From assembly GCA_937868765.1 (NCBI GenBank), contig CALMNL010000006.1, positions 434,001 through 498,000 on the forward strand: a stretch of 64,000 bases of DNA, in the 5' to 3' direction. Positions 1 through 64,000 of the stretch are shown in pieces (the stretch's first letter is position 1; each line of letters begins with the position of its first letter). The translations under genes and the position numbers were made by a program. The notes under the pieces were generated by a model. The model was not told where the DNA came from. It was given only the letters and a program-made list of their open reading frames with translations, and made no database searches. The DNA is from an uncultured Desulfatitalea sp. GTDB lineage: Bacteria; Desulfobacterota; Desulfobacteria; Desulfobacterales; Desulfosarcinaceae.

Positions 1-528
1 AAACGCCGTTTGCTCAAGGAACTTCGCGGCAGGGCATCCTCGCTGGCAGTCCGTGACCGCGTCATCATCGAGGTCTTCCTCGGGACCGGCATCCGGCTGC
101 AGGAACTCGTCGACCTGGACATCGAGGACGTGGACCTCGACGCCAAACATCTCCGCGTGCTCGCCAAGGGCTCCGTCCCGCAAGTGAAGTTTTTAAAGTC
201 CACTCTGCGCTCCCTCCTGCGGAGTTACTTGGCCGAGCGCCGACGCCAGGGCGACGGCGAATGCCGGGCCATGTTCCTCTCCAACCGCGGGGAGCGACTC
301 TGCGAGCGGCAAGTGGCCAGGCGGCTCCAGTATTGGCTCAAGGCCGCGGGCATCGACAAGAAGCTCAGCCCGCATGCGCTTCGGCACACCTTCGCCACCC
401 ACCTCTACAGCCGGACCGGAGATATCCTGGTGGTCCAGCGGGCCCTCGGTCACCGGGACCTGTCGACCACCCAGGTCTACACCCACCTCGTGGACGGCGC
501 GCTGGAGGACGCCCTCGAGCGCCTCTGA
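1..528 (+). CDS. Tyrosine recombinase (XerC/D-like), 5' truncated by window edge
   Basis: This is the catalytic domain of a tyrosine recombinase. The reading frame is open from base 1, so the N-terminal SAM-like domain lies off the window. The active-site set is visible: Arg in GTGIRLQE, His and Arg in HALRH, a late His in GHRD, and the nucleophile Tyr in TTQVYTH. It is the only plus-strand gene on the left element and converges on the minus-strand block. It could be the integrase of this element or of a neighbouring one; the sequence does not decide. Confidence 0.85.
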   Translation, partial: KRRLLKELRGRASSLAVRDRVIIEVFLGTGIRLQELVDLDIEDVDLDAKHLRVLAKGSVPQVKFLKSTLRSLLRSYLAERRRQGDGECRAMFLSNRGERLCERQVARRLQYWLKAAGIDKKLSPHALRHTFATHLYSRTGDILVVQRALGHRDLSTTQVYTHLVDGALEDALERL

Positions 529-550
529 TCCGCCGCCGACCATGAAAGCC

Positions 551-574
551 AAGCGGTCCACCCGGGCCGCTTTT
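551..574 (+). terminator. Probable terminator after the tyrosine recombinase
   Basis: AAGCGG at 551-556 pairs with CCGCTT at 568-573 and is followed by a short T run. A second hairpin follows at once: ATTGCCTG at 577-584 against CAGGCAAT at 592-599. Both lie just after the recombinase stop. Confidence 0.5.
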
Positions 575-734
575 CCATTGCCTGCTTCGGACAGGCAATG
601 ACAAAGGCAAGAGACAGTCAGCCTACAGTCGCATCCCCGAACACATCCGCAGGCAATGATACGGGCAGCATCGGAGCCTTCGGGAGCCGGGCGGAAGCAT
701 TGATCAAGAGAACCTTCCGCCGACCGGCGGCTTC

Positions 735-768
735 GGAATGTCAGAGAACACGTCTTATCCGACATTCC
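735..768. repeat. 8-bp inverted repeat in the 529-839 intergenic region
   Basis: GGAATGTC (735-742) and GACATTCC (761-768) are perfect inverted repeats separated by 18 bp. TTATCCGAC inside the right half recurs at 830-838. The 310-bp stretch between the recombinase and the next gene holds no convincing ORF. An inverted repeat beside a tyrosine recombinase could be a recombination core or an operator. Confidence 0.4.
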
Positions 769-839
769 CATGCCGGGGGTGGCCGCAAGTCCGCGTGTTT
801 CGCGGGTCGCTGCATGGCGGGCGGTGGTGTTATCCGACC

Positions 840-1370
840 TCATTTCCGTGTTTTCCCTCTCGGGGTCGTTTTCCGGGCCGGTTTCTTCTGCGACTCCGCC
901 AGCTTCTCAAGCAGAGCCGTGGCCCACTCAGCCGGCGTCGTCTCCGGTCCTTGGGATGCCTCGCCCTCACGGGCGATCTTGGTGGCCTTAAGGTCCTTGA
1001 GGTGACAGCGGATCATCCGGTCCAGCCGCTCGGCGGCGTCCCAGTCGCCGGACTCCTGAGCGCGGCCCAGCTTGAGGAAGTAGACCGCCACCAGCTCGAC
1101 CTGCATGAAGTCCGAACTCTTGTTGAACACGAAGTCCTGGTAGAGCTGGCCGATGATGGCCTCGAAGAGAGGACGCTCCTCCGGAGAGAGGAAGCGGTCG
1201 GCGTAGATGCCGTGGCGCAGGCTGTTCTGGTTGCCAGGGACTGCGCCGCTGCCGGTCCGCGCCTTGGCGGTCTTGCGGACCTCCTGCTCGGGCGCGGCGT
1301 TTCGGTGCCAGCGTTTGAGCTGACCCGCGTCGTGTTTTCCGATCCTGTCTTGGGCCTTGTCGTCTGCCAT
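840..1370 (-). CDS. Conserved phage-type hypothetical protein with GNQN-HGIYA motif
   Basis: The protein has about 176 residues from the ATG at 1370; a GTG two codons upstream is also possible. It carries GNQNSLRHGIYA, a motif common in small phage or mobile-element proteins often annotated as terminase-small-subunit-like. The rest is a charged helical body with a Lys/Arg-rich C-terminus (KKPARKTTPRGKTRK), which suggests nucleic-acid contact. It is the last gene of the minus-strand block and sits about 80 bp downstream of promoter element copy 1. No function is assigned with certainty. Confidence 0.7.
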   Translation of the reverse strand: MADDKAQDRIGKHDAGQLKRWHRNAAPEQEVRKTAKARTGSGAVPGNQNSLRHGIYADRFLSPEERPLFEAIIGQLYQDFVFNKSSDFMQVELVAVYFLKLGRAQESGDWDAAERLDRMIRCHLKDLKATKIAREGEASQGPETTPAEWATALLEKLAESQKKPARKTTPRGKTRK

Positions 1371-1450
1371 GGTCACCGCATTTTTCGTTTCGGCATCTCG
1401 GGGTTCGGGGCGGAAGGCGAATTTCGCCCTCTTCAGGGAAAACCCCTTCG

Positions 1451-1481
1451 ATATCTACCGGAGCGGATCGCGATGCGTCGG
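1451..1481 (-). promoter_or_regulatory. Element-specific bipartite promoter, copy 1
   Basis: Read on the minus strand this is CCGAC, 13 bases, then CTCCGGTAGATAT, with one change from the GGTAGGTAT consensus of the other three copies. It lies about 80 bp upstream of the 840-1370 gene. The leader that follows contains a small GGCGAA/TTCGCC hairpin. Confidence 0.65.
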
Positions 1482-1748
1482 AATGGATTCCTCGCGGCTC
1501 TGAGCCACGATCTGGCGTACCCGGCGGGGTGTCACGCCGGACAACCTGGCGATCTCGCGGGTGGGAACCCCTTGTCCCTTGAGCGCCAGCACGAGTTTGC
1601 GGCGCTCCTCGTAGAAGCCCACGTCGCTCGGCACCCAGAGGAGACCGGTGAAATGCTGCCGGACGGTGTCGAGCACCTCGGACGGCAGAACGTCCCTGGC
1701 ATTGGCGTAGGGCCGTTTCATGTTTCTGGATTCGTTCTCTTGAGCCAT
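1455..1748 (-). CDS. Mor-like helix-turn-helix regulator
   Basis: This 97-residue protein starts at MAQENESRN; the longer frame upstream lacks support. Residues from about 20 on resemble the Mor transcription activator family: a helical LPSEVLDTVRQHFTGL segment, then TREIARLSGVTPRRVRQIV, which is a clear helix-turn-helix. Its start overlaps the end of the 1718-2575 gene by 31 bp, so the two are probably co-translated. Its 3' end overlaps promoter copy 1. A role in controlling late or transfer genes of the element is an inference. Confidence 0.65.
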   Translation of the reverse strand: MAQENESRNMKRPYANARDVLPSEVLDTVRQHFTGLLWVPSDVGFYEERRKLVLALKGQGVPTREIARLSGVTPRRVRQIVAQSREESIPTHRDPLR

Positions 1749-2575
1749 GGTTGATCCACGTCCGGGTTGTGGAAACGAAGACGGTTCTCCCGCGGTGGCG
1801 GGCCGATGATCTCGATGTACTGCCGGGTCACTTGGCCGATGCGTTCGTTGGCATCGACGAAACAGACGAGTCCGTAATCCTCGCCGCAGGGGAAGCGGAA
1901 CCGTCCCCGGTTCTGATAGAGCCGCGCCTCGGACCAGCCGAGGGAGAGCGCCTGGTCGCGGATGGCATCGACCTTGTCGATGGCCGATTGCGGGACCTTC
2001 TCCGTAAAACGCCACTCCCCGTCCATGGGGTAAAGGTATTGCTCGACAGCCGGCCCAGGGGGACATGCAACCGGAGAGACGGGTGCGGCACAAGCGGGAC
2101 GACTCTGGGCTGCCGGGTCAATCGCCAGCGGAGGATAGGTCTTGGGATCGAGGCTCCGAACGGCGGCGAGAAGCTCGTTCTCACCGAAACGTGCGACAGC
2201 CCATGCATGGATGTCGTTGAAGCGGGTTCGCAATCCGTCGAAGGCGGCGGAATCGAGTCGTCCTGCCTCCAGCGCTTTTTTGGCCAGCGCCATCTTGTGC
2301 CGGAGCCAAGCGTAGTATTCCGGGTCCAGACGGCGATAGCAGATGCCGTCCATGCCCACGTCCCGCGCGAAGTATTGAGGTTTGTCGGTTTCCCAGGAGT
2401 CCAGATTCGTGGCCGCATAGAGGGCGGTGCCATCGGAATCAACGGTTTCCTGCGGATCGTTGCGCTCTGGTACTTCGGCTGTCTCCGGCCTGGAGACATC
2501 GACCGATGGGTTGTTCGTATCGACCGGGGCCGATCCTCCGGCGGTCTGTTGCATCATGAGTTCGAGAAGGCTCAT
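1718..2575 (-). CDS. Hypothetical protein of mobile element
   Basis: I do not recognise this 285-residue protein. The first 55 residues are Pro/Asp/Glu-rich and look disordered. Two compact parts follow: one around PEYYAWLRHKMALAKKAL, and a C-terminal part around GWSEARLYQNRGRFRFPCGEDYGLVCF that looks like a small alpha-beta domain. The start has GGAGCAGGGAGC in front of ATG. The gene is driven by promoter copy 2 only 38 bp upstream and overlaps the Mor-like gene downstream. Confidence 0.65.
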   Translation of the reverse strand: MSLLELMMQQTAGGSAPVDTNNPSVDVSRPETAEVPERNDPQETVDSDGTALYAATNLDSWETDKPQYFARDVGMDGICYRRLDPEYYAWLRHKMALAKKALEAGRLDSAAFDGLRTRFNDIHAWAVARFGENELLAAVRSLDPKTYPPLAIDPAAQSRPACAAPVSPVACPPGPAVEQYLYPMDGEWRFTEKVPQSAIDKVDAIRDQALSLGWSEARLYQNRGRFRFPCGEDYGLVCFVDANERIGQVTRQYIEIIGPPPRENRLRFHNPDVDQPWLKRTNPET

Positions 2576-2612
2576 GCTCCCTGCTCCAATCGGGTGGTTT
2601 CCGTTTCATGGG

Positions 2613-2643
2613 ATACCTACCGGAGCGGGGTCCGTGCCGTCGG
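2613..2643 (-). promoter_or_regulatory. Element-specific bipartite promoter, copy 2
   Basis: The minus strand reads CCGAC, 13 bases, CTCCGGTAGGTAT. The site lies 38 bp before the 1718-2575 start codon and abuts the iteron cluster at 2646, so transcription starts at the edge of the putative origin. Confidence 0.7.
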
Positions 2644-2645
2644 GA

Positions 2646-2968
2646 TGCGAAGGTGCGAAGGTCGACGGACGCAGTTCGAACCTTCGCAGGGGGCCTTCGC
2701 AGTGCTGTAGATGATTGATATTGCTGATAGATATGAAGAAGGAAGGAGAAGGTGCGAAGGTTACCGGGGGAATTACTCACGTATGAGCGGAAAAAAGCAG
2801 GTGGTCCAGCGAGAGACACGGGATCACGGCATGCGGTATTTTTTTTCTGAGTAAGGGGGGTGAACCCCTGAAACCCTTCGCACCTTCGCAGTGTCGGCTC
2901 AACAGCCTGATATGACGAGGTTTACGGGTGCGAAGGTCCTTGGCGGTTTGCGAAGGGTACCCTTCGCA
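2646..2968. repeat. Iteron-like cluster, candidate replication origin
   Basis: Ten copies of one octamer lie in 323 bp without a gene. TGCGAAGG starts at 2646, 2654, 2753, 2929 and 2949. Its complement CCTTCGCA starts at 2681, 2694, 2875, 2883 and 2961. Several copies are adjacent (2646/2654 and 2875/2883) and one pair faces across a GTAC centre (2949-2968). AT-rich stretches at about 2707-2745 and 2838-2850 could be unwinding regions. The cluster lies next to the primase-helicase gene, as expected for an iteron origin; activity is inferred. Confidence 0.6.
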
Positions 2969-2994
2969 CAGGGGAGCGGCATCAGGGGAAAGGA

Positions 2995-5900
2995 TCAGAC
3001 GAGGTAGGTGATGTCGTAGGTGGCGGTGCGCCGGACGGAATGCTCCGACCGGTTGACGGCGATCTCGAACCCGGCCTGGCGGATGGTGTCCAGGTCGTTC
3101 GAGAAACGCTGGGCGAACTGCTGCACTGAGTTCATGCTGAAGGACAGGCCGAAATCCTTGGACAGCCGTTTTACAGCCACGAACAGGTCGCGGGCCAGAG
3201 CGCCCTCGACGGTGGTCTCGTTCCGGAAATCGATCTGGTAGCGTTCGAGGAAGGCCGCCTTGTTGGTCTTGGCGACGTTCAATGCGGTGCTCTCCCGGTC
3301 CGCTTCAAGCGCGTGCCGGTAGGCCTTGAAGAGCGCCGCCAGGCAGGTGGCTATGGGATTGGACTCGCGGGCGGTCTCGAGGCTGACGTTGTTGAGCGTG
3401 GCGATCCGGCCCACAAACTGCGGATGAAGTTCTTCCAGCGCCCGGTCGATCACTTCCTCCTGCTCCCCGGCGAGCATCATCAGGTACATGAGGCTCAGGT
3501 AATCGTTGCATCGCCGTTTGCTGTGGTTTCCGAGGCTTCGGTGCAGAAGCCGCATCACCTTCTCTTGAGCGCCGGCCCGGAGCATGGCCAGCAGATGGCT
3601 CGTGCGCTTCATCAGGGAAGAGACGATCAGGTCGCGGTGCTCCCGGAGAGCGGCCAGAATTTTCGCTTCGAGGAAGCAATCGCTCGCCTGCTCGTCCATA
3701 TCGAACCGGATGATGAACGAGCGGGACAGGATTTCCGCGAGCTCCCCTCCCAGCGGTTCGATGCCGGTGGTGTTGAGCAGGCACTTGGTCCGCTCGATAA
3801 CCGTTTCGGTATCCGTGCCGTTTTTGCGCTTTTCCTTGGCGATGCCGGTGATGCTGGTCAGGATGAAGGTCGTCAGGTCCTCGGTCATTTGCTTGACCTC
3901 GATGTTGTCGAGGACGATGAGCGGGTTCTGCGAGCCGTCGGTATAGTTGGCTGCGTCGGTGCTCTTCTTCTGCTGTGGCTCGCCGTAGAGCAGCGCCGAA
4001 ATCAACTTGCTCGCGGTGGTCTTGCCCGAGCCTGCGGGACCCTCAAACCGGGTCATCGGCCTCGTGCCGGCGAAATCGATCAGGAGGAAACAGGACAGCC
4101 ACGAGAGGATCAGCACCCGATCCCCCGGCGCGCATGTGAGATTGTCGAGCAGTAGCTCCACCAGGAGCCGGTCGGCTTCCGCGGGATCGGCGTCGGCAAG
4201 GAAGCGGATCGGTGCCATCTTCCGCGAACCGTCCAGGATGATCCCGTCGGCGTTGCCGCCGTTCTTGAGGATTTCGACTCCCTCCGGAGTGATCTTGGCG
4301 ATCTCGTGGTCGGTGCTGTTCAGGTTGAAGTAGACCGTTTCCCTGGCCACGTCCGTGTGAAGCCAGGAAAAATGCTCCCGCACCTGTCCGCGCTCCACCG
4401 CCAGGTTTGACAGCACCTCGTAAAACGTGCGGCCGCCGCCGGTGGTCTGTACCATCCCGGTGTGCTTGTACATGAGGGAGGCGTATAATCGCTTACGGCC
4501 CCGGTCGGGTGTGTCCATCCACAGGATCGTGTCCTCGAAGAACATGAACGGTTCGCCCTGGGGCGTGCGGAAGAACCTGGCTCCGTGGGCGGCGAACCAT
4601 TCGTAGGCGGCTTCGGCGGCGAGCGTGAAATCGGGCGCTCCGCGTTCCTCTTCGGTCGCAAGCAGCACCTCCTCGATCCGCGCCCGGCACGATCCGGGAG
4701 ATGCATCCGAAGAGCGCTTTTCCCGCTTCCGTTCCTGCCTGGACTGGGACCTCTGTTCTTTCTGCACCGCCCGTACTTGCTCGCGCAGCGTGGCCAGCGA
4801 GAGTCCCGTTTTGCCGTACCGCTCCTGAACGAGTTTCAGATGGCGGTTCTGCTCCAGCGGGGTGAGGTATGCGGCTTCGCGCAGGATCGGTTCGAGCAGC
4901 CGGTTGCGCTCCTCCTCGGAGACGTCCGTCGGCAGATGGGAGATCCCGAATTCCAGGGGCGTCTCGGCCTTCGCCAGCAGATCTTCGAAGTCTTGGGCCG
5001 AGTGACCCGCCACGAAGTAGTCGTTGACGTCGATTTTGGCTTCGGAGAGCAAGCGCTCGGCCTCGCGGATTTCCTCCGTGGTCCTGCCAACAAGACGCTT
5101 GGTCAGCTCGCGGGCACCCACGGCGGCGTCGAGAGCAAACCGCTCCCGTAACTCCCGGCGTGCGTTCTCGCGTCGTTCGTCCAGGGGGAGAACGGCAAGA
5201 CGGGTCTGTATGCGGTGCTCGGAAAGGACCGTTGCGGTCTTGAGCGCGCCGTTCAACCCGGCCTGGGAGATCTCATTGTCCTGGCAGACGTAGACCGTCT
5301 TAACGTTGCGAAGGCGCGGCAGCAGCCGCTCCCAATCCGCTTCGCGGATGCGGACGGTCACCGGCGACACCGCCGGGAAGCCATGTTCCATAAGCGAGAT
5401 GCAATCGGTCACGCCCTCGGTGATGATCAACCGTTCCGGGTCGGCGAGCAGACAGTCCTCGTTGTAAAGGTGGCTGTTGTCGATGCACGGGGCGATGTGC
5501 TTGCGGGTGTTTTCGTCGTGGACCGGGAGCTTCTTGTATTTTCCTTGTTCCCATGGCTTGTCAGGCGTCCACGGGGTCTTGCGGCCGATCATGAAAACGA
5601 CGCGTCCGCGGCTCCAGTAGGGAAACACGATGCGCCGGTCGAAGAACGGATCGAGTCCGTCTTGGTTGGTGGGACGGAACGCGCCGGACGCGGCCAAGTC
5701 CCGCGGGGAAAAACCGCGTTCCTTGCAGGTCAACTTCCGGACGATTCCTTCATCGCCGTCGTTGTCCGCATAGCCGATGAGGAGCCTGTCGATTGTCTCC
5801 ACGGAAAGGCCGTACTTGGACCGGAGCCATTCAAGGATTTCGGGATTGTCCTTTAGCAGTCCGTGATAGTGTTCCGCCAGAGCCGTCAGCACATCGTGGA

Positions 5901-6315
5901 CGCGCAACTCGACCAGGCGCTCCGCCTCAGCTTCGGCTAATTCCTCGGGCGAGAGTCCGTGCTTGGCCAAAGACGGCAGCCCGGCCTTGGCCGCGAGGAA
6001 ATCGCGGGCATGCTGATGGCTCTCCGGCATGGGGCCGGACTGTCCTCGCGTCACCTGGCCCGATTGGATGAACTCCACGAGCTGGAGCACGTCGCCGCCG
6101 ACGCCGCAGCCGAAGCAATACCAACCCTGCTTGTCGAGCATGACATGAAGGGACCGGTGCGATTGGCTACTGTGGTTCGGGCAGTCGCATTGGAGCAGGC
6201 GGTCGGATTCATGCAGGATGTGAGCGCCGAGCAGTTCCCGCGCGACCATACCGATGTCGACCTCGGTGACCCGCCGGTAATACTCCCTCACGTTGTCCTG
6301 ACGTTCGAATGCCAT
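2995..6315 (-). CDS. DNA primase-helicase fusion (CHC2 zinc finger, TOPRIM, P4-like ATPase)
   Basis: The 1106-residue protein starts with a CHC2-type zinc finger (Cys43/Cys45, His48, Cys67, Cys70). A DnaG-like core with a TOPRIM signature follows (LIITEGVTDCISLMEHG near residue 290, then an acidic VYVCQDNE). The C-terminal half contains a helicase-type ATPase with Walker A GPAGSGKTT near residue 750 and a downstream LIVLDN Walker B. This is the primase plus helicase layout of phages and plasmids that replicate autonomously. The iteron cluster begins immediately downstream. The start has GGAGCG ahead of ATG. Confidence 0.9.
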   Translation of the reverse strand: MAFERQDNVREYYRRVTEVDIGMVARELLGAHILHESDRLLQCDCPNHSSQSHRSLHVMLDKQGWYCFGCGVGGDVLQLVEFIQSGQVTRGQSGPMPESHQHARDFLAAKAGLPSLAKHGLSPEELAEAEAERLVELRVHDVLTALAEHYHGLLKDNPEILEWLRSKYGLSVETIDRLLIGYADNDGDEGIVRKLTCKERGFSPRDLAASGAFRPTNQDGLDPFFDRRIVFPYWSRGRVVFMIGRKTPWTPDKPWEQGKYKKLPVHDENTRKHIAPCIDNSHLYNEDCLLADPERLIITEGVTDCISLMEHGFPAVSPVTVRIREADWERLLPRLRNVKTVYVCQDNEISQAGLNGALKTATVLSEHRIQTRLAVLPLDERRENARRELRERFALDAAVGARELTKRLVGRTTEEIREAERLLSEAKIDVNDYFVAGHSAQDFEDLLAKAETPLEFGISHLPTDVSEEERNRLLEPILREAAYLTPLEQNRHLKLVQERYGKTGLSLATLREQVRAVQKEQRSQSRQERKREKRSSDASPGSCRARIEEVLLATEEERGAPDFTLAAEAAYEWFAAHGARFFRTPQGEPFMFFEDTILWMDTPDRGRKRLYASLMYKHTGMVQTTGGGRTFYEVLSNLAVERGQVREHFSWLHTDVARETVYFNLNSTDHEIAKITPEGVEILKNGGNADGIILDGSRKMAPIRFLADADPAEADRLLVELLLDNLTCAPGDRVLILSWLSCFLLIDFAGTRPMTRFEGPAGSGKTTASKLISALLYGEPQQKKSTDAANYTDGSQNPLIVLDNIEVKQMTEDLTTFILTSITGIAKEKRKNGTDTETVIERTKCLLNTTGIEPLGGELAEILSRSFIIRFDMDEQASDCFLEAKILAALREHRDLIVSSLMKRTSHLLAMLRAGAQEKVMRLLHRSLGNHSKRRCNDYLSLMYLMMLAGEQEEVIDRALEELHPQFVGRIATLNNVSLETARESNPIATCLAALFKAYRHALEADRESTALNVAKTNKAAFLERYQIDFRNETTVEGALARDLFVAVKRLSKDFGLSFSMNSVQQFAQRFSNDLDTIRQAGFEIAVNRSEHSVRRTATYDITYLV

Positions 6316-6344
6316 GCGCGCTCCGCTCCAAGAATGTCCATTCG

Positions 6345-8573
6345 CTACTGACCGGTCGTCGCGGGAACACGGGATTCCTCAAGGCGACCTGCATCCAGCA
6401 GGAGGGAGAGGAACGTTCGGCGGTCGTCCTGTTTCCTCTTTCTGGCGCAGTTCGAGATGCCCCAGCGGTCCCCGACGAGGACCGTCGTCTGTCTGGCCCG
6501 CGTGACGCCGGTGTAGAGAAGGTTCCGGTGGTGCATGAAGGAGTGGGCCTTGTGGACCACCACCACGGCGCATGGAAACTCGGAGCCCTGGGCCTTGTGG
6601 ATCGTCAGGGCATAGGCGAGTTGGATGTCCTGCAGGTTGGGCGAACCGGCCTCGATCTCCACCGGGATGCCGTCGAAGTCCACGCTCAGAGAGCCGTCGC
6701 GGCCGACGTGGAGAATCACGCCCATCGCGCCGTTCATGACGCCGATTTCGTAGTTGTTCCGAGTCTGGATGACCTTGTCACGCGCGAGAAACTTGGGCCG
6801 TCGACCGGGTATCGTCGGGGGCGCTTCGACATTCCAGAGTCTGCGCTGCACCAGACGTTGGAGCTCGCAGTTGAGATCGCGGGTACCCAGCGGGCCCTTG
6901 TGGGTCGGGGTCAAAAGCTGGACGTCAGTCAACAGGTCGAACCCGAGGCGCTCCACGAGCACATTCTCGAAGAGGTCCAGTACGAACCGCTGCGCGTCCC
7001 ATTGATCGGTGAACTGATCCACCACATACCAGGCGCGGCGGCCGGATGGTTCGGCGTCGCTCGTTTTGCGTACCTCGCCGTTCAAGACGGCGATGCTGTT
7101 CTCCTTCAGGATGCCGGCCTGCCGTACCACCTGGTCGAGGAGCACCGTGGGAACCATCCGCGACTGGACCAGGTCCCGCAACAGATTGCCCGGTCCGACG
7201 GGAGGCAGTTGGTTGTGGTCTCCAACCAGCACCACGGCGGTCCGCTCGAGATCGATGCTCTGGAAGAGGTGCCAGGCCAGGGGCACATCCACCATCGAGA
7301 CCTCGTCGACGATGATCACGTCGGCGGCGATGGGATCGTCCGGCCCCCGGGCGTAGTCTTTGCCGTTGAAACCGAGCAGCCGGTGGATCGTACCCGCCGG
7401 ATGGCCGACGACCTGTTCGAGACGCTTGGCGGCCTTGCCCGTGGGCGCAGCCAGGACGACGCGCAGTCCCTGTTCTTCGTAGACGCCGGTGATGGCGGAT
7501 ACGGTGAAGGTCTTGCCGCTGCCCGCTCCGCCGGAGATGAGCGAAATCGAATGACGAAGTGCGGTGACGGCGGCCTGCCGCTGGCCCGCGTTGAGCTGCG
7601 GCGCGGTTTCCGCGACCATGTCGGACAAACGGTCTTGGTCGGGGAAGTGGGGATTGGGCGCTCCGCCGTTCCGGAAGACCTTTGCCAGGTCCTCTTCCAT
7701 TGCGCGGATTTCAGGCTTGGCGACGATGAACCTCCCACTGTGGGAGACGCAGACCAAGGCCTTCTCGTCGATGAGCCGGTCAAGCGCCTGCTCGATGCGG
7801 TCCCGGCTGTCGAGGACGTCCATGACCAGCAGCACGTTGGCCTGATCGACCAGCTCCTCGAACTCGATCCAGCAATCGCCTTGGTCCAGCGATTCGTTCA
7901 CGCAATGGAGGACGCCGGCCCGGATACGCGCGGGATCGTCCTTGGCGGTGCCGATCTTGCGGGCGATTTTGTCCACCCGTTTGAAGCCGAAGCCGCGGAC
8001 CTCGCGCACGATGATGTAGGGATCTGCCTTGAGCAGTCCCAGCACGTCGTTGCCAAACTTTTTGACCAGACTCGTCACCTGGTGATGGGTGAGATCGAAG
8101 GCGGCCAGCCAGGTGATCGCCTTGTTGATCTCCCGCGTCTTGAGCCACTCCGCGCGGAGCTTCCGCATGGCATCCGGCGACAGCCTGGCCGCCTCGGCGA
8201 TTTGTCCGGGCTCGTCGGTGATGATCCGGTCGAAATCGTGACCGAAGCGTTCGGCGATCAAGCGGGCCTTGACCGGACCGATGCCCTTCATCTCCGGGTG
8301 GTTGGCCAGGTAGTTGGCGAGACCGTCGGCGTCCAGATCGAGGTCGTATTCCATGCCTTCGACCTCGAATTGTCGGCCGTACTTCGGGTGTGTCACCCAG
8401 CGGCCGTTCAGCACGACCGGTTCGTTCTCACGAGCGAAGAGCCGTCCGGCGAACTGCACCTCGTCGCCGTCGGCCGTCGTGAGACGGCCTGCGGAAAACC
8501 GCGGCCCGGCGTAGAAAACCGTCTCGACTCGGCCGCGGACGGTTACGGATTGGTTGTTTGATCTTGTTCGCAT
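6345..8573 (-). CDS. RecD2-like 5'-3' DNA helicase
   Basis: This 742-residue superfamily 1B helicase has the RecD2 layout: an N-terminal OB-like region (about 1-90), helix-hairpin-helix repeats, then the motor. Visible motifs are Walker A GGAGSGKTFTV, Walker B VDEVSMVD, GDHNQLPPVG, and the C-terminal YALTIHKAQGSEF motif typical of RecD/TraA. The start was set at MRTRSNNQ, overlapping the ERCC4 gene by 31 bp; the longer frame has no support. It would unwind DNA for the element's replication or recombination module. Confidence 0.88.
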   Translation of the reverse strand: MRTRSNNQSVTVRGRVETVFYAGPRFSAGRLTTADGDEVQFAGRLFARENEPVVLNGRWVTHPKYGRQFEVEGMEYDLDLDADGLANYLANHPEMKGIGPVKARLIAERFGHDFDRIITDEPGQIAEAARLSPDAMRKLRAEWLKTREINKAITWLAAFDLTHHQVTSLVKKFGNDVLGLLKADPYIIVREVRGFGFKRVDKIARKIGTAKDDPARIRAGVLHCVNESLDQGDCWIEFEELVDQANVLLVMDVLDSRDRIEQALDRLIDEKALVCVSHSGRFIVAKPEIRAMEEDLAKVFRNGGAPNPHFPDQDRLSDMVAETAPQLNAGQRQAAVTALRHSISLISGGAGSGKTFTVSAITGVYEEQGLRVVLAAPTGKAAKRLEQVVGHPAGTIHRLLGFNGKDYARGPDDPIAADVIIVDEVSMVDVPLAWHLFQSIDLERTAVVLVGDHNQLPPVGPGNLLRDLVQSRMVPTVLLDQVVRQAGILKENSIAVLNGEVRKTSDAEPSGRRAWYVVDQFTDQWDAQRFVLDLFENVLVERLGFDLLTDVQLLTPTHKGPLGTRDLNCELQRLVQRRLWNVEAPPTIPGRRPKFLARDKVIQTRNNYEIGVMNGAMGVILHVGRDGSLSVDFDGIPVEIEAGSPNLQDIQLAYALTIHKAQGSEFPCAVVVVHKAHSFMHHRNLLYTGVTRARQTTVLVGDRWGISNCARKRKQDDRRTFLSLLLDAGRLEESRVPATTGQ

Positions 8574-9007
8574 CGTCTCGATACCTTCCGGTGATACCTG
8601 TGTAGAAATTCCTCCACGAACCGGCAGGCAGCCTGCCGGTCGGAGCAGAAAAACACCGGGATGCCGAAATCGACGACGATGGAAAGCAGTGCTCCCAGGA
8701 CGGCGTTGGGATGCGCTCCGGAGCGGTAACGGCCGCCGAGAATGTCCCGGAGGTCCGCTTCCACCACGACGCACGCGGCGTCGTACTCGCAGAGACGGCG
8801 CAGCTCCCTGGCGAACCGCTTGCGGGAACGGATGACGGTGGAGACGAAATCCTCGAGAGTCTTTCGCTCCACCGCCACGGAATCCTCATGCCCCTCGACG
8901 GAGTAATCCCCGGCGGGGAGGGCGCGGCGGACGACCTCCGTGCAACCGGATTCGAAGGTGTAGGGTTCCTGCTCCCGCGTGTCGACGACGACGGTGACCC
9001 GGTTCAC
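8543..9007 (-). CDS. ERCC4/XPF-type nuclease domain protein
   Basis: This 154-residue stand-alone nuclease has the ERCC4 catalytic signature: VVDTREQEPY near the N-terminus and VAVERKT about 40 residues later, the XPF-type D-x(n)-ERK arrangement. Family members cut branched or flap DNA. It lies between DUF669 and RecD2, with a 1-bp gap to the former and an overlap with the latter, so it belongs to one recombination operon. It lacks the tandem HhH dimerisation domain of full-length XPF. Confidence 0.85.
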   Translation of the reverse strand: MNRVTVVVDTREQEPYTFESGCTEVVRRALPAGDYSVEGHEDSVAVERKTLEDFVSTVIRSRKRFARELRRLCEYDAACVVVEADLRDILGGRYRSGAHPNAVLGALLSIVVDFGIPVFFCSDRQAACRFVEEFLHRYHRKVSRRCEQDQTTNP

Positions 9008-9008
9008 G

Positions 9009-9503
9009 TCAGAACGGGGCCAGGGCGTTGCGCGCCGCCGAGTCGTATTCGTCTCCGCCGTCTTCGAGCACGATGCGCCGGTTGATATAGACGTTCTCGT
9101 TCTCGCCGCGCGTGCGCTTGGTGATCTCGAGCTTGACGTTGATGAGCTTCTCCAGGTTGGCCGGAAGCTCGGAGAGCTTGTCCAGGTTCAACCCGCAGGT
9201 GTGCAGGTCCGTCTTGAGCCACTTGATGTTCTCGCGGGTGGCCATGACGTTGTTGCGCCACAGGAGCCTGCCCCGGAACTTAGGGGCGAGGATTCGCAGC
9301 GTCCACTTAAGCATGGGGTTTCCCGAGGTCTGGGCTCGGGTCAGTTCCACCCGCTCGACGTTCACCTGGTACTTGCCGTCCGGGATGGTCTCGAACTCGC
9401 GCTCCTCGACCTCGGCATGCGCGAAATCGTCGTCGAACTGTGCGAGGTCGATGTCCTCGGTGCCGCGGGGTTCGTCGAAATGTCCGTAGTTTTCGTTCTG
9501 CAT
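9009..9503 (-). CDS. DUF669 phage-type single-strand-binding-like protein
   Basis: The 164-residue protein matches DUF669. It has a core GKYQVNVERVELTRAQTSGNPMLKWTLRI-type strand region, then a beta-rich part ending in ENVYINRRIV. DUF669 proteins sit in phage recombination modules and are thought to bind single-stranded DNA. The start at MQNENYGH follows GGAGGAACAGACA; an ATG five codons earlier is possible but too close to that site. It is flanked by the Sak4-like ATPase upstream and the ERCC4 nuclease downstream. Confidence 0.8.
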   Translation of the reverse strand: MQNENYGHFDEPRGTEDIDLAQFDDDFAHAEVEEREFETIPDGKYQVNVERVELTRAQTSGNPMLKWTLRILAPKFRGRLLWRNNVMATRENIKWLKTDLHTCGLNLDKLSELPANLEKLINVKLEITKRTRGENENVYINRRIVLEDGGDEYDSAARNALAPF

Positions 9504-9527
9504 TGTCTGTTCCTCCATCTATGGGGT

Positions 9528-10307
9528 TTATTTACCGGCGGGTGCGGGCTTCTTGTCCTGCCCGTCCCCCGGTGCCGGCACCGACCGCGGGGCACTCGCC
9601 CTCGGCGCGGCCGCCGGCCTGTTGAACGCTTCAATGAAAGCTTGGAAATTGAGGTCGATGGTGTCGGGAAGCCGTCCTGTGCGGTCGCCCGCCTCGTAGT
9701 GGGGGCTGGGCTTGGTGCGCATGACGCGGCGGTAGACCGGTTTGCCGCTCTCGTCGCTCGTCACTTCCAGGTCGCAGAAGAGGATCAGGTCGACCATGCC
9801 CAGCACGATCTTGCGGGCCTTGTCGGGGAGCGTCGGGATAATGCGGATGTACTTGCCGGTCCGCGTTTCGATTTCCTTTTCCTGGGAGTGGGATACCAAG
9901 ACGAGTCCGTAGGGCAGGAAGGCCAGCTTGGTCAGGACACGGTGGAACTCGTTGTTGATCAGCGCCCAACCCTTGCCGTAGCCGAGGTCGGACTCGTGTT
10001 CGATCTTGAACTTCGTGCAGATGTAATCGCTGCACATCCGGTAGGCGTTGTCGACCGTGTCGAGAATGACGGTCTTATAAGGATGTTTGCCCTCGGCGAT
10101 TTCACCGCAGGCGGCCAGCAACTCTTCCCAGTTCCTGATGGGGACTTGAAAGACATCCAGTGAATTCAGCCCCGGTTCGGTGGCGAGAAACAGCGCGCCT
10201 TCGGACCGGGAACACCAGGTCGATTTGCCGATCTTGCTCGGGCCGTATACCAGCACCGTGAGATCGGCGTGATCTTGCTTGGGGGGACTTTTCTTCGTAG
10301 GCAACAT
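9528..10307 (-). CDS. Sak4-like RecA-fold ATPase (phage nucleotide-binding protein)
   Basis: The 259-residue protein has Walker A GPSKIGKST near residue 25 and Walker B TVILDTVDNAY near residue 83, the AAA_24/Sak4 pattern of phage single-strand annealing partners. The last 40 residues are an Ala/Pro-rich tail that may contact a binding protein. Its neighbour DUF669 is a usual partner. The start has GGAGAACCGAC before ATG. Strand annealing or exchange for the element is the likely role. Confidence 0.82.
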   Translation of the reverse strand: MLPTKKSPPKQDHADLTVLVYGPSKIGKSTWCSRSEGALFLATEPGLNSLDVFQVPIRNWEELLAACGEIAEGKHPYKTVILDTVDNAYRMCSDYICTKFKIEHESDLGYGKGWALINNEFHRVLTKLAFLPYGLVLVSHSQEKEIETRTGKYIRIIPTLPDKARKIVLGMVDLILFCDLEVTSDESGKPVYRRVMRTKPSPHYEAGDRTGRLPDTIDLNFQAFIEAFNRPAAAPRASAPRSVPAPGDGQDKKPAPAGK

Positions 10308-10333
10308 GTCGGTTCTCCTTTTCTATGGGGTCC

Positions 10334-11350
10334 TCAAAAAGCCGAAGCCTCTTCGAACGAGGTCTCGTCCCGCAGCTCTTCGTGCGGGGGGACTTTGCGG
10401 TAAAAGTTCTCGATGACGTTGGTGCTGCCGTCGGCGCGGCAGAGCGGGAAATAGGCGCAGGACCGGCGGTAGTGGAAACAGAAGGCGGTGTTCTGATAGA
10501 AAACGCCGCGACGGCGCGCGTCGAGAAAGGCCTGGGTCAGTTCCCAGAGTTCGGACTGCAGGGTCTCGAGTCGGTCGCGGGAGAGATAAAGCATCTCCCG
10601 GTGGAACATGCCCGGCTCGGTGTACTTGGCGGCCAGCCGCTCCTGAAATTCGTCGTCGCTTTCCGGCAGTCTGCGTTTGGCGCTGCTCTTGCCGGTCTTG
10701 GATTTGGCGATCAGATCGGCCCGCCGCGCCTCGAACTCGGCCTCGGTTTCCCCGCGTCCCTGTTGCAGACGGGCCTTGACCAGGATGTTGTAGAGGACAC
10801 CCGCGATGCGGATGCCGAGCGTCTGTTCCACGTATCGGGAGTAGAGGACGATCTGGAAGTCGGTCCAGAGCCGCTCCAGGTAGTCCGCATCCACCTGCGA
10901 GGCGGTTTTGTGCTCGATCAGAAAATGTTCGTCGCCGATCCTGACGACGCCGTCCACCTTTCCGGCCAGCACGAAGCTTCTGGATGAAGCGCCGGTGGCC
11001 GGGTTGACGATGCTCCCCTCGAAGGTCTTTTCGAGGGCGACGACATAGAATTCCTCGCTCGCATAGCAGGCCGCGTAGCCTTTCATCATCGCTGCGGCCA
11101 AGTGCCAGTCCCGCTTCTGGTCTTCCTCTTGTGCGCGGTTGGGGTAGGTCCGGTCGATGAAATCGAGGACGGCCCCCAGGTCCCTGCCGCCGTGCCAGAT
11201 CTCCAGGCACTTGTGGATCACCGTGCCGAAGGCCAGGTTGTGGTCCCGTTCCAGGGGAACCAGTTCCTGGATGTAGCGCCACTCGCATGCCTTGCGGCAG
11301 TTGCGGAACAGGCTCCACATCGAATAGGTGGTGGTCGTTTTCGATTCCAT
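10334..11350 (-). CDS. RecB/Cas4-type PD-(D/E)XK nuclease
   Basis: The 338-residue protein resembles PDDEXK_1 nucleases. It shows FGTVIHKCLE (the conserved His region), LAGKVDGVVRIGDEHFLIEHKTA (Asp and ExK catalytic residues), and a late FQIVLYSRYVE motif. N-terminal CRKAC and C-terminal CAYFPLC are placed like the four-Cys Fe-S cluster of Cas4/AddB. The ATG overlaps the stop of the upstream 104-residue gene (TGATG). In this context it is the 5' end-processing nuclease of the recombination module rather than a CRISPR protein; no CRISPR array is present. Confidence 0.82.
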   Translation of the reverse strand: MESKTTTTYSMWSLFRNCRKACEWRYIQELVPLERDHNLAFGTVIHKCLEIWHGGRDLGAVLDFIDRTYPNRAQEEDQKRDWHLAAAMMKGYAACYASEEFYVVALEKTFEGSIVNPATGASSRSFVLAGKVDGVVRIGDEHFLIEHKTASQVDADYLERLWTDFQIVLYSRYVEQTLGIRIAGVLYNILVKARLQQGRGETEAEFEARRADLIAKSKTGKSSAKRRLPESDDEFQERLAAKYTEPGMFHREMLYLSRDRLETLQSELWELTQAFLDARRRGVFYQNTAFCFHYRRSCAYFPLCRADGSTNVIENFYRKVPPHEELRDETSFEEASAF

Positions 11351-11664
11351 CAGGCGGCCCCCGTGGCTTTGAGTTCGGGGCCGATCACCGGGCCGTCACC
11401 CACGCGTTCGACTTGGAAAGCCTCTTCGCCGAACTCTCGGGTGAGAAAGCCGGTGAAGATGCGGGCGATGGCGCGGCCGACCTCGGTCGCTGCATCCACG
11501 ACGCAGGAGCGCTTGTGCGAATCCAGGCAGAAGGACGCGTCCAGCCGAACCAGCGACCGGCCGTGAAGGCTCTCGGCGGCGAGCACCGCCAGGAGCAGAG
11601 ACTCCTCGATGTCCCGGATCGGGACCTTGGAGTCGAAGTTGTATCGGTAAAGTTCTCGGTTCAT
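11350..11664 (-). CDS. Small hypothetical protein, first gene of recombination operon
   Basis: This 104-residue protein of unknown function starts at MNRELYRYNF after GGAGGCAAGATC. The sequence is alpha-beta (VPIRDIEESLLLAVLAAESLHG, then LDSHKRSCVVDAATEVGRAIARIF) and looks like a compact single domain. It is the first gene after promoter copy 3 and its stop overlaps the nuclease start, so it leads the recombination/replication operon. Confidence 0.65.
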   Translation of the reverse strand: MNRELYRYNFDSKVPIRDIEESLLLAVLAAESLHGRSLVRLDASFCLDSHKRSCVVDAATEVGRAIARIFTGFLTREFGEEAFQVERVGDGPVIGPELKATGAA

Positions 11665-11709
11665 GATCTTGCCTCCGTTCCGTTCAGTAAGGTCTGTTGG
11701 AGGGCGCGC

Positions 11710-11763
11710 CCGGGCCGGATGCTTTCGGCGACCTCTCGGACGCCTTCCATGCATCCGACCCGG
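11710..11763 (-). promoter_or_regulatory. Hairpin at the 5' end of the recombination-operon transcript
   Basis: Arms at 11710-11722 and 11751-11763 pair over 13 positions with one T-G wobble (CCGGGTCGGATGC with GCATCCGGCCCGG on the minus strand), enclosing a 28-nt loop. The stem starts a few bases after the TAT of promoter copy 3, so it would form at the extreme 5' end of the mRNA. Confidence 0.55.
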
Positions 11764-11766
11764 TCA

Positions 11767-11797
11767 ATACCTACCGGAGGCGGACCCGGACCGTCGG
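11767..11797 (-). promoter_or_regulatory. Element-specific bipartite promoter, copy 3
   Basis: The minus strand reads CCGAC, 13 bases, CTCCGGTAGGTAT. It lies between the sigma-like gene and the recombination operon and should drive the genes from 11664 leftwards. Confidence 0.7.
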
Positions 11798-11801
11798 ACG
11801 A

Positions 11802-12389
11802 TCAGAGGTAGTCCCTCAGTCCGGCGTCTTCGAAGATCGCGCGTAACTTCTTGATGGACTCGTAGATCGTCCCCCGCGGAATCCCGGTGTCGCGGGAGAT
11901 CTCCGTGACGGTGTCGGTATCGAGACGCCGGCACAGCTCACGCAGCTCGGGCGGAAGTTTCTCGATTGCCTTGCGAACGTCGAGGGAGAGATCGCGCAAC
12001 TCGGAGGCAGGGCGTGAAAGTCTGCCCGTGCGGCGCAGGTAATCCTCCTGATCGATGGTCTCCATGCGCTCGACGGAGCCGCCTTCCTCGTCTTCCAAGC
12101 GGTCGTTGAGCGAACAATTGCAGAGCCGGTAATCCCGCAGGCCGGCCTTCCGCGCCTCGATGATGGTGGCGATCTTGTGTTCCACCACGCGGGCGATGAA
12201 GGTGTTGCGCTGGGCGCGTTCCGGGTCGTACTTGGACAGACGTTGGAGCAGGTCGAGCATCATTTCCTGCTCCAAGTCCTCACGGTCGGACTCGGTGAAA
12301 CCCACCCGTCCGACCAGTTGTCTCGCCTTGAACTTGATGATCCGAACGGCATACTCGTCGATTCCTTTGTAGCGTTTGTCGAAACCCAT
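11802..12389 (-). CDS. Sigma-70-family (ECF-like) factor of the mobile element
   Basis: The 195-residue protein has a region-2-like helix set (YAVRIIKFKARQLVGRVGF, then DLEQEMMLDLLQRLSKYDP, the DLxQE signature) and a C-terminal region-4-like HTH (LPPELRELCRRL followed by TVTEISRDTGIPRGTIYESIKKLR). The start has GAGGAGGCTCAA before ATG. It is preceded by structured leader L1. Four copies of a non-canonical promoter-like element in the same mobile element make it the natural candidate reader of those promoters; this link is an inference. Confidence 0.78.
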   Translation of the reverse strand: MGFDKRYKGIDEYAVRIIKFKARQLVGRVGFTESDREDLEQEMMLDLLQRLSKYDPERAQRNTFIARVVEHKIATIIEARKAGLRDYRLCNCSLNDRLEDEEGGSVERMETIDQEDYLRRTGRLSRPASELRDLSLDVRKAIEKLPPELRELCRRLDTDTVTEISRDTGIPRGTIYESIKKLRAIFEDAGLRDYL

Positions 12390-12420
12390 TTGAGCCTCCT
12401 CGGGGCCGAGGAGGAGCTCG

Positions 12421-12581
12421 TGTGGGTGTCGACCTATGCCGGGACGACCGCTCTAAATGAAGCGAGCGGAGGTGTTGCGAGTACGCCGGTATCGGCGACA
12501 CCCACAACGACCTCCGCTCTGCGGCCAGTCTGTTGTCTGGTGATGGACCGTGCTCTATGGCCGGGTCTGAATCAGACCCGG
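12421..12581 (-). ncRNA. Structured mRNA leader L1 upstream of sigma-like gene
   Basis: Transcribed leftwards, this region has a 10-bp hairpin (12561-12570 with 12572-12581). CACCAGACA follows, then a CGGAGGTCG segment, and then an 11-bp stem formed by 12496-12506 and 12421-12431 around a 64-nt loop. The stem ends 31 nt before the start codon. The same order of parts, with a compensatory base-pair change, occurs in leader L2 at 19836-19999. An internal AGCGGAGGT/ACCTCCGCT repeat could form a competing fold. Confidence 0.6.
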
Positions 12582-12904
12582 ACCGCGTCCGCCACGGTCA
12601 TGCGGACGGGCAATCCGTTGTCGATCATGAGTTCCTGGATCGAGAGCGAGCGCTCCCGGTCGAAGACCTCGAACAGCTCCGCCACCTTCTTTTTCAGGGC
12701 GAAGCCGTCGTTGCCGCGGGATTCGTTCGGCCCGTTGTCCTTCCCGAACAGAAACAGCCGCAGCACGGTGGGCGGGGGATCGAAGACCGGCTCGCCGTTT
12801 TGGACGCGCAGTCCCTCAATCCGTCCGTAGTTGACCTCCTGCATCAGCTCGACCAGGCGTTTCCTGGCAGGAGTCAGGGCCGCCTTTGTCACGACATTTG
12901 GCAT
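12572..12904 (-). CDS. Hypothetical protein of mobile element
   Basis: This 110-residue protein of unknown function starts at MPNVVTKAAL after GGAGGTGTGAC. It begins with a basic helical part (LTPARKRLVELMQEVNYGRIEGL) followed by a PPPTVLRLFLFGKDNG strand region and a helical C-terminus. Its start lies just after the terminator that closes the cargo operon, and its stop codon sits inside the first hairpin of leader L1. Confidence 0.65.
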   Translation of the reverse strand: MPNVVTKAALTPARKRLVELMQEVNYGRIEGLRVQNGEPVFDPPPTVLRLFLFGKDNGPNESRGNDGFALKKKVAELFEVFDRERSLSIQELMIDNGLPVRMTVADAVRV

Positions 12905-12929
12905 GTCACACCTCCGGTCTGGCCCTCTG

Positions 12930-12982
12930 GGCAAAGAAAAACCCCCGAGAGGCTGGCCCGGCGAAAGGCTCTCTCGGGGGTT
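12930..12982 (-). terminator. Rho-independent terminator ending the QueC-like operon
   Basis: AACCCCCGAGAG (12940-12951) pairs over 12 bp with CTCTCGGGGGTT (12971-12982). On the minus strand the stem is followed by TTTTTCTTTG. It lies 135 bp after the QueC-like stop codon and separates the cargo from the element's own genes. Confidence 0.8.
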
Positions 12983-13051
12983 GCTTCAGCGCCCAGAGGG
13001 CGTTGTTGCCTAAATTGATTGGTCGCCGGACCAAGCCTTCAGAGGGAAGGC

Positions 13052-13089
13052 GCTACATCCGGCGTAGCAGATGCTACTTTTCGCGTAGC
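13052..13089. promoter_or_regulatory. Two tandem GCTAC-N7-GTAGC dyads, candidate operator
   Basis: GCTAC (13052-13056) and GTAGC (13064-13068) flank 7 bp; the same arms recur at 13073-13077 and 13085-13089. The two sites are 21 bp apart, two helical turns, so dimers would bind one face. The second site extends to GATGCTAC/GTAGCATC. They lie between the QueC-like stop and the terminator. Confidence 0.5.
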
Positions 13090-13116
13090 ATCAGAAAGTA
13101 GAGTTGTTTCAGTGGA

Positions 13117-15186
13117 TTAGATATCCCATGGGATATCATCATGGGGATCGTAACAGGGAGACCAACCACAACGTAGACGGGGGGATTTGAGATGTTCGGC
13201 TAAGCGCCTGTCATATTTCGCGATTTCTTTTGTTACACGTCGGATATTTGCCTGGAAAGCCTTTCGAACTCGGTCGCGGTCATCCGAGGCATTGCGAATT
13301 CTTTTTCCAAGGCCTTTATCCTTTTTGATCTGCTCAGCCAGAAAGACCATCTCTTGCCTAATATCGGACTCAGGGAATGGGGGGGCCATCCCTTGGTCGG
13401 TATAGTTCTGGGCTTCGGCCAGTTTCTCTTTCAATTCCTCATATCGAACGCGATATGCCGCAAAAGCATCTTGATCAGCAGCCTCACCCGCGCTGCCAAG
13501 CTGAAATTGCTGTGGAGCTTTGGCGACACGGAGGACCAAGTCAGTAACGCTGAACACTGTCTTGGGATTGGACAATAAAATATGCAGATAGGCAGCACCC
13601 TTGCACGGTAATAAGATGAAATCCTCACCACCGGCATACCTCGCGATCCACGCCTGTCCTTTTTTGCGGAAAACAAAATCCTTAAGTTCATCTTGTGGAA
13701 TTGGCGTTGAAGTTGGAACTCCAATGACTCCAGAAGTAGAAATCGCCGAGTCGCATACCAGACGCAAAAGGCAAGAATCCGGAAGCTCGCGTTTTCTTAT
13801 GGCACTGGCATAATTGGCAATCGACTGATCGATAACATCCGATACCGCTTTTGCATGTCTCTTGTGAAGCTCGAACAGTCGGAGCGCCGCACTGTCGGCA
13901 GATCCATCGATGTGTCTTAGGACCCGGGCGGCTTCTCCATAGCGACTGAAAAAGTCGATAGGTGACATCTTGCATACGTCTGACGCAGTCTCGACATATG
14001 CAGCCAGCATAATTCTTGATTCGCTATGTTTCCGATTGTCGTCAAAAGGATCACCAGCTGGTCGCTCTCCAACGAGTAGGTCCACGCCATAAGCCTCTGC
14101 TGGATCGTGCCCCTCCAGGCCGGCCGACAGCACGGCAAACCTGCGGTCGATACATTGAGAACAGGTCCCGCAATGTGTCAGCAGCCTCGTCATTTCCCAT
14201 GTATGTGTACAGCTAGTGGCGAACTTGATCATCTCAGCGCAACCTGATTGGCCTATCCCTTTTAGAATTTCAGTCTTGGTCTTCCACAAGAATGGATTCT
14301 CAACCACAAACGGTTTTCCGGCCAATATCGAAATAATTTTCGCAAAACCGCTGATTACTTGTGGATGTGTTGTCCTTGTTGCTCGTGCACCAACCACCTG
14401 TGAAGATGGGGGAAGGTTAAAGCTCACGACGCCATTTTCGTAGAATCGAATCCTGGAAAGATTGAACATCTGCGCGACAGTCGATCCAAGCGCCGCATAC
14501 AGAAAAGATCGGCTTCGTTGGGTATACTCGCGACCCAATGATTTCGCCTTGTTGATGCTCACCGGAATATGCAAGGGTGGGGTATCTGAGTGTTTTTCGA
14601 GAAGCTCTTGAAGCTTTCTATGCCTACGCGCCAGTTTGTGAGTCGGCTTGTGCATTACAAGAGCAATTTTGCGCTTATTTACAACAGCTTCATGGATCGC
14701 GCCGCCCAAAGAATCAAGCCCACCGGAAAACAGCACGACCTCTTCCGGTAGAGCAAAGTCAAATTCAAGATGCTGTTGGGTAGGTGGTTGCTTCGTCAAT
14801 TTCACAAAATCGAAATAGTATTCATCTTCAGAAAGAAAGCTGAGAGTCGCAATCAGTTGTTCTTTAAGTGGCGAGGAATTCCACAAATCCGGATTTCGAA
14901 CTGGAATTCTGAAAAACAGTCTCCTCCTCCAGTCGGCCCCGAAGTTCTGAACACCATCCCCCCCCCTTGTTACGGCTTGATCTGCACAGTAGACGTAAGT
15001 GGCAATTTCAATCAGATCATGGAATTGGGATGGAAGGTCTCGCAGCAAGTGTTCACGAATGTCAGAAATACTAAGCGAGACGTTTTCCTTAACTCCCCAC
15101 AAATGCAAACAGAGTGGATTGTCACCCCCGAACGGGAGATTTCCGTAAGAGACATCGCCGCAGAGTATAGAGCGCTCGTTAGCCAT
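13117..15186 (-). CDS. QueC-like PP-loop enzyme fused to a signalling-ATPase C-terminal domain
   Basis: This 689-residue protein starts at MANERSILCG; AAGGAG lies 9 nt before that ATG, which overlaps the stop of the upstream gene by 8 bp. Residues about 150-360 match QueC (7-cyano-7-deazaguanine synthase): PP-loop SGGLDS at 154-159 and zinc ligands Cys326, Cys339, Cys342, Cys345 in HCGTCSQCIDRR. At about 220 residues, normal QueC is much shorter. Residues about 505-689 match a C-terminal domain typical of bacterial signalling ATPases and response regulators: GAAYLHILLSNP, GSAGEAADQDAFAAYR, GLGKRIRNASDDRDRVRKA, and a terminal Cys/Tyr-Pro/Trp pattern. No queuosine genes are nearby. QueC-like proteins are known in the Qat and type IV CBASS defences; a similar role here is inferred. 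Confidence 0.8.
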   Translation of the reverse strand: MANERSILCGDVSYGNLPFGGDNPLCLHLWGVKENVSLSISDIREHLLRDLPSQFHDLIEIATYVYCADQAVTRGGDGVQNFGADWRRRLFFRIPVRNPDLWNSSPLKEQLIATLSFLSEDEYYFDFVKLTKQPPTQQHLEFDFALPEEVVLFSGGLDSLGGAIHEAVVNKRKIALVMHKPTHKLARRHRKLQELLEKHSDTPPLHIPVSINKAKSLGREYTQRSRSFLYAALGSTVAQMFNLSRIRFYENGVVSFNLPPSSQVVGARATRTTHPQVISGFAKIISILAGKPFVVENPFLWKTKTEILKGIGQSGCAEMIKFATSCTHTWEMTRLLTHCGTCSQCIDRRFAVLSAGLEGHDPAEAYGVDLLVGERPAGDPFDDNRKHSESRIMLAAYVETASDVCKMSPIDFFSRYGEAARVLRHIDGSADSAALRLFELHKRHAKAVSDVIDQSIANYASAIRKRELPDSCLLRLVCDSAISTSGVIGVPTSTPIPQDELKDFVFRKKGQAWIARYAGGEDFILLPCKGAAYLHILLSNPKTVFSVTDLVLRVAKAPQQFQLGSAGEAADQDAFAAYRVRYEELKEKLAEAQNYTDQGMAPPFPESDIRQEMVFLAEQIKKDKGLGKRIRNASDDRDRVRKAFQANIRRVTKEIAKYDRRLAEHLKSPRLRCGWSPCYDPHDDIPWDI

Positions 15187-15961
15187 CGGTCCGCGCTCCT
15201 TCCTTGAGTTCAGCCACAATTTTTTTCATGGCCACGTGCGCGAACCCTGCGGCGTCTTGCCTCGATATCCCCTTCTTCTCCCAGTTGGTCTTTGAAAACC
15301 ATCCCCCGGAAAATTCTTCGACTATTCTAGCTGCTTCGCGACTGTGCGTTCCCAGTGCTTTTGTGAACTCGCCTTGTTGAGCAAGCGTTCGAAAGCGACG
15401 GCCTTCGCCAATGTGATGGGCAACAGCTCTGGAAACGAAATAGTCAAGACACTTGTTTGTTAGTCTTGAAAAGAAATCTCTGGCGAAAATACTAAATTGT
15501 TTGTTGGTCGCGAGTTTGGAAAAGGCATTTGTGACATCATCGGGTGTTGTTCCGAATAGGCTCTGTGTCCGGGTTCCAATGATTTGCGTCATCGTTTCGG
15601 AAGCCGCCATCTGGGCCATTTCCCCCAGGTCCGTTCGGCCACCGTTGTTTGCCAACTTTCTGTCTATGGCGTCTGAGAATGCGCCGATTACCTCCATAAG
15701 GCTTGGGGAATCAGACACATCTATTCCATTGCTCTGGAGGGCCTCAGCGAAATTATCACTCTTGGCAGCCAGAGGCAGTTGAGTCAGAAGCCAGACTGTT
15801 TCTACGAGACCCTTGTCTTCCGCCGCCAGTCTAAATCCATCCTCGGCAGCTGTAATCGTCGCATTCGCAATTTGCGCCGTTCCGGCTCCGCCCTCGATAA
15901 GGGCAACAACTTGCTGCCATTTGCGTGTTCGGGGAAGATTGCCTAGTCTGATATGTCCCAT
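15179..15961 (-). CDS. Helical partner protein of the QueC-like enzyme (Met-Gly N-terminus)
   Basis: I recognise no family in this 260-residue protein. It starts MGHIRLGNLPRTRKW, so removal of Met would expose an N-terminal glycine on a conserved-looking, basic leader. The rest is almost all helical, with no signal peptide or membrane segment. The stop overlaps the QueC-like start (ATGGCTAA), showing translational coupling. In Qat-type systems a QueC-like protein partners with a protein that has a glycine near its N-terminus; by analogy this could be the protein substrate of the enzyme. That is a hypothesis. Confidence 0.65.
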   Translation of the reverse strand: MGHIRLGNLPRTRKWQQVVALIEGGAGTAQIANATITAAEDGFRLAAEDKGLVETVWLLTQLPLAAKSDNFAEALQSNGIDVSDSPSLMEVIGAFSDAIDRKLANNGGRTDLGEMAQMAASETMTQIIGTRTQSLFGTTPDDVTNAFSKLATNKQFSIFARDFFSRLTNKCLDYFVSRAVAHHIGEGRRFRTLAQQGEFTKALGTHSREAARIVEEFSGGWFSKTNWEKKGISRQDAAGFAHVAMKKIVAELKEGARTDG

Positions 15962-16007
15962 GGGGCTTCCAACGAAATTCCAACGTATTAGAAATATTAG
16001 TTCATGA

Positions 16008-16259
16008 TTACTCTTGCGCTTTGTCGGTCATCGCAAGCCCGCGGGCCTTTCTGGCTTCGCGCTTAAGGTAGCCTTTGCGCACAAGTTGGTTCACCTGCCC
16101 ATGAGCGCTGGCGTGCGATATCCCGAGGATATCAGCAAGCTCCTTCATGGTGGGGGGGAACCCCCGACGGCTCGTGAAGAGACGGATCTCCTTTAGTGTT
16201 CGGCGCTGTGGCTCGGTTATCTCCTGAACGGGGCGTCGGCCCCGGGGATTTTTGATCAT
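16008..16259 (-). CDS. Stand-alone LexA-type winged-helix repressor
   Basis: The 83-residue protein matches the LexA N-terminal DNA-binding domain: QRRTLKEIRLFTSRRGFPPTMKELADILG, then HASAHGQVNQLVRKGYLKR. The LexA protease domain is absent. Its ATG overlaps the stop of the upstream nuclease-like gene (ATGA), and 46 bp separate its stop from the Met-Gly protein gene. A 20-bp palindrome fills the spacer of the operon promoter, so it is probably an autorepressor of the cargo operon. Without a protease domain it would not be cleaved by RecA in the usual way. Confidence 0.8.
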   Translation of the reverse strand: MIKNPRGRRPVQEITEPQRRTLKEIRLFTSRRGFPPTMKELADILGISHASAHGQVNQLVRKGYLKREARKARGLAMTDKAQE

Positions 16260-16732
16260 GGCGACGCTTCTCCGTAATCCTTCAACAGATCAAAGTTGTT
16301 GCGGTACTTCTCGAATCGGGGACGCGGTACGACCTGACCGGTTTTGCTGCTGAGGTTGGTGAAAACGATACGGTATTTACCGGCATTCTGTCCGGTCTTG
16401 TTCCGGTTGGCTTCTTTGATCAGCTCAAGCGAGGGAAGGACCCAATAGCAGTTGGTTTGTTCGGAAAAAAAGATGAAAAAGAAGTTGGCGCGGGGATTAC
16501 GGACTTCCAAGGCCGCAAATGTACCGGCGTTTTTCGGGTTACATTGTTTCGAGCGGGCCTTGATCTGGATGTCCAGATACACCGGTTCCCCGAAGATTTC
16601 ATTGCGGACCACGCAGTCGATTTGCTGATCATCCACCAAGGTCAGATAGACGTCGAAACCTCGCCTGAGCAGTTCAGCGATGGCAACGAACTCCTGGCGT
16701 TTCCCAAATGATGCTGAATCCCGGTAGGCCAT
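16256..16732 (-). CDS. PD-(D/E)XK endonuclease-like protein
   Basis: This 158-residue protein has a restriction-endonuclease-like core: FGKRQEFVAIAELLRRGFDVY (helix with Glu), DDQQIDCVV (Asp), and VYLDIQIKARS (Q-x-K variant of the E-x-K motif). It resembles small PDDEXK proteins of the group I intron endonuclease/DUF4365 type. The start has GGAGACAAA before ATG. It is the first gene of the cargo operon. A nuclease effector or a DNA-targeting accessory is possible; Gln in place of the catalytic Glu makes activity uncertain. Confidence 0.65.
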   Translation of the reverse strand: MAYRDSASFGKRQEFVAIAELLRRGFDVYLTLVDDQQIDCVVRNEIFGEPVYLDIQIKARSKQCNPKNAGTFAALEVRNPRANFFFIFFSEQTNCYWVLPSLELIKEANRNKTGQNAGKYRIVFTNLSSKTGQVVPRPRFEKYRNNFDLLKDYGEASP

Positions 16733-16805
16733 TTTGTCTCCAAATCAAGGACACAGGTCGCAGTGCCCTGTTTGGGTAAGGTACTGCCATATTTTACAGA
16801 TTGAT

Positions 16806-16834
16806 ATTATACGACCTGATAGGTATCAGGTCAA
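16806..16834 (-). promoter_or_regulatory. Sigma-70 promoter with 20-bp palindromic operator in its spacer
   Basis: On the minus strand TTGACC (16834-16829) and TATAAT (16811-16806) are separated by 17 bp. GACCTGATA (16813-16821) and TATCAGGTC (16824-16832) form a perfect palindrome around GG, covering the whole spacer. A bound repressor would block RNA polymerase. The cargo operon starts 74 bp downstream. Confidence 0.8.
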
Positions 16835-16937
16835 TTAGAAAATTAAAGTACGGGAAGGATTCAAATCATAGAAAGGAAAGGAACTGGGAGGGGCAAAGTT
16901 ACTGAAGAACGAGAATGTCGGCGTTCGTCCTGAAAGT

Positions 16938-17372
16938 CTATTCGAGCCGGTCTTTGCGCATTTGAGCCCATATTTTTCGCTGTCGGTTCCAGTGGGGGAC
17001 GGCGGCGACCGGCCTCATGTCTTTTTCCAGAATCGGGTCTCGGCCCTTCGTTGTATTCGGAAGGAATAGGATCTCTTCCTGGATGTCCGGAGCGAGGTTG
17101 AGCAAATTCATGATCTGGGTGATGCGCGCACGGGTTACGTAGCCCAGGCGGGCGAGGTCCGCATAGTCCTGTATATCCCCTCGCTTGACCAGTCTCTCAA
17201 AGCGGATCGCCAAAGCCAGGAGCTTCGCAACCCGCGGTATGTTTCCTTTGCCGGTTGATCCGCGTCGGCTGTCCGATTGTGGGTTGACGTTCCCTCGTTT
17301 GTTGCGCGGCTGGAACGTGAAACTTACCTCCAGCCGCCCGTTGCTCCCAAAGTGATGCATGGTCGGTTTCAT
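16938..17372 (-). CDS. ParB-type HTH protein partnering the serine recombinase
   Basis: The 144-residue protein has a ParB/KorB-like helix-turn-helix at about residues 60-120 (VAKLLALAIRFERLVKRGDIQDYADLARLG, then TRARITQIMNLLNL). Its ATG overlaps the serine recombinase stop (ATGA), so it is translationally coupled. Small HTH proteins of this kind commonly follow serine recombinases with DUF2924 and may act as directionality or regulatory factors; that role is inferred. The 205 bp to the cargo operon contain its promoter. Confidence 0.75.
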   Translation of the reverse strand: MKPTMHHFGSNGRLEVSFTFQPRNKRGNVNPQSDSRRGSTGKGNIPRVAKLLALAIRFERLVKRGDIQDYADLARLGYVTRARITQIMNLLNLAPDIQEEILFLPNTTKGRDPILEKDMRPVAAVPHWNRQRKIWAQMRKDRLE

Positions 17373-18982
17373 ATGCGGTTTTCCTTTCCAAGGGCTGCCT
17401 GTCCCAGGCAAACGGCTTTGATGCCGGGGGAGCGAAACGTCACGGTCACTTTGCCATCACGGCCATCGTAGGCAACGCGCTCGACAAGGGCTTTAATAAC
17501 CCGCGCCTGTTCGCCCGGGGCAAGCGATTGCCAGATGGGGTCGAATGCCGCGAGGGCTTTTTCCAAGTCTTCGTCCTCGAGTGTTTCTCTTTGGACGGCG
17601 ATGGTTTCCTCGCGGATCACGGTCATCCTTTGTTCAAGAGAACGAATTTGGTCCTGGAGGTCAGCCATCTGATCCGTTGCCAACCCCTGGTCCGTTCCCG
17701 AGGACGGCAAGTCTCCCACGAGGGCGCGGAGCCTGGCGTCCAACCGTTTGAGTTCCCGCTCGTGAGCACGGCGCTCGGTTTCAAGTTCCGCCAGACGCTT
17801 TTCACTTTGAATCCGAACTTGGGAAGCCGTTTTCGAAATGACCTCCTGGTTCGCGCCCAAGCCTCGAATATAATCCACCACTGCGTCCTCAATTTCATAA
17901 GCATTGAGCGACTTGGTCGGGCAGGACGCCCATCCCCGCTGCTGAGCGGTCAGGCAGACATAGTAGCGGTAATGTTTCCCTTTTCTGGCGGTATAAGAAT
18001 GCACCATGGCGGTTCCACAAGGCGCGCAGTAAAGCAGCCCCCTTAGCAGCGCGCCGTATTTGTTTCGGATTTCCTTGCTGCCGGAGCGGCCATTGTGCCG
18101 AAGGGTATCTTGGACCCGCTGCCAAAGGTCCGGGGCTACGATCCTCTCATGCTCTCCGGGGTAGACGGTGCCCTTGTAATTGATGTTGCCTGTATAAATG
18201 ATGTTGGTCAGCAGTCGAAAGAGACTGCTTTTGTTAAAAAGATTCCCCCCGCGTTCCTCTCCTTTTTGGGTGGTCCACTTTTTTACACCCCACTTGCGGC
18301 GCTCGAGTTCCTGGACGACAGGCATCAACGCCTTGTGCTCCATGTAAAGATCATAGATGGCTCGCACCTGCTGGGCTTCTTCCTCGTTAACGACCAGCCG
18401 TCCTCCCTTGCGATCCAGGTCATAGCCGAGGACCGGCATGCCTCCGACCCACTTGCCCTTCTTCCGGGCGGCGGCCATTTTGTCCCTGGTGCGCTCCGAG
18501 ATGATTTCCCGCTCGAACTGGGCGAAGGACAGCAGGATGTTCAGGGTGAGCCGCCCCATGGAACTGGTGGTGTTGAACTGCTGGGTGACGGAGACGAAGC
18601 TCACGGCATGCTTGTCGAAAAGCTCCATGATGCGGGCGAAGTCGAGAAGGGAGCGGCTCAGCCGGTCCACCTTGTAGACGACCACGCAATCGATGTCACC
18701 GGCCTCGATGTCGGCGAAGAGTCTTTTGAGGGCGGGTCGCTCCATGTTACCGCCGGTAAATCCGCCGTCGTCATACCGATCGGCGATGCACAGCCATCCC
18801 TCGTGCCGCTGGCTCGCGATGTATGCCTCCGCAGATTCCCGCTGGGCGTCGAGGCTGTTGAATTCCTGGTCGAGACCCTCGTCGGTGGATTTCCGGGTAT
18901 AGATGGCGCAGCGCACGGTCGCTCGCCGGTTCTCCATAGACTGGTGGGTGGGGGTAATGTTTCTTTCGTATTGCCTGCTCAT
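17369..18982 (-). CDS. Large serine recombinase
   Basis: The 537-residue protein starts at MSRQYERN, overlapping the DUF2924 stop (ATGA). The catalytic domain shows Ser in IYTRKSTDEG, the DRLSRSLLDF motif, and LNILLSFAQFEREIISERT. A recombinase domain with a zinc ribbon follows (LLYCAPCGTAM ... GWASCPTK), then a coiled coil (residues about 380-460, EKRLAELETERRAHERELKRL). This is the layout of phage and ICE integrases that recombine short att sites. It is complete and probably moves this element. Confidence 0.92.
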   Translation of the reverse strand: MSRQYERNITPTHQSMENRRATVRCAIYTRKSTDEGLDQEFNSLDAQRESAEAYIASQRHEGWLCIADRYDDGGFTGGNMERPALKRLFADIEAGDIDCVVVYKVDRLSRSLLDFARIMELFDKHAVSFVSVTQQFNTTSSMGRLTLNILLSFAQFEREIISERTRDKMAAARKKGKWVGGMPVLGYDLDRKGGRLVVNEEEAQQVRAIYDLYMEHKALMPVVQELERRKWGVKKWTTQKGEERGGNLFNKSSLFRLLTNIIYTGNINYKGTVYPGEHERIVAPDLWQRVQDTLRHNGRSGSKEIRNKYGALLRGLLYCAPCGTAMVHSYTARKGKHYRYYVCLTAQQRGWASCPTKSLNAYEIEDAVVDYIRGLGANQEVISKTASQVRIQSEKRLAELETERRAHERELKRLDARLRALVGDLPSSGTDQGLATDQMADLQDQIRSLEQRMTVIREETIAVQRETLEDEDLEKALAAFDPIWQSLAPGEQARVIKALVERVAYDGRDGKVTVTFRSPGIKAVCLGQAALGKENRI

Positions 18983-19518
18983 TCGTTCCTCCCGTCCGGC
19001 TCGTTGTCTTGATCTTGCGGTCCCTTGGGTTCCGCAAGCCCGAAAAAGAGGAACCCGTTCCACTTGCTCCCGGTGGCCTCCTGGGCGACAGCGGACAGGG
19101 ACTTGAACCACCGGCCGTCATATTCGAAGCCCTTGTCCAGCACCTTTGCCACAATGTCCCGGCCCCGGAACTCCCTGACGAGCAATGTTCCCGGAAGCGG
19201 CAGCCTGTGGTCCCGTTGAGGTTGCAGCCTGCCGCTCACCGACCGTTCCCTGACCTCCATCAATCCCGGTTTTATGGGGTCTCGCAGCATGCGGATTCTA
19301 AGGTCCGCGTCATTGGCGATCTCCTCGGCCCTCCGTCTGGCCCGTTCAGATAGGCTGCCTTCGGCCAGGGCCTGCAACCGCCAGGCGATCCTTTTCCGAA
19401 GAAAGTCCTTGTGGTGGGACCTTGTCTCCTCTCCGAAGACATCGATATACCTTTCCCGGAGTTCCCCGACGGTCATTCGGGAAAGGGCTTGCACTTGCTG
19501 ATACGTCGTTTCATTCAT
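18979..19518 (-). CDS. DUF2924 protein
   Basis: This 179-residue protein of the DUF2924 family has MTVGELRERYIDVFGEETRSHHKDFLRKRIAWRLQ in the N-terminal half and a beta-rich C-terminus (GTLLVREFRGRDIVAKVLDKGFEYDGRWFKSLSAVA). The start is placed at MNETTYQQ, 26 codons into the longest frame, after a GGAGG-like site (AAACCTTTGGAGGTTGTC). Family members almost always precede a serine recombinase, as here, but their role is unknown. Confidence 0.85.
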   Translation of the reverse strand: MNETTYQQVQALSRMTVGELRERYIDVFGEETRSHHKDFLRKRIAWRLQALAEGSLSERARRRAEEIANDADLRIRMLRDPIKPGLMEVRERSVSGRLQPQRDHRLPLPGTLLVREFRGRDIVAKVLDKGFEYDGRWFKSLSAVAQEATGSKWNGFLFFGLAEPKGPQDQDNEPDGRNE

Positions 19519-19583
19519 GACAACCTCCAAAGGTTTAATGGTCAGTATCCAAAAAAACTCGGCAATCCGGCCGTCCCGCGGCG

Positions 19584-19805
19584 TTAACCGCTGCATGAAT
19601 GAAGGCTTCTATCGGCGGAACAATCAAGTCGGTTCTCTGTAAACGCCTCGGATTCTTTGGTTTGCGCTATATGGCCGGCCATTTCGGGAGCGGATGTCGG
19701 CAACCGACGCCCCGCTCTGTAGCGGAGGTAGCCTTCCCCCAGGATCGAGGCGATCTCTGCAATCGTTTCCGCGAGATCGCGTTCTGCGGATTCTCTGAAT
19801 TCCAT
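19584..19805 (-). CDS. Small protein upstream of DUF2924
   Basis: The 73-residue protein begins MEFRESAERDLAETIAEIASILGEGYLRYRAGRR, after GCAAGGAGGGCACG. The ILxxGYLRxRA segment resembles short proteins that accompany DUF2924/serine recombinase modules. The C-terminal half is Ser/Cys-rich and unremarkable. It is the first gene after promoter copy 4 and structured leader L2. Confidence 0.65.
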   Translation of the reverse strand: MEFRESAERDLAETIAEIASILGEGYLRYRAGRRLPTSAPEMAGHIAQTKESEAFTENRLDCSADRSLHSCSG

Positions 19806-19835
19806 CGTGCCCTCCTTGCGGCGACCGCTGAGCTA

Positions 19836-19999
19836 TTGTGGATGCCGTCGAGGAGGGATGGGTCAGCCGCGAGGGTATCGACCGCGGAGCCCATTGGTAC
19901 GCCCCGAAGGGTTGACTCGCCGGCACCCACAACGGTCTCCGTTCTTACGGCCGATTCCGCTGTCTGGTGTTTCTCTTCCGCCGGGCGTAGTTACCCGGC
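19836..19999 (-). ncRNA. Structured mRNA leader L2 upstream of recombination-module gene
   Basis: Read leftwards it has a GCCGGG/CCCGGC hairpin (19980-19999). CACCAGACA follows, then a CGGAGACCG segment, and a 12-bp stem between 19921-19932 and 19836-19847 with one G-U pair around a 73-nt loop. The stem ends 30 nt before the start codon. Parts and order match L1. The stem pair TGTCG/CGACA of L1 is TGCCG/CGGCA here, a compensatory change. Promoter copy 4 ends about 8 bp before the first hairpin. Confidence 0.62.
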
Positions 20000-20007
20000 T
20001 TCGGTCG

Positions 20008-20038
20008 ATACCTACCGGAGGACCCATCGGGGTGTCGG
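20008..20038 (-). promoter_or_regulatory. Element-specific bipartite promoter, copy 4
   Basis: The minus strand reads CCGAC, 13 bases, CTCCGGTAGGTAT. A start site about 7 nt downstream would coincide with the first base pair of leader L2. Confidence 0.7.
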
Positions 20039-20082
20039 GCCGAGTTGACCAGGCGGGCGTTAACAGCGTCCGAAAAAGGAAT

Positions 20083-20185
20083 GGAGAATCGGAGAATCCG
20101 AGGGGCACATCCGAGTGTGGCGGGCGCGAACGTCAACGTCCTTGGTTGAAACTCGAAAGCTGTGAGGGGAACGGAGAATCGGAGA
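20083..20185. repeat. 13-bp direct repeats near right end of element
   Basis: GGAGAATCGGAGA occurs at 20083-20095 and 20173-20185, and a half copy (GGAGAATC) overlaps the first. The stretch 20039-20229 has no gene. The repeats sit between promoter copy 4 and the terminal terminator and could be recombinase-accessory or operator sites. Confidence 0.4.
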
Positions 20186-20229
20186 GAATGTTCGGGTGGG
20201 CGTAAGTCGGCGTGGACACGGCTGAAATG

Positions 20230-20265
20230 ACAAAACCCCGAGGGGATGATCCCACGGGGTTTTGT
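20230..20265. terminator. Bidirectional Rho-independent terminator at element edge
   Basis: ACAAAACCCCG (20230-20240) pairs over 11 bp with CGGGGTTTTGT (20255-20265), giving T-rich 3' sides on both strands. It insulates the element from the tRNA gene, which is transcribed towards it. Confidence 0.8.
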
Positions 20266-20302
20266 GCTAACAAATGACCGTCGAAATCGACGGATGGATT
20301 TT

Positions 20303-20378
20303 TGGCTCCCCGAACAGGACTTGAACCTGTAACCTAGTGGTTAACAGCCACCCGCTCTGCCGATTGAGCTATCGGGGA
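20303..20378 (-). tRNA. tRNA-Asn (GTT)
   Basis: The minus-strand sequence folds into a 76-nt tRNA. Acceptor arms are TCCCCGA (20378-20372) and TCGGGGA (20313-20307), the D arm contains AGCTCAATCGG, and the anticodon loop is CTGTTAA with anticodon GTT. The T arm is ACAGGTTCAAGTCCTGT, and CCA is encoded. Its 3' end faces the mobile element, the usual geometry for integration at tRNA genes. Confidence 0.95.
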
Positions 20379-20579
20379 TCGCATCTTGGAGCGCGAGTCT
20401 GAGCGCCCCGAAGAAAGTGGCTTTTTAATAAAGCCGGTTTTGATTGTCAAGCAATTTTAGGCGCTAAACCGTCGTTTTGGAAAAGCGGACGGGTGGTGGC
20501 GAGGGGCGGCGGGGGAGGGCTGGTTTGCGTCCTTTGCAATGGGGTCTTAGCCTTCGGGTGCATTGAAAAGGAGGCCGGT

Positions 20580-20939
20580 ATGTATGCGCTTATTCAGGAA
20601 TTGACGGGGCCGATGGTGGGCGTGCGCGTCCAGGGGGACATCAACGACCGGGAAAACCGGCGGCTGGTGCGGTTGGTCGAGGAGCGCTTCGCGCAATTCG
20701 GGCCGGTGCGGTTGCTGGTGGTGTATGAAGCCGATCCGGGGCTGATGGGGGCCGAAGGGCTGTGCGACAACCTGCGTTTTGCCAGGCAGATGGGCGGGAA
20801 GCTGGCCAGGCTGGCGGTGGTCGGCGAGCATGACTGGGAGAGCACCTGGGTGGGGCTGTTCGGCCTCTTGGGCGGCATCCGGACTCATTATTTTGATCGT
20901 GCGCAGGCAGCGGCGGCTGTGGCATGGCTGAACGCGTAG
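20580..20939 (+). CDS. SpoIIAA/STAS-like domain protein
   Basis: The 119-residue protein starts at MYALIQELTG after AGGAGG. It has the alpha-beta pattern of the SpoIIAA-like family (PF11964): GPMVGVRVQGDINDRENRRLVRLVEE, then VRLLVVYEADPG and a C-terminal FDRAQAAAAVAWL helix. Members are often stand-alone and possibly bind nucleotides or lipids; the role is unknown. The upstream frame from 20493 is Gly-rich without support. The 200 bp between tRNA and this gene hold both promoters and no other gene. Confidence 0.8.
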   Translation: MYALIQELTGPMVGVRVQGDINDRENRRLVRLVEERFAQFGPVRLLVVYEADPGLMGAEGLCDNLRFARQMGGKLARLAVVGEHDWESTWVGLFGLLGGIRTHYFDRAQAAAAVAWLNA

Positions 20940-21061
20940 CCGGTGCGCCTTGTGTGGATGATTTCGGACGAGGGCAAAAATGATGAGGGGGAATTTCCCC
21001 CTCCCCTTGTAAAAGCGGGCTGGCATGGGAGGGCAAGGGGAGGGGGAAAAGGTCGGGTTGG

Positions 21062-22219
21062 CTATTTTATGGAGCCCAGCAGCGTACCGGCGATGGTATT
21101 CTTCTGGATCTCCTTGGTGCCTTCGTAAATCTCGGTGATCTTGGCGTCGCGGTAGAAGCGCTCGACGTCGTACTCTTCCATGTAGCCGTAGCCGCCCAGC
21201 AGCTGGATGGCTTCGTCGCACACTTCCACGGCGGTGCGCGCGGCGTACATCTTGGCCATGGAGGTCAGCTTGGGATCGATGCGGCCCTGGTCGAAGTTCC
21301 AGGCGGCCTTGTAGACCAGCAGGCGGGCGGCTTCGATCTTGGTGGCCATGTCGGCCAGCTTGTGCTGGGTGGCCTGGAACTGGGCGATCTTCTTGCCGAA
21401 CTGTTCGCGCTGCTTGACGTAGGCCAGGGCGCGGTCGAACCCGCCCTGGGCGATGCCCAGGCCCTGGGCCGCCACCAGGATGCGGCTCTCGTCGAAGAAG
21501 TGCAGCAGCTGGTAGAAGCCGCGGTTCTCCTTGCCCACCAGGTTGCTCAGGGGCACGCGCACGTCCTTGAAGGTCACTTCGGCCGTGTAGGAGAGGGTGA
21601 TGCCCATCTTCTTTCCCACGTCCTGGTAGCTGACGCCCGGACGGTCGGCTTCCACCAGGATGATGCTCAGACCGCGGTAGGAGGGCGAGGCATTGGGATC
21701 GGTGGTGCACAGCACGTTGTAAAAACCGGCCAGGGGCCCGCTGTTGGTGATGAAGATCTTGGAGCCGTTGATCACCCACTCGTCGCCCTGTTTGACGGCC
21801 GTGGTCTCCACCGAGGTGATGTCCGAACCGTGGTCCGGCTCGGTGAAAGCGCCGCAGGAGAGGCATTTACCCTCGGCCACCTTGGGCAGCCAGGTGGCTT
21901 TCTGTTCTTCGCTGCCGTGGTGCAGGATCAGTTCGGTGGCGAAGTCGGCGATGAGCAGGCAGGTGCCGACGGTGCTGTCGCCGCGGGCCAGTTCTTCGGC
22001 CACCAGGATGTTCTCCATGACGCCCATGCCCTGACCGGAATACTTCTCAGGGAAATGGATGCCGACGAAGCCCAGTTCGCACGCCTTTTTCCACAGACGC
22101 TCGGGATAGGCGTGGCGGTCAAGCAGGTCGTGGATCTCGTCTTTCTTGAACTCGCCCTTTACGAAGTCCCGGACCGCTTTCTGGATCTGGACCTGTTCTT
22201 TGGTCAATTCAAATTCCAT
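21062..22219 (-). CDS. Acyl-CoA dehydrogenase
   Basis: The 385-residue flavoprotein dehydrogenase starts at MEFELTKEQV after AAAAGGAGGCATC. It has the standard fold: a helical N-terminus, a beta domain with CGAFTEPDHGSDITS and KIFITNSG, and a C-terminal helical domain with REQFGKKIAQFQATQHKLADMA and LGGYGYMEEYDVERFYRDAKITEIYEGT, in which the Glu of YEGT is the catalytic base. It forms the alpha-beta double bond in an acyl-CoA and passes electrons to ETF. The divergent sigma-54 activator probably controls it. Confidence 0.92.
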   Translation of the reverse strand: MEFELTKEQVQIQKAVRDFVKGEFKKDEIHDLLDRHAYPERLWKKACELGFVGIHFPEKYSGQGMGVMENILVAEELARGDSTVGTCLLIADFATELILHHGSEEQKATWLPKVAEGKCLSCGAFTEPDHGSDITSVETTAVKQGDEWVINGSKIFITNSGPLAGFYNVLCTTDPNASPSYRGLSIILVEADRPGVSYQDVGKKMGITLSYTAEVTFKDVRVPLSNLVGKENRGFYQLLHFFDESRILVAAQGLGIAQGGFDRALAYVKQREQFGKKIAQFQATQHKLADMATKIEAARLLVYKAAWNFDQGRIDPKLTSMAKMYAARTAVEVCDEAIQLLGGYGYMEEYDVERFYRDAKITEIYEGTKEIQKNTIAGTLLGSIK

Positions 22220-22489
22220 GATGCCTCCTTTTGGCGCGTTGCGTTCCCCTGGGGGTCGAAGGAGAGAAGGGGTTCGATCCCTCAGGGGCGGATTCATCCG
22301 CATGAACGCAGGTATCGTATTCTACCCGGGTGAGATAAAGCAAGGGGCGTACCAGCGTTCGCGGTGCTATGATTTCAATGGATTACATGCGACCATAAAT
22401 AAACCTGTGCCATGGCAAAGAAAAAACTGGACTATGGGGCGGATGAAATCTAAACTGCGCCAGAGGACGGAAATCGAGGAGAAACTTCC

Positions 22490-24037
22490 ATGCCCATCGA
22501 CCCCAATGCCTTTTTCCGGGAATCGACCCTGCGCATCTGCGGCAGCCTGGATATCGAAAAGGCCATGCAGCAGTGTCTGCAGTTCTGGGTGCGCTTCCTG
22601 CCGGCCAGCCGCATGTGCTTCCACATTTATGACCCGGGGTCGGGCGTCGTGGAAACGGTGGCCATGGCGACCGTGGACCACTGCGAGGCCCTGAACCTGC
22701 GCACCAATCTTTCGGCCAGGGGCCGCCGCCAGGTCGAGGAGCAGCGCGCCGCGCGCATCAAGATGGTGCCGCGCATGGGCGACGACGCCGTGGCCGGCCC
22801 GGTGGTCAGCCATTTCCAGGCCGAGGACCTCCCGGGTTTGCTCCTGGACCTGGCCCTGGAGAAGAAGTTCATTGGTACCGTATCGGTTTTCGGCGAGCCG
22901 GGCAAGCATTTCGAGCAGGACCACGTGAAGTTGATTTCGTTGATCAACCGACCCTTCGCCATCGCCCTGGCCAACAGCCTGCGCTACCGGGAGCTGCGCC
23001 GGCTGCGGGACATGCTGGCCGACGACAACCGCTACCTGCGCGACGAACTGCGCCAGATGGCCGGCGAGGAGGTGGTGGGCGCCGGCGTGGGGCTGCGCGA
23101 TATCATGGAGATGGTGCGCCAGGTGGCTCCCCTGGACAGTCCGGTGTTGCTGCTGGGGGAAACCGGTGTGGGCAAGGAGGTGCTGGCCAATGCCATCCAC
23201 AACCTGTCGGCCCGGCGCAACGGGCCGTTCATCCGGGTCAACTGCGGGGCCATCCCCAACACGCTCATGGACAGTGAGCTGTTCGGTCACGAGAAGGGGG
23301 CCTTCACCGGCGCCCTGGCGCGCAAGCGCGGGCGCTTCGAGCGGGCCGACGGTGGCACCATTTTTCTGGACGAGATCGGCGAACTGCCCCTGGAAGCCCA
23401 GGTGCGCCTGCTGCGTGTGCTCCAGGACAAGACCATCGAGCGGGTGGGCGGCACCGACACCATCCAGGTGAACATCCGCATCATCGCGGCCACCCACCGC
23501 AATCTGGAGAAGATGCTGGCCGAGGGCACGTTCCGTGAGGATCTTTACTTCCGGCTGCGGGTCTTCCCCGTCGTGATCCCGCCCTTGCGACGGCGCACCG
23601 AAGACATTCCGGCCCTGGTGGAGCATTTCATCGCCAAGAAGGCCCGGGAGATGAAGATGTCCGCCGCCCCGGCGCTGGCCCCCGGCGCCCTGGAGCGGCT
23701 GATGCGCTACCCCTGGCCGGGCAATGCCCGGGAGCTGGAAAATGCCGTGGAGCGCGCCCTGATCGTATCCCGCGGCGCGCCATTGAAGTTCAACGACATC
23801 CTGCCTGAACTCGATGGGCCGCCGGCGCGCGAGCCCGCCCGCATCGGGCTGGAAAACGATGGCCCCCTGGCATTGGACCTGGTCACGGCCCGGCACATTC
23901 AGGCGGTGCTGGCGCGCTGCCGGGGGCGCATCGAGGGCGAAAAGGGGGCGGCGCGGCTGCTGCGGGTCAATCCTTCCACCCTGCGCAAACGCATGCGCAA
24001 GCTGGGGATCGTTCACGGGCGGAAAGCGGCCGATTAA
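22490..24037 (+). CDS. Sigma-54-dependent activator with GAF domain
   Basis: The 515-residue protein has an N-terminal GAF-like sensor (about 10-170), a short linker, an AAA+ domain ([21 protein letters not shown] loop for sigma-54 contact; [12 protein letters not shown] Walker B) and a C-terminal Fis-type HTH ([21 protein letters not shown]). The FhlA-like layout suggests a small-molecule ligand. It is divergent from the acyl-CoA dehydrogenase; the gap holds the palindrome TGCCATGGCA near 22411. No perfect -24/-12 promoter was found by eye. Confidence 0.92.
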
Positions 24038-24042
24038 AAAGA

Positions 24043-24075
24043 TTCGGCCCCCGGGCCGCAAGCCCGGAGGCCGAA
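24043..24075. terminator. Terminator between convergent genes
   Basis: TTCGGCC-C-CCGGGC pairs with GCCCGG-A-GGCCGAA around a short loop. It lies between the sigma-54 activator and the convergent acyl-CoA synthetase and could serve both. Confidence 0.65.
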
Positions 24076-24112
24076 CACTAAAGATGGTGAGAGCGCCTTC
24101 ACCCGGTCCGTT

Positions 24113-25762
24113 CTATTTGGTGAACTGCTTGCGCATCTCTTTCTTGTTCATTTTGCCCACGCTGGTTTTGGGCAGCGCATCGAGCAGGTTGACGCGGTCG
24201 GGCACGCCGTACTTGGGAATCTGGCCGTCGGCGGCAAATTTGGCCACGAAGGATTTGATGGTCTCCTCGGTGAGGGTGGCCTTGGCGTCGGGCTTGGGAA
24301 CGACCAGGGCCATGGGGCGCTCGCCCCACTTCTCGTCGGGCACCCCGATGACGGCCACTTCGCTTACGCCCGGGCAGCGGCTGATGATGTCTTCGATTTC
24401 AAGCGAAGAGACCCATTCGCCACCGGTCTTGATCACGTCCTTGAGCCGGTCGGTGATCTGCAGGAAGCCATCGGGGCTGATGTAGCCGATGTCGCCGGTA
24501 TGCAGCCAGCCGTTCTCCCAGAGCGCTTCGCTCTTCTCCACATCCTTGAGATAGCCCTGGGTCAACCAGGGCGAGCGCACCACCACTTCGCCGGTGGTCT
24601 TGCCGTCGTGGGGCATGGGCTTGCCGTTGGCGTCGATGACTTCCAGCAATACGTTGGCCACCGGCAGGCCGGTGCGGCAGCGCATCTTGACTTGCTCTTC
24701 CTCGCTCCATTCGAGCATGTGGGGTTTTAAGAGGGAGATGGTCAGCAGGGGGCAGGTTTCCGACATGCCATAGGCGGCGTAGACGTTGATGCCCAGTTCC
24801 ATGGAGGCTTTGCACAAGCCGCGCGACAGGGCCGACCCGCCGATGATCACCTTCCAGGGGGCGAGGGGCAATTTCTTCACGGCCGGGTTGGAGACCAGCA
24901 TGTGCAGGATGGTGGGCACGCAGTGGGAGAAGGTGACCTTCTCGGTGAGCTTCAACTTGAGCAGCAGTTCCGGTTCGTAGCGGCCGGGATAGACCTGCTT
25001 GGCGCCGATCATGGTCATGGCGTAGGGCATGCCCCAGGCGTGCACATGGAACATGGGGGTAATGGGCATGTAGACATCGTTGGAGTTGAGATTGGCCTGG
25101 GAGGCGTAGGAGCCCGAGGCGGTCAGAATGGCGTAGGTGTGCAGCACCAGTTGGCGGTGGCTGAAGAAAACGCCCTTGGGCAGACCGGTCGTTCCCGTGG
25201 TGTAGAAGGTGGTGGCCATGGTGTTCTCGTCCAGGTCGGGGAAGTCGTATTCCGTGGACTGGCCGGAGAGCAGGGCCTCGTATTCGCAGTCGATGTTCAG
25301 TGGCGTGGTGGGGGTGGCGCCGGTGTCGGAGATGAGCACGATCTTCTTCACCGTGGAGAACTGGTCCTTGACCGCCGCCAGCATGGGCAGGAACTCTTCG
25401 TTGACCAGGATCACATCGTCTTCGGCGTGGTTGATGGTGTAGATCAGCTGCTCGGGGGAGAGCCGGATGTTGATGGTGTGCAGCACGGCGCCCATCATGG
25501 GCACGCCGAAGAAGCACTCCAGGTAGCGGTGGCTGTCCCAGTCCATGACGGCCACGGTGTCGCCGGGCTGCACGCCCAGGCTCTTCAAGCCGTTGGCCAA
25601 TTGAGACACCCGTTTGCCGAAATCGGCGTAGGTGTAGCGGAACTTATCGCGATAGACGATCTCCTGGTTGGGAGAGTATATCAGGGGGGTGCGCAGGATG
25701 TTTTTGATCAGCAGGGGAAAACCGTAGGCGGATGGGGTCGGTTGGATCAGTCTTGCAGGCAT
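24113..25762 (-). CDS. Acyl-CoA synthetase (AMP-forming, medium/long-chain type)
   Basis: The 549-residue ANL-family ligase starts at MPARLIQPTP after AAGGAGGCACCC. Motifs are YTTGTTGLPKG (ATP P-loop), YAAYGMSET, GWLHTGDIGYISPDG, RLKDVIKTGGEWVSS and the C-terminal catalytic Lys in KTSVGKMNKK. It activates a carboxylic acid to its CoA ester with ATP. Together with the nearby acyl-CoA dehydrogenase it points to fatty or alicyclic acid oxidation; the substrate cannot be read from sequence. Confidence 0.92.
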   Translation of the reverse strand: MPARLIQPTPSAYGFPLLIKNILRTPLIYSPNQEIVYRDKFRYTYADFGKRVSQLANGLKSLGVQPGDTVAVMDWDSHRYLECFFGVPMMGAVLHTINIRLSPEQLIYTINHAEDDVILVNEEFLPMLAAVKDQFSTVKKIVLISDTGATPTTPLNIDCEYEALLSGQSTEYDFPDLDENTMATTFYTTGTTGLPKGVFFSHRQLVLHTYAILTASGSYASQANLNSNDVYMPITPMFHVHAWGMPYAMTMIGAKQVYPGRYEPELLLKLKLTEKVTFSHCVPTILHMLVSNPAVKKLPLAPWKVIIGGSALSRGLCKASMELGINVYAAYGMSETCPLLTISLLKPHMLEWSEEEQVKMRCRTGLPVANVLLEVIDANGKPMPHDGKTTGEVVVRSPWLTQGYLKDVEKSEALWENGWLHTGDIGYISPDGFLQITDRLKDVIKTGGEWVSSLEIEDIISRCPGVSEVAVIGVPDEKWGERPMALVVPKPDAKATLTEETIKSFVAKFAADGQIPKYGVPDRVNLLDALPKTSVGKMNKKEMRKQFTK

Positions 25763-25863
25763 GGGTGCCTCCTTAATAATAAATTGTAAGGGGTTGATGG
25801 GAATGGAGCGTGGGACGGCGCCACAAAAAGCAAGGAAGGTGCCATCCGGTTTACTCGCCATTT

Positions 25864-25886
25864 AAGTGTAACGAATCCATACACTT
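25864..25886. promoter_or_regulatory. Perfect 7-bp dyad upstream of acyl-CoA synthetase
   Basis: AAGTGTA and TACACTT flank 9 bp, about 100 bp upstream of the synthetase start codon. The rest of the 25763-26025 interval shows no gene. A repressor or activator site is plausible. Confidence 0.4.
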
Positions 25887-26025
25887 GGAGAATTCAGCGT
25901 CACAGGCGGCGTAGCCTGGGTGGGGCACGGGTGACTCGCCCATTCGGTTCCTGATTCGTAACTGTCTTAAATCAATAAGCTAAAATCAGTGAGTCGTTAT
26001 TAACTCGGAATGAGTCGTAATGGTC

Positions 26026-27930
26026 TCACCCTTTGTGGCCGCTTTGGATGCCCAGGCTTTTCATTTTTAAATACAATGTCTTGCGTTCGATGCCGAGAAT
26101 GGCGGCCACCTTGGTGCGGTTCCACTGATGTCTGTTGAGCAGGGCGAAGAGATAGGCTTTTTCGAAGGCCTGAGTGGCATCGCGCAGGGGCTGCTCCAGC
26201 GGATAGATTTCGATGGGGGCGTTGCCCGCGGGCAGGCCGCCGTTCCGGCCGGGGACCCCTGTGAAGTCCAGGTGGTTCATGCTGATGTACCGCTGCAGGG
26301 TGTTTTCCAGCTCGCGCACGTTGCCGGGCCAATTGTAATTGATCAGGGCGTCCAGTTCGTGGCCGCGCAGCACGGTGCCGGGATGACCGTGCTTGGCCAG
26401 GAAATGCTCCGCCAGCAGGGGGATGTCTTCCTTGCGCTCGCGCAACGGCGGCAGGTTGATGGGAAAGATGTGGATACGGTAGAAGAAATCCTCGCGCATG
26501 GCGCCCTTGTCCAGCAACTGCACCAGGCTCTTGTTGGTGGCGCTGATGATGCGCACGTCCGGCCGTTTGACCTCCAGCGAGCCGATGGGGGTGTAGCCGC
26601 TGCCGTCCAGGGCGCGCAGCAGCTTGACCTGCATCTCTTCCTTGATCTCGCCCAGCTCGTCGAGAAAGAGCGTGCCCTGGTCGGCGTGGTCCAGCAGGCC
26701 GGGCTTGGTCTGGTCCGCGCCGGTGAACGCCCCGCGTTTGTAGCCGAAGAACTCGCTCTCCATCAGATGGTGGGGAATGGCGCCGCAGTGGACCGGTACG
26801 AAGCGGTGTCCGGCGCGATCGCTCAGGGCATGGATCGCCCGGGCCACCAGTTCCTTGCCGGTGCCGGACTCGCCGTAGACGATGACGTTGGTGTCGGTGG
26901 CCGCGGCCCGCAAGATCATTTCGTAGACCTTCTGCATGACCGGGCTTTTGCCCACGATCTCGCCGAAGCGGTAGCGTTCCTTGATGGCCGCGCGCAATCG
27001 CAGGTTCTCTTTCTTGAGCAGGGCCTCCTTCTCCTTGAGGGCCAGTTCGGCCTGCTTGCGCTTGTGGATGTCGATGATCACGGTCTGGGTTTCGGCGACG
27101 GCATCGTTGGCGCTGAAAATGGGTGAATAGAGGGCATAGTACCAGCGGCCGTCCACCGGGTTCTGGAACTCCTGCTGCACCGGCTCGCCCTTGCAGGCCC
27201 GGTCGTGGCCGCACCAGGGACAGGGCTGTTCCAGGCGGTAGATGGTGCGATGGCAGCACTGGCCCACGGCATCGCGGCCGATGAAATCCCGCAGGGTCTT
27301 GTTCATGTAGGTGAGGCGGTAGTCCCGGCTGCTGGTGTAAGTGAAACCGCCGAAGGCCTCCAGGATGCCGCTGAGTTTGGCTTCGCTGGCCCTAAGGTTG
27401 CGCTCGGCCTTTTTCAGCGAGGTGATGTCCACCAGCGAGGCCACGCTGCGGTCCGTGCCGACGATCATGTCCACCCGCAGCCAGATGTCGCGTTTCTTGC
27501 CCTGGCCGTCCAGCAGCTTGAATTCATACTCCACCGGCGCCTTGCCGGGGTCCTGGCGCCGCAGGTGGTGGTAGCGCAGCATCCGCTCGCGGTCGTCGGC
27601 GTCGGCGATGATGGTGGGCCAGGCGATCTTGCCTTCGATCTGGGCCTTGGTGAAGCCCAGCATCTTGGCGAAGCCCTCGTTGGCCATGGAGATGGTGGTG
27701 TCTTTTTCGATGATGATCGTGCCGGCGCCGGTGTTCTCGAAGATGCAGCGGTAGAGCTCCTCGCGGTTGTTGAGGGCCTGGGCGATCTGCATCTGGGCGG
27801 AGACATCCTGCACGAACCCTTTGAGATACTTGAGGATACCGTCCAGATTGTTCTGGAACGTGCCCAAAGAGGCGGGTTCGAAGAGCGTTTCGCGGGGGGT
27901 GGCTTTCGGGGCGCTGCCGGGTTTGTCCAT
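26026..27930 (-). CDS. Sigma-54-dependent activator with two PAS domains
   Basis: The 634-residue protein starts at MDKPGSAPK. A PAS domain (about 60-180, FENTGAGTIIIEKDTTISMANEGFAKMLGF) is followed by a second PAS with a Cys-rich insert (RTIYRLEQPCPWCGHDRACKG). Next come an AAA+ domain (GESGTGKELVARAIH, GAFTGADQ, GTLFLDELGEI) and a Fis HTH (NRTKVAAILGIERKTLYLKMK). The CPWC-x5-C motif recurs in sulfate-reducer PAS regulators and may bind a metal or sense redox state. It is on the same strand as, and downstream of, the acyl-CoA synthetase. Confidence 0.92.
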   Translation of the reverse strand: MDKPGSAPKATPRETLFEPASLGTFQNNLDGILKYLKGFVQDVSAQMQIAQALNNREELYRCIFENTGAGTIIIEKDTTISMANEGFAKMLGFTKAQIEGKIAWPTIIADADDRERMLRYHHLRRQDPGKAPVEYEFKLLDGQGKKRDIWLRVDMIVGTDRSVASLVDITSLKKAERNLRASEAKLSGILEAFGGFTYTSSRDYRLTYMNKTLRDFIGRDAVGQCCHRTIYRLEQPCPWCGHDRACKGEPVQQEFQNPVDGRWYYALYSPIFSANDAVAETQTVIIDIHKRKQAELALKEKEALLKKENLRLRAAIKERYRFGEIVGKSPVMQKVYEMILRAAATDTNVIVYGESGTGKELVARAIHALSDRAGHRFVPVHCGAIPHHLMESEFFGYKRGAFTGADQTKPGLLDHADQGTLFLDELGEIKEEMQVKLLRALDGSGYTPIGSLEVKRPDVRIISATNKSLVQLLDKGAMREDFFYRIHIFPINLPPLRERKEDIPLLAEHFLAKHGHPGTVLRGHELDALINYNWPGNVRELENTLQRYISMNHLDFTGVPGRNGGLPAGNAPIEIYPLEQPLRDATQAFEKAYLFALLNRHQWNRTKVAAILGIERKTLYLKMKSLGIQSGHKG

Positions 27931-28036
27931 GGTTGCCTCGCTCGTGTGTCGACCCAGCGGCCCCACGTTGGACCCGGCGCCGCATTACAAAGGGGAGCTT
28001 AGTACAGGTCGGGCGACTTGATCAAGGCGGTTCGGG

Positions 28037-29446
28037 CTAAAAATAGTCCTGCAGACCCGAGGGAATGAATTCGAATCGGGTGATCTCCTCCTGGACCGGG
28101 CTCGCCGGCGCGGCCGGGGCCGATGCAATGACCGCCTGTTGGAAATAATTCAGGTCGCCATTGCCCAGCCAGAGGTCCGCGCGCAACGGGCGCTTTTCGA
28201 TATAAAGCTTGCTGCCGGCGGTCAGGCGCACCTCCTTGAAGGCGCAGCGGCAGGAGACCTGGGCGGTGAGGACCGCCTCAAAATAGGCGATGCGCAGCCG
28301 GCCGGCCGAAAGATCCAGGTGGGGCCACAGGGCCGGATGGAATGAAAGCCCGTCGCCTTTGGCGTTGAGGCTCCATTGATCGGCGGGTATCCCGAGACGC
28401 TTCAAGCGCTCGGCCTGCGGCCCAAGGGCCTCGGATGGGCCGACCAGGGCCAAGGTGCGGATAAAGCCGCTTTCGGTGACCGCCTCGTGGCCTTTGCGCA
28501 GGTCGTTGGCGCTGCGTCGTCGTACCGCGGCCTTCTGGTAGCGACGTTTGTAGACGAACGAGCAGTAGTTGACGGCCAGGGGCAGGTGTTGGTCGCAGGC
28601 CAGGCGCAGCAGTTCCAGCGCGGTCGACTCGGACTCGAGGACCGTGACACTCTCGCCGTGCAGGTAGGTGTAGTTTCGTTCGGCCAGGCGGGCGCGGTTG
28701 TGGGGGGTCAGGCGCAACTGGTGCAGGTGCAGATGGCGGACGCCGGCGGCGGCCAGTTGCGGCAGCAGGTCGGCCAGGCGGCCGGCATCCTCGGGGATGG
28801 CCGGGATCTCCACGGTGACGCAGTCGATAAAGTCCGAGGCCATCCGCACCTTCTCCAGGTTGTAGTCTGCGGCGCTGATGTCGAAACGGATTTCGTTCAA
28901 TCCGGCCGCTTTCAAACCGGCCAGTTTCTCGGCGGTGACCAGGGTGCCGTTGGTGTAGAGCCAGATGTGCAGGGCCTCTCCCATCTTCCGGCGCACGGCC
29001 TGGATGTAGGCGACGGAGCGCTCGTAGGTCAACAGCGGTTCCCCGCCGCTGATGCTCACACCGGTGAAGCCGAAGCGGTTGATGTATTCGGCGTATGCCG
29101 CCGGGGTGGTGAAGGTGAGCAGGTTGGTCGTGGGCAGCCCCAGGTCATCCTGGGGCGTGGGGCAGTAGAAGCAGCGGCAGTTGCAACGGCCGTTGATGAA
29201 CAGGCACGACCAGGTGCCCTGGCCGCAGACGCGGCAGCCGGGGGAGAGGCCGCCATAGTGGGGCTTGGTCCCTTTGTAGGCCTGGGAGATGCGGTCGGCC
29301 AGGGCCGCCAGGGTCTCGATCCGTCGGCTTTCGGCCGCGGCCGCTTCCGAAGGCGCGACCCAGCGCAAGGCCCGGGCATCTTCTCCGTATTCGGCCTGAT
29401 TGGCGGCGATCATGCTTTCGCGGGTGGTGGTGGATGTCATGTTCAT
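28037..29446 (-). CDS. Radical SAM protein with additional Cys motifs
   Basis: The 469-residue protein carries the radical SAM cluster in CNCRCFYC (C-x3-C-x2-C). The SAM-binding GGEP follows in SISGGEPLL, then strand motifs HIWLYTNGT and IRFDIS. Upstream is CRVCGQGTWSCLF, giving extra Cys that could bind a second cluster, and there are further late Cys (VSCRCAF). The overall pattern resembles pyruvate-formate-lyase activase-like or peptide-modifying enzymes; the substrate is unknown. No precursor peptide was seen nearby. The 160 bp upstream contain both promoters for divergent genes. Confidence 0.85.
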   Translation of the reverse strand: MNMTSTTTRESMIAANQAEYGEDARALRWVAPSEAAAAESRRIETLAALADRISQAYKGTKPHYGGLSPGCRVCGQGTWSCLFINGRCNCRCFYCPTPQDDLGLPTTNLLTFTTPAAYAEYINRFGFTGVSISGGEPLLTYERSVAYIQAVRRKMGEALHIWLYTNGTLVTAEKLAGLKAAGLNEIRFDISAADYNLEKVRMASDFIDCVTVEIPAIPEDAGRLADLLPQLAAAGVRHLHLHQLRLTPHNRARLAERNYTYLHGESVTVLESESTALELLRLACDQHLPLAVNYCSFVYKRRYQKAAVRRRSANDLRKGHEAVTESGFIRTLALVGPSEALGPQAERLKRLGIPADQWSLNAKGDGLSFHPALWPHLDLSAGRLRIAYFEAVLTAQVSCRCAFKEVRLTAGSKLYIEKRPLRADLWLGNGDLNYFQQAVIASAPAAPASPVQEEITRFEFIPSGLQDYF

Positions 29447-29606
29447 AAGTTCAAGGTGTATACGATGGCGCCGGCGAAAGGGGCAAGTATCTTTTCCCGA
29501 CCGCCGGGCCCGAGATTATTTTGCTCATGTAACCATCGCAATAAGTCGATAAGCAGAAAAAAATAACAGCCGATTTTGAAATTACAAATTGAAAGGAGAT
29601 TAAAGC

Positions 29607-30575
29607 ATGAGCAAAAAGATTGGTATTGTGATGATGGCGGCGATGGTGCTGCTGGCATGGTGTGCCGCCGTCAATGCCGCCGGGTATGCGGGCAAGAAAA
29701 TTTTAATGATCGATTCGTATCATGAAGGTTATGAATGGAGCGATGGCATCGTCAGGGGGGTCCAGCAGACCATCGACGGCAAGGGCATCGAGTTGCGTGT
29801 GGTGCACATGGACACCAAACGCAATCCTGACGAAGCCTTCAAGCAGGCAGCCGGTTTGAAAGCCAAGGCCGAAATCGATGCCTTCAAACCCGACGTCCTC
29901 ATCGCGGCGGATGATAACGCATCCAGATATGTCGTAATGCCCTTTTACAAAGATGCCCAACTCCCGGTCGTTTTTTGTGGGGTTAACTGGGATGCGGCGG
30001 TCTATGGCTACCCCTACGCCAACACCACTGGAATGGTCGAGGTCACACCGATCGTCCAGTTGATGCAACAGTTCAAAACCGTTGTCGATATTCGGCGGAT
30101 CGGTTTCATCGGACCAGATAACGAAACGGTCCACAAGGAATTTGATAATTGCAATAAGAAATTCGGATTGAATATGACGGGATATTTCGCCAAGGATTTT
30201 GAGGATTGGAAAAAGGGATTTGTCGAGCTGCAGGGCAAGATCGATTTTTTGATCATCGACAGCGACGGCGGACTCTACAATGATCGCAAAGCCGAAATGC
30301 GCGCCTTTGTTGAAGCCAATTCCAAGAAACCTTCGGGTGCGTGCTACGACTTCATGGCAGACTATGCCGTTCTCAGCTTTGCCAAAATACCCGAAGAGCA
30401 AGGCGAATGGTCGGCGAAAGCCGCCCTCGAGATTTTAGATGGCAAATCACCCAAGAATATTCCCATTACCGAGAATAAAAAAGGGACGGTGGTGTTCAAC
30501 GCCCGCCTGGCTAAAATCACGAATGCGCAGTTGCCATACGAAGTAATAAGTGTTGCCCACCGAGTCATCGAATAA
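29607..30575 (+). CDS. ABC transporter substrate-binding-like periplasmic protein
   Basis: The 322-residue protein has a cleavable signal peptide (about 1-24, ending AAVNAAG). The mature part has the ABC_sub_bind/periplasmic-binding fold: KKILMIDSYHEGYEWSDGIVRGVQQ, IAADDNASRYVVMPFYK, RRIGFIGPDN, and a second lobe with DFLIIDSDGG. The start follows AAAGGAGATTAAAGC. No permease or ATPase is adjacent, so it may feed a signalling protein instead of a transporter. Confidence 0.8.
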   Translation: MSKKIGIVMMAAMVLLAWCAAVNAAGYAGKKILMIDSYHEGYEWSDGIVRGVQQTIDGKGIELRVVHMDTKRNPDEAFKQAAGLKAKAEIDAFKPDVLIAADDNASRYVVMPFYKDAQLPVVFCGVNWDAAVYGYPYANTTGMVEVTPIVQLMQQFKTVVDIRRIGFIGPDNETVHKEFDNCNKKFGLNMTGYFAKDFEDWKKGFVELQGKIDFLIIDSDGGLYNDRKAEMRAFVEANSKKPSGACYDFMADYAVLSFAKIPEEQGEWSAKAALEILDGKSPKNIPITENKKGTVVFNARLAKITNAQLPYEVISVAHRVIE

Positions 30576-30928
30576 CGCTGTATGCGCAATTCCTTCAGGC
30601 AGTTTTACCTGGCAGTGCCAGGCAGATCCAATGTGGGTTCGCATCGCTGACCGTCAGGTTCCTGGTTCCGACGTTCGGCTGCTGGTGGTGGGATTGGGGC
30701 ATGGTATCCCCTATCCCACCATCGCTCCATGGAAGCGACGCGAGCGTTCGCGGCAGCAATGGCCGGCAAGGCAAAATGCCGATACGATGTCGCTGCCACG
30801 ATCGGACAACCGCCCCGCTGAATTTTCCCAATCGCGTCTTCCCATTTTTCCACTCTGGACCCGAAGCGGCTTTTCCGTCTAAGATAAAGGTTTCGGTACA
30901 CGGACCCTAATGAAAGGAAGAGACGCCA
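30576..30928. other. Intergenic region, no gene seen
   Basis: These 350 bp contain no supported ORF. A small palindrome CCTGGCA-G-TGCCAGG lies at 30609-30623, shortly after the binding-protein stop, and may be a weak terminator. The end holds the ribosome site AAAGGAAG for the next gene. Confidence 0.5.
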
Positions 30929-32464
30929 ATGATTCGTACAGTCGCCCAATACCTGGAGAGTTTGAACGACGGCCGCCAGATGTGGTGCATGGGAGAGAAG
31001 GTGAAGGATGTGCGCACCCATCCCACCCTTAGCGGCATCATCCGCTCGGCGGCCCTGGACTATGTGCTGCCCCACCGGCCCGAATACCGCGATCTTTTCG
31101 TCACCCGGGACGAAGCGGGCGAGGAGGTCAACTTCCTGCTCACCGCGCCCAAGAGTTCGGCGGACCTGCTGCGGCGCCGGGAGTGTTTCGCCACGGCCAT
31201 GCGCAGCGGCGGCGGCGTGCTGCTGCACTGCATGGGAGCCGACGCCCTGGCCGCCTTCACGGTGACGGCCCAGGTGATGGACCAGAAGCTGGGCACCGGC
31301 TACAGCGAGCGCGTGGAGAACTACCGGCGCCTGCTGATGAAGCAGGATCTGGGCATCACCGGTGCCATCACCGACGTCAAGGGCGACCGCGGCCTGCATC
31401 CCTCCCAGCAGAAGCAGCACCAGGATTACTACCTACGCGTGGTGGACAAGCAGAAGGACGGCATCGTGGTGCGCGGCGCCAAGGTGCATATCAGCGCCTC
31501 ACCCTGCGCCAACGAACTGCTCTGTTCGCCCTGCCGCACCCACGGCGAGGCGGACAAGGATTACGCCCTGGCTTTTGCCGTGCCGTGCGCGACCCCCGGG
31601 GTCAAGATGCTGGCCGTGGAGCCGGTATCGCGCACCTACGATGACGAAGGGCGCTTCGACTATCCCAAGACCAGCCGCATGCAGCCCACCGAGTGCCTGA
31701 TCGTCTTCGACGATGTCTTCGTGCCCTGGGAGCGGGTCTTCATGTGCGGCGAGTGGCAGTTTTCACGCACCCTGGCCTATGCCTTCGGCAGCTACCACCG
31801 GCTGTTCGGCACCTGCAAGATGATCGGCAAGCTCGAGGCCATGACCGGCGCGGCGGCCCTGGTGGCCGAATACAACGGTGTGGAGCACGCCGACCACGTG
31901 CGCAAGAAGCTGGCCTGGATGGCCATGATCACCCACATGGTGGCCGAGCTGGGCAAAGCGGCCTGCCTCGACCCGGTCAAGGAGTTCGGCCACGACGTGG
32001 TCATGCCCAACGCCATGTCCATCAACGCCGCCAAGTTCACCTTCGCCAGCAATTTTCACCAGATGTGCCAGCACATGCAGGACATCGCCGGCGGCCTGTG
32101 CACCACGGTGCCGGCCTACCGCGACTGGCAGAACCCGGAGATCCGCCCCTACATCGATAAGTATTTGAGCGCCAAGGACGGCGTGCCCACCGAAGACCGT
32201 CTGAAGGTCATGCGCCTGATCAAGGACATGACCGGCAACTACTGGCAGATCGACACCATCCACGGCGAAGGCTCCATGGCCGCCCAGCAGATGCACCTTT
32301 ACGGCAGTGCGGACTGGCAGCGGCTCAAGGCCGCGGCCAAGCGCTCGGCCCACATCGACGGCTGGCAGAGCGATCCGGTCTACGGCAAGCTCTGCTCGTC
32401 CGACGACGTGCCCATGCCGCCGGTGGATGAGAGCTATGTGAGCATCCCCAGGGCGCTGAAGTAG
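30929..32464 (+). CDS. 4-hydroxybutyryl-CoA dehydratase / HpaB-family enzyme
   Basis: This 511-residue member of the HpaB/AbfD flavoprotein family has an acyl-CoA dehydrogenase-like fold. Family motifs include DLGITGAITDVKGDRGLHPSQQ, VVRGAKVHISASPCANELL, VFDDVFVPWERVF and SYHRLFGTCK. In AbfD a [4Fe-4S] cluster is held by three Cys and a His. Here Cys86, Cys101 and the His and Cys of YHRLFGTC are candidates, but His and Cys are one residue closer than I recall for AbfD, so the reaction is unsure. It might dehydrate a hydroxyacyl-CoA or hydroxylate a phenol. The gene stands alone with a strong ribosome site and a terminator. Confidence 0.8.
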   Translation: MIRTVAQYLESLNDGRQMWCMGEKVKDVRTHPTLSGIIRSAALDYVLPHRPEYRDLFVTRDEAGEEVNFLLTAPKSSADLLRRRECFATAMRSGGGVLLHCMGADALAAFTVTAQVMDQKLGTGYSERVENYRRLLMKQDLGITGAITDVKGDRGLHPSQQKQHQDYYLRVVDKQKDGIVVRGAKVHISASPCANELLCSPCRTHGEADKDYALAFAVPCATPGVKMLAVEPVSRTYDDEGRFDYPKTSRMQPTECLIVFDDVFVPWERVFMCGEWQFSRTLAYAFGSYHRLFGTCKMIGKLEAMTGAAALVAEYNGVEHADHVRKKLAWMAMITHMVAELGKAACLDPVKEFGHDVVMPNAMSINAAKFTFASNFHQMCQHMQDIAGGLCTTVPAYRDWQNPEIRPYIDKYLSAKDGVPTEDRLKVMRLIKDMTGNYWQIDTIHGEGSMAAQQMHLYGSADWQRLKAAAKRSAHIDGWQSDPVYGKLCSSDDVPMPPVDESYVSIPRALK

Positions 32465-32508
32465 AACTGCGCTCCTCCAAACGGCAGGGGTGCGCAAAAA
32501 AGGATACG

Positions 32509-32541
32509 ATGGGTGCGCAAGAGTGAACTTTGCGCACCCAT
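32509..32541 (+). terminator. Terminator after the AbfD/HpaB-family gene
   Basis: ATGGGTGCGCAA (32509-32520) and TTGCGCACCCAT (32530-32541) form a perfect 12-bp stem with a 9-nt loop, about 45 bp after the stop codon. A partial copy GGGTGCGCAA precedes it at 32488. Confidence 0.6.
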
Positions 32542-32618
32542 TGTTTGCGCCCAGGGGGGCCACCGACACCGCCCATCGGCCCCGGGCAGCCATTGCCCGG
32601 CCAAGGCATCAGACTTGC

Positions 32619-32664
32619 ATCGGTTTTCTCAATTCAGCAAAATCGGTTTTCTCAATTCGCGAAA
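32619..32664. repeat. Tandem 23-bp direct repeat
   Basis: ATCGGTTTTCTCAATTC starts at 32619 and again at 32642; the units are tandem with a 23-bp period and end in near-identical AGCAAA and GCGAAA. They lie just upstream of the lipoprotein gene and may be a duplicated regulator site. Confidence 0.55.
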
Positions 32665-32697
32665 AGATGATGAAAACGGCAATTCAGGATGGCTGGC

Positions 32698-34278
32698 ATG
32701 TGCCCACGCAAACGATCGGTTCTTACCAAAGCCAAAGGCTTGATATGGTTGGTGTTGGCGCTTTCGCTGCTCGGCTGCGGATCGTCCGGATCTTCGGACG
32801 CTTCCGCTGCCGCTGCCAACGATGATTCGGGCACCCCGGTGCCCATCGACACCCGCGACGACTATGCCTTCCAGGAACCGGCGGTCAGCGGCAATACCTT
32901 CTACATCGACCCGGTCAACGGCGCGGACGACGGGGACGGCTCCGAAGCCCATCCCTGGCGGACCCTGCAGCAGGTGGTGGCAGACGGCCTGATCGAACAC
33001 TACCGACCCTCTGAAAACTACAATCCCGATTCCGCCCTGGAGATCGTCAACGCGGGCGCACCGGTCAAAGGCGGTGATCGCCTGCTGCTGCGCAGCGGCT
33101 ACCACGGCCATGTGGCGCTCAACACCTTTGTCTTCAACGACTGGTTGACCATCGCGGCCGACAGCGGCCATACGCCGGTGCTGTCACAGTTCAAGCTGGA
33201 GGGGGCCTTTGCCAAGGTCTACCTGAAGGGTTTCACCATCCGCAAGGACAGTTACGGGGGCGCCGGCAACTACTGGGAAGCGGATGCCATCAATCACAAC
33301 AGCGACGCCTGTCTCTACCTGGCGTCGAGCAGCTTCTGGGGCAACGGCCGCCAGGTGAAGGTCAACGGCCTGACCCTCGGCACCACGGCCGACGCGTCGG
33401 GCTGGAGCGATCTGGACTGGCAGGCCCGGGCCGCTGCCGGCATCGGCCTGCGCAGCGTGACCCATTGCGAGATCGTCAACTGCCGCATGGAAAACGTCAG
33501 CTTCGGCCTGAGCATCGAATATGCGTCCGACTACACCGTCGCCGTCAACAACGCCATCAAGTACTACAGCGGCGACGGCGTGCGCCTGATCAGCAGCCAT
33601 GTCTTTCTGGCCTACAACACCATCACCGACTGCCTGGATATCCACGACGGCAACCACGACGACGCCATCCAGAGCTACTCCCGGGGCGCAGACGGTTCAC
33701 CGGGCACCGGCGTGCTCTACAACAACGTGGTGCGCGGCAACGTGATCATCGGCACCACCGATTTCGGCCAGCCGCTGGCCGGCAATCCCCAGGGCATCGG
33801 ATGCTTCGACGGTTTTTTCGACGGCTGGATCGTGGAGAACAACGTGGTGAGCGTGGATCACTACCACGGGATCTCCTTTTACGGCATGCGCAACAGCCAC
33901 ATCCTGAACAACACGGTCATCGACCAGACCTACGGCAACGACACCTCGCCCTGGATCATGGTCACCGCCCACAAGGACGGCACCCCCAGCCAGAACGTGG
34001 TGGTGGCCAACAACATCGCCTTTCGCGCCATCAGCGTGGAGGGCGCCGATGTGGTCGAGCGCCACAACTACGTCATCGGCCGGGATAATTCGGACCGGCT
34101 CGCCGACCTGTTCGCCGACGCCGAGGGGTTCGATTTTCACCTGGTTACCAGCGACCTGACCACGGAGAACGTCATCGACAAGGGCGAGTCGTTCACGGCG
34201 ATGGTCTCTTCGGAACTGGACCGGGACAACCAGCCGCGCGCAGGGGCGCCGGATCTGGGCGCCTACGAACTGGAGTAG
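32698..34278 (+). CDS. Right-handed beta-helix lipoprotein
   Basis: The approximately 526-residue protein has a lipoprotein signal with a lipobox ending LSLLGC, then a Ser/Ala-rich linker. From YIDPVNGADDGDGSEAHPWRTLQQ on, it resembles DUF1565/pectate-lyase-like beta-helix proteins with many Asn-rich turns (NNVVRGNVIIG, NNVVSVDHYHG, NNTVIDQTYG). It should be anchored at the cell envelope and may bind or cleave polysaccharide. The start at 32698 was preferred because AGGA lies 9 nt upstream; 32689 is also possible. Confidence 0.8.
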   Translation: MCPRKRSVLTKAKGLIWLVLALSLLGCGSSGSSDASAAAANDDSGTPVPIDTRDDYAFQEPAVSGNTFYIDPVNGADDGDGSEAHPWRTLQQVVADGLIEHYRPSENYNPDSALEIVNAGAPVKGGDRLLLRSGYHGHVALNTFVFNDWLTIAADSGHTPVLSQFKLEGAFAKVYLKGFTIRKDSYGGAGNYWEADAINHNSDACLYLASSSFWGNGRQVKVNGLTLGTTADASGWSDLDWQARAAAGIGLRSVTHCEIVNCRMENVSFGLSIEYASDYTVAVNNAIKYYSGDGVRLISSHVFLAYNTITDCLDIHDGNHDDAIQSYSRGADGSPGTGVLYNNVVRGNVIIGTTDFGQPLAGNPQGIGCFDGFFDGWIVENNVVSVDHYHGISFYGMRNSHILNNTVIDQTYGNDTSPWIMVTAHKDGTPSQNVVVANNIAFRAISVEGADVVERHNYVIGRDNSDRLADLFADAEGFDFHLVTSDLTTENVIDKGESFTAMVSSELDRDNQPRAGAPDLGAYELE

Positions 34279-34333
34279 GACTTCACCTTTGCCAGATTGC
34301 GCTGTCGACGGATGTCGCCTGCGCCTGCGGATG

Positions 34334-35479
34334 TCAGAGCAAGGTCTGGGCCTCGTGCTTCAGACCCGCCTGGCCGGCAATGGCGACGAAGCGCTCGCGC
34401 CCCGTCCCCGAGGCGTCCGACTGCACCGTGACCCATCGGCACAGTTTTTCGAAAGAACGTCCGCCGAAGACCAGTTGCTTGGCCTCGGCCACGCCCGAAG
34501 GCAGGTCCCTGGCCCGACCGGCCACATAGAGGATCGCTCCCGCATTGGCGCAGACCAGATCGATGCAGGCCGGATGATCGATGCCGCTGATCACGCGCAA
34601 AAAGCGCACGGCCTCGGCATGCACATCTCCCAGGGCGGCCACGGCGCCATAAGTACTTCGCTTGAGGCCCATCTGCTCAGGCGTCAGCCGATAGGCGTTG
34701 CGGGTGCCGTCGGGGAAGAACTCCAGCACCGCCGTCTCGCCGAGGGTGGAGATTTCGTCCATGCCCGCGCGACCGTCGGCGCCGTAGCCGTGGACTACCA
34801 TGGCGCGCCTGTAACCGATGGCCCGCATCAGCTCCGTGACCTTGACCATCACCGGTTCGGCATAGACCCCGCGCAGCGCGTGGGTCGGCCGGCAGGGGCT
34901 GGCCAGGGAGGCCGCGATGTTCAGGGTGGAGCCGAAGCGGATCTGGCTCAGGATGCGGAACAGCGCATTGGGATGCACCCGGGGGCTCATGCCGTTGAAG
35001 ATGCCGATCCCGGCCCGGTCGATGCTGCGGCCCACCTGGCCCACCGAACACGCCACGTCGATGCCCAGTTCATCCAGCAGGTCCACGGTGCCGCACTTGG
35101 AAGTCAGGGCCCTGGCGCCGTGACGCGCCATGCGCACGCCGCCGGCCGCCGCCACCACGGCCGCGGCCGTGCTGACGTTGAAGGTTTTAAGGGTGTCCAT
35201 GCCCGTGCCCGAGTTCTCCACCAGGGGGGTGTCCGTGTCGATCTCGATGGTGCAGGTGTCCAGTGTCACGATGGCTTCCCAGGCCCCGGCGATCTCTTCG
35301 CTGGTTTCGCCCTTGGCCGCCAGGGCCGCCAGGAAGGCGCCCTGATGCAGGTCGGGCTGGCGGTTCTCCAGCAACTGCCGGAGCATCCCGTAGCACACCT
35401 TTCGGGATAGATTTTGCTTCTCGATCAATTTTTGAATATTGCGGCCGAATTCCCGCAGCGCTGCTTCATCGAAATTCAT
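34334..35479 (-). CDS. TrpD-like (anthranilate phosphoribosyltransferase-family) protein under B12 riboswitch
   Basis: The 381-residue protein has the TrpD/TrpD2 fold: VENSGTGMDTLKTFNVSTAAA (PRPP loop), VRMARHGARALTSKCGTVDLLDELGI, and a late VVHGYGADG-MDEI region. No other tryptophan genes are near. It is 10 bp downstream of the alcohol dehydrogenase and both lie behind a cobalamin riboswitch with terminator. A phosphoribosyl transfer linked to cobamide lower-ligand activation is an attractive but unproven idea. The start follows GAAGAGGTACCT. Confidence 0.85.
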   Translation of the reverse strand: MNFDEAALREFGRNIQKLIEKQNLSRKVCYGMLRQLLENRQPDLHQGAFLAALAAKGETSEEIAGAWEAIVTLDTCTIEIDTDTPLVENSGTGMDTLKTFNVSTAAAVVAAAGGVRMARHGARALTSKCGTVDLLDELGIDVACSVGQVGRSIDRAGIGIFNGMSPRVHPNALFRILSQIRFGSTLNIAASLASPCRPTHALRGVYAEPVMVKVTELMRAIGYRRAMVVHGYGADGRAGMDEISTLGETAVLEFFPDGTRNAYRLTPEQMGLKRSTYGAVAALGDVHAEAVRFLRVISGIDHPACIDLVCANAGAILYVAGRARDLPSGVAEAKQLVFGGRSFEKLCRWVTVQSDASGTGRERFVAIAGQAGLKHEAQTLL

Positions 35480-35489
35480 AGGTACCTCT

Positions 35490-36467
35490 TCAGCCTTCGG
35501 GATAGAGCAGGACCTTGATGCTTTCCCTCTTTTCCACCAGTCGCAGGGCGGTCTCCAGGTCCGACAGCGGCAGGCGGTGGGAGATCATGTCCGCCACGGG
35601 AATCGTTCCGTCCGCCAACCAGGCCAGGGCCTGGACGCCGTGGCGGTAGGCGCAGCCGTAGGCGCCGACCAGGGTCTGTTCGTAGTAGTGCAGCTGGTTG
35701 AAGCTCAGCGGCACGCCATCGGCCTGGGGCAGCAGCCCGGAAAAAACCACCAGGCGGCCGCGGGGGGCCAGATGCGCCAGGGCATCCTGGTAGGCTTCGG
35801 GTGCCCCCACGGCCACGATACAGACGTCGAAACGTCGGTCTTCGGGAGCAGGGAGCCCGTCGGCAAAGGAGCGACGCCGCGGGTCGGGCTCGATGTTGAT
35901 CGCCGCCGCGCCCATGGCCCGGGCGGCCCTGGCCAGCAGCAGGCCGGCCGGGCCGGCCCCCCAGATGCCGACCTGGGCACCGGGTTCGGCGCGACCCAGT
36001 TCCAGGGCGTTGAGACAGCAGGAGAGGGGTTCGGCCAGGACGGCCGTATCCGGGTCCAGGGCGTCCGGCACGGGGATCAAACTCCGGGCCGGGGCCAGTA
36101 CTTCCCCTGCAAAGCCGCCGTCGCGGTGAAATCCCATGATGCGCATCTCCCGGCACAGATTCTGGGCCCCCTGGCGACAGGCGGCGCAGCGGTCGCACCA
36201 GATGCCCGGGTAGACATAGACCCGGTCGCCCACCTCAAAATCGTCGACGGCCGCGCCCCTGGCGATGATCCGGCCCACCACCTCCTCGCCGGGAATGCGC
36301 GGCAGTACCAGGTCGCGGTGGCCGTGACGGATGATCTTCAGGTCGGTGCGGCACAGCCCGGTCACCTCCACCCGCACCAGGACTTCGTCCTCGGCCGGGG
36401 GCGCCAGCCTCTTGCGGGTCCACGCGAACGATCCGATTTCCCTCACCAGGATGCAGTTGGTCTCCAT
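35490..36467 (-). CDS. Zinc-type alcohol dehydrogenase under B12 riboswitch
   Basis: This 325-residue medium-chain dehydrogenase has VTGLCRTDLKI (catalytic Cys), GEEVVG, a four-Cys structural-zinc loop in YPGIWCDRCAACRQGAQNLC, and Rossmann motif IWGAGPAGLLLARAA. The length is slightly short for the family. The start follows GGGAGCACCGC. It is the first gene behind the riboswitch, so it should be expressed when cobalamin is low. The substrate is unknown; it may act on a sugar or polyol precursor. Confidence 0.88.
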   Translation of the reverse strand: METNCILVREIGSFAWTRKRLAPPAEDEVLVRVEVTGLCRTDLKIIRHGHRDLVLPRIPGEEVVGRIIARGAAVDDFEVGDRVYVYPGIWCDRCAACRQGAQNLCREMRIMGFHRDGGFAGEVLAPARSLIPVPDALDPDTAVLAEPLSCCLNALELGRAEPGAQVGIWGAGPAGLLLARAARAMGAAAINIEPDPRRRSFADGLPAPEDRRFDVCIVAVGAPEAYQDALAHLAPRGRLVVFSGLLPQADGVPLSFNQLHYYEQTLVGAYGCAYRHGVQALAWLADGTIPVADMISHRLPLSDLETALRLVEKRESIKVLLYPEG

Positions 36468-36484
36468 GCGGTGCTCCCATAACG

Positions 36485-36525
36485 AAAAAGGGTTCCGCGG
36501 CGCATTCCATGCCGCGGAACCCTTT
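36485..36525 (-). terminator. Expression-platform terminator of the B12 riboswitch
   Basis: A perfect 15-bp stem between 36487-36501 and 36511-36525 with a 9-nt loop is followed on the minus strand by TTTTT. It lies between the riboswitch aptamer and the alcohol dehydrogenase start, as for transcriptional attenuation. Confidence 0.85.
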
Positions 36526-36559
36526 GCCTTCAGGTTCCTTTGTCCGGACCTATCGTATC

Positions 36560-36760
36560 GGGCCCATGCGTCGAGGTCGTCTTCTGGCTCCCGGATCGTC
36601 CACCCGTTGTCGCCTTCCCCCTGCCTCAGACGAGCAAGCTTTGGCTGGAGTGGCCTTGTGACAAGTCGTGTCCCCGGTTACAGCGGCGGGTCCGCCACGG
36701 AGTCGCACCGTGTTCCGTTACCCTGACGCGCAAAGTCATTTCGGCGCGTTGATACAGGGA
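36560..36760 (-). promoter_or_regulatory. Cobalamin riboswitch
   Basis: The minus strand contains the conserved B12-box elements in order: GGAACACGGTGCGACTCC (about 36717-36700), GCGGACCCGCCGCTGTAA (about 36696-36679), and GGGAGCCAGAAGAC (about 36592-36579). Stems around them can be traced. A terminator and the alcohol dehydrogenase/TrpD-like pair follow directly. Cobalamin binding should switch the pair off. Confidence 0.9.
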
Positions 36761-36806
36761 CGGGCCCCTCGTTGTCAACGGCATTTCATCAGCAGGCTCC
36801 TCATCG

Positions 36807-37712
36807 TTACGGCTTGCTGTCGTGGGGGGCATCTTTGGCTGCGCCCGGGTCCGACGTCGCATCGCAATACTCGGGGTATAGACGCTGGAGGCAATCCGGA
36901 CAGATCGAGTGCGAGCAAACCGCCTCGGAGTGGGTGCGGATATAGGCCTCTACCTGGCTCCAGTAGCCTTTGTCATCGCGGATCTTTTTGCAGGAGGCGC
37001 ACATGGGCAGGAACCCCGTGAGCCGCTTGACCTCGCTCCTGGCGGTCAGCAGTTCGTATTCGGTCCGCTGGAAATTGAAGAGGCACAGCCCGAAGGCAAT
37101 GAAAGAAAACAACACGCAGTAGACCACCAGGCTCGTGCTGAGCATCAGGGACGGGGCCAGCATGCTTTCGATGGTTTTGGCGTACACCAAGGTGTGGCCC
37201 ATTCGGAAAAGCGTCCATAGGGCGCCGGATGCAAAAGAGAATTTTAACATCAAGTTGTGCTTTTTGAGGTAGCCGGGGGTGTCTCTGATCAGTTTGTAGA
37301 GGCAATAAAGGCACAAGAGGCTGTACGCCAGCGAGACGATGACGATGCGAACGCGGATGCTCGGCGATATATAAGTGAAATAGGCGAGCACGAGCGGAAT
37401 GCAGGCGCCGGCCGCCAGGTAGTGCCATGGCCGGTCGCCCTTATTGATGAAAACCGAAATGCCGTAGGCGATGAGCATCAGGGTGTAGACGGTGATCGAA
37501 CCGGCAGCGACGATGGAAAATAGACCCGGTATCTCTCCCCGAAGACCGATCAGAACATTGCTCAAAAAGTAGCAAAGCGCTGAAGCCGTCCAGTACTGAA
37601 ATCCAGGATAAATCTTGCGGGCGCGATCAATATTCAACATCCAGACAAACAAGATCAGGCCGAAGACGCTGGTGGAAAGAAATAGGGTTCGTATGTCCAA
37701 GAAATTTTGCAT
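36807..37712 (-). CDS. Multi-spanning membrane protein with Cys-rich cytoplasmic tail
   Basis: The approximately 301-residue protein starts at MQNFLDIRTL. It has about seven hydrophobic helices (from LFLSTSVFGLILFVWML to LVVYCVLFSFIAFGLCLF). A C-terminal soluble tail contains LPMCASCKKIRDDKGYW and HSICPDCLQRLYPEY. The CxxCKKIRD ... CPxC motif is frequent at the end of sensory kinases and response-regulator outputs in Deltaproteobacteria and may bind zinc. Here no kinase or cyclase domain accompanies it, so this may be a sensor lacking its output domain. Confidence 0.7.
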   Translation of the reverse strand: MQNFLDIRTLFLSTSVFGLILFVWMLNIDRARKIYPGFQYWTASALCYFLSNVLIGLRGEIPGLFSIVAAGSITVYTLMLIAYGISVFINKGDRPWHYLAAGACIPLVLAYFTYISPSIRVRIVIVSLAYSLLCLYCLYKLIRDTPGYLKKHNLMLKFSFASGALWTLFRMGHTLVYAKTIESMLAPSLMLSTSLVVYCVLFSFIAFGLCLFNFQRTEYELLTARSEVKRLTGFLPMCASCKKIRDDKGYWSQVEAYIRTHSEAVCSHSICPDCLQRLYPEYCDATSDPGAAKDAPHDSKP

Positions 37713-38280
37713 GCACTCTTCCCGGCGCAAGTGAGAAGTTCATGGTCTACGCTCACTGACTGGGGCGTGCCATGGGCGTTTATTAATCCATTGTCCGGAA
37801 TGGTTGTCAAACGGTTTATGGTCATGCTTGGAGCCTATCCGGTCTGGTTCGTCGATATCTGCGCCGACTCGAGTTACAACTTCCCTGCAACCCCTTTCCC
37901 AGGCACATGAGAATCGTCGCCTGAAGTTGTTTTCGTGTCGGCATCTTTTCCGACCCGAAAGCCAAGGCCTTCTTGACGGACACGTTAAATAGAATGGATT
38001 TCGGCTAATGCAAGAAATCGGAGCTGGTAAGTTTTTTTTGGAATCTGGCGTCGAGCTCGCCGACAGAGTGTCCGATGAGCTTTTGAGTTGAGCGACCTGC
38101 CCCGCTGTGGCCGTCTGCGGGGCTTTCCCCCAAAGGATTTAAGCAGGAGACTTGTGATTGAAAGAACCGTTAACCGTAAGTTCATAGAAGGGGCAAAGGT
38201 GGTAGAAATTCATCCCTTCCTTATCATCTTGCTACAAACCAAAATAACTCCTGAATATTATTGTAACCCCCAAGGGAAAT
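37713..38280. other. Intergenic region with a terminator
   Basis: These 570 bp hold no convincing ORF. A 7-bp hairpin (GCCCCGC 38099-38105, GCGGGGC 38117-38123) followed by TTT looks like a terminator. A possible gene remnant at about 37850-37945 is listed separately. The last 100 bp are AT-richer and hold the promoter of the small HTH gene. Confidence 0.5.
37850..37945 (-). pseudogene. Possible degraded fragment resembling the epimerase at 55245-56195
   Basis: The minus strand carries ATTCTCATGTGCCTGG, which also occurs in the epimerase gene near 55560. Translation around it gives ILMCLGKGLQG against ILMCLEKRLPG, preceded by HENN against HEDD after a frame change. No open frame remains. The match is short and could be coincidence. 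Confidence 0.3.
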
Positions 38281-38517
38281 ATGACTCAAAAAGACCAGAT
38301 CCAGATACGGATGGATCGGGTAAGGAAATTGTTGGGTTGCGAAACCGACGTTGAAATTGAAGAACGGCTTGAAATCAATCAACCCCGCATGTCCAGATGG
38401 CGCAATGTCGGGTTTCACAAATCGACGGCGGCGCTGTTTGATGCGCTTCTTTCCAAGGTCGACCAATTGAGAAAAGAGATCCTCGAGCTAAAAAGAAATC
38501 AATCAGGTTCTGAATAG
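38281..38517 (+). CDS. Small CI-repressor-like HTH protein
   Basis: The 78-residue protein resembles the N-terminal domain of phage CI repressors: VRKLLGCETDVEIEERLEINQPRMSRWRNVG is a helix-turn-helix, followed by a coiled-coil-like helix (ALLSKVDQLRKEILELK) probably for dimerisation. It lacks a protease or ligand domain. It is a lone gene with AAGGGAA ahead of ATG; the regulated target is unknown. Confidence 0.75.
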   Translation: MTQKDQIQIRMDRVRKLLGCETDVEIEERLEINQPRMSRWRNVGFHKSTAALFDALLSKVDQLRKEILELKRNQSGSE

Positions 38518-38634
38518 GCTCTGATCGATTTGGCTGGCAGAAACCAAGAGAATAAGCCCTGAGCAGTATTTTTAATGGGAATCTTTAATGGTAACAGTGG
38601 GGGCATGATTACTATGCACTGCAGTTTTAAAGAC

Positions 38635-39558
38635 TTATGAGTTTCTGTCTAAGCAATGCATCCCAATCAACGCCTTCTCCGCTTTGCGGCGGCCCAGCGC
38701 AATCAGCTCTTTGGCGCGGTAGAATTCAAAGGACCCGCAGGCATTTTTGGGTATATCAATGGTCACATCCGGAGAGTAGGCGGCCAGTTTCTGACGCGAA
38801 ATGGTATTTTGCATGACATCCAGGGAATGGTGGATCACTTCGATGAAGCCCCAATCATGGTTTTTACTCCGTTTGCGGGGTGAGACTTCTTCGACAAACT
38901 TCTTGATGCGCTGTTTGTAGGGGCTTTCCTTACCCTTGGGGGTTGGTTCCTCGATGCAGACCTCCGGTTGGGGTTCGGCATTGCCATTCAGATTCACTGC
39001 GACGATGATATCGGTCAGGTCATTGAGGGTTGGTGCGATGGGCACGGGATTGAGAAGACCACCGTCCAGGAGTTTACGACCAAGGTACTCGTGGGGAGTA
39101 AACAGGGTCGGGATGGCAAATGACGCCCGGATAGCATCGAACAGGGACCCACGATTGAGCCAGATCTCCTTGCCGGCCGTGATATCGGTGGCTACGGCTG
39201 TAAAGGAGATAGGCAGGTCTTCAATATTGTATTCGCCGACCAATTCCCGCAGCAGTTCAATGATACGCTCACCTTTGAACAAACCTGCCCAGCTGAACGA
39301 GAAATCCAACAACATCAAGACATCGGTCCTGGACAAGGCTGTGACCCATTCGGTGTAAGCCTCCAGCTTGCCGGCGGCAAAGATACCCCCCACCACGGCG
39401 CCGATGGACGATCCGGCCACCGATTGGATGATATAATTGTTTTCCTGAAGCCATTGGATGATGCCGATGTGCGCCATTCCGCGCGCACCGCCGCTTCCCA
39501 GTACAAGGGATACTGTCTGAGTCGGATTCCGGGTTGTCAATGCGGTTTTTCCTTGCAT
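38635..39558 (-). CDS. Patatin-like phospholipase
   Basis: The 307-residue protein starts at MQGKTALTTR after GGAGGCCATATC. It has GSGGARG (oxyanion hole), SVAGSSIGAVVG (nucleophile Ser in GSSIG) and LLDGGLLNP (catalytic Asp in DGG), the full patatin dyad. Members such as RssA-like proteins hydrolyse lipids at the inner membrane. There is no signal peptide. The C-terminal 100 residues are charged and variable. Confidence 0.9.
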   Translation of the reverse strand: MQGKTALTTRNPTQTVSLVLGSGGARGMAHIGIIQWLQENNYIIQSVAGSSIGAVVGGIFAAGKLEAYTEWVTALSRTDVLMLLDFSFSWAGLFKGERIIELLRELVGEYNIEDLPISFTAVATDITAGKEIWLNRGSLFDAIRASFAIPTLFTPHEYLGRKLLDGGLLNPVPIAPTLNDLTDIIVAVNLNGNAEPQPEVCIEEPTPKGKESPYKQRIKKFVEEVSPRKRSKNHDWGFIEVIHHSLDVMQNTISRQKLAAYSPDVTIDIPKNACGSFEFYRAKELIALGRRKAEKALIGMHCLDRNS

Positions 39559-39897
39559 GATATGGCCTCCAATGGATTGCAATGGTGGCAAGGGAGGGAA
39601 TAGGGACGGCCCTAAAAGATTAAATAATTTCTGAATTGCCGTTTTTTAGATTTTAACCCTGCACAAATCCCTTTTAGAGAGAGCTTATAACAGAATTGCC
39701 TACCTGTCCGAGCTGCCCTCTGTTCCTATAATACATAAATTTACCAAAAATTATCCGCTTCCAAAATTTTCTCAATAATTAATTCAACCTCTTGGCTGGC
39801 AATCGGCGGTGCGTGTCAATTCGATCTCGGAGGGAGCAGGTAATGTTGACAAATACTCACTTATTGTATATTTTTACCCAAAAAGGAGGTGCGAACC
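39559..39897. other. AT-rich intergenic region, no gene seen
   Basis: The stretch lies between the divergent patatin and Xre antitoxin genes. It is AT-rich, with several TTTAxxAAA-like segments, and should hold both promoters. No clear dyad was identified. Confidence 0.5.
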
Positions 39898-40356
39898 ATG
39901 CAAAACGCCCTGTGCTTTGTACCTTCCGTGGCTTTGGGGAAAACCACCTGCGGTCTTCATGAAATTCCCGCTCCCCAAATGGGGCCCGAGAATGAGGAAA
40001 ATCGGCGCCGGTTGACCAAGATGGTGATCCGGCTGTTTGATCATTGGCAACTGTCCACTGCCGATCAACTCGAACTTCTTTGCCTGAGCGCCAACAGCCG
40101 GCGCATGCTGAGCCAGTATCGCAAGGGAAAAGCGCTGCCCGGCACCCGGGATATCCTGGATCGCTTGGGGTGGCTGCTGGTGATCCACCAGGATCTGCGC
40201 ACCTTATACCCGGAAAATCCGGAAATTTGTTATCAATGGGTCCACGAAAGAAACGCTTACCTTGATAATTTTACCCCTCTTGAAATCATGAAAAAACAGG
40301 GATTCTTAGGCATTTACCGGGTCGCCCAACTGTTGGAACATCTGGTTGAAATGTAG
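39898..40356 (+). CDS. Xre/MbcA-like antitoxin
   Basis: The 152-residue protein starts at the ATG after AAGGAGGTGCGAACC. It has an N-terminal helical Xre-like part (MVIRLFDHWQLSTADQLELLCLSANSRRMLSQYRKG) and a C-terminal toxin-binding region of the MbcA/ParS/Xre type ending IYRVAQLLEHLVEM, in the usual position of DUF2384. It lies 8 bp upstream of the RES toxin. As in this family it should bind and block the toxin and autorepress the operon. Confidence 0.85.
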   Translation: MQNALCFVPSVALGKTTCGLHEIPAPQMGPENEENRRRLTKMVIRLFDHWQLSTADQLELLCLSANSRRMLSQYRKGKALPGTRDILDRLGWLLVIHQDLRTLYPENPEICYQWVHERNAYLDNFTPLEIMKKQGFLGIYRVAQLLEHLVEM

Positions 40357-40364
40357 GCGGTCGA

Positions 40365-41111
40365 TTGAGCGCTGAAATAAAATTCGATCGGTCGAGAACG
40401 CTCGACAACGAGCCGGTATTTCGCAATGCGAATAAACGGCCCGGCAAAACCGCTTTCGACGATTTGGTGGATCCCAACGAGGAAGCTGAAGCATCTGCTT
40501 CAATCGCTTTGCATGAAGCGGATCGGATGCGCTCCGGGGAATGCCTTTCGGTGGTCGACACCACCAACCTTTATAACATTTCGGTACTGAGCGTCTTTCA
40601 GCGGCGTACCAACTTTCCAACTCGTTACGGCGATGGATCTTATGCGGTATGGTATGGCAGTCTCCATCCTGAAACGACCATCTGGGAAACCGCATACCAC
40701 ATGATCCGGGAAGAGATGGGCCGAGGGGGCCACAGCAAGCCGATTACACGCCATCGAGCTATTTATGAAGTATCATGTACGGCCATCCTGGTCGATCTGA
40801 CGGGCGATACTGCGCACGCTTTGCATCTCGCCGACCCCGTCTACTACGATTTTACCCAACAAATCGGAAAACGCATAAGAAATGAGGGGCACCCCGGCCT
40901 TCTGGCGCCTTCCGCCCGGCAGCAAGGGGGTGATAACGTCGTTTTGTTTAAGCCCAATGTCTTGGCTGGCCCAAAAATCTCCCGGCAATTACATTATCAA
41001 CTGACGCCGGGCACTATGATGGTTGATGTCCGCGATGCCGATAGCAAGGAGGTTGTGCTGGCGATTGATGGCGCAAAGTGGTTTGGGTATTTGACGCAGA
41101 ATCGGGAATAA
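40365..41111 (+). CDS. RES-domain toxin
   Basis: The 248-residue protein begins with TTG. The RES domain shows the Arg-x(n)-Tyr-x(n)-Glu active-site pattern in FPTRYGDGSYAVWYGSLHPETTIWETAYH. RES toxins of Xre-RES pairs degrade NAD by phosphorolysis. At 248 residues it is longer than minimal RES toxins (about 160), with an N-terminal extension of about 75 residues. It is paired with the antitoxin just upstream. Confidence 0.85.
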   Translation: MSAEIKFDRSRTLDNEPVFRNANKRPGKTAFDDLVDPNEEAEASASIALHEADRMRSGECLSVVDTTNLYNISVLSVFQRRTNFPTRYGDGSYAVWYGSLHPETTIWETAYHMIREEMGRGGHSKPITRHRAIYEVSCTAILVDLTGDTAHALHLADPVYYDFTQQIGKRIRNEGHPGLLAPSARQQGGDNVVLFKPNVLAGPKISRQLHYQLTPGTMMVDVRDADSKEVVLAIDGAKWFGYLTQNRE

Positions 41112-41448
41112 CTTGAATTTGTCCCTTTAGGGGAAAGTTCAGGCCAGCGGCCTTGCGTCCCATTCTTTCGAAATGGTTTGCCTTTCAAGTTGTTCGGTCT
41201 GAACCAACAACCTCCACTGTTTTTGGCGCAATTATAGTGCCAAACAGCTGATTCAAAGATCGGCAAGACACCGTAAATCGTCTTGGCCATAGTACTATCC
41301 GGTCATTTAGGGGCACCTTCCAGAACCAATTTGCATGTCAGCATCAATATATCGAACCCGAGAAAGTGAGGGGAGCGATCTCTAATAAGGTATACCTTTT
41401 TGGGATTAATATGATACATTGTGTCTCGAAATAATAAAGGAGGACACC
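41112..41448. other. Intergenic region upstream of the SDR gene
   Basis: No supported gene. A perfect 12-bp palindrome AAGGTATACCTT lies at 41387-41398, about 50 bp before the SDR start, and could be the operator of the TetR regulator encoded downstream. Confidence 0.5.
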
Positions 41449-42168
41449 ATGGCGATTAAGAATCAACAAGTGGTGGTGATAGGGGGCAGCTCGGGCATGG
41501 GTCTGGCTGTGGCCAAGCTGTGCGCAGCAGAAGGGGCAACGGTAACGATCGCCTCCCGCGATCGAGGAAAACTGGCCCGGGCGGCTGCGGAGATTGGATC
41601 CAACTGCCGGCATGAAGTTCTGGACATGACCGAGGAAAAAGCGGTTGAAAAATTTTTCTCCGGATTTACTGGATTGGACCATCTGCTGCTGGTCGGTGCC
41701 GGGCGGCCCGCCTGGGGTCCTTTGCGGGAAGTTACGACCGAAGCCCTGATGTCTGCCTTCCAGACAAAGTTGCTGGGGTATTTCTTATGTGCCAAGCACG
41801 CCGCACCGATCATGTCCGCCAAGGGTTCGATGCTGTTCACCGTCGGTGGAGCAGCCCGGGCGGCCATCCCTGGCACGTCCGGTCTTGCAGCGGTCAACGG
41901 GGGCATCGTCGCCATGGCCCGCACCCTGGCCAAGGAGTTGGCGCCGGTTCGGGTCAATGTCATTTCACCAGGCCTGGTGGATACGCCGGCCTATTCCTGG
42001 ATGAACGCGGAAGAGCGAAAAGCCTTTTATCACAAAATGGGGGCCGCGCTTCCCGTGGGCCGAATCGGTTCGGTCGATGATATTGCGGCCTTAATGCTCG
42101 CTATTGTCTCCAACGGCTTTATGACCGGATCGGTCGTCGATGTGGATGGAGGAGCCAGCCTTGGCTGA
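41449..42168 (+). CDS. Short-chain dehydrogenase family protein lacking the YxxxK motif
   Basis: The 239-residue protein starts after AAAGGAGGACACC. The Rossmann motif VVIGGSSGMGLAVA is intact and the C-terminus (RVNVISPGLVDTP, GSVVDVDGG) is typical SDR. The catalytic Tyr-x3-Lys is absent: the equivalent region reads GTSGLAAVNGGIVAMARTLAKEL. This atypical subfamily is known, but its chemistry is unclear. The last codons overlap the TetR gene, so the pair is coupled. Confidence 0.85.
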   Translation: MAIKNQQVVVIGGSSGMGLAVAKLCAAEGATVTIASRDRGKLARAAAEIGSNCRHEVLDMTEEKAVEKFFSGFTGLDHLLLVGAGRPAWGPLREVTTEALMSAFQTKLLGYFLCAKHAAPIMSAKGSMLFTVGGAARAAIPGTSGLAAVNGGIVAMARTLAKELAPVRVNVISPGLVDTPAYSWMNAEERKAFYHKMGAALPVGRIGSVDDIAALMLAIVSNGFMTGSVVDVDGGASLG

Positions 42169-42733
42169 GAGACAAGGGCCGGGGCGGCCCAGGTCGCAAG
42201 CATCGCACGATGCCATCCTCGATGCGACCATGGAGATCCTTATAGAGACCGGATACCGCGACCTGACCCTTCAAAAGATCGCGGCAAGGGCCGGGGTAGG
42301 GCGGCAGACACTATACCGCTGGTGGGGCTCCAAGGCCGATATCGTGCTCGAAGCATTTTCCCGGCGCACAGCCCAAGAAATACCGGCGCCCGACACCGGC
42401 CGGGTGCGAAGCGATTTGGTTCAGTTGATGGAAGAGAGCGGAAAGGTTCTGAAGAAGGTTTCCGGCCCAATCGTCCTGGGTTTGTTGGCCGAAGCGGCGC
42501 TGGACGAGGCGTTTGCGGCAAAATTCTGGAAACTCTTTCAATCGCAGCGCCGGGCCGTCGTCAAAAATATCCTTGCCAGGGCAATCAAGCGCGGAGAGCT
42601 GCCACCAAACCTTGACTTGGAGTTTTGGGCCGACCTGTTTTTCGGCGGACTATTATACCGTCTGGTGGGCCGGCAGACCCCCATCGACAGGTCTTTTGGA
42701 GAAAAGCTGGCGAAACTACTGCCTCGTCCCTAA
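42161..42733 (+). CDS. TetR-family regulator
   Basis: The approximately 190-residue protein has a TetR HTH near the N-terminus (AILDATMEILIETGYRDLTLQKIAARAGVGRQTLYRWWGSKADIVLEAF) and a C-terminal TetR_C-like domain. A TTG start at 42161 fits the GGAGGAG upstream; in-frame ATG codons at 42140 and 42146 would lengthen it by up to seven residues. It overlaps the SDR stop and probably controls that gene. Confidence 0.85.
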   Translation: MAERQGPGRPRSQASHDAILDATMEILIETGYRDLTLQKIAARAGVGRQTLYRWWGSKADIVLEAFSRRTAQEIPAPDTGRVRSDLVQLMEESGKVLKKVSGPIVLGLLAEAALDEAFAAKFWKLFQSQRRAVVKNILARAIKRGELPPNLDLEFWADLFFGGLLYRLVGRQTPIDRSFGEKLAKLLPRP

Positions 42734-42865
42734 AAGGACCCGCCACCTATTGCACTAAGATCGAAAGACAATCGTTCCCGTGGTTGTTATTGGAAGCTCA
42801 TGGCCGACTTTCGAAGGCGCATCTGAAAAGGAGGGCTCTCATTGTTTTTCAGATAGAAATTCCGA

Positions 42866-44974
42866 TCATGTCTTGAAACGGCCCATCATCTCTTTCAATT
42901 GTTCGGAAAGCCGCGTCAGGACGAGCGTGCTCTTGTTGGCTTTGGTGCTGATATCCGACATCTCTCCGGCATGGTGGTCCAGCTCGTTGAGGTTCTTTGC
43001 GATGTCAGCGGATACCCTGGAATTTTGAGCGATGCTGTCGGTAACGGCTTGTATTTTCGTGGACGCTTTTAAAACATGGTCTGCGATGTCCCTTGAGGCG
43101 ACGGATTGTTCTTCAACCGCCGCCGCAATGGACGACACAATTTCGTTTACGTCGCGTATGACGATGGAAATCTGTTCGATCACCAGGGTCGTATCGCCGG
43201 TGCTGTTTTGGATGTCTTCCACACGCTTCTTGATTTCCAGGGTCGCCGTGGCGGTTTGTCTGGCCAGCTCCTTGATTTCGTTGGCAACAACGGCAAAGCC
43301 TTTGCCGCTTTCTCCAGCACGTGCGGCCTCGATGGTGGCATTGAGGGCCAGCAAATTGGTCTGCTCGGATATTTCGTTTACGGTTTGCGTCACCGCTCCA
43401 ATTTCCTGGGCGGCTTTGCCGAGATCATCCACTTTATTCGAGGCATGGGTGGTCTTGGAGACCGCATCAGCCGTGATGCTGCGGGCCTTTTCCGAGTTTT
43501 GGGCAATTTGGTTGACGGTTGCGTGCATTTCATCCGTTGCCGCGGCGACCATATTCATGTTGACGGAGGCTTCTTCCATGGCTTTGGAAGCGATGATCAT
43601 ATTGGTGCTCATGGTGTCGGTGGCTGCGGCCACCTTGGTGGACTTTGAAACCATGGTGCCGGCGCCTTGGTTCATGCGATCGGACAGTTTCGATAAGTCG
43701 GATACAGAGCCGTTCAGCTCCACGGCATTATGAACAATGTGCCGGATCATTGTCTGCAATTTTTCGATAAATTCATTAAAACTGCGCGCCAGTTTGGCGA
43801 TTTCATCATCGCCTTTAACATCCAGACGCTTGGTCAGATTGCCTTCACCTTTGGAGATATCCGTCAACCCATCTACAACCTTATGGATGGGGCGTGTCAG
43901 GGAGTTGGAAAAGAAGATCACCAGCGGTATTATCAGCAACATGCAAGAGAGGTAGGCGAGTGCCAGCAAGCGGATGATTTGCCGTACATTCTCTTCGGCG
44001 TGGCGCTTTGAATAAAGCGCAGTGGCGGCGCAGACCCTGCCATTGGAGCCTGCCAGAGGCAAAATGCCTTGGAAGTATCGGTCTTCATTGAGATTTACTT
44101 CATTAAAAAGGTAGGATTGCCGATCCAGTGATCGGATATCCGGTTTTTTCAAATTCAAGTCATCGGATATTTTGGTGTAGGTTTCCAATCCACCAAGGTT
44201 GGCGCCATCTGCGCCGAAAAGGGTTATCGGCATGCCTGTAAGATCCGACATTTTGGAAAGAAAAGATTGATCGAGCTGCTGAACCACCATGGCCAGCCCG
44301 AACTGTTTTTCCTGCGTCTTGCCAGTTGCATAATCCACCCCGACGATGGGAACAAGGGCGGCCAATTGAACAAATCCATCATCGGAATCGACCCACAAAT
44401 CCTCTTTTTGAGGAACTTCCCCCCGGAACTTCATCATCGCTTTTACTTCAGACAAAGCTTCCGAAACCTTCCAGGCACCAGGTTCGATATTTTGCCCCGG
44501 GGCAAGTCGGATGTGCCAATAGGCAGGCTTTGGAGCGAGCGTGCGATATCCTGCTATGCTGGCGTTGTCCTCTTTTACAAAAAAAGCGATTAAATCACCA
44601 TCGTTGCCATAAACCGACAAAGAGGATACCAGCGCGGCCATCCCGATCTGGGCTATAGCCGCCACAATCTCCTCGTTAGTGCTTTTGAGCATGGACATGT
44701 CGGCATTCATTGTCACTTTGGCTTCATGAAGGTACTTCAGGTTTGCGGCCATCTGCGCGCTGGCAGCCTGGCGTCCGAAAGAGAGCAGCTTTTGTTCTTT
44801 GCTTAAAAGATCGTCACGGATGATATTGAGCGATTTCTGGAGCAGGTCATTCGAGGCCCCGCGACTTTGTTTTCTCATGAGCGTCGAGACCACTGTCGTT
44901 GACAAGACAATGACGAGCGCGAAAAGTGTTAAACTTCCAAGAATCATCTTCCCTTTAATTGAAAGTTTGACCAT
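42866..44974 (-). CDS. Methyl-accepting chemotaxis protein, in the liv operon
   Basis: This 702-residue chemoreceptor has TM1 at about 10-32, a periplasmic cache-like sensor (about 35-330), TM2 ([19 protein letters not shown]), a HAMP domain, and a signalling domain with the hairpin-tip sequence [38 protein letters not shown]. No CheR pentapeptide was seen at the C-terminus. It starts 8 bp after livF, so it is co-transcribed with the transporter and may sense the same ligand or its binding protein. Confidence 0.92.
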
Positions 44975-44982
44975 GCTGTTTA

Positions 44983-45702
44983 TTAAACCTCCAGAAATTG
45001 CGAGCGGATTTCAGGGTGCGCCTCCAGGTGTCCAACGCTATTTTCATAGCCGATATGGGCTTTGCCCATCAGATAAATGCGCTTGGCCAGGTAAACCGCG
45101 ACCTTGTAGTTGTGCTCGACCAGCAGCACCGACACGCCCTCCTTGTTGATTTCGGCCAGGATGTCGCGGACTTCGTTCACTATAATGGGGGACAGGCCTT
45201 CGCTGGGCTCGTCAATGAGCAACAAAGAGGGGTTGCCCATGAGCGCCCGTGCAATGGAAAGCATTTGCTGTTCGCCTCCGGATATAAATCGCGCCTTGAG
45301 ACCGTGCTTTTTGACCATGAAAGGAAAGTGCTCGTAGATTCGATCCAAAGTCCACTTCGGGCCGGCAGCATTCTTATTCTTTATGCCCATCTGGCCCATC
45401 ATAAGATTCTCTTCGATCGTCAGGTTGCCGAATACCTGGCGATCTTCGGGGACATAACCGATGCCGGCTTGTGCAATTTTATGTGGCGGCAGGCCTGCCA
45501 ATTCATTCCCATTGAACTGAATGGAACCCGATCGAGGCTTGATTATGCCCATAATACTCTTCAGTGTGGTGCTTTTGCCCATTCCATTGCGTCCCAGCAA
45601 AGCGACGATCTCTCCTTCGGCAATGGATAATGAGATGTTCTGCAGGGCATGAATAGCCCCATAGAAGGTGTTCAGGTCCTTGACAACGAGCTGCAAAGTC
45701 AC
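44983..45702 (-). CDS. livF: Branched-chain-type ABC transporter ATPase
   Basis: The 239-residue ATPase has Walker [10 protein letters not shown], signature [15 protein letters not shown], Walker [12 protein letters not shown] and a switch His in LVEHNY. It is the LivF type of the HAAT family. The start overlaps the livG stop by 4 bp. It would energise import of the acid or amino acid bound by the 48344-49729 protein. Confidence 0.92.
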
Positions 45703-46445
45703 ACCTCCGAGTCGCCCAGATAGGCCGACCTTACGCGTCGGTCGTTCTTTATTTCTTCTGGCTTGCCGGTTAATAAAATTTCGCCATGATGCAGCACAGT
45801 AATGCGGTCAGCCAATGAGAAGACCACTTCCATATCGTGCTCCACGATGACCATCGTTTTGCCTTCGGTCAGCCGGCGAATCAATCTTACTGCATTATGG
45901 GTCTCTTCCTTGGACATGCCCGCGGTGGGTTCGTCGAACATCAGCAGGTCCGGCTGTGTGGCGATTGCCATGCCCAGTTCGATACTCCTCTGTTTTCCAT
46001 AGGAAAGCGTGCTGGCCGGAACGTTTCGCTCATCATAAAGGTTGATCTGGCGAAGGATTTGTTCGGTTTCGTTGGTAATGATGTTTATCGAATCAATCGG
46101 CTTAAACAGGTTATAGCGAATCTTGCGCCGGGAAAGCACAGCCAATCGGATATTCTGAAAAGCACTCTGGCGCAGGAAGATGCTGGTGATCTGAAACGAC
46201 CGCCCCATACCCATGCGGGATAATTGGTAGGGCTCTGTGCGCGTGACATCGGCCCCCTTGAACTGCACGCTGCCCCCCTTGGCATGATAGGTGCCTGTAA
46301 TAACATTAAATAGAGTCGTCTTGCCGGCGCCATTCGGCCCGATGACGGCGTGTCGCTCGCCCTGCAGGATTTCCAGGTTTACCTGCGACAGAACTTTCAT
46401 GCCACTGAAATCATGGCACAGATTTTTGGTTTGGAGGATAACCAT
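45699..46445 (-). CDS. livG: Branched-chain-type ABC transporter ATPase
   Basis: The 248-residue ATPase has Walker A GPNGAGKTT, signature LSYGKQRSIELGMAI, Walker B LLMFDEPTAGM and VEHDMEVVFSLADRI, the LivG type. It overlaps livF and lies 17 bp after livM in the transporter operon. Confidence 0.92.
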   Translation of the reverse strand: MVILQTKNLCHDFSGMKVLSQVNLEILQGERHAVIGPNGAGKTTLFNVITGTYHAKGGSVQFKGADVTRTEPYQLSRMGMGRSFQITSIFLRQSAFQNIRLAVLSRRKIRYNLFKPIDSINIITNETEQILRQINLYDERNVPASTLSYGKQRSIELGMAIATQPDLLMFDEPTAGMSKEETHNAVRLIRRLTEGKTMVIVEHDMEVVFSLADRITVLHHGEILLTGKPEEIKNDRRVRSAYLGDSEV

Positions 46446-46462
46446 GGTAAAGCTATTTCCTT

Positions 46463-47428
46463 TTATTTAGAGCCCCATTTTGCTTTAGCCAAATTGTACA
46501 GCCCCACAAATCCGCCTCTGAAGAACATAACGACCATAATCAGCAGAAGGCCGTTGAAGAGGAAAATCTTTTCAGTGTAGCGAACCGCCAGATTTTCCAG
46601 TCCGGTCATGATGGCAGCACCTACGATGGGGCCTATGAAAGTTCCGATGCCACCGACAAAAACCATAATGATGGCCGTAAAGGAGTTTTGGATATGCATT
46701 ACGGCATCCGGAGATACGAGATTTTGGAAAAGGGCGAACAGGGCTCCGGCCGATCCGGCGAAGAAACCGGAGATCGTGAAAATCACCGTTTTGGAGAAAG
46801 GCAGGTTGAAACCCAAATAGTTCACTCGGTTGGGGTTGTCGCGAATGCCGATCATAATGCTGCCGAACGGGGTACGGGTAGTGTACCACATCAAAAACAG
46901 CCCCAAACCAACAATGCAAAGAGAAAAATAAAAGAAATTATAAGGATGAGTGATATCCACTGAAACGAGGCCGAAGAGATTGAGCGGCGGAATGGAAAAA
47001 CCGCCCACGCCATCTTCACCATAGGTGATACCCCTGAGCTTGAGGCAGGCGATGAAAAGCAGCTGGTTCAAAGCAAGCGTCATCAGTGCAAAGGCCGTAT
47101 CCCTGACGCGAACCAGCATTGGGCTGACGATCAGGGCCAGCAGGGCGCCGGCTGAAGCGCCGACAAAAAGGGCCGTGAGGAGTCCTGCGTTTGGCATATG
47201 CTCCAGCAGCAGCGCTGTAGCGTAGCCGCCAACGCCAAAAAACATGGCGTGGCCGAAATTCAGAAGGCCGGTGTAGCTGAGCAGCAAATTCAGGCTGGCG
47301 CCGAACAGGGCGAAAATTAAGAAGCGAACGAACAGATTGGTGTAAACGACCCCGCTAAAGAAAGGGTATGCGGCCAATGCTGCCAACAAAAGCAACCCTA
47401 TGATGAAATGGCCTTTGGTGATTTTCAT
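46463..47428 (-). CDS. livM: Branched-chain-type ABC transporter permease LivM
   Basis: This 321-residue inner-membrane protein has about nine hydrophobic segments and the BPD_transp_2 motif region GHAMFFGVGGYATALL and GSIMIGIRDNPNRVNYLGFN. Its start overlaps the livH stop (ATGA-type, 4 bp). Confidence 0.92.
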   Translation of the reverse strand: MKITKGHFIIGLLLLAALAAYPFFSGVVYTNLFVRFLIFALFGASLNLLLSYTGLLNFGHAMFFGVGGYATALLLEHMPNAGLLTALFVGASAGALLALIVSPMLVRVRDTAFALMTLALNQLLFIACLKLRGITYGEDGVGGFSIPPLNLFGLVSVDITHPYNFFYFSLCIVGLGLFLMWYTTRTPFGSIMIGIRDNPNRVNYLGFNLPFSKTVIFTISGFFAGSAGALFALFQNLVSPDAVMHIQNSFTAIIMVFVGGIGTFIGPIVGAAIMTGLENLAVRYTEKIFLFNGLLLIMVVMFFRGGFVGLYNLAKAKWGSK

Positions 47429-48294
47429 TGTCTATCTCCGAACAGGCCCGTCGGTTTTACGGTGAGGACCAAGACCATCAGGCTGAAAGTAATCAACGGC
47501 GCGACCGTTGGAATTAGCTGTATTCCATAGGTGTTGAGCAGGCCAATCAAGATGGATGCGACAAAGGCCCCCCAAAGGCTTCCCAAACCCCCCAATACGA
47601 CCACCACGAATGCGTCCAGGCCAACCTGGTCGGCCAAACCGGGATGCACGGAAAGCAGCGGCGCGACCACGACCCCTGCCAAGCCGGCAAGCCATGTGCC
47701 GAATCCGAAAAACAACGTGTAGATTCTCGGCACATTGATGCCCAAAGCACTGACCATGTCCGAATTCACGGTCGCCGCGCGAACGATGGTGCCAAAACGC
47801 GTCCTGCGGAACAACTGATGCAGTCCACACAAAATTATGATCGTGAAAACGATGATGAAGATCCGGTACACAGGGTACTTTAAATAACCGATGGGTATGA
47901 AACCCTGCAAGGATTCGGGAGGCATGACGGTCAGCATGGTGGTGCCCCAGATCGACTTGACCACCTCGAGCAGAACCATACCGATTCCCAGGGTCAACAC
48001 CAGTTCCGGCGTGTGTCCGAAAGGGTGTACCGGTTTTATCAGATATCGTTCCAGAAGCATGCCGATGCAGGCGATAGCCAAAGGCGCCAAGAGAAGCGCA
48101 ACCCAGAAATTGGTCACTTGCGCGATAGAAAAGGCAAAGTATGCGGCCAGCATGAAGAGATAAGCATGAGACAAATTGAGAATATCCATCAAACCGAAAA
48201 TCATGCTCAAGCCGGAGGCGGCAAGGAACAGGACGAGGCCGTAGGAAATCCCATGTATGCCCTGGGTTAACAATATAAAGGCGGTGCCTTCCAT
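47425..48294 (-). CDS. livH: Branched-chain-type ABC transporter permease LivH
   Basis: The 289-residue permease starts at MEGTAFILLTQ after GAGGTACCATC. It has about eight membrane segments and the family motif NLSHAYLFMLAAYFAF plus LGGLGSLWGAFVASILIG near the C-terminus. It lies 50 bp after the binding-protein gene, consistent with one operon. Confidence 0.92.
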   Translation of the reverse strand: MEGTAFILLTQGIHGISYGLVLFLAASGLSMIFGLMDILNLSHAYLFMLAAYFAFSIAQVTNFWVALLLAPLAIACIGMLLERYLIKPVHPFGHTPELVLTLGIGMVLLEVVKSIWGTTMLTVMPPESLQGFIPIGYLKYPVYRIFIIVFTIIILCGLHQLFRRTRFGTIVRAATVNSDMVSALGINVPRIYTLFFGFGTWLAGLAGVVVAPLLSVHPGLADQVGLDAFVVVVLGGLGSLWGAFVASILIGLLNTYGIQLIPTVAPLITFSLMVLVLTVKPTGLFGDRQ

Positions 48295-48343
48295 GATGGT
48301 ACCTCGATCCGAGGGCGGGATTTTCATCCCGCCCTCGATCCGT

Positions 48344-49729
48344 CTATTTGTTCTTCAATCGATCTTTCAGTCCCTCGGGGATGGGCGGGGTGCATTTTTC
48401 TGCCGGAATGGTGGTCACCTTGTTAATTCCAGAGAATCCATCGGCATAAGGAGCACCGGGATACACTTCCTTGGTCGGATAACCGGTAGCGCCGACGAAC
48501 ATGGGGAAAATCGCCTGATGATCTTCTGCCCGCATCTTGTGCATTCCGGTGAGCCCCTCGTATTCGTCACCTTCCCAGACGGAGATGATTTTTTCGGCAT
48601 CCGTAGAGGCCGCCCTCTCGATGATATCAAACATCCAATAGGTGTCTGCCAGGGTCTGGCCGATGGTGACATCCGGCCAGCTGTATATCAGCTTGTTGAA
48701 GGGCGCCTTCCATGTGAGCCATCTCTTATGCCATTCGGTCATGAGCTTCTTCTGGGCGGGGGTCTGGGGATTGTCGCCGATGATGAAGGGGTAGCAAACC
48801 ACCAAATTTTTGGTGGCTTCCACGCCAAGCGCCTTTTGGGTATCGGTGTCTGTGATGTAGATGTTGGCGATGGGTTGGCTAAACCCCATATTGCGGGCTG
48901 TCCTGAGCAGGTTGTTGCCATCGGGCGACCAGTCCGCGGTGTAAAGCACATCAGGCCGGGCGGCCATGATTTTGGTCAAAAACGGCGCGAAATCCTTGAG
49001 AAAAAGTTCATGGTAATCCTCACCCACAATCTTGGCGTCGGGTTTGTACACGGCCAGCCACTTCGCGAAGGCAGTCCCCATGCTGTGACCATACAGGTAG
49101 TCCTGGCACAAGATGTAGAAGTTCTTCTCGGGCCTGTCGGCATAATACTGGGCCAGAGCCATGTTCCATTGGGTGGTATTGCTGATGGTCTGAAAGGTGT
49201 AGCGGTTGAAATTCTTTTCATTCATGAGCTCATCCGAAAGCGCCAGGCAGTTCATGAAGGGCACTTTGTATTTTGCGGCGACATCGGACAGCACCTTGGC
49301 AATGTGAGAGCCGGAGGTTCCCCAGAACATGTGTACTTTCTCTTCGAGGATAAGTCTTTCGGCTTCCTGCTTGGCGGCGGCCGGCTTGCTTTGCGTGTCG
49401 CCTTTTATGATCTGGATCAGCTTTTTTTTGCCATCCACGACAATGCCGCCCCGCTTATTGATGTCATGGGCAACCCAGTTGATCACGGGCCAGAAAAGCT
49501 CTCCGTTTGAGGCTCCGGGACCACTCAATATCGCCATGTAACCGATTTTGATGGTGTCACCAGTCGGCTGCTGGACGGCATTGGGGTCGAAATCAGACAT
49601 GTCGGACATTTTGTCGATGTTGAACGAAGCGTTGGCCGACATTGCCGCAGGCACGATGCCGGCCAGAAGGAATAATGAAATGAACATGGCTACACTCAGG
49701 CAGTACCTAATTTTTTTTGAAGATACCAT
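48344..49729 (-). CDS. ABC transporter substrate-binding protein (Peripla_BP_6 type)
   Basis: The 461-residue protein has a signal peptide (about 1-32, ending PAAMSANA). The mature part begins with an extended region, then IKIGYMAILSGPGASNG, WVAHDINKRGGIVVDGKKK and IKGDTQSKPAAAKQEAERLI, the usual LivJ-like opening. It is longer than LivJ (about 350), as in binding proteins for aromatic or dicarboxylic acids. It has GGGAGGTCTCC before ATG and leads the transporter genes. The ligand is probably the acid handled by the neighbouring CoA-transferase; this is an inference. Confidence 0.9.
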   Translation of the reverse strand: MVSSKKIRYCLSVAMFISLFLLAGIVPAAMSANASFNIDKMSDMSDFDPNAVQQPTGDTIKIGYMAILSGPGASNGELFWPVINWVAHDINKRGGIVVDGKKKLIQIIKGDTQSKPAAAKQEAERLILEEKVHMFWGTSGSHIAKVLSDVAAKYKVPFMNCLALSDELMNEKNFNRYTFQTISNTTQWNMALAQYYADRPEKNFYILCQDYLYGHSMGTAFAKWLAVYKPDAKIVGEDYHELFLKDFAPFLTKIMAARPDVLYTADWSPDGNNLLRTARNMGFSQPIANIYITDTDTQKALGVEATKNLVVCYPFIIGDNPQTPAQKKLMTEWHKRWLTWKAPFNKLIYSWPDVTIGQTLADTYWMFDIIERAASTDAEKIISVWEGDEYEGLTGMHKMRAEDHQAIFPMFVGATGYPTKEVYPGAPYADGFSGINKVTTIPAEKCTPPIPEGLKDRLKNK

Positions 49730-49856
49730 GGAGACCTCCCTCTGATTGATTGTTGTCTGGTTCGGCCGATGATGGAAGCAGCCTGGTTCCGGTGTCGCTT
49801 GAATTCATACCCATGCGCGATGGGCGCGATGGGCTTGGGAACTCGAATACGTCGGG

Positions 49857-51662
49857 TCAATCGTTAAAGTAGCTGCTTTGCATTTCTATCGTCAGTGGGT
49901 CGCTGTCCGTCAGGCGCTGGGCCAGGACCTTGATCTTCGGCAATTCATAGGCGAAAAAATAGCGCGCCGTGTATCGCTTGCCTTGGTAGAAATTGAGGTC
50001 AGCAGACCTGGACGCGCCGTTGTCGGCTTCGCAGGCCGCCATCGCCTGCAATAGCCATTGCCACGCGATGGCAATAATGCCAAACATCTCGAGGTAGAGT
50101 GTGGCATCCGCAAGAAAGACCTCCTGGCCCTTTTTTACGCCAAGGTCGCCCAAGTGCGCGGTAACCTCTTCCAGGATTTTGAGTGCGTTTTCCAGCTGAG
50201 TGGTCAAATAGGCCACCCCTACGACCCTTGCGGCCTTCTGAATGTCGCTGCGAACCGTTTCGAGGAAAAGGAAGAAAGCCTTGCCTTCTTTCATGATCAC
50301 CTTGCGTCCCAGAAGGTCTATCCCTTGGATGCCGGTGGTCCCTTCATGAATGGGATGGATGCGGACATCCCGGTAGTACTGCTCGACCGGGAAGTCCTCG
50401 CAGTATCCGTATCCGCCAAGACACTGGATGGCGAAGCTGGTGGAAAGGATACCCATTTCGGAGGAATAGCTCTTGGCGATAGGCGTGAGGAGGTCCAGCA
50501 GGAGTTCATAACGCTCGCGCTCTTCTTCGGGCGCAATATGCAGCATATCTTCATATAGGGCGCACTGCATCAGAAGGCCTTCGCTGCCCTCGACCACGGC
50601 GCGCTGGAACAGCAGCATGCGGCGGATGTCGGCATGCTCAATGATGGGCACCTGCGCTGCGTCAGGGTCCTTGGCCCCCATTTTGCGGCCTTGCCTGCGG
50701 CTTTGACTGTATTCCAGCGCCGCATAATAGGCGGCCGAAGCAATGGCGGCGGCACCCAATCCGACGCCGATGCGGGCCCCATTCATCATCTGGAACATAT
50801 ACATGAGGCCACGATTGGGTTCGCCCACCAGGAACCCACGGCAATCTTCCTTTTCGCCAAAGCTCAATTCGGTGATAGGGGCACCGCGATACCCCATTTT
50901 GTGGAAAACCTGCGACACGACGACATCGTTGAAGATCAGGTTGCCGGAATCATCCACGCGATGTTTAGGCACCAGGAAGAGCGAGATGCCCTTGACACCG
51001 GCGGGCGCGCCTTCGATACGCCCCAAAAGCATGTGAACGACATTGTCGACACCGTCATGATCACCTGCCGAGATGAACACTTTTTGCCCCTTGAGCAGGT
51101 AGTAATCTTTGCCGGTTGGATAGGCCGTGGTGGTGATATCGCTCAAAGAACTGCCGGCCTGCGGTTCGGTCAGGGCCATGGTGCCCTGCCACCTGCCGGC
51201 CAGCATGTTGGGCAGGTAGGTTTTTTTCAATCTATCAGCGGCATAGGAACCGATCAACCGCGCAGCACCGGAAGTCAGCTCTGCATAGACCCCGGCGGAG
51301 TAATTGGCGGAAGATATGATCAAATGGCAGGCGCAATTCAAAATGTGGGGAAGCTGTTCGCCATCCCAGGCTTCGGGGAAGCTTGCACCGATCCAGCCGC
51401 CATCGCCGAATTCCCGCATGATACTGCGCACGGAAGGGTGCACCTTAACTGTGCCATTGTCCAGGTAAGGCGCCTTGCGGTCCATTTCTTCCAAGATAGG
51501 GAAAAGCATCTTTTGTGAAAGTTTCATCGACGCATCGAGCACCAGGTCCATGCTTTTTTTGTTGTGTTGGTGGAAGTAGGGGGCCTTGGCGAGGCCGGCG
51601 GTATCGAAGACTTCGTACAAAAGAAACTTCAAATTGCGGATGCTTATAAATTTCCCAGCCAT
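49857..51662 (-). CDS. Acyl-CoA dehydrogenase, long form with C-terminal domain (DmdC-like)
   Basis: The 601-residue protein has an N-terminal extension (FLLYEVFDTAGLAKAPYF) and the ACAD core with MALTEPQAGSSLSDI and KVFISAGDHD. The catalytic Glu lies in HPIHEGTTGIQGIDLLGRK, and an extra C-terminal helical domain of about 130 residues follows. This is the layout of DmdC/3-methylmercaptopropionyl-CoA dehydrogenase relatives, which oxidise varied acyl-CoAs. It lies between the CoA-transferase and the transporter on the same strand. A GCCGGCAAT/ATTGCCGG hairpin near 51721-51750 precedes it. Confidence 0.9.
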   Translation of the reverse strand: MAGKFISIRNLKFLLYEVFDTAGLAKAPYFHQHNKKSMDLVLDASMKLSQKMLFPILEEMDRKAPYLDNGTVKVHPSVRSIMREFGDGGWIGASFPEAWDGEQLPHILNCACHLIISSANYSAGVYAELTSGAARLIGSYAADRLKKTYLPNMLAGRWQGTMALTEPQAGSSLSDITTTAYPTGKDYYLLKGQKVFISAGDHDGVDNVVHMLLGRIEGAPAGVKGISLFLVPKHRVDDSGNLIFNDVVVSQVFHKMGYRGAPITELSFGEKEDCRGFLVGEPNRGLMYMFQMMNGARIGVGLGAAAIASAAYYAALEYSQSRRQGRKMGAKDPDAAQVPIIEHADIRRMLLFQRAVVEGSEGLLMQCALYEDMLHIAPEEERERYELLLDLLTPIAKSYSSEMGILSTSFAIQCLGGYGYCEDFPVEQYYRDVRIHPIHEGTTGIQGIDLLGRKVIMKEGKAFFLFLETVRSDIQKAARVVGVAYLTTQLENALKILEEVTAHLGDLGVKKGQEVFLADATLYLEMFGIIAIAWQWLLQAMAACEADNGASRSADLNFYQGKRYTARYFFAYELPKIKVLAQRLTDSDPLTIEMQSSYFND

Positions 51663-51796
51663 ATCGTCTCCCGAAATTTAAATGCCGGTGGACCCGGAAT
51701 TAAGTAAACCAGGCGAACGCCGGCAATCCTTTCCTGATTGATGGAATTGCCGGTGCGAACCCAACAGTTTTCTGCGAGCGTTGAACGCCCCTCGAT

Positions 51797-52627
51797 CTAC
51801 GCCGAGGTGCCTTTCATTTCTGCGGCCCGATTCAGCACTTTTTGAATCGATAGCTCGGTACGCATCTCTCGCCCCACGCTCTCCCCAGGTGCGAAGCGTC
51901 GCACGAAATCGATCTCGCGATCCGTGGGCCTTTCCGTCAGGGACAAGTCGGATGCAATCTTCAAGTCCCAGGGGATCTCTTTTTTAATTTCCTCCGCGGT
52001 TACACCCGGATGAATCCTGGCAAGGTACATTTCCTTGGTTACTGGGTCGAAATTGAAAACGCCCTTGGTGGTAAGCAGCATCGAGGGCCCCGAACCTTTT
52101 GGAAAAAGTCCGCTCCGTTCACGGCTGTCGCCGCCGGACAGATGCCCTGCCGAAGTGAAATAGTCCAGCTTCTCTACAAATTGGCCGCCACGCAATGTCA
52201 GCACGGTTTTCTTGGCATAAGCGATAAAATCCGGCGCGCCGCCGGAGCCGGTCAGTCGCAAGGTCGGATGATGATAATCGCCGATACAAGTGGTGTTTAC
52301 GTTGCCATAGCGGTCGACCTGGCCGACGCCCAGGAAGCAGATGTCCACAAAACCGCGATAGGTCATGGTGAAAGTTGTGAAAAGATCCGTCGAATAACTG
52401 AAGCCGCGGCAGGAGTGGGCGTCTGCGATGTGGTTCAGCGGCACCAATGGTTCGAAATCGATGATGCCCGACTCCATCATCAGGATGGCATGGGGCGCAT
52501 AAAGCGCCTTGGCCAGCGCGCCGGCTGTGGTGGGCAGGCCCACGCCAAGGATGACTTTCTGATAATCCTTGATTTCCTTGGCACAAGTGATGATCAAAAG
52601 CTCATTCAGGGTGTATCCCTTACTCAT
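51797..52627 (-). CDS. CoA-transferase beta subunit (glutaconate CoA-transferase type)
   Basis: The 276-residue family I CoA-transferase subunit has the catalytic-Glu region ILMMESGIIDFEP and GSGGAPDF, the oxyanion-type glycine motif. Its start overlaps the alpha-subunit stop by 8 bp. Together the subunits should move CoA from a donor to the imported acid. Confidence 0.88.
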   Translation of the reverse strand: MSKGYTLNELLIITCAKEIKDYQKVILGVGLPTTAGALAKALYAPHAILMMESGIIDFEPLVPLNHIADAHSCRGFSYSTDLFTTFTMTYRGFVDICFLGVGQVDRYGNVNTTCIGDYHHPTLRLTGSGGAPDFIAYAKKTVLTLRGGQFVEKLDYFTSAGHLSGGDSRERSGLFPKGSGPSMLLTTKGVFNFDPVTKEMYLARIHPGVTAEEIKKEIPWDLKIASDLSLTERPTDREIDFVRRFAPGESVGREMRTELSIQKVLNRAAEMKGTSA

Positions 52628-53666
52628 AGAGCAACCCCCTTTCCTCCAGGCGCGCTTCTAATTCCTTCAAGGTCAGTCCCATTGCGCGTTCGCGGCCATT
52701 CTCGTCCCAGACTGAAGTGAAAGCAGCCCCGTAATTGGCTGGCGTTGAATAAAAAGGCTTAGAGCGCAGCTGATCCAGGGCGCCTATCCCGAACTTGGTT
52801 ATATAGTGATTCAAGTAAGATTCCCTGTCGGGGCAGTCATAGACCCACTCTTCTATCCATTTCCGGGCCTTATCTGCTTTTGTATTTGCGTTTGTGAATA
52901 TGCCATAGAAGGGAGAATCCATATTGTAATGACCTAGAACTTCTGTCGGGTGTGCGCCCCAGGGAACCTGCACCAGGGCATCTACCCGAAAGGATGGAAT
53001 AATTGTGAAGTGGGGGCTGGCGCGCACAACATCGCGAGATACGATTTCTTCGCAGGAAAGGATAATCCGTTTGCTTGACAGTGCGGCAGCAGCGACACTG
53101 CCCATTGCACCCCAATACTGAGCATTGCCAAACTCATCGGCACGCTGCACATGTACGATGCAGACATCCGGGTTGACCGCCGGAACCGTCAGAATTTGCT
53201 TTCCAGTGTAGGGGCATTCGATGACACGGTACTTGTTCTCCCCTAAAAAACCGCGTCTATTGAAAAGATCTGTAGGGATGACGCCTTCTAGTACCTGGAT
53301 GAAATTCAGTCCATGCATACCGGCTACAAGCCGCGCGTTATAGTCGAAATTGGTGTAATCTTCTATCTCGAGAGAGCCGGACAACAGCGCCCGCTCTACT
53401 GCACCGCCCCCATTCTTGCCACCGGAACGCAACACATATGTGGTTACCAGGCGGCTTACACAGCCGGCATTCACCAAAATATCGACGTCAAGTACGCCGG
53501 ACTGGGAATAAAGTGTGAGCTCATTCTTATGCTGCCTGCAAATTTCAAACACCAACGCCATACAAGTGCCGACGGTGTAATTGCCGATAATCACCTCGTC
53601 GCCATCATTGATGAAGCGGCTTACCGCTTCTTTCGCGCTCATCACTTTGCTGCCGTTTTCACCCAT
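52620..53666 (-). CDS. CoA-transferase alpha subunit (glutaconate CoA-transferase type)
   Basis: The 348-residue subunit starts at MGENGSKVMSAKEAV after AGGGGAACTGCAACT; an ATG 17 codons earlier and a longer hydrophobic frame upstream are less likely. Motifs DGDEVIIGNYTVGTCMALVFEI and VHVQRADEFGNAQYWG match the GctA type. It is the first gene of the catabolic block, preceded by tandem operator-like repeats and by the MerR gene. Confidence 0.88.
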   Translation of the reverse strand: MGENGSKVMSAKEAVSRFINDGDEVIIGNYTVGTCMALVFEICRQHKNELTLYSQSGVLDVDILVNAGCVSRLVTTYVLRSGGKNGGGAVERALLSGSLEIEDYTNFDYNARLVAGMHGLNFIQVLEGVIPTDLFNRRGFLGENKYRVIECPYTGKQILTVPAVNPDVCIVHVQRADEFGNAQYWGAMGSVAAAALSSKRIILSCEEIVSRDVVRASPHFTIIPSFRVDALVQVPWGAHPTEVLGHYNMDSPFYGIFTNANTKADKARKWIEEWVYDCPDRESYLNHYITKFGIGALDQLRSKPFYSTPANYGAAFTSVWDENGRERAMGLTLKELEARLEERGLLYE

Positions 53667-53827
53667 AGTTGCAGTTCCCCTAAATGAAAATCCGTGGTCG
53701 TCTCTTTTTGCGCCCATTGACACATAGGTGATTCCATCGAAGGGGATTTTTAATATACAAAAATAGCAATTGTCAAACAAATAATAAGAGATAAAAAAGC
53801 TCAACAAGAACAAAAAGATAAAGATAA

Positions 53828-53874
53828 AACGTTTAGCAACAGTATACGCAAAACGTATAGCGACACTATATGCA
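53828..53874. promoter_or_regulatory. Tandem 23-bp repeats, candidate MerR operator
   Basis: Two 23-bp units at 53828-53850 and 53852-53874 agree at 19 positions (AACGTNTAGCNACANTATANGCA). The period is 24 bp, and each unit holds an imperfect TATAG-N5-CTATA-like dyad. They lie about 165 bp upstream of the CoA-transferase start. The rest of 53875-54064 shows no gene. Confidence 0.6.
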
Positions 53875-54064
53875 GGCTGGTGATTTATTTTAGAGAATTC
53901 CAGGATATGGCAAGCAGTTACGGGCTGTTAAATCTTCTGAACCAAGTTTGATGGCTCGCTGGCAGATTAAATTAGCGGGGATTATTTCAATTTACCGGGT
54001 AACGGCATTGCTATCGAAATTGGATTTCGTATAATGCCGGTATGTTGCGTCCTGCAAAAGGTGG

Positions 54065-54805
54065 TTATGTGTTATCGGTCTTATCGGCAGGCAGTGTTTG
54101 TCTGGTTTGCGTTTCGAGAAGTATGTTCTCGAATTTTTTCCGGATCCGCTTGCGATAGGAATGATAGAAAAGCAGGCACATCATTTCCATCCACATGTAG
54201 GTTTTTTCGACGCGTTCCGGAGTGGTCATGTTTTCCGCCATCATTTGGTAATGATCCTGATGGCCCTCTTCGACGTAATGCCTTAAGAATTCTATTATTT
54301 CGCGCAGATCCGCGACTTTATAGCCCTCTTTGGCGCTGAAACCCAAGCGCCCCATTTCCACGATGGCCCTACCGATGATGACATCATCCTGATCGTAGTA
54401 AGCTTCGCCATTCTTCTGGCAGGGTGTAATAACTCGCCACTCTTCCATTATGTCGAGCCATTTTTCTGATATCCCGGTGGCTTCTATGAAATTCTTTCTT
54501 CCAACCACTTCTGTTAAAAGCAATCTATCCAGAGGCTGCAAAAATTCGGTCATGTACTCGAATACTGATTTTTCGAGATCTGTTTTTGTTTTAAGCTTTT
54601 GCAAGATCTTCTTGATTGCAGAAAGGGGCAGGAAATAGTCTTCCTGAAGATTCTTGATAATTTGAATCTGCTTTACATAGGACTCGCTGTAATCGACCGA
54701 ATTCGTACTCTTTTTTTTGGGCTTGCGAAGGACTCCTTCGCGAATGTAGTGATGAATCGTTTGTTTCGAAACATTTGTCCTTTGTGCTAATTCACTAATT
54801 TTCAA
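54065..54805 (-). CDS. MerR-family regulator
   Basis: The 246-residue protein has an N-terminal MerR HTH (MKISELAQRTNVSKQTIHHYIREGVL) and wing (SESYVKQIQIIKNLQEDYFLPLSAIKKIL). A long C-terminal helical effector domain contains IVEMGRLGFSAKEGYKVADLREIIEFLRHYVEEGHQDHY. It resembles regulators of fatty or aromatic acyl-CoA genes in Desulfobacterota. It is the next gene upstream of the CoA-transferase operon on the same strand. Confidence 0.88.
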   Translation of the reverse strand: MKISELAQRTNVSKQTIHHYIREGVLRKPKKKSTNSVDYSESYVKQIQIIKNLQEDYFLPLSAIKKILQKLKTKTDLEKSVFEYMTEFLQPLDRLLLTEVVGRKNFIEATGISEKWLDIMEEWRVITPCQKNGEAYYDQDDVIIGRAIVEMGRLGFSAKEGYKVADLREIIEFLRHYVEEGHQDHYQMMAENMTTPERVEKTYMWMEMMCLLFYHSYRKRIRKKFENILLETQTRQTLPADKTDNT

Positions 54806-55244
54806 CTTTATATCCGTCTCGTAGGTATTTTGGACGATCGCACAAAATTTTCTAATATCTCACCAACTAAAAATGTCAAAGGAAATTTTTTGGATGGGAT
54901 CACCAAAGATCGCACGAAGGGAAGAATACGAACACGGTTCACTGCAGAGATCAAAAGTTGAAAACCATACAAACCTTAAGGATATCCTTCTGCATGACGG
55001 TCCGGAAGTCCTTGCCTCTTTGGGCCGATGTATTGGCCGGGGATAGGTGTTTATTATGGCTATTTGGTCCTGGTGAATACCTCAGTGGGATCACGGCGTA
55101 GAATTGCATGGTCGGCGGTTGAATCTGCTTCGGCTGAAACTGCTATCTATTATACTGGTTTGATAAAGGAGATAGGCTCGTGCAAATAAATGTCGGTCCG
55201 CAGTTGGCCATGGCTGAACCTGCCTCAGAGTTTTCCAATGCTCG
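54806..55244. other. Intergenic region, no gene seen
   Basis: These 440 bp separate the MerR start from the epimerase stop. No ORF with a credible start and ribosome site was found. The MerR promoter should lie in the AT-rich first 80 bp. Confidence 0.5.
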
Positions 55245-56195
55245 TTACACCGAAGGAAAGTGCACAGATCTGGCGAAATCCGCAAAGGCGGTCCGGGTGT
55301 CATACTTAAATACAAAACCAGTGGCGTCGGTCAGTTTCCTAGATGATGCGATCCATGGATATCGAATCAGATTAAGCCCTGAAGCAGGGAACTCCACCAT
55401 AAAACGCGCCCGTAGCGCCCACAGCACGGCAGTGGCGGGATAGAGAAGCCACAGGGGCAGATGCACCGCTTTGTTTCCCAGGGCCCGCACCATTTCAGGG
55501 AAGGTCACGACAGCGGCGCCGGCCACGTTGTATATGCCTGGCAACCGCTTTTCCAGGCACATGAGAATCGCCGACAGAAGATCATCTTCATGGACGAATT
55601 GAAACTCTGCGGTATGCCTGGGCAAAAACACCATCGGCTTGCGCAGATAGCGGGAGAGGGGGTTGTCGAAGCCGGGCCCCACCACGAAGCAGGGGCGCAG
55701 GATCGTCACGGCCATCTGGCTATGCTCATGAACAAAGGCCTGCAGGAGGGCCTCGATCTGCTTTTTGTTCTTGGCGTAGGTAAAATCGTCGTTGCCTCTC
55801 AAGGGGCTATCTTCGGTGGGGGGCACATCGTTGTCCGGATGGAACCCATAGGCGGTGGTCGAACTGGTATAGAGCAGATGCCCGACGCCTGTTTCGGCCG
55901 AAGCCGCCAGCACGTTGCGGGTGCCGCCCACGTTGATATCTTGCATGAGCGCCTTGTCATGGATGGGCAGCAAGACATAGGCCGCATGGACCACCGTATC
56001 CACCTGATGGATCCGCATCAGATCCACCAGGGGTGCCCGAATGTCCTGCTGGATGAACACCAGCTTTTCAGACTGGATGCGTGGCGGGCGAATATCGATG
56101 CCCGCATTCCTTTCAACGGTCGGATCCTGAATGAGGGCAACGGCGATTTTGGACCCGATGTAGCCGGAGACACCTGTTATGAGGACTTTTTTCAT
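55245..56195 (-). CDS. NAD-dependent epimerase/dehydratase (extended SDR)
   Basis: This 316-residue protein has VLITGVSGYIGSKIAVAL (NAD loop), DTVVHAAYV, LLYTSSTTAYGF and YAKNKKQIEALL (catalytic Tyr-x3-Lys), a complete extended-SDR set. The C-terminus has a hydrophobic stretch (LPLWLLYPATAVLWALRARF), as in sterol- or sugar-modifying epimerases at membranes. The gene appears to stand alone. Confidence 0.9.
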   Translation of the reverse strand: MKKVLITGVSGYIGSKIAVALIQDPTVERNAGIDIRPPRIQSEKLVFIQQDIRAPLVDLMRIHQVDTVVHAAYVLLPIHDKALMQDINVGGTRNVLAASAETGVGHLLYTSSTTAYGFHPDNDVPPTEDSPLRGNDDFTYAKNKKQIEALLQAFVHEHSQMAVTILRPCFVVGPGFDNPLSRYLRKPMVFLPRHTAEFQFVHEDDLLSAILMCLEKRLPGIYNVAGAAVVTFPEMVRALGNKAVHLPLWLLYPATAVLWALRARFMVEFPASGLNLIRYPWIASSRKLTDATGFVFKYDTRTAFADFARSVHFPSV

Positions 56196-56395
56196 GTGGC
56201 GCCTCTTTTCTGAAATTTAATCTCGAAGCCAAAGCCCTTGGGTGGCGAAGGAGGGTAATAGTAGGGCACAGGCCTCGCTGTCAACAAAGGGCCGAAGAGG
56301 TAAGGGGAGCGTTGCCCCCATTAGGGCGAATAGAGAAGTTGCTGAAGCGATGGCCCGGCGAAAAGAAAAGAGGGGGGTGCCCGGTCAGGGCGCAA

Positions 56396-56436
56396 TTCCC
56401 CCGTATGGAAGGGCTAAAACCTTTCCATACGGGGGG
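56396..56436. terminator. Terminator after the M24 peptidase gene
   Basis: CCCCCGTATGGAA (from 56397) pairs with TTCCATACGGGGG (to about 56435), giving an almost perfect 15-bp stem beginning a few bases after the peptidase stop. Confidence 0.75.
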
Positions 56437-56441
56437 ATTGT

Positions 56442-57656
56442 TCAGACGATCTCTTCGATGCCAAGGGGGAACTTTGAGAGTTCCTCACAGCCGTCTTTAT
56501 GGAGAACAATGGGATTCTCATAGCGGAAACCGATGTTCTCATCCGGGCAGGCATACTGCATGGCGCATATGAGCACTTCGTTCTCGTGATAGACATGGTC
56601 AGGATTGGTCCAATAGGGAAAAGGGCCGTCGTTCATGCCGATGCGCCATTCATCGCCCAGCATGCCGATGCCGTGCTCGAATCCGGGCACCATGAAATCG
56701 GCGAAGCCACGCTCCTCGGCGAAGGCCAGCATCTCTTCGGCGAGGCCCGAGGGCGTAATGCCGGCACGATAGGTTTTCAGCGTCAGCCTCACCATGTCCA
56801 CGAAATTGTTGGCGTGCCACCTCTGCCGGTCGGTTGCCCTGCCGATGAAGTAGTTGTGCGAATGGTCGCCCAGGCCCAGCTTGAACATGGCATGAATGTC
56901 CACCATGAGGGGCTCGCCTTCGGCCAGCTTCTTGCGCGAGGCCGGCGTGCAGGCACACCCGGCCAGGCCCGTGCGGTACCCGCTGGCGATCTCGTTCCCG
57001 CCGGTGAAGGACCATTCCCACTCGCTGCCTTCCCTGCGCATGGCGTAGGCGGCGAGACCGGCGATCTCCGTCTCGGTCATGCCTTTCCAGCCGCCGTTCT
57101 GCAGGGCCTTGAACACCTCCCGATGGCCCACATCGACGATACGGGAAGCCTCACGGAAGCGGTTGATGGTACCAGGATCCTTGACCAGGGAAAGCCGGTC
57201 GACGATGCCATGGGCGTTCACCAACTCTGCTTCGGGCATGGCTGCATCGAACTGCTGGTATTCATAGTGGGTGAGCCAGCCCTCAGGCAGGTAATTGGAC
57301 ATGCCGCTTTCGATTCCCACGCGCCCCTTGCCGTTTTTCAACAGCTCTTTGATGAAATCGGCGATCTGTTCGATCTGGTCCTGACCGCCCATGGGCGCGA
57401 AACCGCGCACGTGGTCCTCATCGAGCCAGGAGTCGTCGGCGATCCTGGAGGCGTCGATGACGAAAGAGAAGGCCGTGGGCAACCCCTCGGAAGGGATCAC
57501 CACAAAGCTGCGCCATGGGCAGAAAGCGTCCAGGGTCCAGGAAAGGGTGCGCAGGCGCGAGCCAAGGTATACGTCAATTTTATCCTTCTGCATTTCGGCC
57601 TGGATGCTTTTTATCCGTTGGGGAAAATCAATGAAATAGGGATCATTGCGGGTCAT
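56442..57656 (-). CDS. M24-family metallopeptidase (Xaa-Pro/creatinase fold)
   Basis: The 404-residue protein has an N-terminal creatinase-like domain (about 1-150) and a pita-bread domain. Metal ligands are visible: Asp in LMVDIH, Asp in LGLGDHSHN, His in GFEHGIGM, Glu in HENEVL and Glu in RYENPIV. It may be a prolidase or a creatinase-type amidinohydrolase. It is third in a TetR/SCP2/M24 cluster, 16 bp after the SCP2 gene. Confidence 0.88.
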   Translation of the reverse strand: MTRNDPYFIDFPQRIKSIQAEMQKDKIDVYLGSRLRTLSWTLDAFCPWRSFVVIPSEGLPTAFSFVIDASRIADDSWLDEDHVRGFAPMGGQDQIEQIADFIKELLKNGKGRVGIESGMSNYLPEGWLTHYEYQQFDAAMPEAELVNAHGIVDRLSLVKDPGTINRFREASRIVDVGHREVFKALQNGGWKGMTETEIAGLAAYAMRREGSEWEWSFTGGNEIASGYRTGLAGCACTPASRKKLAEGEPLMVDIHAMFKLGLGDHSHNYFIGRATDRQRWHANNFVDMVRLTLKTYRAGITPSGLAEEMLAFAEERGFADFMVPGFEHGIGMLGDEWRIGMNDGPFPYWTNPDHVYHENEVLICAMQYACPDENIGFRYENPIVLHKDGCEELSKFPLGIEEIV

Positions 57657-57672
57657 GGCCTTGTCCTCCTCA

Positions 57673-58074
57673 TCAATACGTCGCCGGTATCGTGGCGAAG
57701 ACTTTGTTGATACGGTCCGCCAGGGAAGCCAGCTTGAGTGCTTTCACCATGTTGCCCTTGAGCTTGAGTTTGCCGGTCATGAGCGCCTTGTGGCTCGCCA
57801 GTTCCGACCTGGTGATCCGGGCGAATACTTCATAATCGCCGGTGATGGCGAACTCGGCAGTGGGCACTTCACCGGTGCCGGTAAGAAATTCGGCCAGCTT
57901 GCCCTCCTCATAGCGCATAAAGATAAAGTGCTGCATGCCATCGGGACAATTCTTGTAGATGTTGGACATGGAAGAGGTCAGATGGTTCATCTTCTCGGGT
58001 GACAAACTTTCCCGAAGCCGCTTTTCGGCTTCGATGCGCCATTCGTCGCTTAGATACTTCAGATTGTCTGTCAT
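57673..58074 (-). CDS. SCP2-type sterol/lipid-carrier domain protein
   Basis: The 133-residue protein starts at MTDNLKYLSDEW after AAAAGGAGGGCTTTT. It has the SCP2 pattern: a helical start, FAITGDYEVFARITRSELASHKALMTGKLKLKGNM, and a terminal hydrophobic helix. SCP2 domains bind lipids or acyl-CoA. It lies between the TetR regulator and the M24 peptidase on one strand. Confidence 0.85.
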   Translation of the reverse strand: MTDNLKYLSDEWRIEAEKRLRESLSPEKMNHLTSSMSNIYKNCPDGMQHFIFMRYEEGKLAEFLTGTGEVPTAEFAITGDYEVFARITRSELASHKALMTGKLKLKGNMVKALKLASLADRINKVFATIPATY

Positions 58075-58141
58075 AAAAGCCCTCCTTTTCGCCCTTTTAA
58101 GGTTTGCGCGACGACCCGCCGGAGCCGCATTGCACCGGCAT

Positions 58142-58747
58142 CTATCCACCCAACTGGGAACGTTCGGACTCCACAAAGAGTCCGTTGAGCAGCAGGTCCA
58201 GCGTGTCGTCGAACATCTCCTGCACATAGGCCTCGTCGGTTTTGATGTAGGTCTGGATAATGACCATCTTGTAAATCGAAAAAAGCACCTCCGAGACCTT
58301 ATCCACGTCCACCGGCCGGAAGACCTTCTCCTTGACGCCCTTCTTGAGAATCGAGGCGATCATGCGCACGGAGCGCCGGTTGATGCTCTCATAGGGATCC
58401 ACGGTGGGAAACATGGGGAAGATATCGGGGTCCCGCTTCAATATGTTCCTCAGTTCCTCGTCCTGGGCGAGGTATTCCACGGCCTTCCTGCACATGGCCA
58501 TCAGCTGATTGCGGGCCCCTTTTTCCTTGGCGATAGCTTGGCGCACACGCCCCTGCCAGCGCTCCAGCGCAAAGCTGACGGTTTTTATATAAAGTTCCCG
58601 CTTATCCTTGACATAGAAATATAGGTTGCCCTTGGTGCGATTCAGTTTTTCGGCGACATCCTCCACCGTGGTCTTGCGAAAACCAAATTCGGCAAAGGCC
58701 TGCAGGGCCGCCCGGTATATTTCATTTACATCTATTCGTGCTCGCAT
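58142..58747 (-). CDS. TetR-family regulator
   Basis: This 201-residue protein has a TetR HTH (IYRAALQAFAEFGFRKTTVEDVAEKLNRTKGNLYFYVKDKRELYIKTV) and a C-terminal ligand domain. It is the first gene of the SCP2/M24 cluster. A dyad just upstream suggests autoregulation. Confidence 0.9.
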   Translation of the reverse strand: MRARIDVNEIYRAALQAFAEFGFRKTTVEDVAEKLNRTKGNLYFYVKDKRELYIKTVSFALERWQGRVRQAIAKEKGARNQLMAMCRKAVEYLAQDEELRNILKRDPDIFPMFPTVDPYESINRRSVRMIASILKKGVKEKVFRPVDVDKVSEVLFSIYKMVIIQTYIKTDEAYVQEMFDDTLDLLLNGLFVESERSQLGG

Positions 58748-58758
58748 AAAGTTGACCC

Positions 58759-58785
58759 ACTGAATAATATATTAAATTGTTCAGT
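58759..58785. promoter_or_regulatory. Candidate TetR operator
   Basis: ACTGAA (58759-58764) and TTCAGT (58780-58785) flank 15 AT-rich bp, 11 bp upstream of the TetR start codon, where a bound repressor would block its own promoter. Confidence 0.6.
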
Positions 58786-59063
58786 TAAAGGATGGATCTT
58801 CTTTTGTCAAGAAATTCCGATTTGCTGCTGCAAAATTAAGGTATGAAAAAGATAGGGTGAAACATATCATACTGAAATAGCATTAGAAACATGATGTCGC
58901 CAACAGATGAACCATAAAATCGGCAGAGTACAGGATAGCGTCTACGGAACTTACCCGCGAAACAATGTATGGTGTTAATGGTCGCTGCTATGGTGCCACT
59001 TTGTGATCGGCGAAATGGTGACAGCGCACAATCCTGATTTGAATAGTTTTAACAATAAGCAAT

Positions 59064-60023
59064 TTATTGGTTCTTATGCGATTCATGCTTATTCAAAACT
59101 TTCAAGAGATTACTTCCATATCGACGTTCCATTCGTTCAAAAAATTCAGGATCAACACTTTTTGCAAATGCCATCAATCCACAAAGAGCTTGTATTTCTT
59201 TATGGGAAAGTTTTTGTTTAAAAAAGTAATCAATTTTAGATCGAATTAAACGCTTCTTGTTTCGCCCCAAGGAAGGCGCACCATTATTGCTGATTATCAA
59301 TCCAGTTACAATGCGCCTGTGAGCTTTCGATCCATATACGGTCTTTTTTTGATTCAATTCCAACCTTAATGAAGGCAAGTTAGCCAATATCTCATTAACC
59401 TTATCATGGACTATGCTTCGTTGATCTTTTTGTTCCATTGAAAAAGTCAAATCATCTGCATACCGGGTGTATGTAATGCTATTAGAAACACAAAATTCCG
59501 TTACTAAAGTATCAAAAGCATTTAATAGTATATTTGAAAGTCGTGGTGACGATGGAGCCCCAATAGAAAGTTGTAATTCGTTTTTATCCCTCGGTTTTGG
59601 AAGCCAAAAGAGAATCTTAACTAATCGTTGAATATCATTTTCATCGATATCAAGATTTTCAACTGTTTGGGTATAGCTGTAAAAATCCTTGGCCTTGATA
59701 GACGGAAAAAATTCTTTGAAATCTAGTTTCAGCAAGTACGGTTTCGTCTTGTGAACACTTGCATTTTGGAGGATATTTTTTCCTTTTATGTACGCTGAAG
59801 CTGATTCATGGACGGTAAATTTCGGAAAAATATTTTCAATCACCCAATATTGTAGCCGTTTAACTTCTTTTGCTGGTTGTGCTATTATTCTTGTACCTTT
59901 TTTTGACTTTTTAGGAATAGAGTAAACCTTATACCTGTATGGTGCGCTTAGTATAAGATATTCTAAGCGATCTTCAGGTATTAATAAATCTTTAGAAATT
60001 TGATCGATGAGGGGCTCTTTCAT
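59064..60023 (-). CDS. Retron reverse transcriptase (Ec86/St85 type)
   Basis: The 319-residue reverse transcriptase has the retron-specific NASVHK (NAxxH) motif, LKLDFKEFFPSI, catalytic YTRYADDLTFS, and the retron VTGL motif in HRRIVTGLIISNNG, followed by the C-terminal thumb. All RT motifs are intact. Its start overlaps the effector stop by 4 bp. Together with the upstream effector and msr-msd it forms a complete retron. The AT-rich DNA contrasts with its neighbours, suggesting transfer. Confidence 0.93.
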   Translation of the reverse strand: MKEPLIDQISKDLLIPEDRLEYLILSAPYRYKVYSIPKKSKKGTRIIAQPAKEVKRLQYWVIENIFPKFTVHESASAYIKGKNILQNASVHKTKPYLLKLDFKEFFPSIKAKDFYSYTQTVENLDIDENDIQRLVKILFWLPKPRDKNELQLSIGAPSSPRLSNILLNAFDTLVTEFCVSNSITYTRYADDLTFSMEQKDQRSIVHDKVNEILANLPSLRLELNQKKTVYGSKAHRRIVTGLIISNNGAPSLGRNKKRLIRSKIDYFFKQKLSHKEIQALCGLMAFAKSVDPEFFERMERRYGSNLLKVLNKHESHKNQ

Positions 60024-61003
60024 TGCTTTACACCAGTACTCTTATCCCCTTTATAATGGGACCGTAAAGCTCTAATTTTGCGTATTTCATTAGTTTTATA
60101 ATATTCTGTAAAGATGCTACTCCATCTATCAAAATCTATGTTTTTGGAGCCGGCCTGGAAAGCAAATTTTAGCCAAAGATCTGGCTGTGTGGGGAAATAG
60201 TAGACATTGTGACCATAGCGTTTTTTAATGATGAATTTTAATGACAGAAGTAAGCTTAGATACCTCTTGAGTTTTTTACGATCATTATCAATAGATAGGT
60301 CGTCAATAATTTTAAAAATATCATCAAAGCTTGCGATTTGAAGTATTTTTATTAGGTCGAGGATAAATAGCATTACATGAGCATTATTGTCCTTTTTCCA
60401 AATAGCTGTCTTTGGAAATTTATGCAAAATTTCTATAATATTTTCACTTAAGTCTTCAGCGTCAGCAAAATCTTCCTTCGTCAGTAGGTCATCGGGGCCA
60501 GCGGTTTTGCGCCATTGGTAAACAAAGATTGGATCAATTGAATTATTCTGATCTGCAATACACTTTAAATATTTTATTGGCCCCCTCCAAATAAAGGATT
60601 CCTTATCAGAATCATCGTTATGTATTACTACAAGCAAGCGGTCACGAATATTTTTCAAGACTGAAAATGAACCAAGTTCAGCAATTGCTCCGGGGCTCTC
60701 AGAGAATAAAACAGTAAGAGCAGAGAGTTCAGCTAAATCTTGTTCGAAATCCAGTAAATTATTGTATGAGGAATGTTCAAAATACTTAAAGACATCTTCA
60801 ACTAAGACTACGTTATTTCTAAAGCTCAGATTGTTTTCAGTGATATAATGATGAAAAATGTCTCTGCATGACTTGAAAGTCGCGCCATTATTAGAGACTG
60901 CGCCACCACATAGTAGAATCAAGGAGGGGAATTTGGCTACTTTTGTTTTGGATAAATCTATAGAGGTGACCCATTGGTCGTAACATGTGTTCTCAGAAGT
61001 CAT
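60020..61003 (-). CDS. Retron effector (nucleoside deoxyribosyltransferase-like, St85 family)
   Basis: The 327-residue protein resembles the accessory protein of type II retrons such as Ec86. The N-terminal half is NDT-like (SLILLCGGAVSNNGATFKSCRDIF; VLFSESPGAIAELGSF with the catalytic-type Glu). The C-terminal third (LKRYLSLLLSLKFIIKKRYGHNVYYF) resembles a winged-helix DNA-binding domain. In Ec86 this effector forms a filament with the RT-msDNA complex and is released on phage attack. It starts 2 bp after repeat a2 and overlaps the RT gene. Confidence 0.88.
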   Translation of the reverse strand: MTSENTCYDQWVTSIDLSKTKVAKFPSLILLCGGAVSNNGATFKSCRDIFHHYITENNLSFRNNVVLVEDVFKYFEHSSYNNLLDFEQDLAELSALTVLFSESPGAIAELGSFSVLKNIRDRLLVVIHNDDSDKESFIWRGPIKYLKCIADQNNSIDPIFVYQWRKTAGPDDLLTKEDFADAEDLSENIIEILHKFPKTAIWKKDNNAHVMLFILDLIKILQIASFDDIFKIIDDLSIDNDRKKLKRYLSLLLSLKFIIKKRYGHNVYYFPTQPDLWLKFAFQAGSKNIDFDRWSSIFTEYYKTNEIRKIRALRSHYKGDKSTGVKQ

Positions 61004-61004
61004 T

Positions 61005-61171
61005 GCTCTTTACTTTGAGCGAGGAGCGGTAGGCTTTTGTGGCTCACCGCGTTGGGGCGGCACCGACGCGGTGAGCCACAAAAGCCTACCGCGACGATAA
61101 ATACCCCTCAATAGGTGCAAGTCTGGCGAAACGCCAGACAAAGTCATAATACAACTTATTCGCTAAAGAGC
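61005..61171 (-). ncRNA. Retron msr-msd RNA
   Basis: On the minus strand, repeat a1 (GCTCTTTA, then GCGA; 61171-61160) and repeat a2 (TAAAGAGC at 61012-61005, with TCGC at 61022-61019) pair over 8 bp plus 4 bp beyond a bulge. Inside are an msr hairpin (GTCTGGCG/CGCCAGAC at 61121-61139, 3-nt loop) and the msd stem, a perfect 27-bp inverted repeat (61026-61052 with 61066-61092) around a 13-nt loop. The TTAGC after a1 offers the branching guanosine. Confidence 0.88.
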
Positions 61172-61177
61172 TACGAT

Positions 61178-61206
61178 ATAGTTAACAAAAAATGTATATT
61201 TGTCAA
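61178..61206 (-). promoter_or_regulatory. Retron promoter
   Basis: TTGACA (61206-61201) and AACTAT (61183-61178) are 17 bp apart on the minus strand. A start 7 nt downstream falls at the first base of repeat a1. Confidence 0.65.
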
Positions 61207-61472
61207 TCCATAAGTATGGCTGCCAGCAATTATAGAGTGCGTTACCTGATAGCAAGCCTATTTTGTGGGTGAATTAGCCGTTACCAGTTTTACCAGCCTT
61301 ATCATTTAGCCCGGTATAAGCCTCTATCGCAATTCTTAATGATTTCTAAATCATATTCATTTCAATACCCAGTAAATAAGATAGAGTTTAAAGGATTTCA
61401 ATAACCAAATTTAAGACTGAACCTCCGAAGAGATGCGAGAAATGAAATTTAGAAAGATCCCTTATCTTCTGT
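61207..61472. other. AT-rich intergenic region beside the retron
   Basis: There is no gene between the retron promoter and the cyclase stop codon. The sequence is AT-rich like the retron and probably marks the edge of the acquired segment. No terminal repeats were recognised on either side. Confidence 0.5.
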
Positions 61473-62252
61473 TTAATCCTCTACTATCGCCACCGGACGA
61501 GTCCAGCCCGCAGAAGCATTCTTGATTTTGACTGGAAAGCAGGCGACCTTGAAGCCGTGGGGCCTGGGGATTTTATCGAGGCCGGCCATTTTTTCCATGT
61601 GGCAATAGCCGCGCTGGATGCCGGCGAAGTGGGCTTCCCAGATTACGGCGGGATTGCCGGTGCGCTGGAATTCCTGGGCCAGGAAGGGTAGGGGCCGGTC
61701 CCAGGACCAGGCATCGATGCCGACGACTTTGATGCCGCGCTCGAGAAGGTACAGGGTGGATTCGCGGGTCATCCCGGGGCCTTTGATCAGATACTCGGGT
61801 TTGCCCCAGGCGGCATCGGCGCCGGTGCGCACCAGGACGATGTCCAGGGGTTTGAGGGTGTAGGCGATTTGAGCCAATTGCGCTTGGACATCCGCGCTGG
61901 TAATGGCTTCGCCATCCTGCTTGTGGCTGAAATCGAGCAGCACGCCGTCCTGAAAACACCACTCCAGAGGTACCTGGTCGATGGTCATGGCCGGAGCGCC
62001 GCCTTCCATGGTGGGGTGGTAGTGGAAGGGGGCGTCCAGGTGGGTGCCCGAGTGGGTGGTCAGGTGCACGAATTCCACGGCCCAGCCGAGCCCGCCGGGC
62101 AGCTGCTCTTTTTTGAGGCCCGGGAAAAATTGGGTCATCTGTTCCGCCCCCATGAGATGATCGGCGTAGTCGATCTGGGGAATCATCATTGCCGGGTCGC
62201 TGGGCAGTCCGGCTTCGATGGCAATTGATAGATCGATGATTTTTCTTGCCAT
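61473..62252 (-). CDS. Cyclase-family hydrolase (kynurenine formamidase-like)
   Basis: The 259-residue protein starts at MARKIIDLSI after GAGCGAGGTTATC. It has the metal-binding motif HSGTHLDAPFHYHP (HxGTHxDxPxH) and VVGIDAWSWDRP. Family members hydrolyse amides or cyclic acyl compounds with a divalent metal. The frame upstream of the start overlaps the divergent Bcp gene and is not supported. No tryptophan-catabolism genes are near, so the substrate is open. Confidence 0.85.
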   Translation of the reverse strand: MARKIIDLSIAIEAGLPSDPAMMIPQIDYADHLMGAEQMTQFFPGLKKEQLPGGLGWAVEFVHLTTHSGTHLDAPFHYHPTMEGGAPAMTIDQVPLEWCFQDGVLLDFSHKQDGEAITSADVQAQLAQIAYTLKPLDIVLVRTGADAAWGKPEYLIKGPGMTRESTLYLLERGIKVVGIDAWSWDRPLPFLAQEFQRTGNPAVIWEAHFAGIQRGYCHMEKMAGLDKIPRPHGFKVACFPVKIKNASAGWTRPVAIVED

Positions 62253-62464
62253 GATAACCTCGCTCGATGGTGAGAGTTTCCGGCGATCTTTGTGGATGGA
62301 GACCACTATTACGGGGTATGGACCGGATGTCAATACCTGTGCGGCTGCGGGTTCCCGGGCCGAATCCATTTGTGGTTTTTGGTCCGGCTTGAAAGCGGCG
62401 CAAAGGGTCTTAGCTTGGCCGGCATCAAAGTAGCTGATGGCCAATATGACACAAGGAGGCAAGC

Positions 62465-62929
62465 ATGGCACATCTGAATCCAGGGGACAGCGCACCGGAC
62501 TTTGCTTTGTTGGATCAAAACGGCCGGGAGGTCAGGCTCGGCGATTTCAAGGGAAACAGGCTGTTCCTCTATTTTTATCCCAAAGCGAACACGTCGGGCT
62601 GAACGGCCCAGTCCGAGGCGGTGCGGGACGCACTGCCCGAATTGCGGCGGTTGAAGGTGGCGGCCCTGGGGATCAGCCCCGACGGGCCGCCCCAGCAGAA
62701 GAAATTCGACGAAAAGTACAATTTGGGATTTCCCCTTTTGTCCGATCCGGAGCACCAGGTGGCGCAGGCCTACGGCGTTTGGGGCCAGAAGCAGATGTAC
62801 GGCAAGACTTCGGAAGGCATCATCCGTTCGGCCTTTCTGGTCGATGCCGAAGGGCGCATCGAGCAGGCCTGGTACAAAATCAGCCCGGCCGAGACGGTAC
62901 CCAAGTTGCTCGATGCATTGGCCGTCTAG
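62465..62929 (+). CDS. Selenocysteine-containing Bcp-type peroxiredoxin
   Basis: Read through one in-frame TGA (62600-62602) as selenocysteine, the protein has 154 residues and a complete Bcp/AhpC-TSA fold: FALLDQNGREVRLGDFKGN, FLYFYPKANTSG, Sec46, TAQSEAVRD, then FPLLSDPEHQVAQAYGVWG. The TGA stands at the peroxidatic Cys of the GCT motif. Hairpin-forming bases (GTCC/GGAC) follow about 10 nt downstream, as in a bacterial SECIS. The resolving Cys five residues on is absent. The start has AAGGAGGCAAGC. It would be called truncated by standard gene finders. Confidence 0.88.
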
Positions 62930-63924
62930 TGGTAGCCGGCATCTTCCTCGGCCACCTTGCCGCGAAAAACCCAGTAACTGTAAAAGGTATAGCCCAGTAC
63001 GAAGGGCAGGATGGTAAGGGCGCCGATGAGGGTGATGACCTGGGTTTCGGGCTGGGCCGCGGCCTGATGAATGGTGAGATCGGGCAATACCGCAAAGGGG
63101 TAGATCCCCGATTGCAAGCCGAGATAAGCGGAAAAGAACATGATCAGCGCCGCGACGAAGGGCATTTTTTCTCGCCGCGCCTGGAGGCTTTTGAGCATCA
63201 GAACGAAGCCGATCAAGCCCATAACGGGGAAAATCCAGACAACGTAGGCCCGGGGCACGGTCCACCAGCGGGCCATGATCTCCGGGGCGCGGAAGGGGGT
63301 CCAGATGCTCACGATCAGCATGAACCCGGCGACGGCCAGAACAGCCGCCCGGGCCTGGCGGAAGGCCCGCGCCTGCAATTCACCCCTGGTTTTAATTATG
63401 AGGTAACAGGCGCCAAGCAGGGCGTATCCGGCAATGAGCGCCAGGCCCACCATTATGTTGAAGGGGCTGAGCCAATCGAACGCGCCGCCGGCGAAGACGG
63501 CGTTCTGCATTTTGATCCCGGAAATGTAGGCCCCCAAGGTCAGTCCCTGGGCGAAGGCGGCTACGATGCTGCCGCCGAAAAAGGCGCGATTCCAGGCCAC
63601 CGTATGTGTTGACTTGGCCCTGAATTCGAAAGCCACCCCCCGGAAGATGAGGCCGAAGAGGAAGGTGAGCAGTGGAATATAAAGGGCACTGAACAGCACG
63701 GTATAGATCCTGGGGAAGGTGGCGAACAAGGCGCCGCCGCCGAAGACGATCCAGGTCTGGTTGGCGTCCCACACCGGGCCGATGGCGGCCATCATCACAT
63801 CCCGTTCGCGTTCGTCCTTGGCAAAGGGAAACAGAATTCCCACCCCCAGGGTGAATCCATCGAGGATCACGTAGAGGATGACCACCACGCCTACCAGGCA
63901 GACCCACAGATTGACCAGATCCAT
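62926..63924 (-). CDS. cydB: Cytochrome bd oxidase subunit II
   Basis: The 332-residue membrane protein has about eight or nine helices and CydB motifs: LVNLWVCLVGVVVILYVILDGFTLGVGI at the N-terminus, GPVWDANQTWIVFGGGALFATFP, and FPVMGLIGF. The short CydB form is seen in many anaerobes. With subunit I it reduces oxygen using quinol, protecting against oxygen. It converges on and overlaps the peroxiredoxin gene by 4 bp, and both are oxidative-defence genes. RBS AAAGGAG. Confidence 0.92.
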   Translation of the reverse strand: MDLVNLWVCLVGVVVILYVILDGFTLGVGILFPFAKDERERDVMMAAIGPVWDANQTWIVFGGGALFATFPRIYTVLFSALYIPLLTFLFGLIFRGVAFEFRAKSTHTVAWNRAFFGGSIVAAFAQGLTLGAYISGIKMQNAVFAGGAFDWLSPFNIMVGLALIAGYALLGACYLIIKTRGELQARAFRQARAAVLAVAGFMLIVSIWTPFRAPEIMARWWTVPRAYVVWIFPVMGLIGFVLMLKSLQARREKMPFVAALIMFFSAYLGLQSGIYPFAVLPDLTIHQAAAQPETQVITLIGALTILPFVLGYTFYSYWVFRGKVAEEDAGYH

Positions 63925-63928
63925 CGTT

Positions 63929-64000
63929 TCATCTCCTTTGAGGTTTATCGGCCGGCGTCAGCGGCACGTCCCATGCGTTGCACCGATGGGATGGGGGTTT
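63929..64000 (-). CDS. 3' end of upstream gene, probably cydA
   Basis: Two minus-strand frames stay open to the window edge. One ends TGA at 63929, just before the cydB start; the other ends TAA at about 63946. Position and the cydAB order suggest cytochrome bd subunit I, but the tail is too short to identify. Confidence 0.4.
   Translation of the reverse strand, partial: KPPSHRCNAWDVPLTPADKPQRR

What the first reader, a model, noticed from the sequence alone, without database searches (positions are those of the whole stretch)
13117..15961. Two-gene QueC-like enzyme plus Met-Gly protein: candidate undescribed modification or defence system
A QueC-like PP-loop protein (SGGLDS, zinc Cys326/339/342/345) is translationally coupled to an unrecognised 260-residue helical protein that begins Met-Gly. 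There are no queuosine genes, and the pair sits as cargo in a mobile element with nuclease and repressor genes. QueC-like proteins are part of the Qat and type IV CBASS defences. Here the ATPase, TatD-like and CD-NTase partners are missing, so it would be a minimal form. I infer that the enzyme might attach a deazaguanine-like group to the N-terminal glycine of the partner.
Basis: partly seen in the sequence, partly recalled or inferred. Interest (0 to 1): 0.88.

Follow-up and report, generated by a model that had tools for sequence, protein, structure and literature searches.

The report
Prophage two-gene QatBC-like protein-modification cassette
A prophage carries a tight pair of genes, a relative of the anti-phage enzyme QatC fused to an extra swappable domain and a helical partner that almost always begins Met-Gly, which looks like an undescribed two-gene branch of a known family of phage defences thought to tag a partner protein chemically.

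Summary
Window 13117-15186(-) encodes a 689-aa QueC-fold protein (C); window 15179-15961(-) encodes its 260-aa, predicted all-helical partner (B), which starts MGHIRLG; the genes overlap by 8 nt. C is a divergent QatC: it has QatC's Thr pair rather than the Tyr/Asp of QueC and Cap9, scores below NCBIfam's QatC cut-off, and carries about 220 extra C-terminal residues. B matches no family model or PDB fold; kinship to QatB is only suggestive.

I found 139 B loci. Of the 132 full-length ones, 131 have C directly downstream and 131 have Gly2; the exception to both is the same locus (L013). No QatA or QatD was found in those flanks, and the host genome has no KAP NTPase. The pair sits in a prophage; 80 of 132 loci carry a serine-integrase relative. 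C's C-terminal module varies (unnamed module, wHTH-like, DpnII/MboI-like nuclease).

Best reading: a two-gene, prophage-borne branch of QueC-family immunity in which C modifies B's N-terminal glycine. A sufficient minimal QatBC and an essential QatB Gly2 are already published, so this is a new variant, not a new kind. Modification, its chemistry and defence are untested for this branch.

The parts
13117..15186 (-). C: QatC-like QueC-fold enzyme, 689 aa
   Evidence: PADLOC QatC E 2.8e-45; NCBIfam QatC 177 bits (cut-off 280); phmmer to PDB QatC E 2.2e-24; Foldseek to QatC 9y01_B E 4.4e-19
13777..15186 (-). C residues 1-470: QatC-like core (N-terminal extension, QueC fold, following helices)
14710..14727 (-). 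SGGLDS pyrophosphate-binding loop, C residues 154-159
   Evidence: S,G,G,D,S 79 of 79
14362..14379 (-). TRTTHP, C residues 270-275; T270 and T272 correspond to QatC T278/T280
   Evidence: T270: 69 T, 10 S; T272: 78 T, 1 S
14152..14211 (-). zinc-site cysteines C326, C339, C342, C345
   Evidence: 79 of 79 each
13117..13776 (-). C residues 471-689: extra C-terminal module of the window type, swapped in relatives
15179..15961 (-). B: partner protein, 260 aa, predicted all-helical, begins MGHIRLGNLPRTRKW
   Evidence: no match above cut-off or at E 0.001 in Pfam, PADLOC, NCBIfam or PDB
15917..15961 (-). N-terminal motif MGHxRLGxLPxTRKW of B; Gly2 codon at 15956-15958
   Evidence: Gly2 132 of 133 sequences including the window; His3 130 of 133
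15179..15186 (-). 8-nt overlap of the B stop and the C start (translational coupling, inferred)
   Evidence: overlap of 4-14 nt in 126 of 131 homologous pairs, starts chosen by script
16008..16259 (-). LexA-type HTH protein upstream, probable phage regulator; not a consistent companion
   Evidence: relatives in 33 of 132 loci
16256..16732 (-). weak PD-(D/E)XK-like protein
   Evidence: relative in 1 of 132 loci
17369..19111 (-). large serine integrase of the prophage
   Evidence: relatives in 80 of 132 loci, 77 within 2.5 kb upstream of B
12572..12934 (-). 120-aa phage gene on the other side of the pair
   Evidence: relatives in 23 of 132 loci

Best explanation
This is a two-gene branch of the QatBC type of QueC-family anti-phage systems, carried as prophage cargo. 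Shown by sequence: a QatC-type ATP-pyrophosphatase (C) with intact ATP loop, zinc-site Cys and the QatC-specific Thr pair; a near-obligate, predicted helical partner (B) whose second residue is Gly; overlapping genes; no QatA or QatD in the flanks; an extra swappable module at C's C-terminus. Inferred: the start Met of B is removed, B docks on C with its short tail in the active site, and C uses ATP to activate a small carboxylic acid and couple it to the alpha-amine of Gly2. The group may be a 7-deazaguanine or a different acid, because the base-binding Tyr/Asp are replaced by Thr. The modified B-C complex then protects the lysogen against other phages. The C-terminal module (unnamed window type, wHTH-like, or DpnII/MboI-like nuclease) is the likely DNA-reading or DNA-cutting end, doing within C some of what QatA (binds DNA) and QatD (predicted nuclease) may do in Qat.
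For: C is nearest QatC by sequence and fold (QatC E 4.4e-19, QueC 4e-5, Cap9 1e-3), with QatC's TRTTHP. Published QatB+QatC alone defend against lambda, and QatC SGGxDS, the QatC Thr pair and QatB Gly2 are all essential (PMC13279940 parts 1-3). B-C coupling 131 of 132; B and C distances correlate, r 0.77 against a maximum of 0.24 in 2000 permutations, as linked genes would. Gly2 51 of 51 in the genome-contig set and 10 of 10 readable N-termini on contigs found only through C. The one B with Asp2 (L013) is the one full-length B with no C, and G2D is the published substitution that kills QatB function. Prophage position and a serine-integrase relative in 80 of 132 loci. Upstream of the same 120-aa phage gene, related viral contigs carry type III restriction, methyltransferase and ImmA-type genes. 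Module swapping.
Against: No activity has been shown for this branch. B has no PDB fold match at E 0.001, QatB queries that find each other at 22% identity find none of the 132 B genes, and the HMM match to QatB is weak (40-57% probability; 0.6% to a second MGTS set), so B may be an unrelated partner. C is below the QatC equivalog cut-off. Not every QatC-like enzyme has a Met-Gly partner: L236 and L237 pair a QatC-like gene with a protein starting M(S/T)DGP. The window module has no Pfam match and no convincing PDB match, so DNA binding is inferred from what it replaces. No control set was used for defence neighbours: PADLOC hits among 150 neighbours were scattered, 1-2 members in each of the 25 families shown of 52. 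The restriction-type genes upstream of the 120-aa gene were seen on stretches where the integrase was not in view. The branch is rare in named records: B in 1 of 72,556 plasmid and 0 of 50,697 phage records, and in 2 of 291 genomes of the class, the window's own included. L013 is one case in one metagenomic contig.
Confidence: 0.72

Rival explanations
1. It is an ordinary, divergent qatABCD remnant: a prophage kept qatB and qatC and lost A and D, with no separate branch.
For: QatBC alone defends against lambda; weak HMM similarity of B to QatB in one region.
Against: 0 of 132 loci have QatA or QatD relatives in the held flanks, while each of 4 canonical loci is found by the other three's queries. 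The MGH/long-C form is found under names of many phyla with its own conserved N-terminal motif and C-terminal modules, so it is not a recent decay product. The window's B matches nothing in NCBIfam, which holds a QatB model.
Confidence: 0.13
2. C is a regulator: an ATP-using sensor with a DNA-binding C-terminal domain that, with B, controls prophage genes (lysogeny or exclusion) rather than a defence that acts on invading phage.
For: wHTH-like modules, and a window-type module that takes the place of HTH-like ends in another cassette; location beside integrase and a LexA-type HTH gene.
Against: Two C proteins carry a DpnII/MboI-like nuclease module instead. 52 of 132 loci show no serine-integrase match, though flanks are short in some. 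The catalytic residues tested are kept.
Confidence: 0.15
3. C makes free preQ0 or a related base, for tRNA or for modifying phage DNA.
For: QueC fold and zinc/ATP motifs.
Against: Tyr/Asp of the base pocket are Thr. The host already has a canonical queC with a radical-SAM gene beside it. One TGT in the genome, on another contig (a divergent DpdA could be missed). QatC itself fails to restore queuosine (PMC13329287).
Confidence: 0.03
4. B and C are a toxin-antitoxin pair in which C or B is toxic and Gly2 modification sets the switch.
For: Two-gene overlapping architecture on a mobile element; nuclease modules in two relatives.
Against: B is not a recognisable antitoxin; no intact long C without B was seen where upstream sequence was held. 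Not excluded as a mode of action of a defence.
Confidence: 0.07

Closest known systems
QatB-QatC of qatABCD (solved complexes 9y01, 9y02; QatC chains 9zee_B, 9vlk_A)
   Same: QatC-type core, SGGxDS, zinc Cys, TRTTHP Thr pair; helical partner encoded just upstream with an N-terminal Met-Gly; the pair alone can defend against some phages (published).
   Different: B begins MGHxRLG instead of MGTS with a tail of about 12 instead of 30-90 residues, and is not recognised by QatB models or fold. C has a further swappable module of 106-443 aa. No QatA or QatD found.
Cap9 and its CD-NTase partner, type IV CBASS
   Same: QueC-fold enzyme paired with a protein whose N-terminal glycine is the acceptor (published for Cap9).
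   Different: Cap9 keeps the Tyr/Asp base pocket; its partner is a CD-NTase; C is far longer and nearer QatC.
[quoted passage not shown]
   Same: Fold, ATP loop, zinc site.
   Different: Substrate pocket, length, gene context; a canonical queC is present elsewhere in this genome.
MGTS QatB-like + QatC pairs without QatA/QatD beside them (L160, L161, L162, L164)
   Same: Two-gene pair of QatB-like and QatC-like genes.
   Different: MGTS start, short QatC (428-442 aa), clear HMM match to canonical QatB (98.9%); not in a recognised prophage setting (by eye).

Membership tests
QatC (Qat anti-phage system) | Passes the NCBIfam QatC equivalog cut-off (280 bits) | tested here: not met
   177.2 bits; 178.8 bits
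QatC (Qat anti-phage system) | QatC-specific active site: SGGxDS, RxRxxxF/Y, Thr pair in TRTTHP, zinc Cys with CGxCxxC...RR | tested here: met
QatC (Qat anti-phage system) | QatC fold with N- and C-terminal extensions | tested here: met
   9y01_B E 4.4e-19, TM 0.75 by target length
qatABCD system | QatA KAP NTPase and QatD TatD nuclease in the operon | tested here: not met
   0 of 132 loci, cross-detection 4 of 4 canonical loci; no KAP NTPase in the host genome; TatD elsewhere in the genome not tested
QatB | Match to the QatB family model | tested here: not met
   no NCBIfam family up to E 1 for the window's B (the library holds NF041924 QatB)
QatB | N-terminal MGTS motif on a 30-90 residue disordered tail | tested here: not met
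   MGHxRLG, first long helix from residue 13; the Met-Gly part is met
QatB | Distant homology or same fold | tested here: inconclusive
   40-57% probability, score 34.6-37.8 (0.6%, score 18.3, to the second MGTS set) against at most 22.2 for 23 decoys; no hit at E 0.001, QatB not among the 50 listed of 509
Cap9 (type IV CBASS) | CD-NTase partner and Tyr/Asp base pocket | tested here: not met
QueC | Tyr/Asp base pocket and linkage to queD/queE | tested here: not met
   linkage judged from the genes next to the pair
N-terminal-glycine protein-modifying QueC systems | Partner Gly2 is covalently modified | not testable with these tools
   only conservation tested: Gly2 132 of 133
Anti-phage defence system | Protects against phage | not testable with these tools
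   context only

The most novel reading that the evidence does not exclude
A separate class of QueC-family immunity spread by temperate phages, in which the modifying enzyme carries its own swappable DNA-binding or nuclease effector and tags a partner unrelated to QatB with a group other than 7-deazaguanine, so that tagged B licenses the effector. The lone G2D partner without enzyme (L013) would then be an untaggable decoy that blocks rival prophages' copies.
Probability: 0.2. Interest if true: 0.85.

Novelty: new variant of a known kind. Interest (0 to 1): 0.64.

Why it matters
The reaction catalysed by QatC, and how a modified QatB stops a phage, are open questions stated by the authors of a QatBC structure. 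This branch offers a natural two-gene version with a short substrate tail, in which the enzyme is fused to candidate effector domains, in two relatives a recognisable nuclease. That makes both questions testable with two genes. It also shows that prophages in many kinds of bacteria carry QueC-type pairs that current models see only in part: the enzyme falls below NCBIfam's QatC cut-off and the partner matches nothing.

Tried and rejected
Rejected: queuosine/preQ0 synthesis and phage-DNA deazaguanine modification (Thr pair; canonical queC, queE-like, queD-type and TGT genes elsewhere). Rejected: a four-gene unit with the HTH and nuclease-like genes upstream (relatives in 33 and 1 of 132 loci). 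Considered but not established: B = QatB fold. Led nowhere: PDB search with B, Pfam and PDB for the window module, QatB in viral contigs (none confirmed), B in phage records (no match), C in phage records (two Listeria phage records, 28% identity, not followed).

Limits of the counts: one of the two patterns of viral scan contains MGHxRLG, so those viral loci lean toward Gly2; scans 20 and 26 did not use the first residues. Seven of 139 loci were dropped before the Gly2 count: L050, L066, L068, L070, L071 (match does not reach residue 1: contig edge or broken gene) and L069, L081 (contig end or early stop). L005 and L064 are the same sequence. The host names are those of metagenome bins for most loci, and a bin may misplace a mobile element. 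37 of the 48 MGH contigs in the QatC-side survey were already known from the B searches; 11 were new. The module survey kept 79 C proteins including the window (B non-redundant at 90%, complete, over 560 aa). The structure alignments held 52 B and 50 C rows, the window included. The neighbour scans covered 150 of 178 neighbour genes. Upstream genes were listed for 26 of 37 loci, and 10 proteins were scanned per library. The first QatA/QatD control was matched by its own queries; one search repeats it with each locus left out and still finds 4 of 4.
Full report
What is there. The window's minus strand carries B (15179-15961, 260 aa, MGHIRLGNLPRTRKW...) followed by C (13117-15186, 689 aa), overlapping by 8 nt. 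C matches QatC in PADLOC (E 2.8e-45, residues 53-362), NCBIfam QatC at 177 bits under a 280-bit cut-off, Pfam QueC, and solved QatC chains (E 2.2e-24 and 1.8e-20). B matches nothing above cut-off in Pfam, nothing in PADLOC or NCBIfam up to E 1, and nothing convincing in the PDB.

The pair is real and near-obligate. Searches with B gave 57 loci in genome contigs and 80 in viral contigs (the best 80 of 97 kept), plus one from a same-order genome (the same sequence as L064) and one on a Leptospira plasmid: 139 loci. In 132 the B gene could be read from residue 1; 131 of these have a C gene directly downstream. With starts chosen by script, the genes overlap by 4-14 nt in 126 pairs and are apart in 5, at most about 100 nt. 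Names in the genome set include Planctomycetota, Pseudomonadota, Deltaproteobacteria, Acidobacteria, Myxococcales, Bacteroidales, Krumholzibacteriia, Omnitrophica, Armatimonadetes and Gemmatimonadaceae, mostly metagenome bins. It is nonetheless rare: 2 of 291 genomes of the window's class, its own included, 1 of 72,556 plasmid records and none of 50,697 phage records. B and C distances agree over 79 pairs (r 0.77; maximum of 2000 permutations 0.24), as expected of genes that travel together.

Gly2. It is present in 132 of 133 sequences (131 of 132 loci plus the window), in 51 of 51 genome-contig sequences, and in 19 of 20 sequences after clustering at 50% identity. The genome-contig scan used internal patterns only; one viral scan did use an N-terminal pattern. 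The residues after MGH can vary (for example MGHQEPPP and MGHQRGSR). Gly2 ranks with W221, E251 and F163 among the most conserved columns (88 of 89). The exception, L013, reads ATG GAT against ATG GGT in relatives 89-91% identical in protein, and is the only full-length B without C; similarity to the relatives stops about 20-30 nt past the B stop, and no C remnant was found in its 15.6 kb. G2D is the mutation that abolished QatB function in the published work. This is one case, in a metagenomic contig. Broken B genes without C also occur (L066, L068, L071).

Survey from the other side. Four lack upstream sequence (L172, L176, L200, L210). Of the other 55, seven have an MGTS partner with a C region of 407-453 aa, and 48 have an MGH-family partner, mostly with C of about 600-720 aa. 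37 of those 48 contigs were already known from the B searches. Of the 11 new ones, 10 can be read at the N-terminus and all 10 have Gly2; L208 is cut by the contig edge. L219 (the contig of L081) has an early stop in B, and L224 has a stop in C. No intact long C without B was seen. Outside this set, two plasmid operons pair a QatC-like enzyme with a partner starting M(S/T)DGP, without Gly2 (L236, L237), so Met-Gly is not universal for QatC relatives.

Active site. In 79 non-redundant C proteins the S, G, G, D and S of SGGxDS, R224, R226, the four zinc Cys, H274 and R348 are invariant; T270 is T in 69 and S in 10; T272 is T in 78. T270/T272 align with QatC T278/T280, which replace the Tyr/Asp that hold the base in QueC and Cap9 and are essential in QatC. 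The attached group is therefore as open here as in Qat.

Fold. The AlphaFold2 model of C (mean pLDDT 86.8) is nearest QatC (9y01_B E 4.4e-19), then QueC (4e-5) and Cap9 (1e-3). The B model (mean pLDDT 90.7; residues 1-5 below 50) is all helix and has no PDB match at E 0.001 or better; QatB is not among the 50 listed of 509 (that its chain is in the library is inferred from 9y01_B being there). QatB queries find other canonical QatB genes at 22% identity but none of the 132 B genes. HMM comparison with QatB gives 40-57% probability, score 34.6-37.8, against at most 22.2 for 3 reversed and 20 column-shuffled decoys, but 0.6% (score 18.3) against a second set of MGTS proteins that themselves match canonical QatB at 98.9%. 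Distant homology of B and QatB is possible, not shown.

The extra module. Beyond the region shared with QatC, C continues for 106-443 residues. In 79 proteins the module is of the window type in 35, an L127 type in 30 (weak wHTH likeness: Trans_reg_C E 0.046 for L127, none for L125), an L120 type in 6 (Trans_reg_C E 1e-10 for L120), a DpnII/MboI-like nuclease in 2 (E 7e-7 and 1e-10), and other or unassigned in 6. The window module has no Pfam or convincing PDB match. It recurs at the C-terminus of the second gene of a different two-gene cassette (L268, L269, L271; E 1.1e-31 or better), where relatives have HTH-like ends by eye, and in a 652-aa ORF that looks TPR/TolB-like by eye (L234). DNA binding is an inference from this swapping. 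On the core tree the module types need 6 changes (minimum 3).

Setting. The pair lies between a serine integrase (17369-19111) and phage replication genes (primase, RecD-like helicase, ERCC4-type nuclease, SSB, Sak4, exonuclease, sigma factor); to the left are terminase, portal, head, tail-sheath, tape-measure and baseplate-hub matches. Serine-integrase relatives are found in 80 of 132 homologous loci, 77 within 2.5 kb upstream of B. I listed the genes upstream of the 120-aa gene in 26 of 37 related viral stretches. Six carry the B-C pair there (L244, L247, L248, L249, L259, L263; B of L248), and L253 a B on the other strand; five of these six are contigs already known. Others carry type III restriction genes (L258, L261), a methyltransferase (L271), an ImmA-type protein (L270) and unnamed cassettes. 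The integrase itself is in view in 7 of the 26 stretches and not in those with restriction genes, so that they occupy exactly the same slot is likely but not shown. QatA and QatD relatives are absent from the held flanks of all 132 loci; 60 loci have 3 kb on both sides. The host genome has no KAP NTPase.

Literature. PMC13279940 (parts 1-3 of 6 read, plus passages) shows that QatBC suffices against lambda and that QatB Gly2 and QatC catalytic residues are essential. PMC13329287 (parts 1-3 of 5, plus passages) reports that about 34% of QatC-cluster genes lie with qatA and does not, in what I read, describe this branch. PMC11996544 was seen as an abstract. The listings of searches showed no paper on an MGH/long-QatC pair; the library holds no bioRxiv collection and lacks most subscription papers, and supplements were not read.

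Verdict. A new variant of QueC-family, QatBC-type systems: prophage-borne, two genes, its own substrate motif, an enzyme-fused swappable module. Mechanism by analogy with QatBC: ATP-dependent modification of B Gly2 by C. Modification, chemistry and defence are untested here.

Noticed in passing
L236 3333-5287 and L237 3280-7029 (plasmids of Shinella and Sinorhizobium): Another QatC-like operon: a 191-193 aa partner beginning M(S/T)DGP without Gly2, a QatC-like enzyme, an XRE-type regulator (RmrA-like in L237) and, in L237, a PIN-domain protein.
   Followed up: partly
L160-L165: MGTS QatB-like proteins beside a QatC with no QatA or QatD seen next to them (L160, L161, L162, L164), and without a detected QatC in two (L163, L165); the four pairs lie near a conserved NPW(V/I)YDFAA... 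gene.
   Followed up: partly
L242, L255, L256, L265, L268, L269, L270, L271: By eye, an unnamed two-gene cassette upstream of the same 120-aa phage gene (gene 1 about 310-413 aa, with N(P/A)LL(K/R)(A/E)FF in five; gene 2 about 320-400 aa with a swappable C-terminus, in three cases the window-type module). L242 and L268 genes and L255 gene 1 had no Pfam match above cut-off; the two L242 genes had none in PADLOC.
   Followed up: partly
L258, L261, L266, L272: Large phage-carried proteins with an (S/SQ)YEPK(D/N)HI... start region; in L261 the C-terminal part matches RtcR-type AAA regulators, and type III restriction genes lie upstream in L258 and L261.
   Followed up: no
L013 8001-8765: Intact B with Gly2 changed to Asp and no C gene; dN/dS against three relatives 0.08-0.10, much of which may predate the loss.
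   Followed up: partly
L041, L043, L059: C proteins of 903-922 aa; the one tested (L041) has a 443-residue C-terminal module without a Pfam match.
   Followed up: no
L234 (G117:C31:64090-64644): The window-type module ends a 652-aa ORF that looks TPR/TolB-like by eye, so the module is not confined to QatC-like proteins.
   Followed up: no
L238 5670-9533: 1287-aa prophage protein with DNA-methyltransferase matches in the structural-gene region.
   Followed up: no
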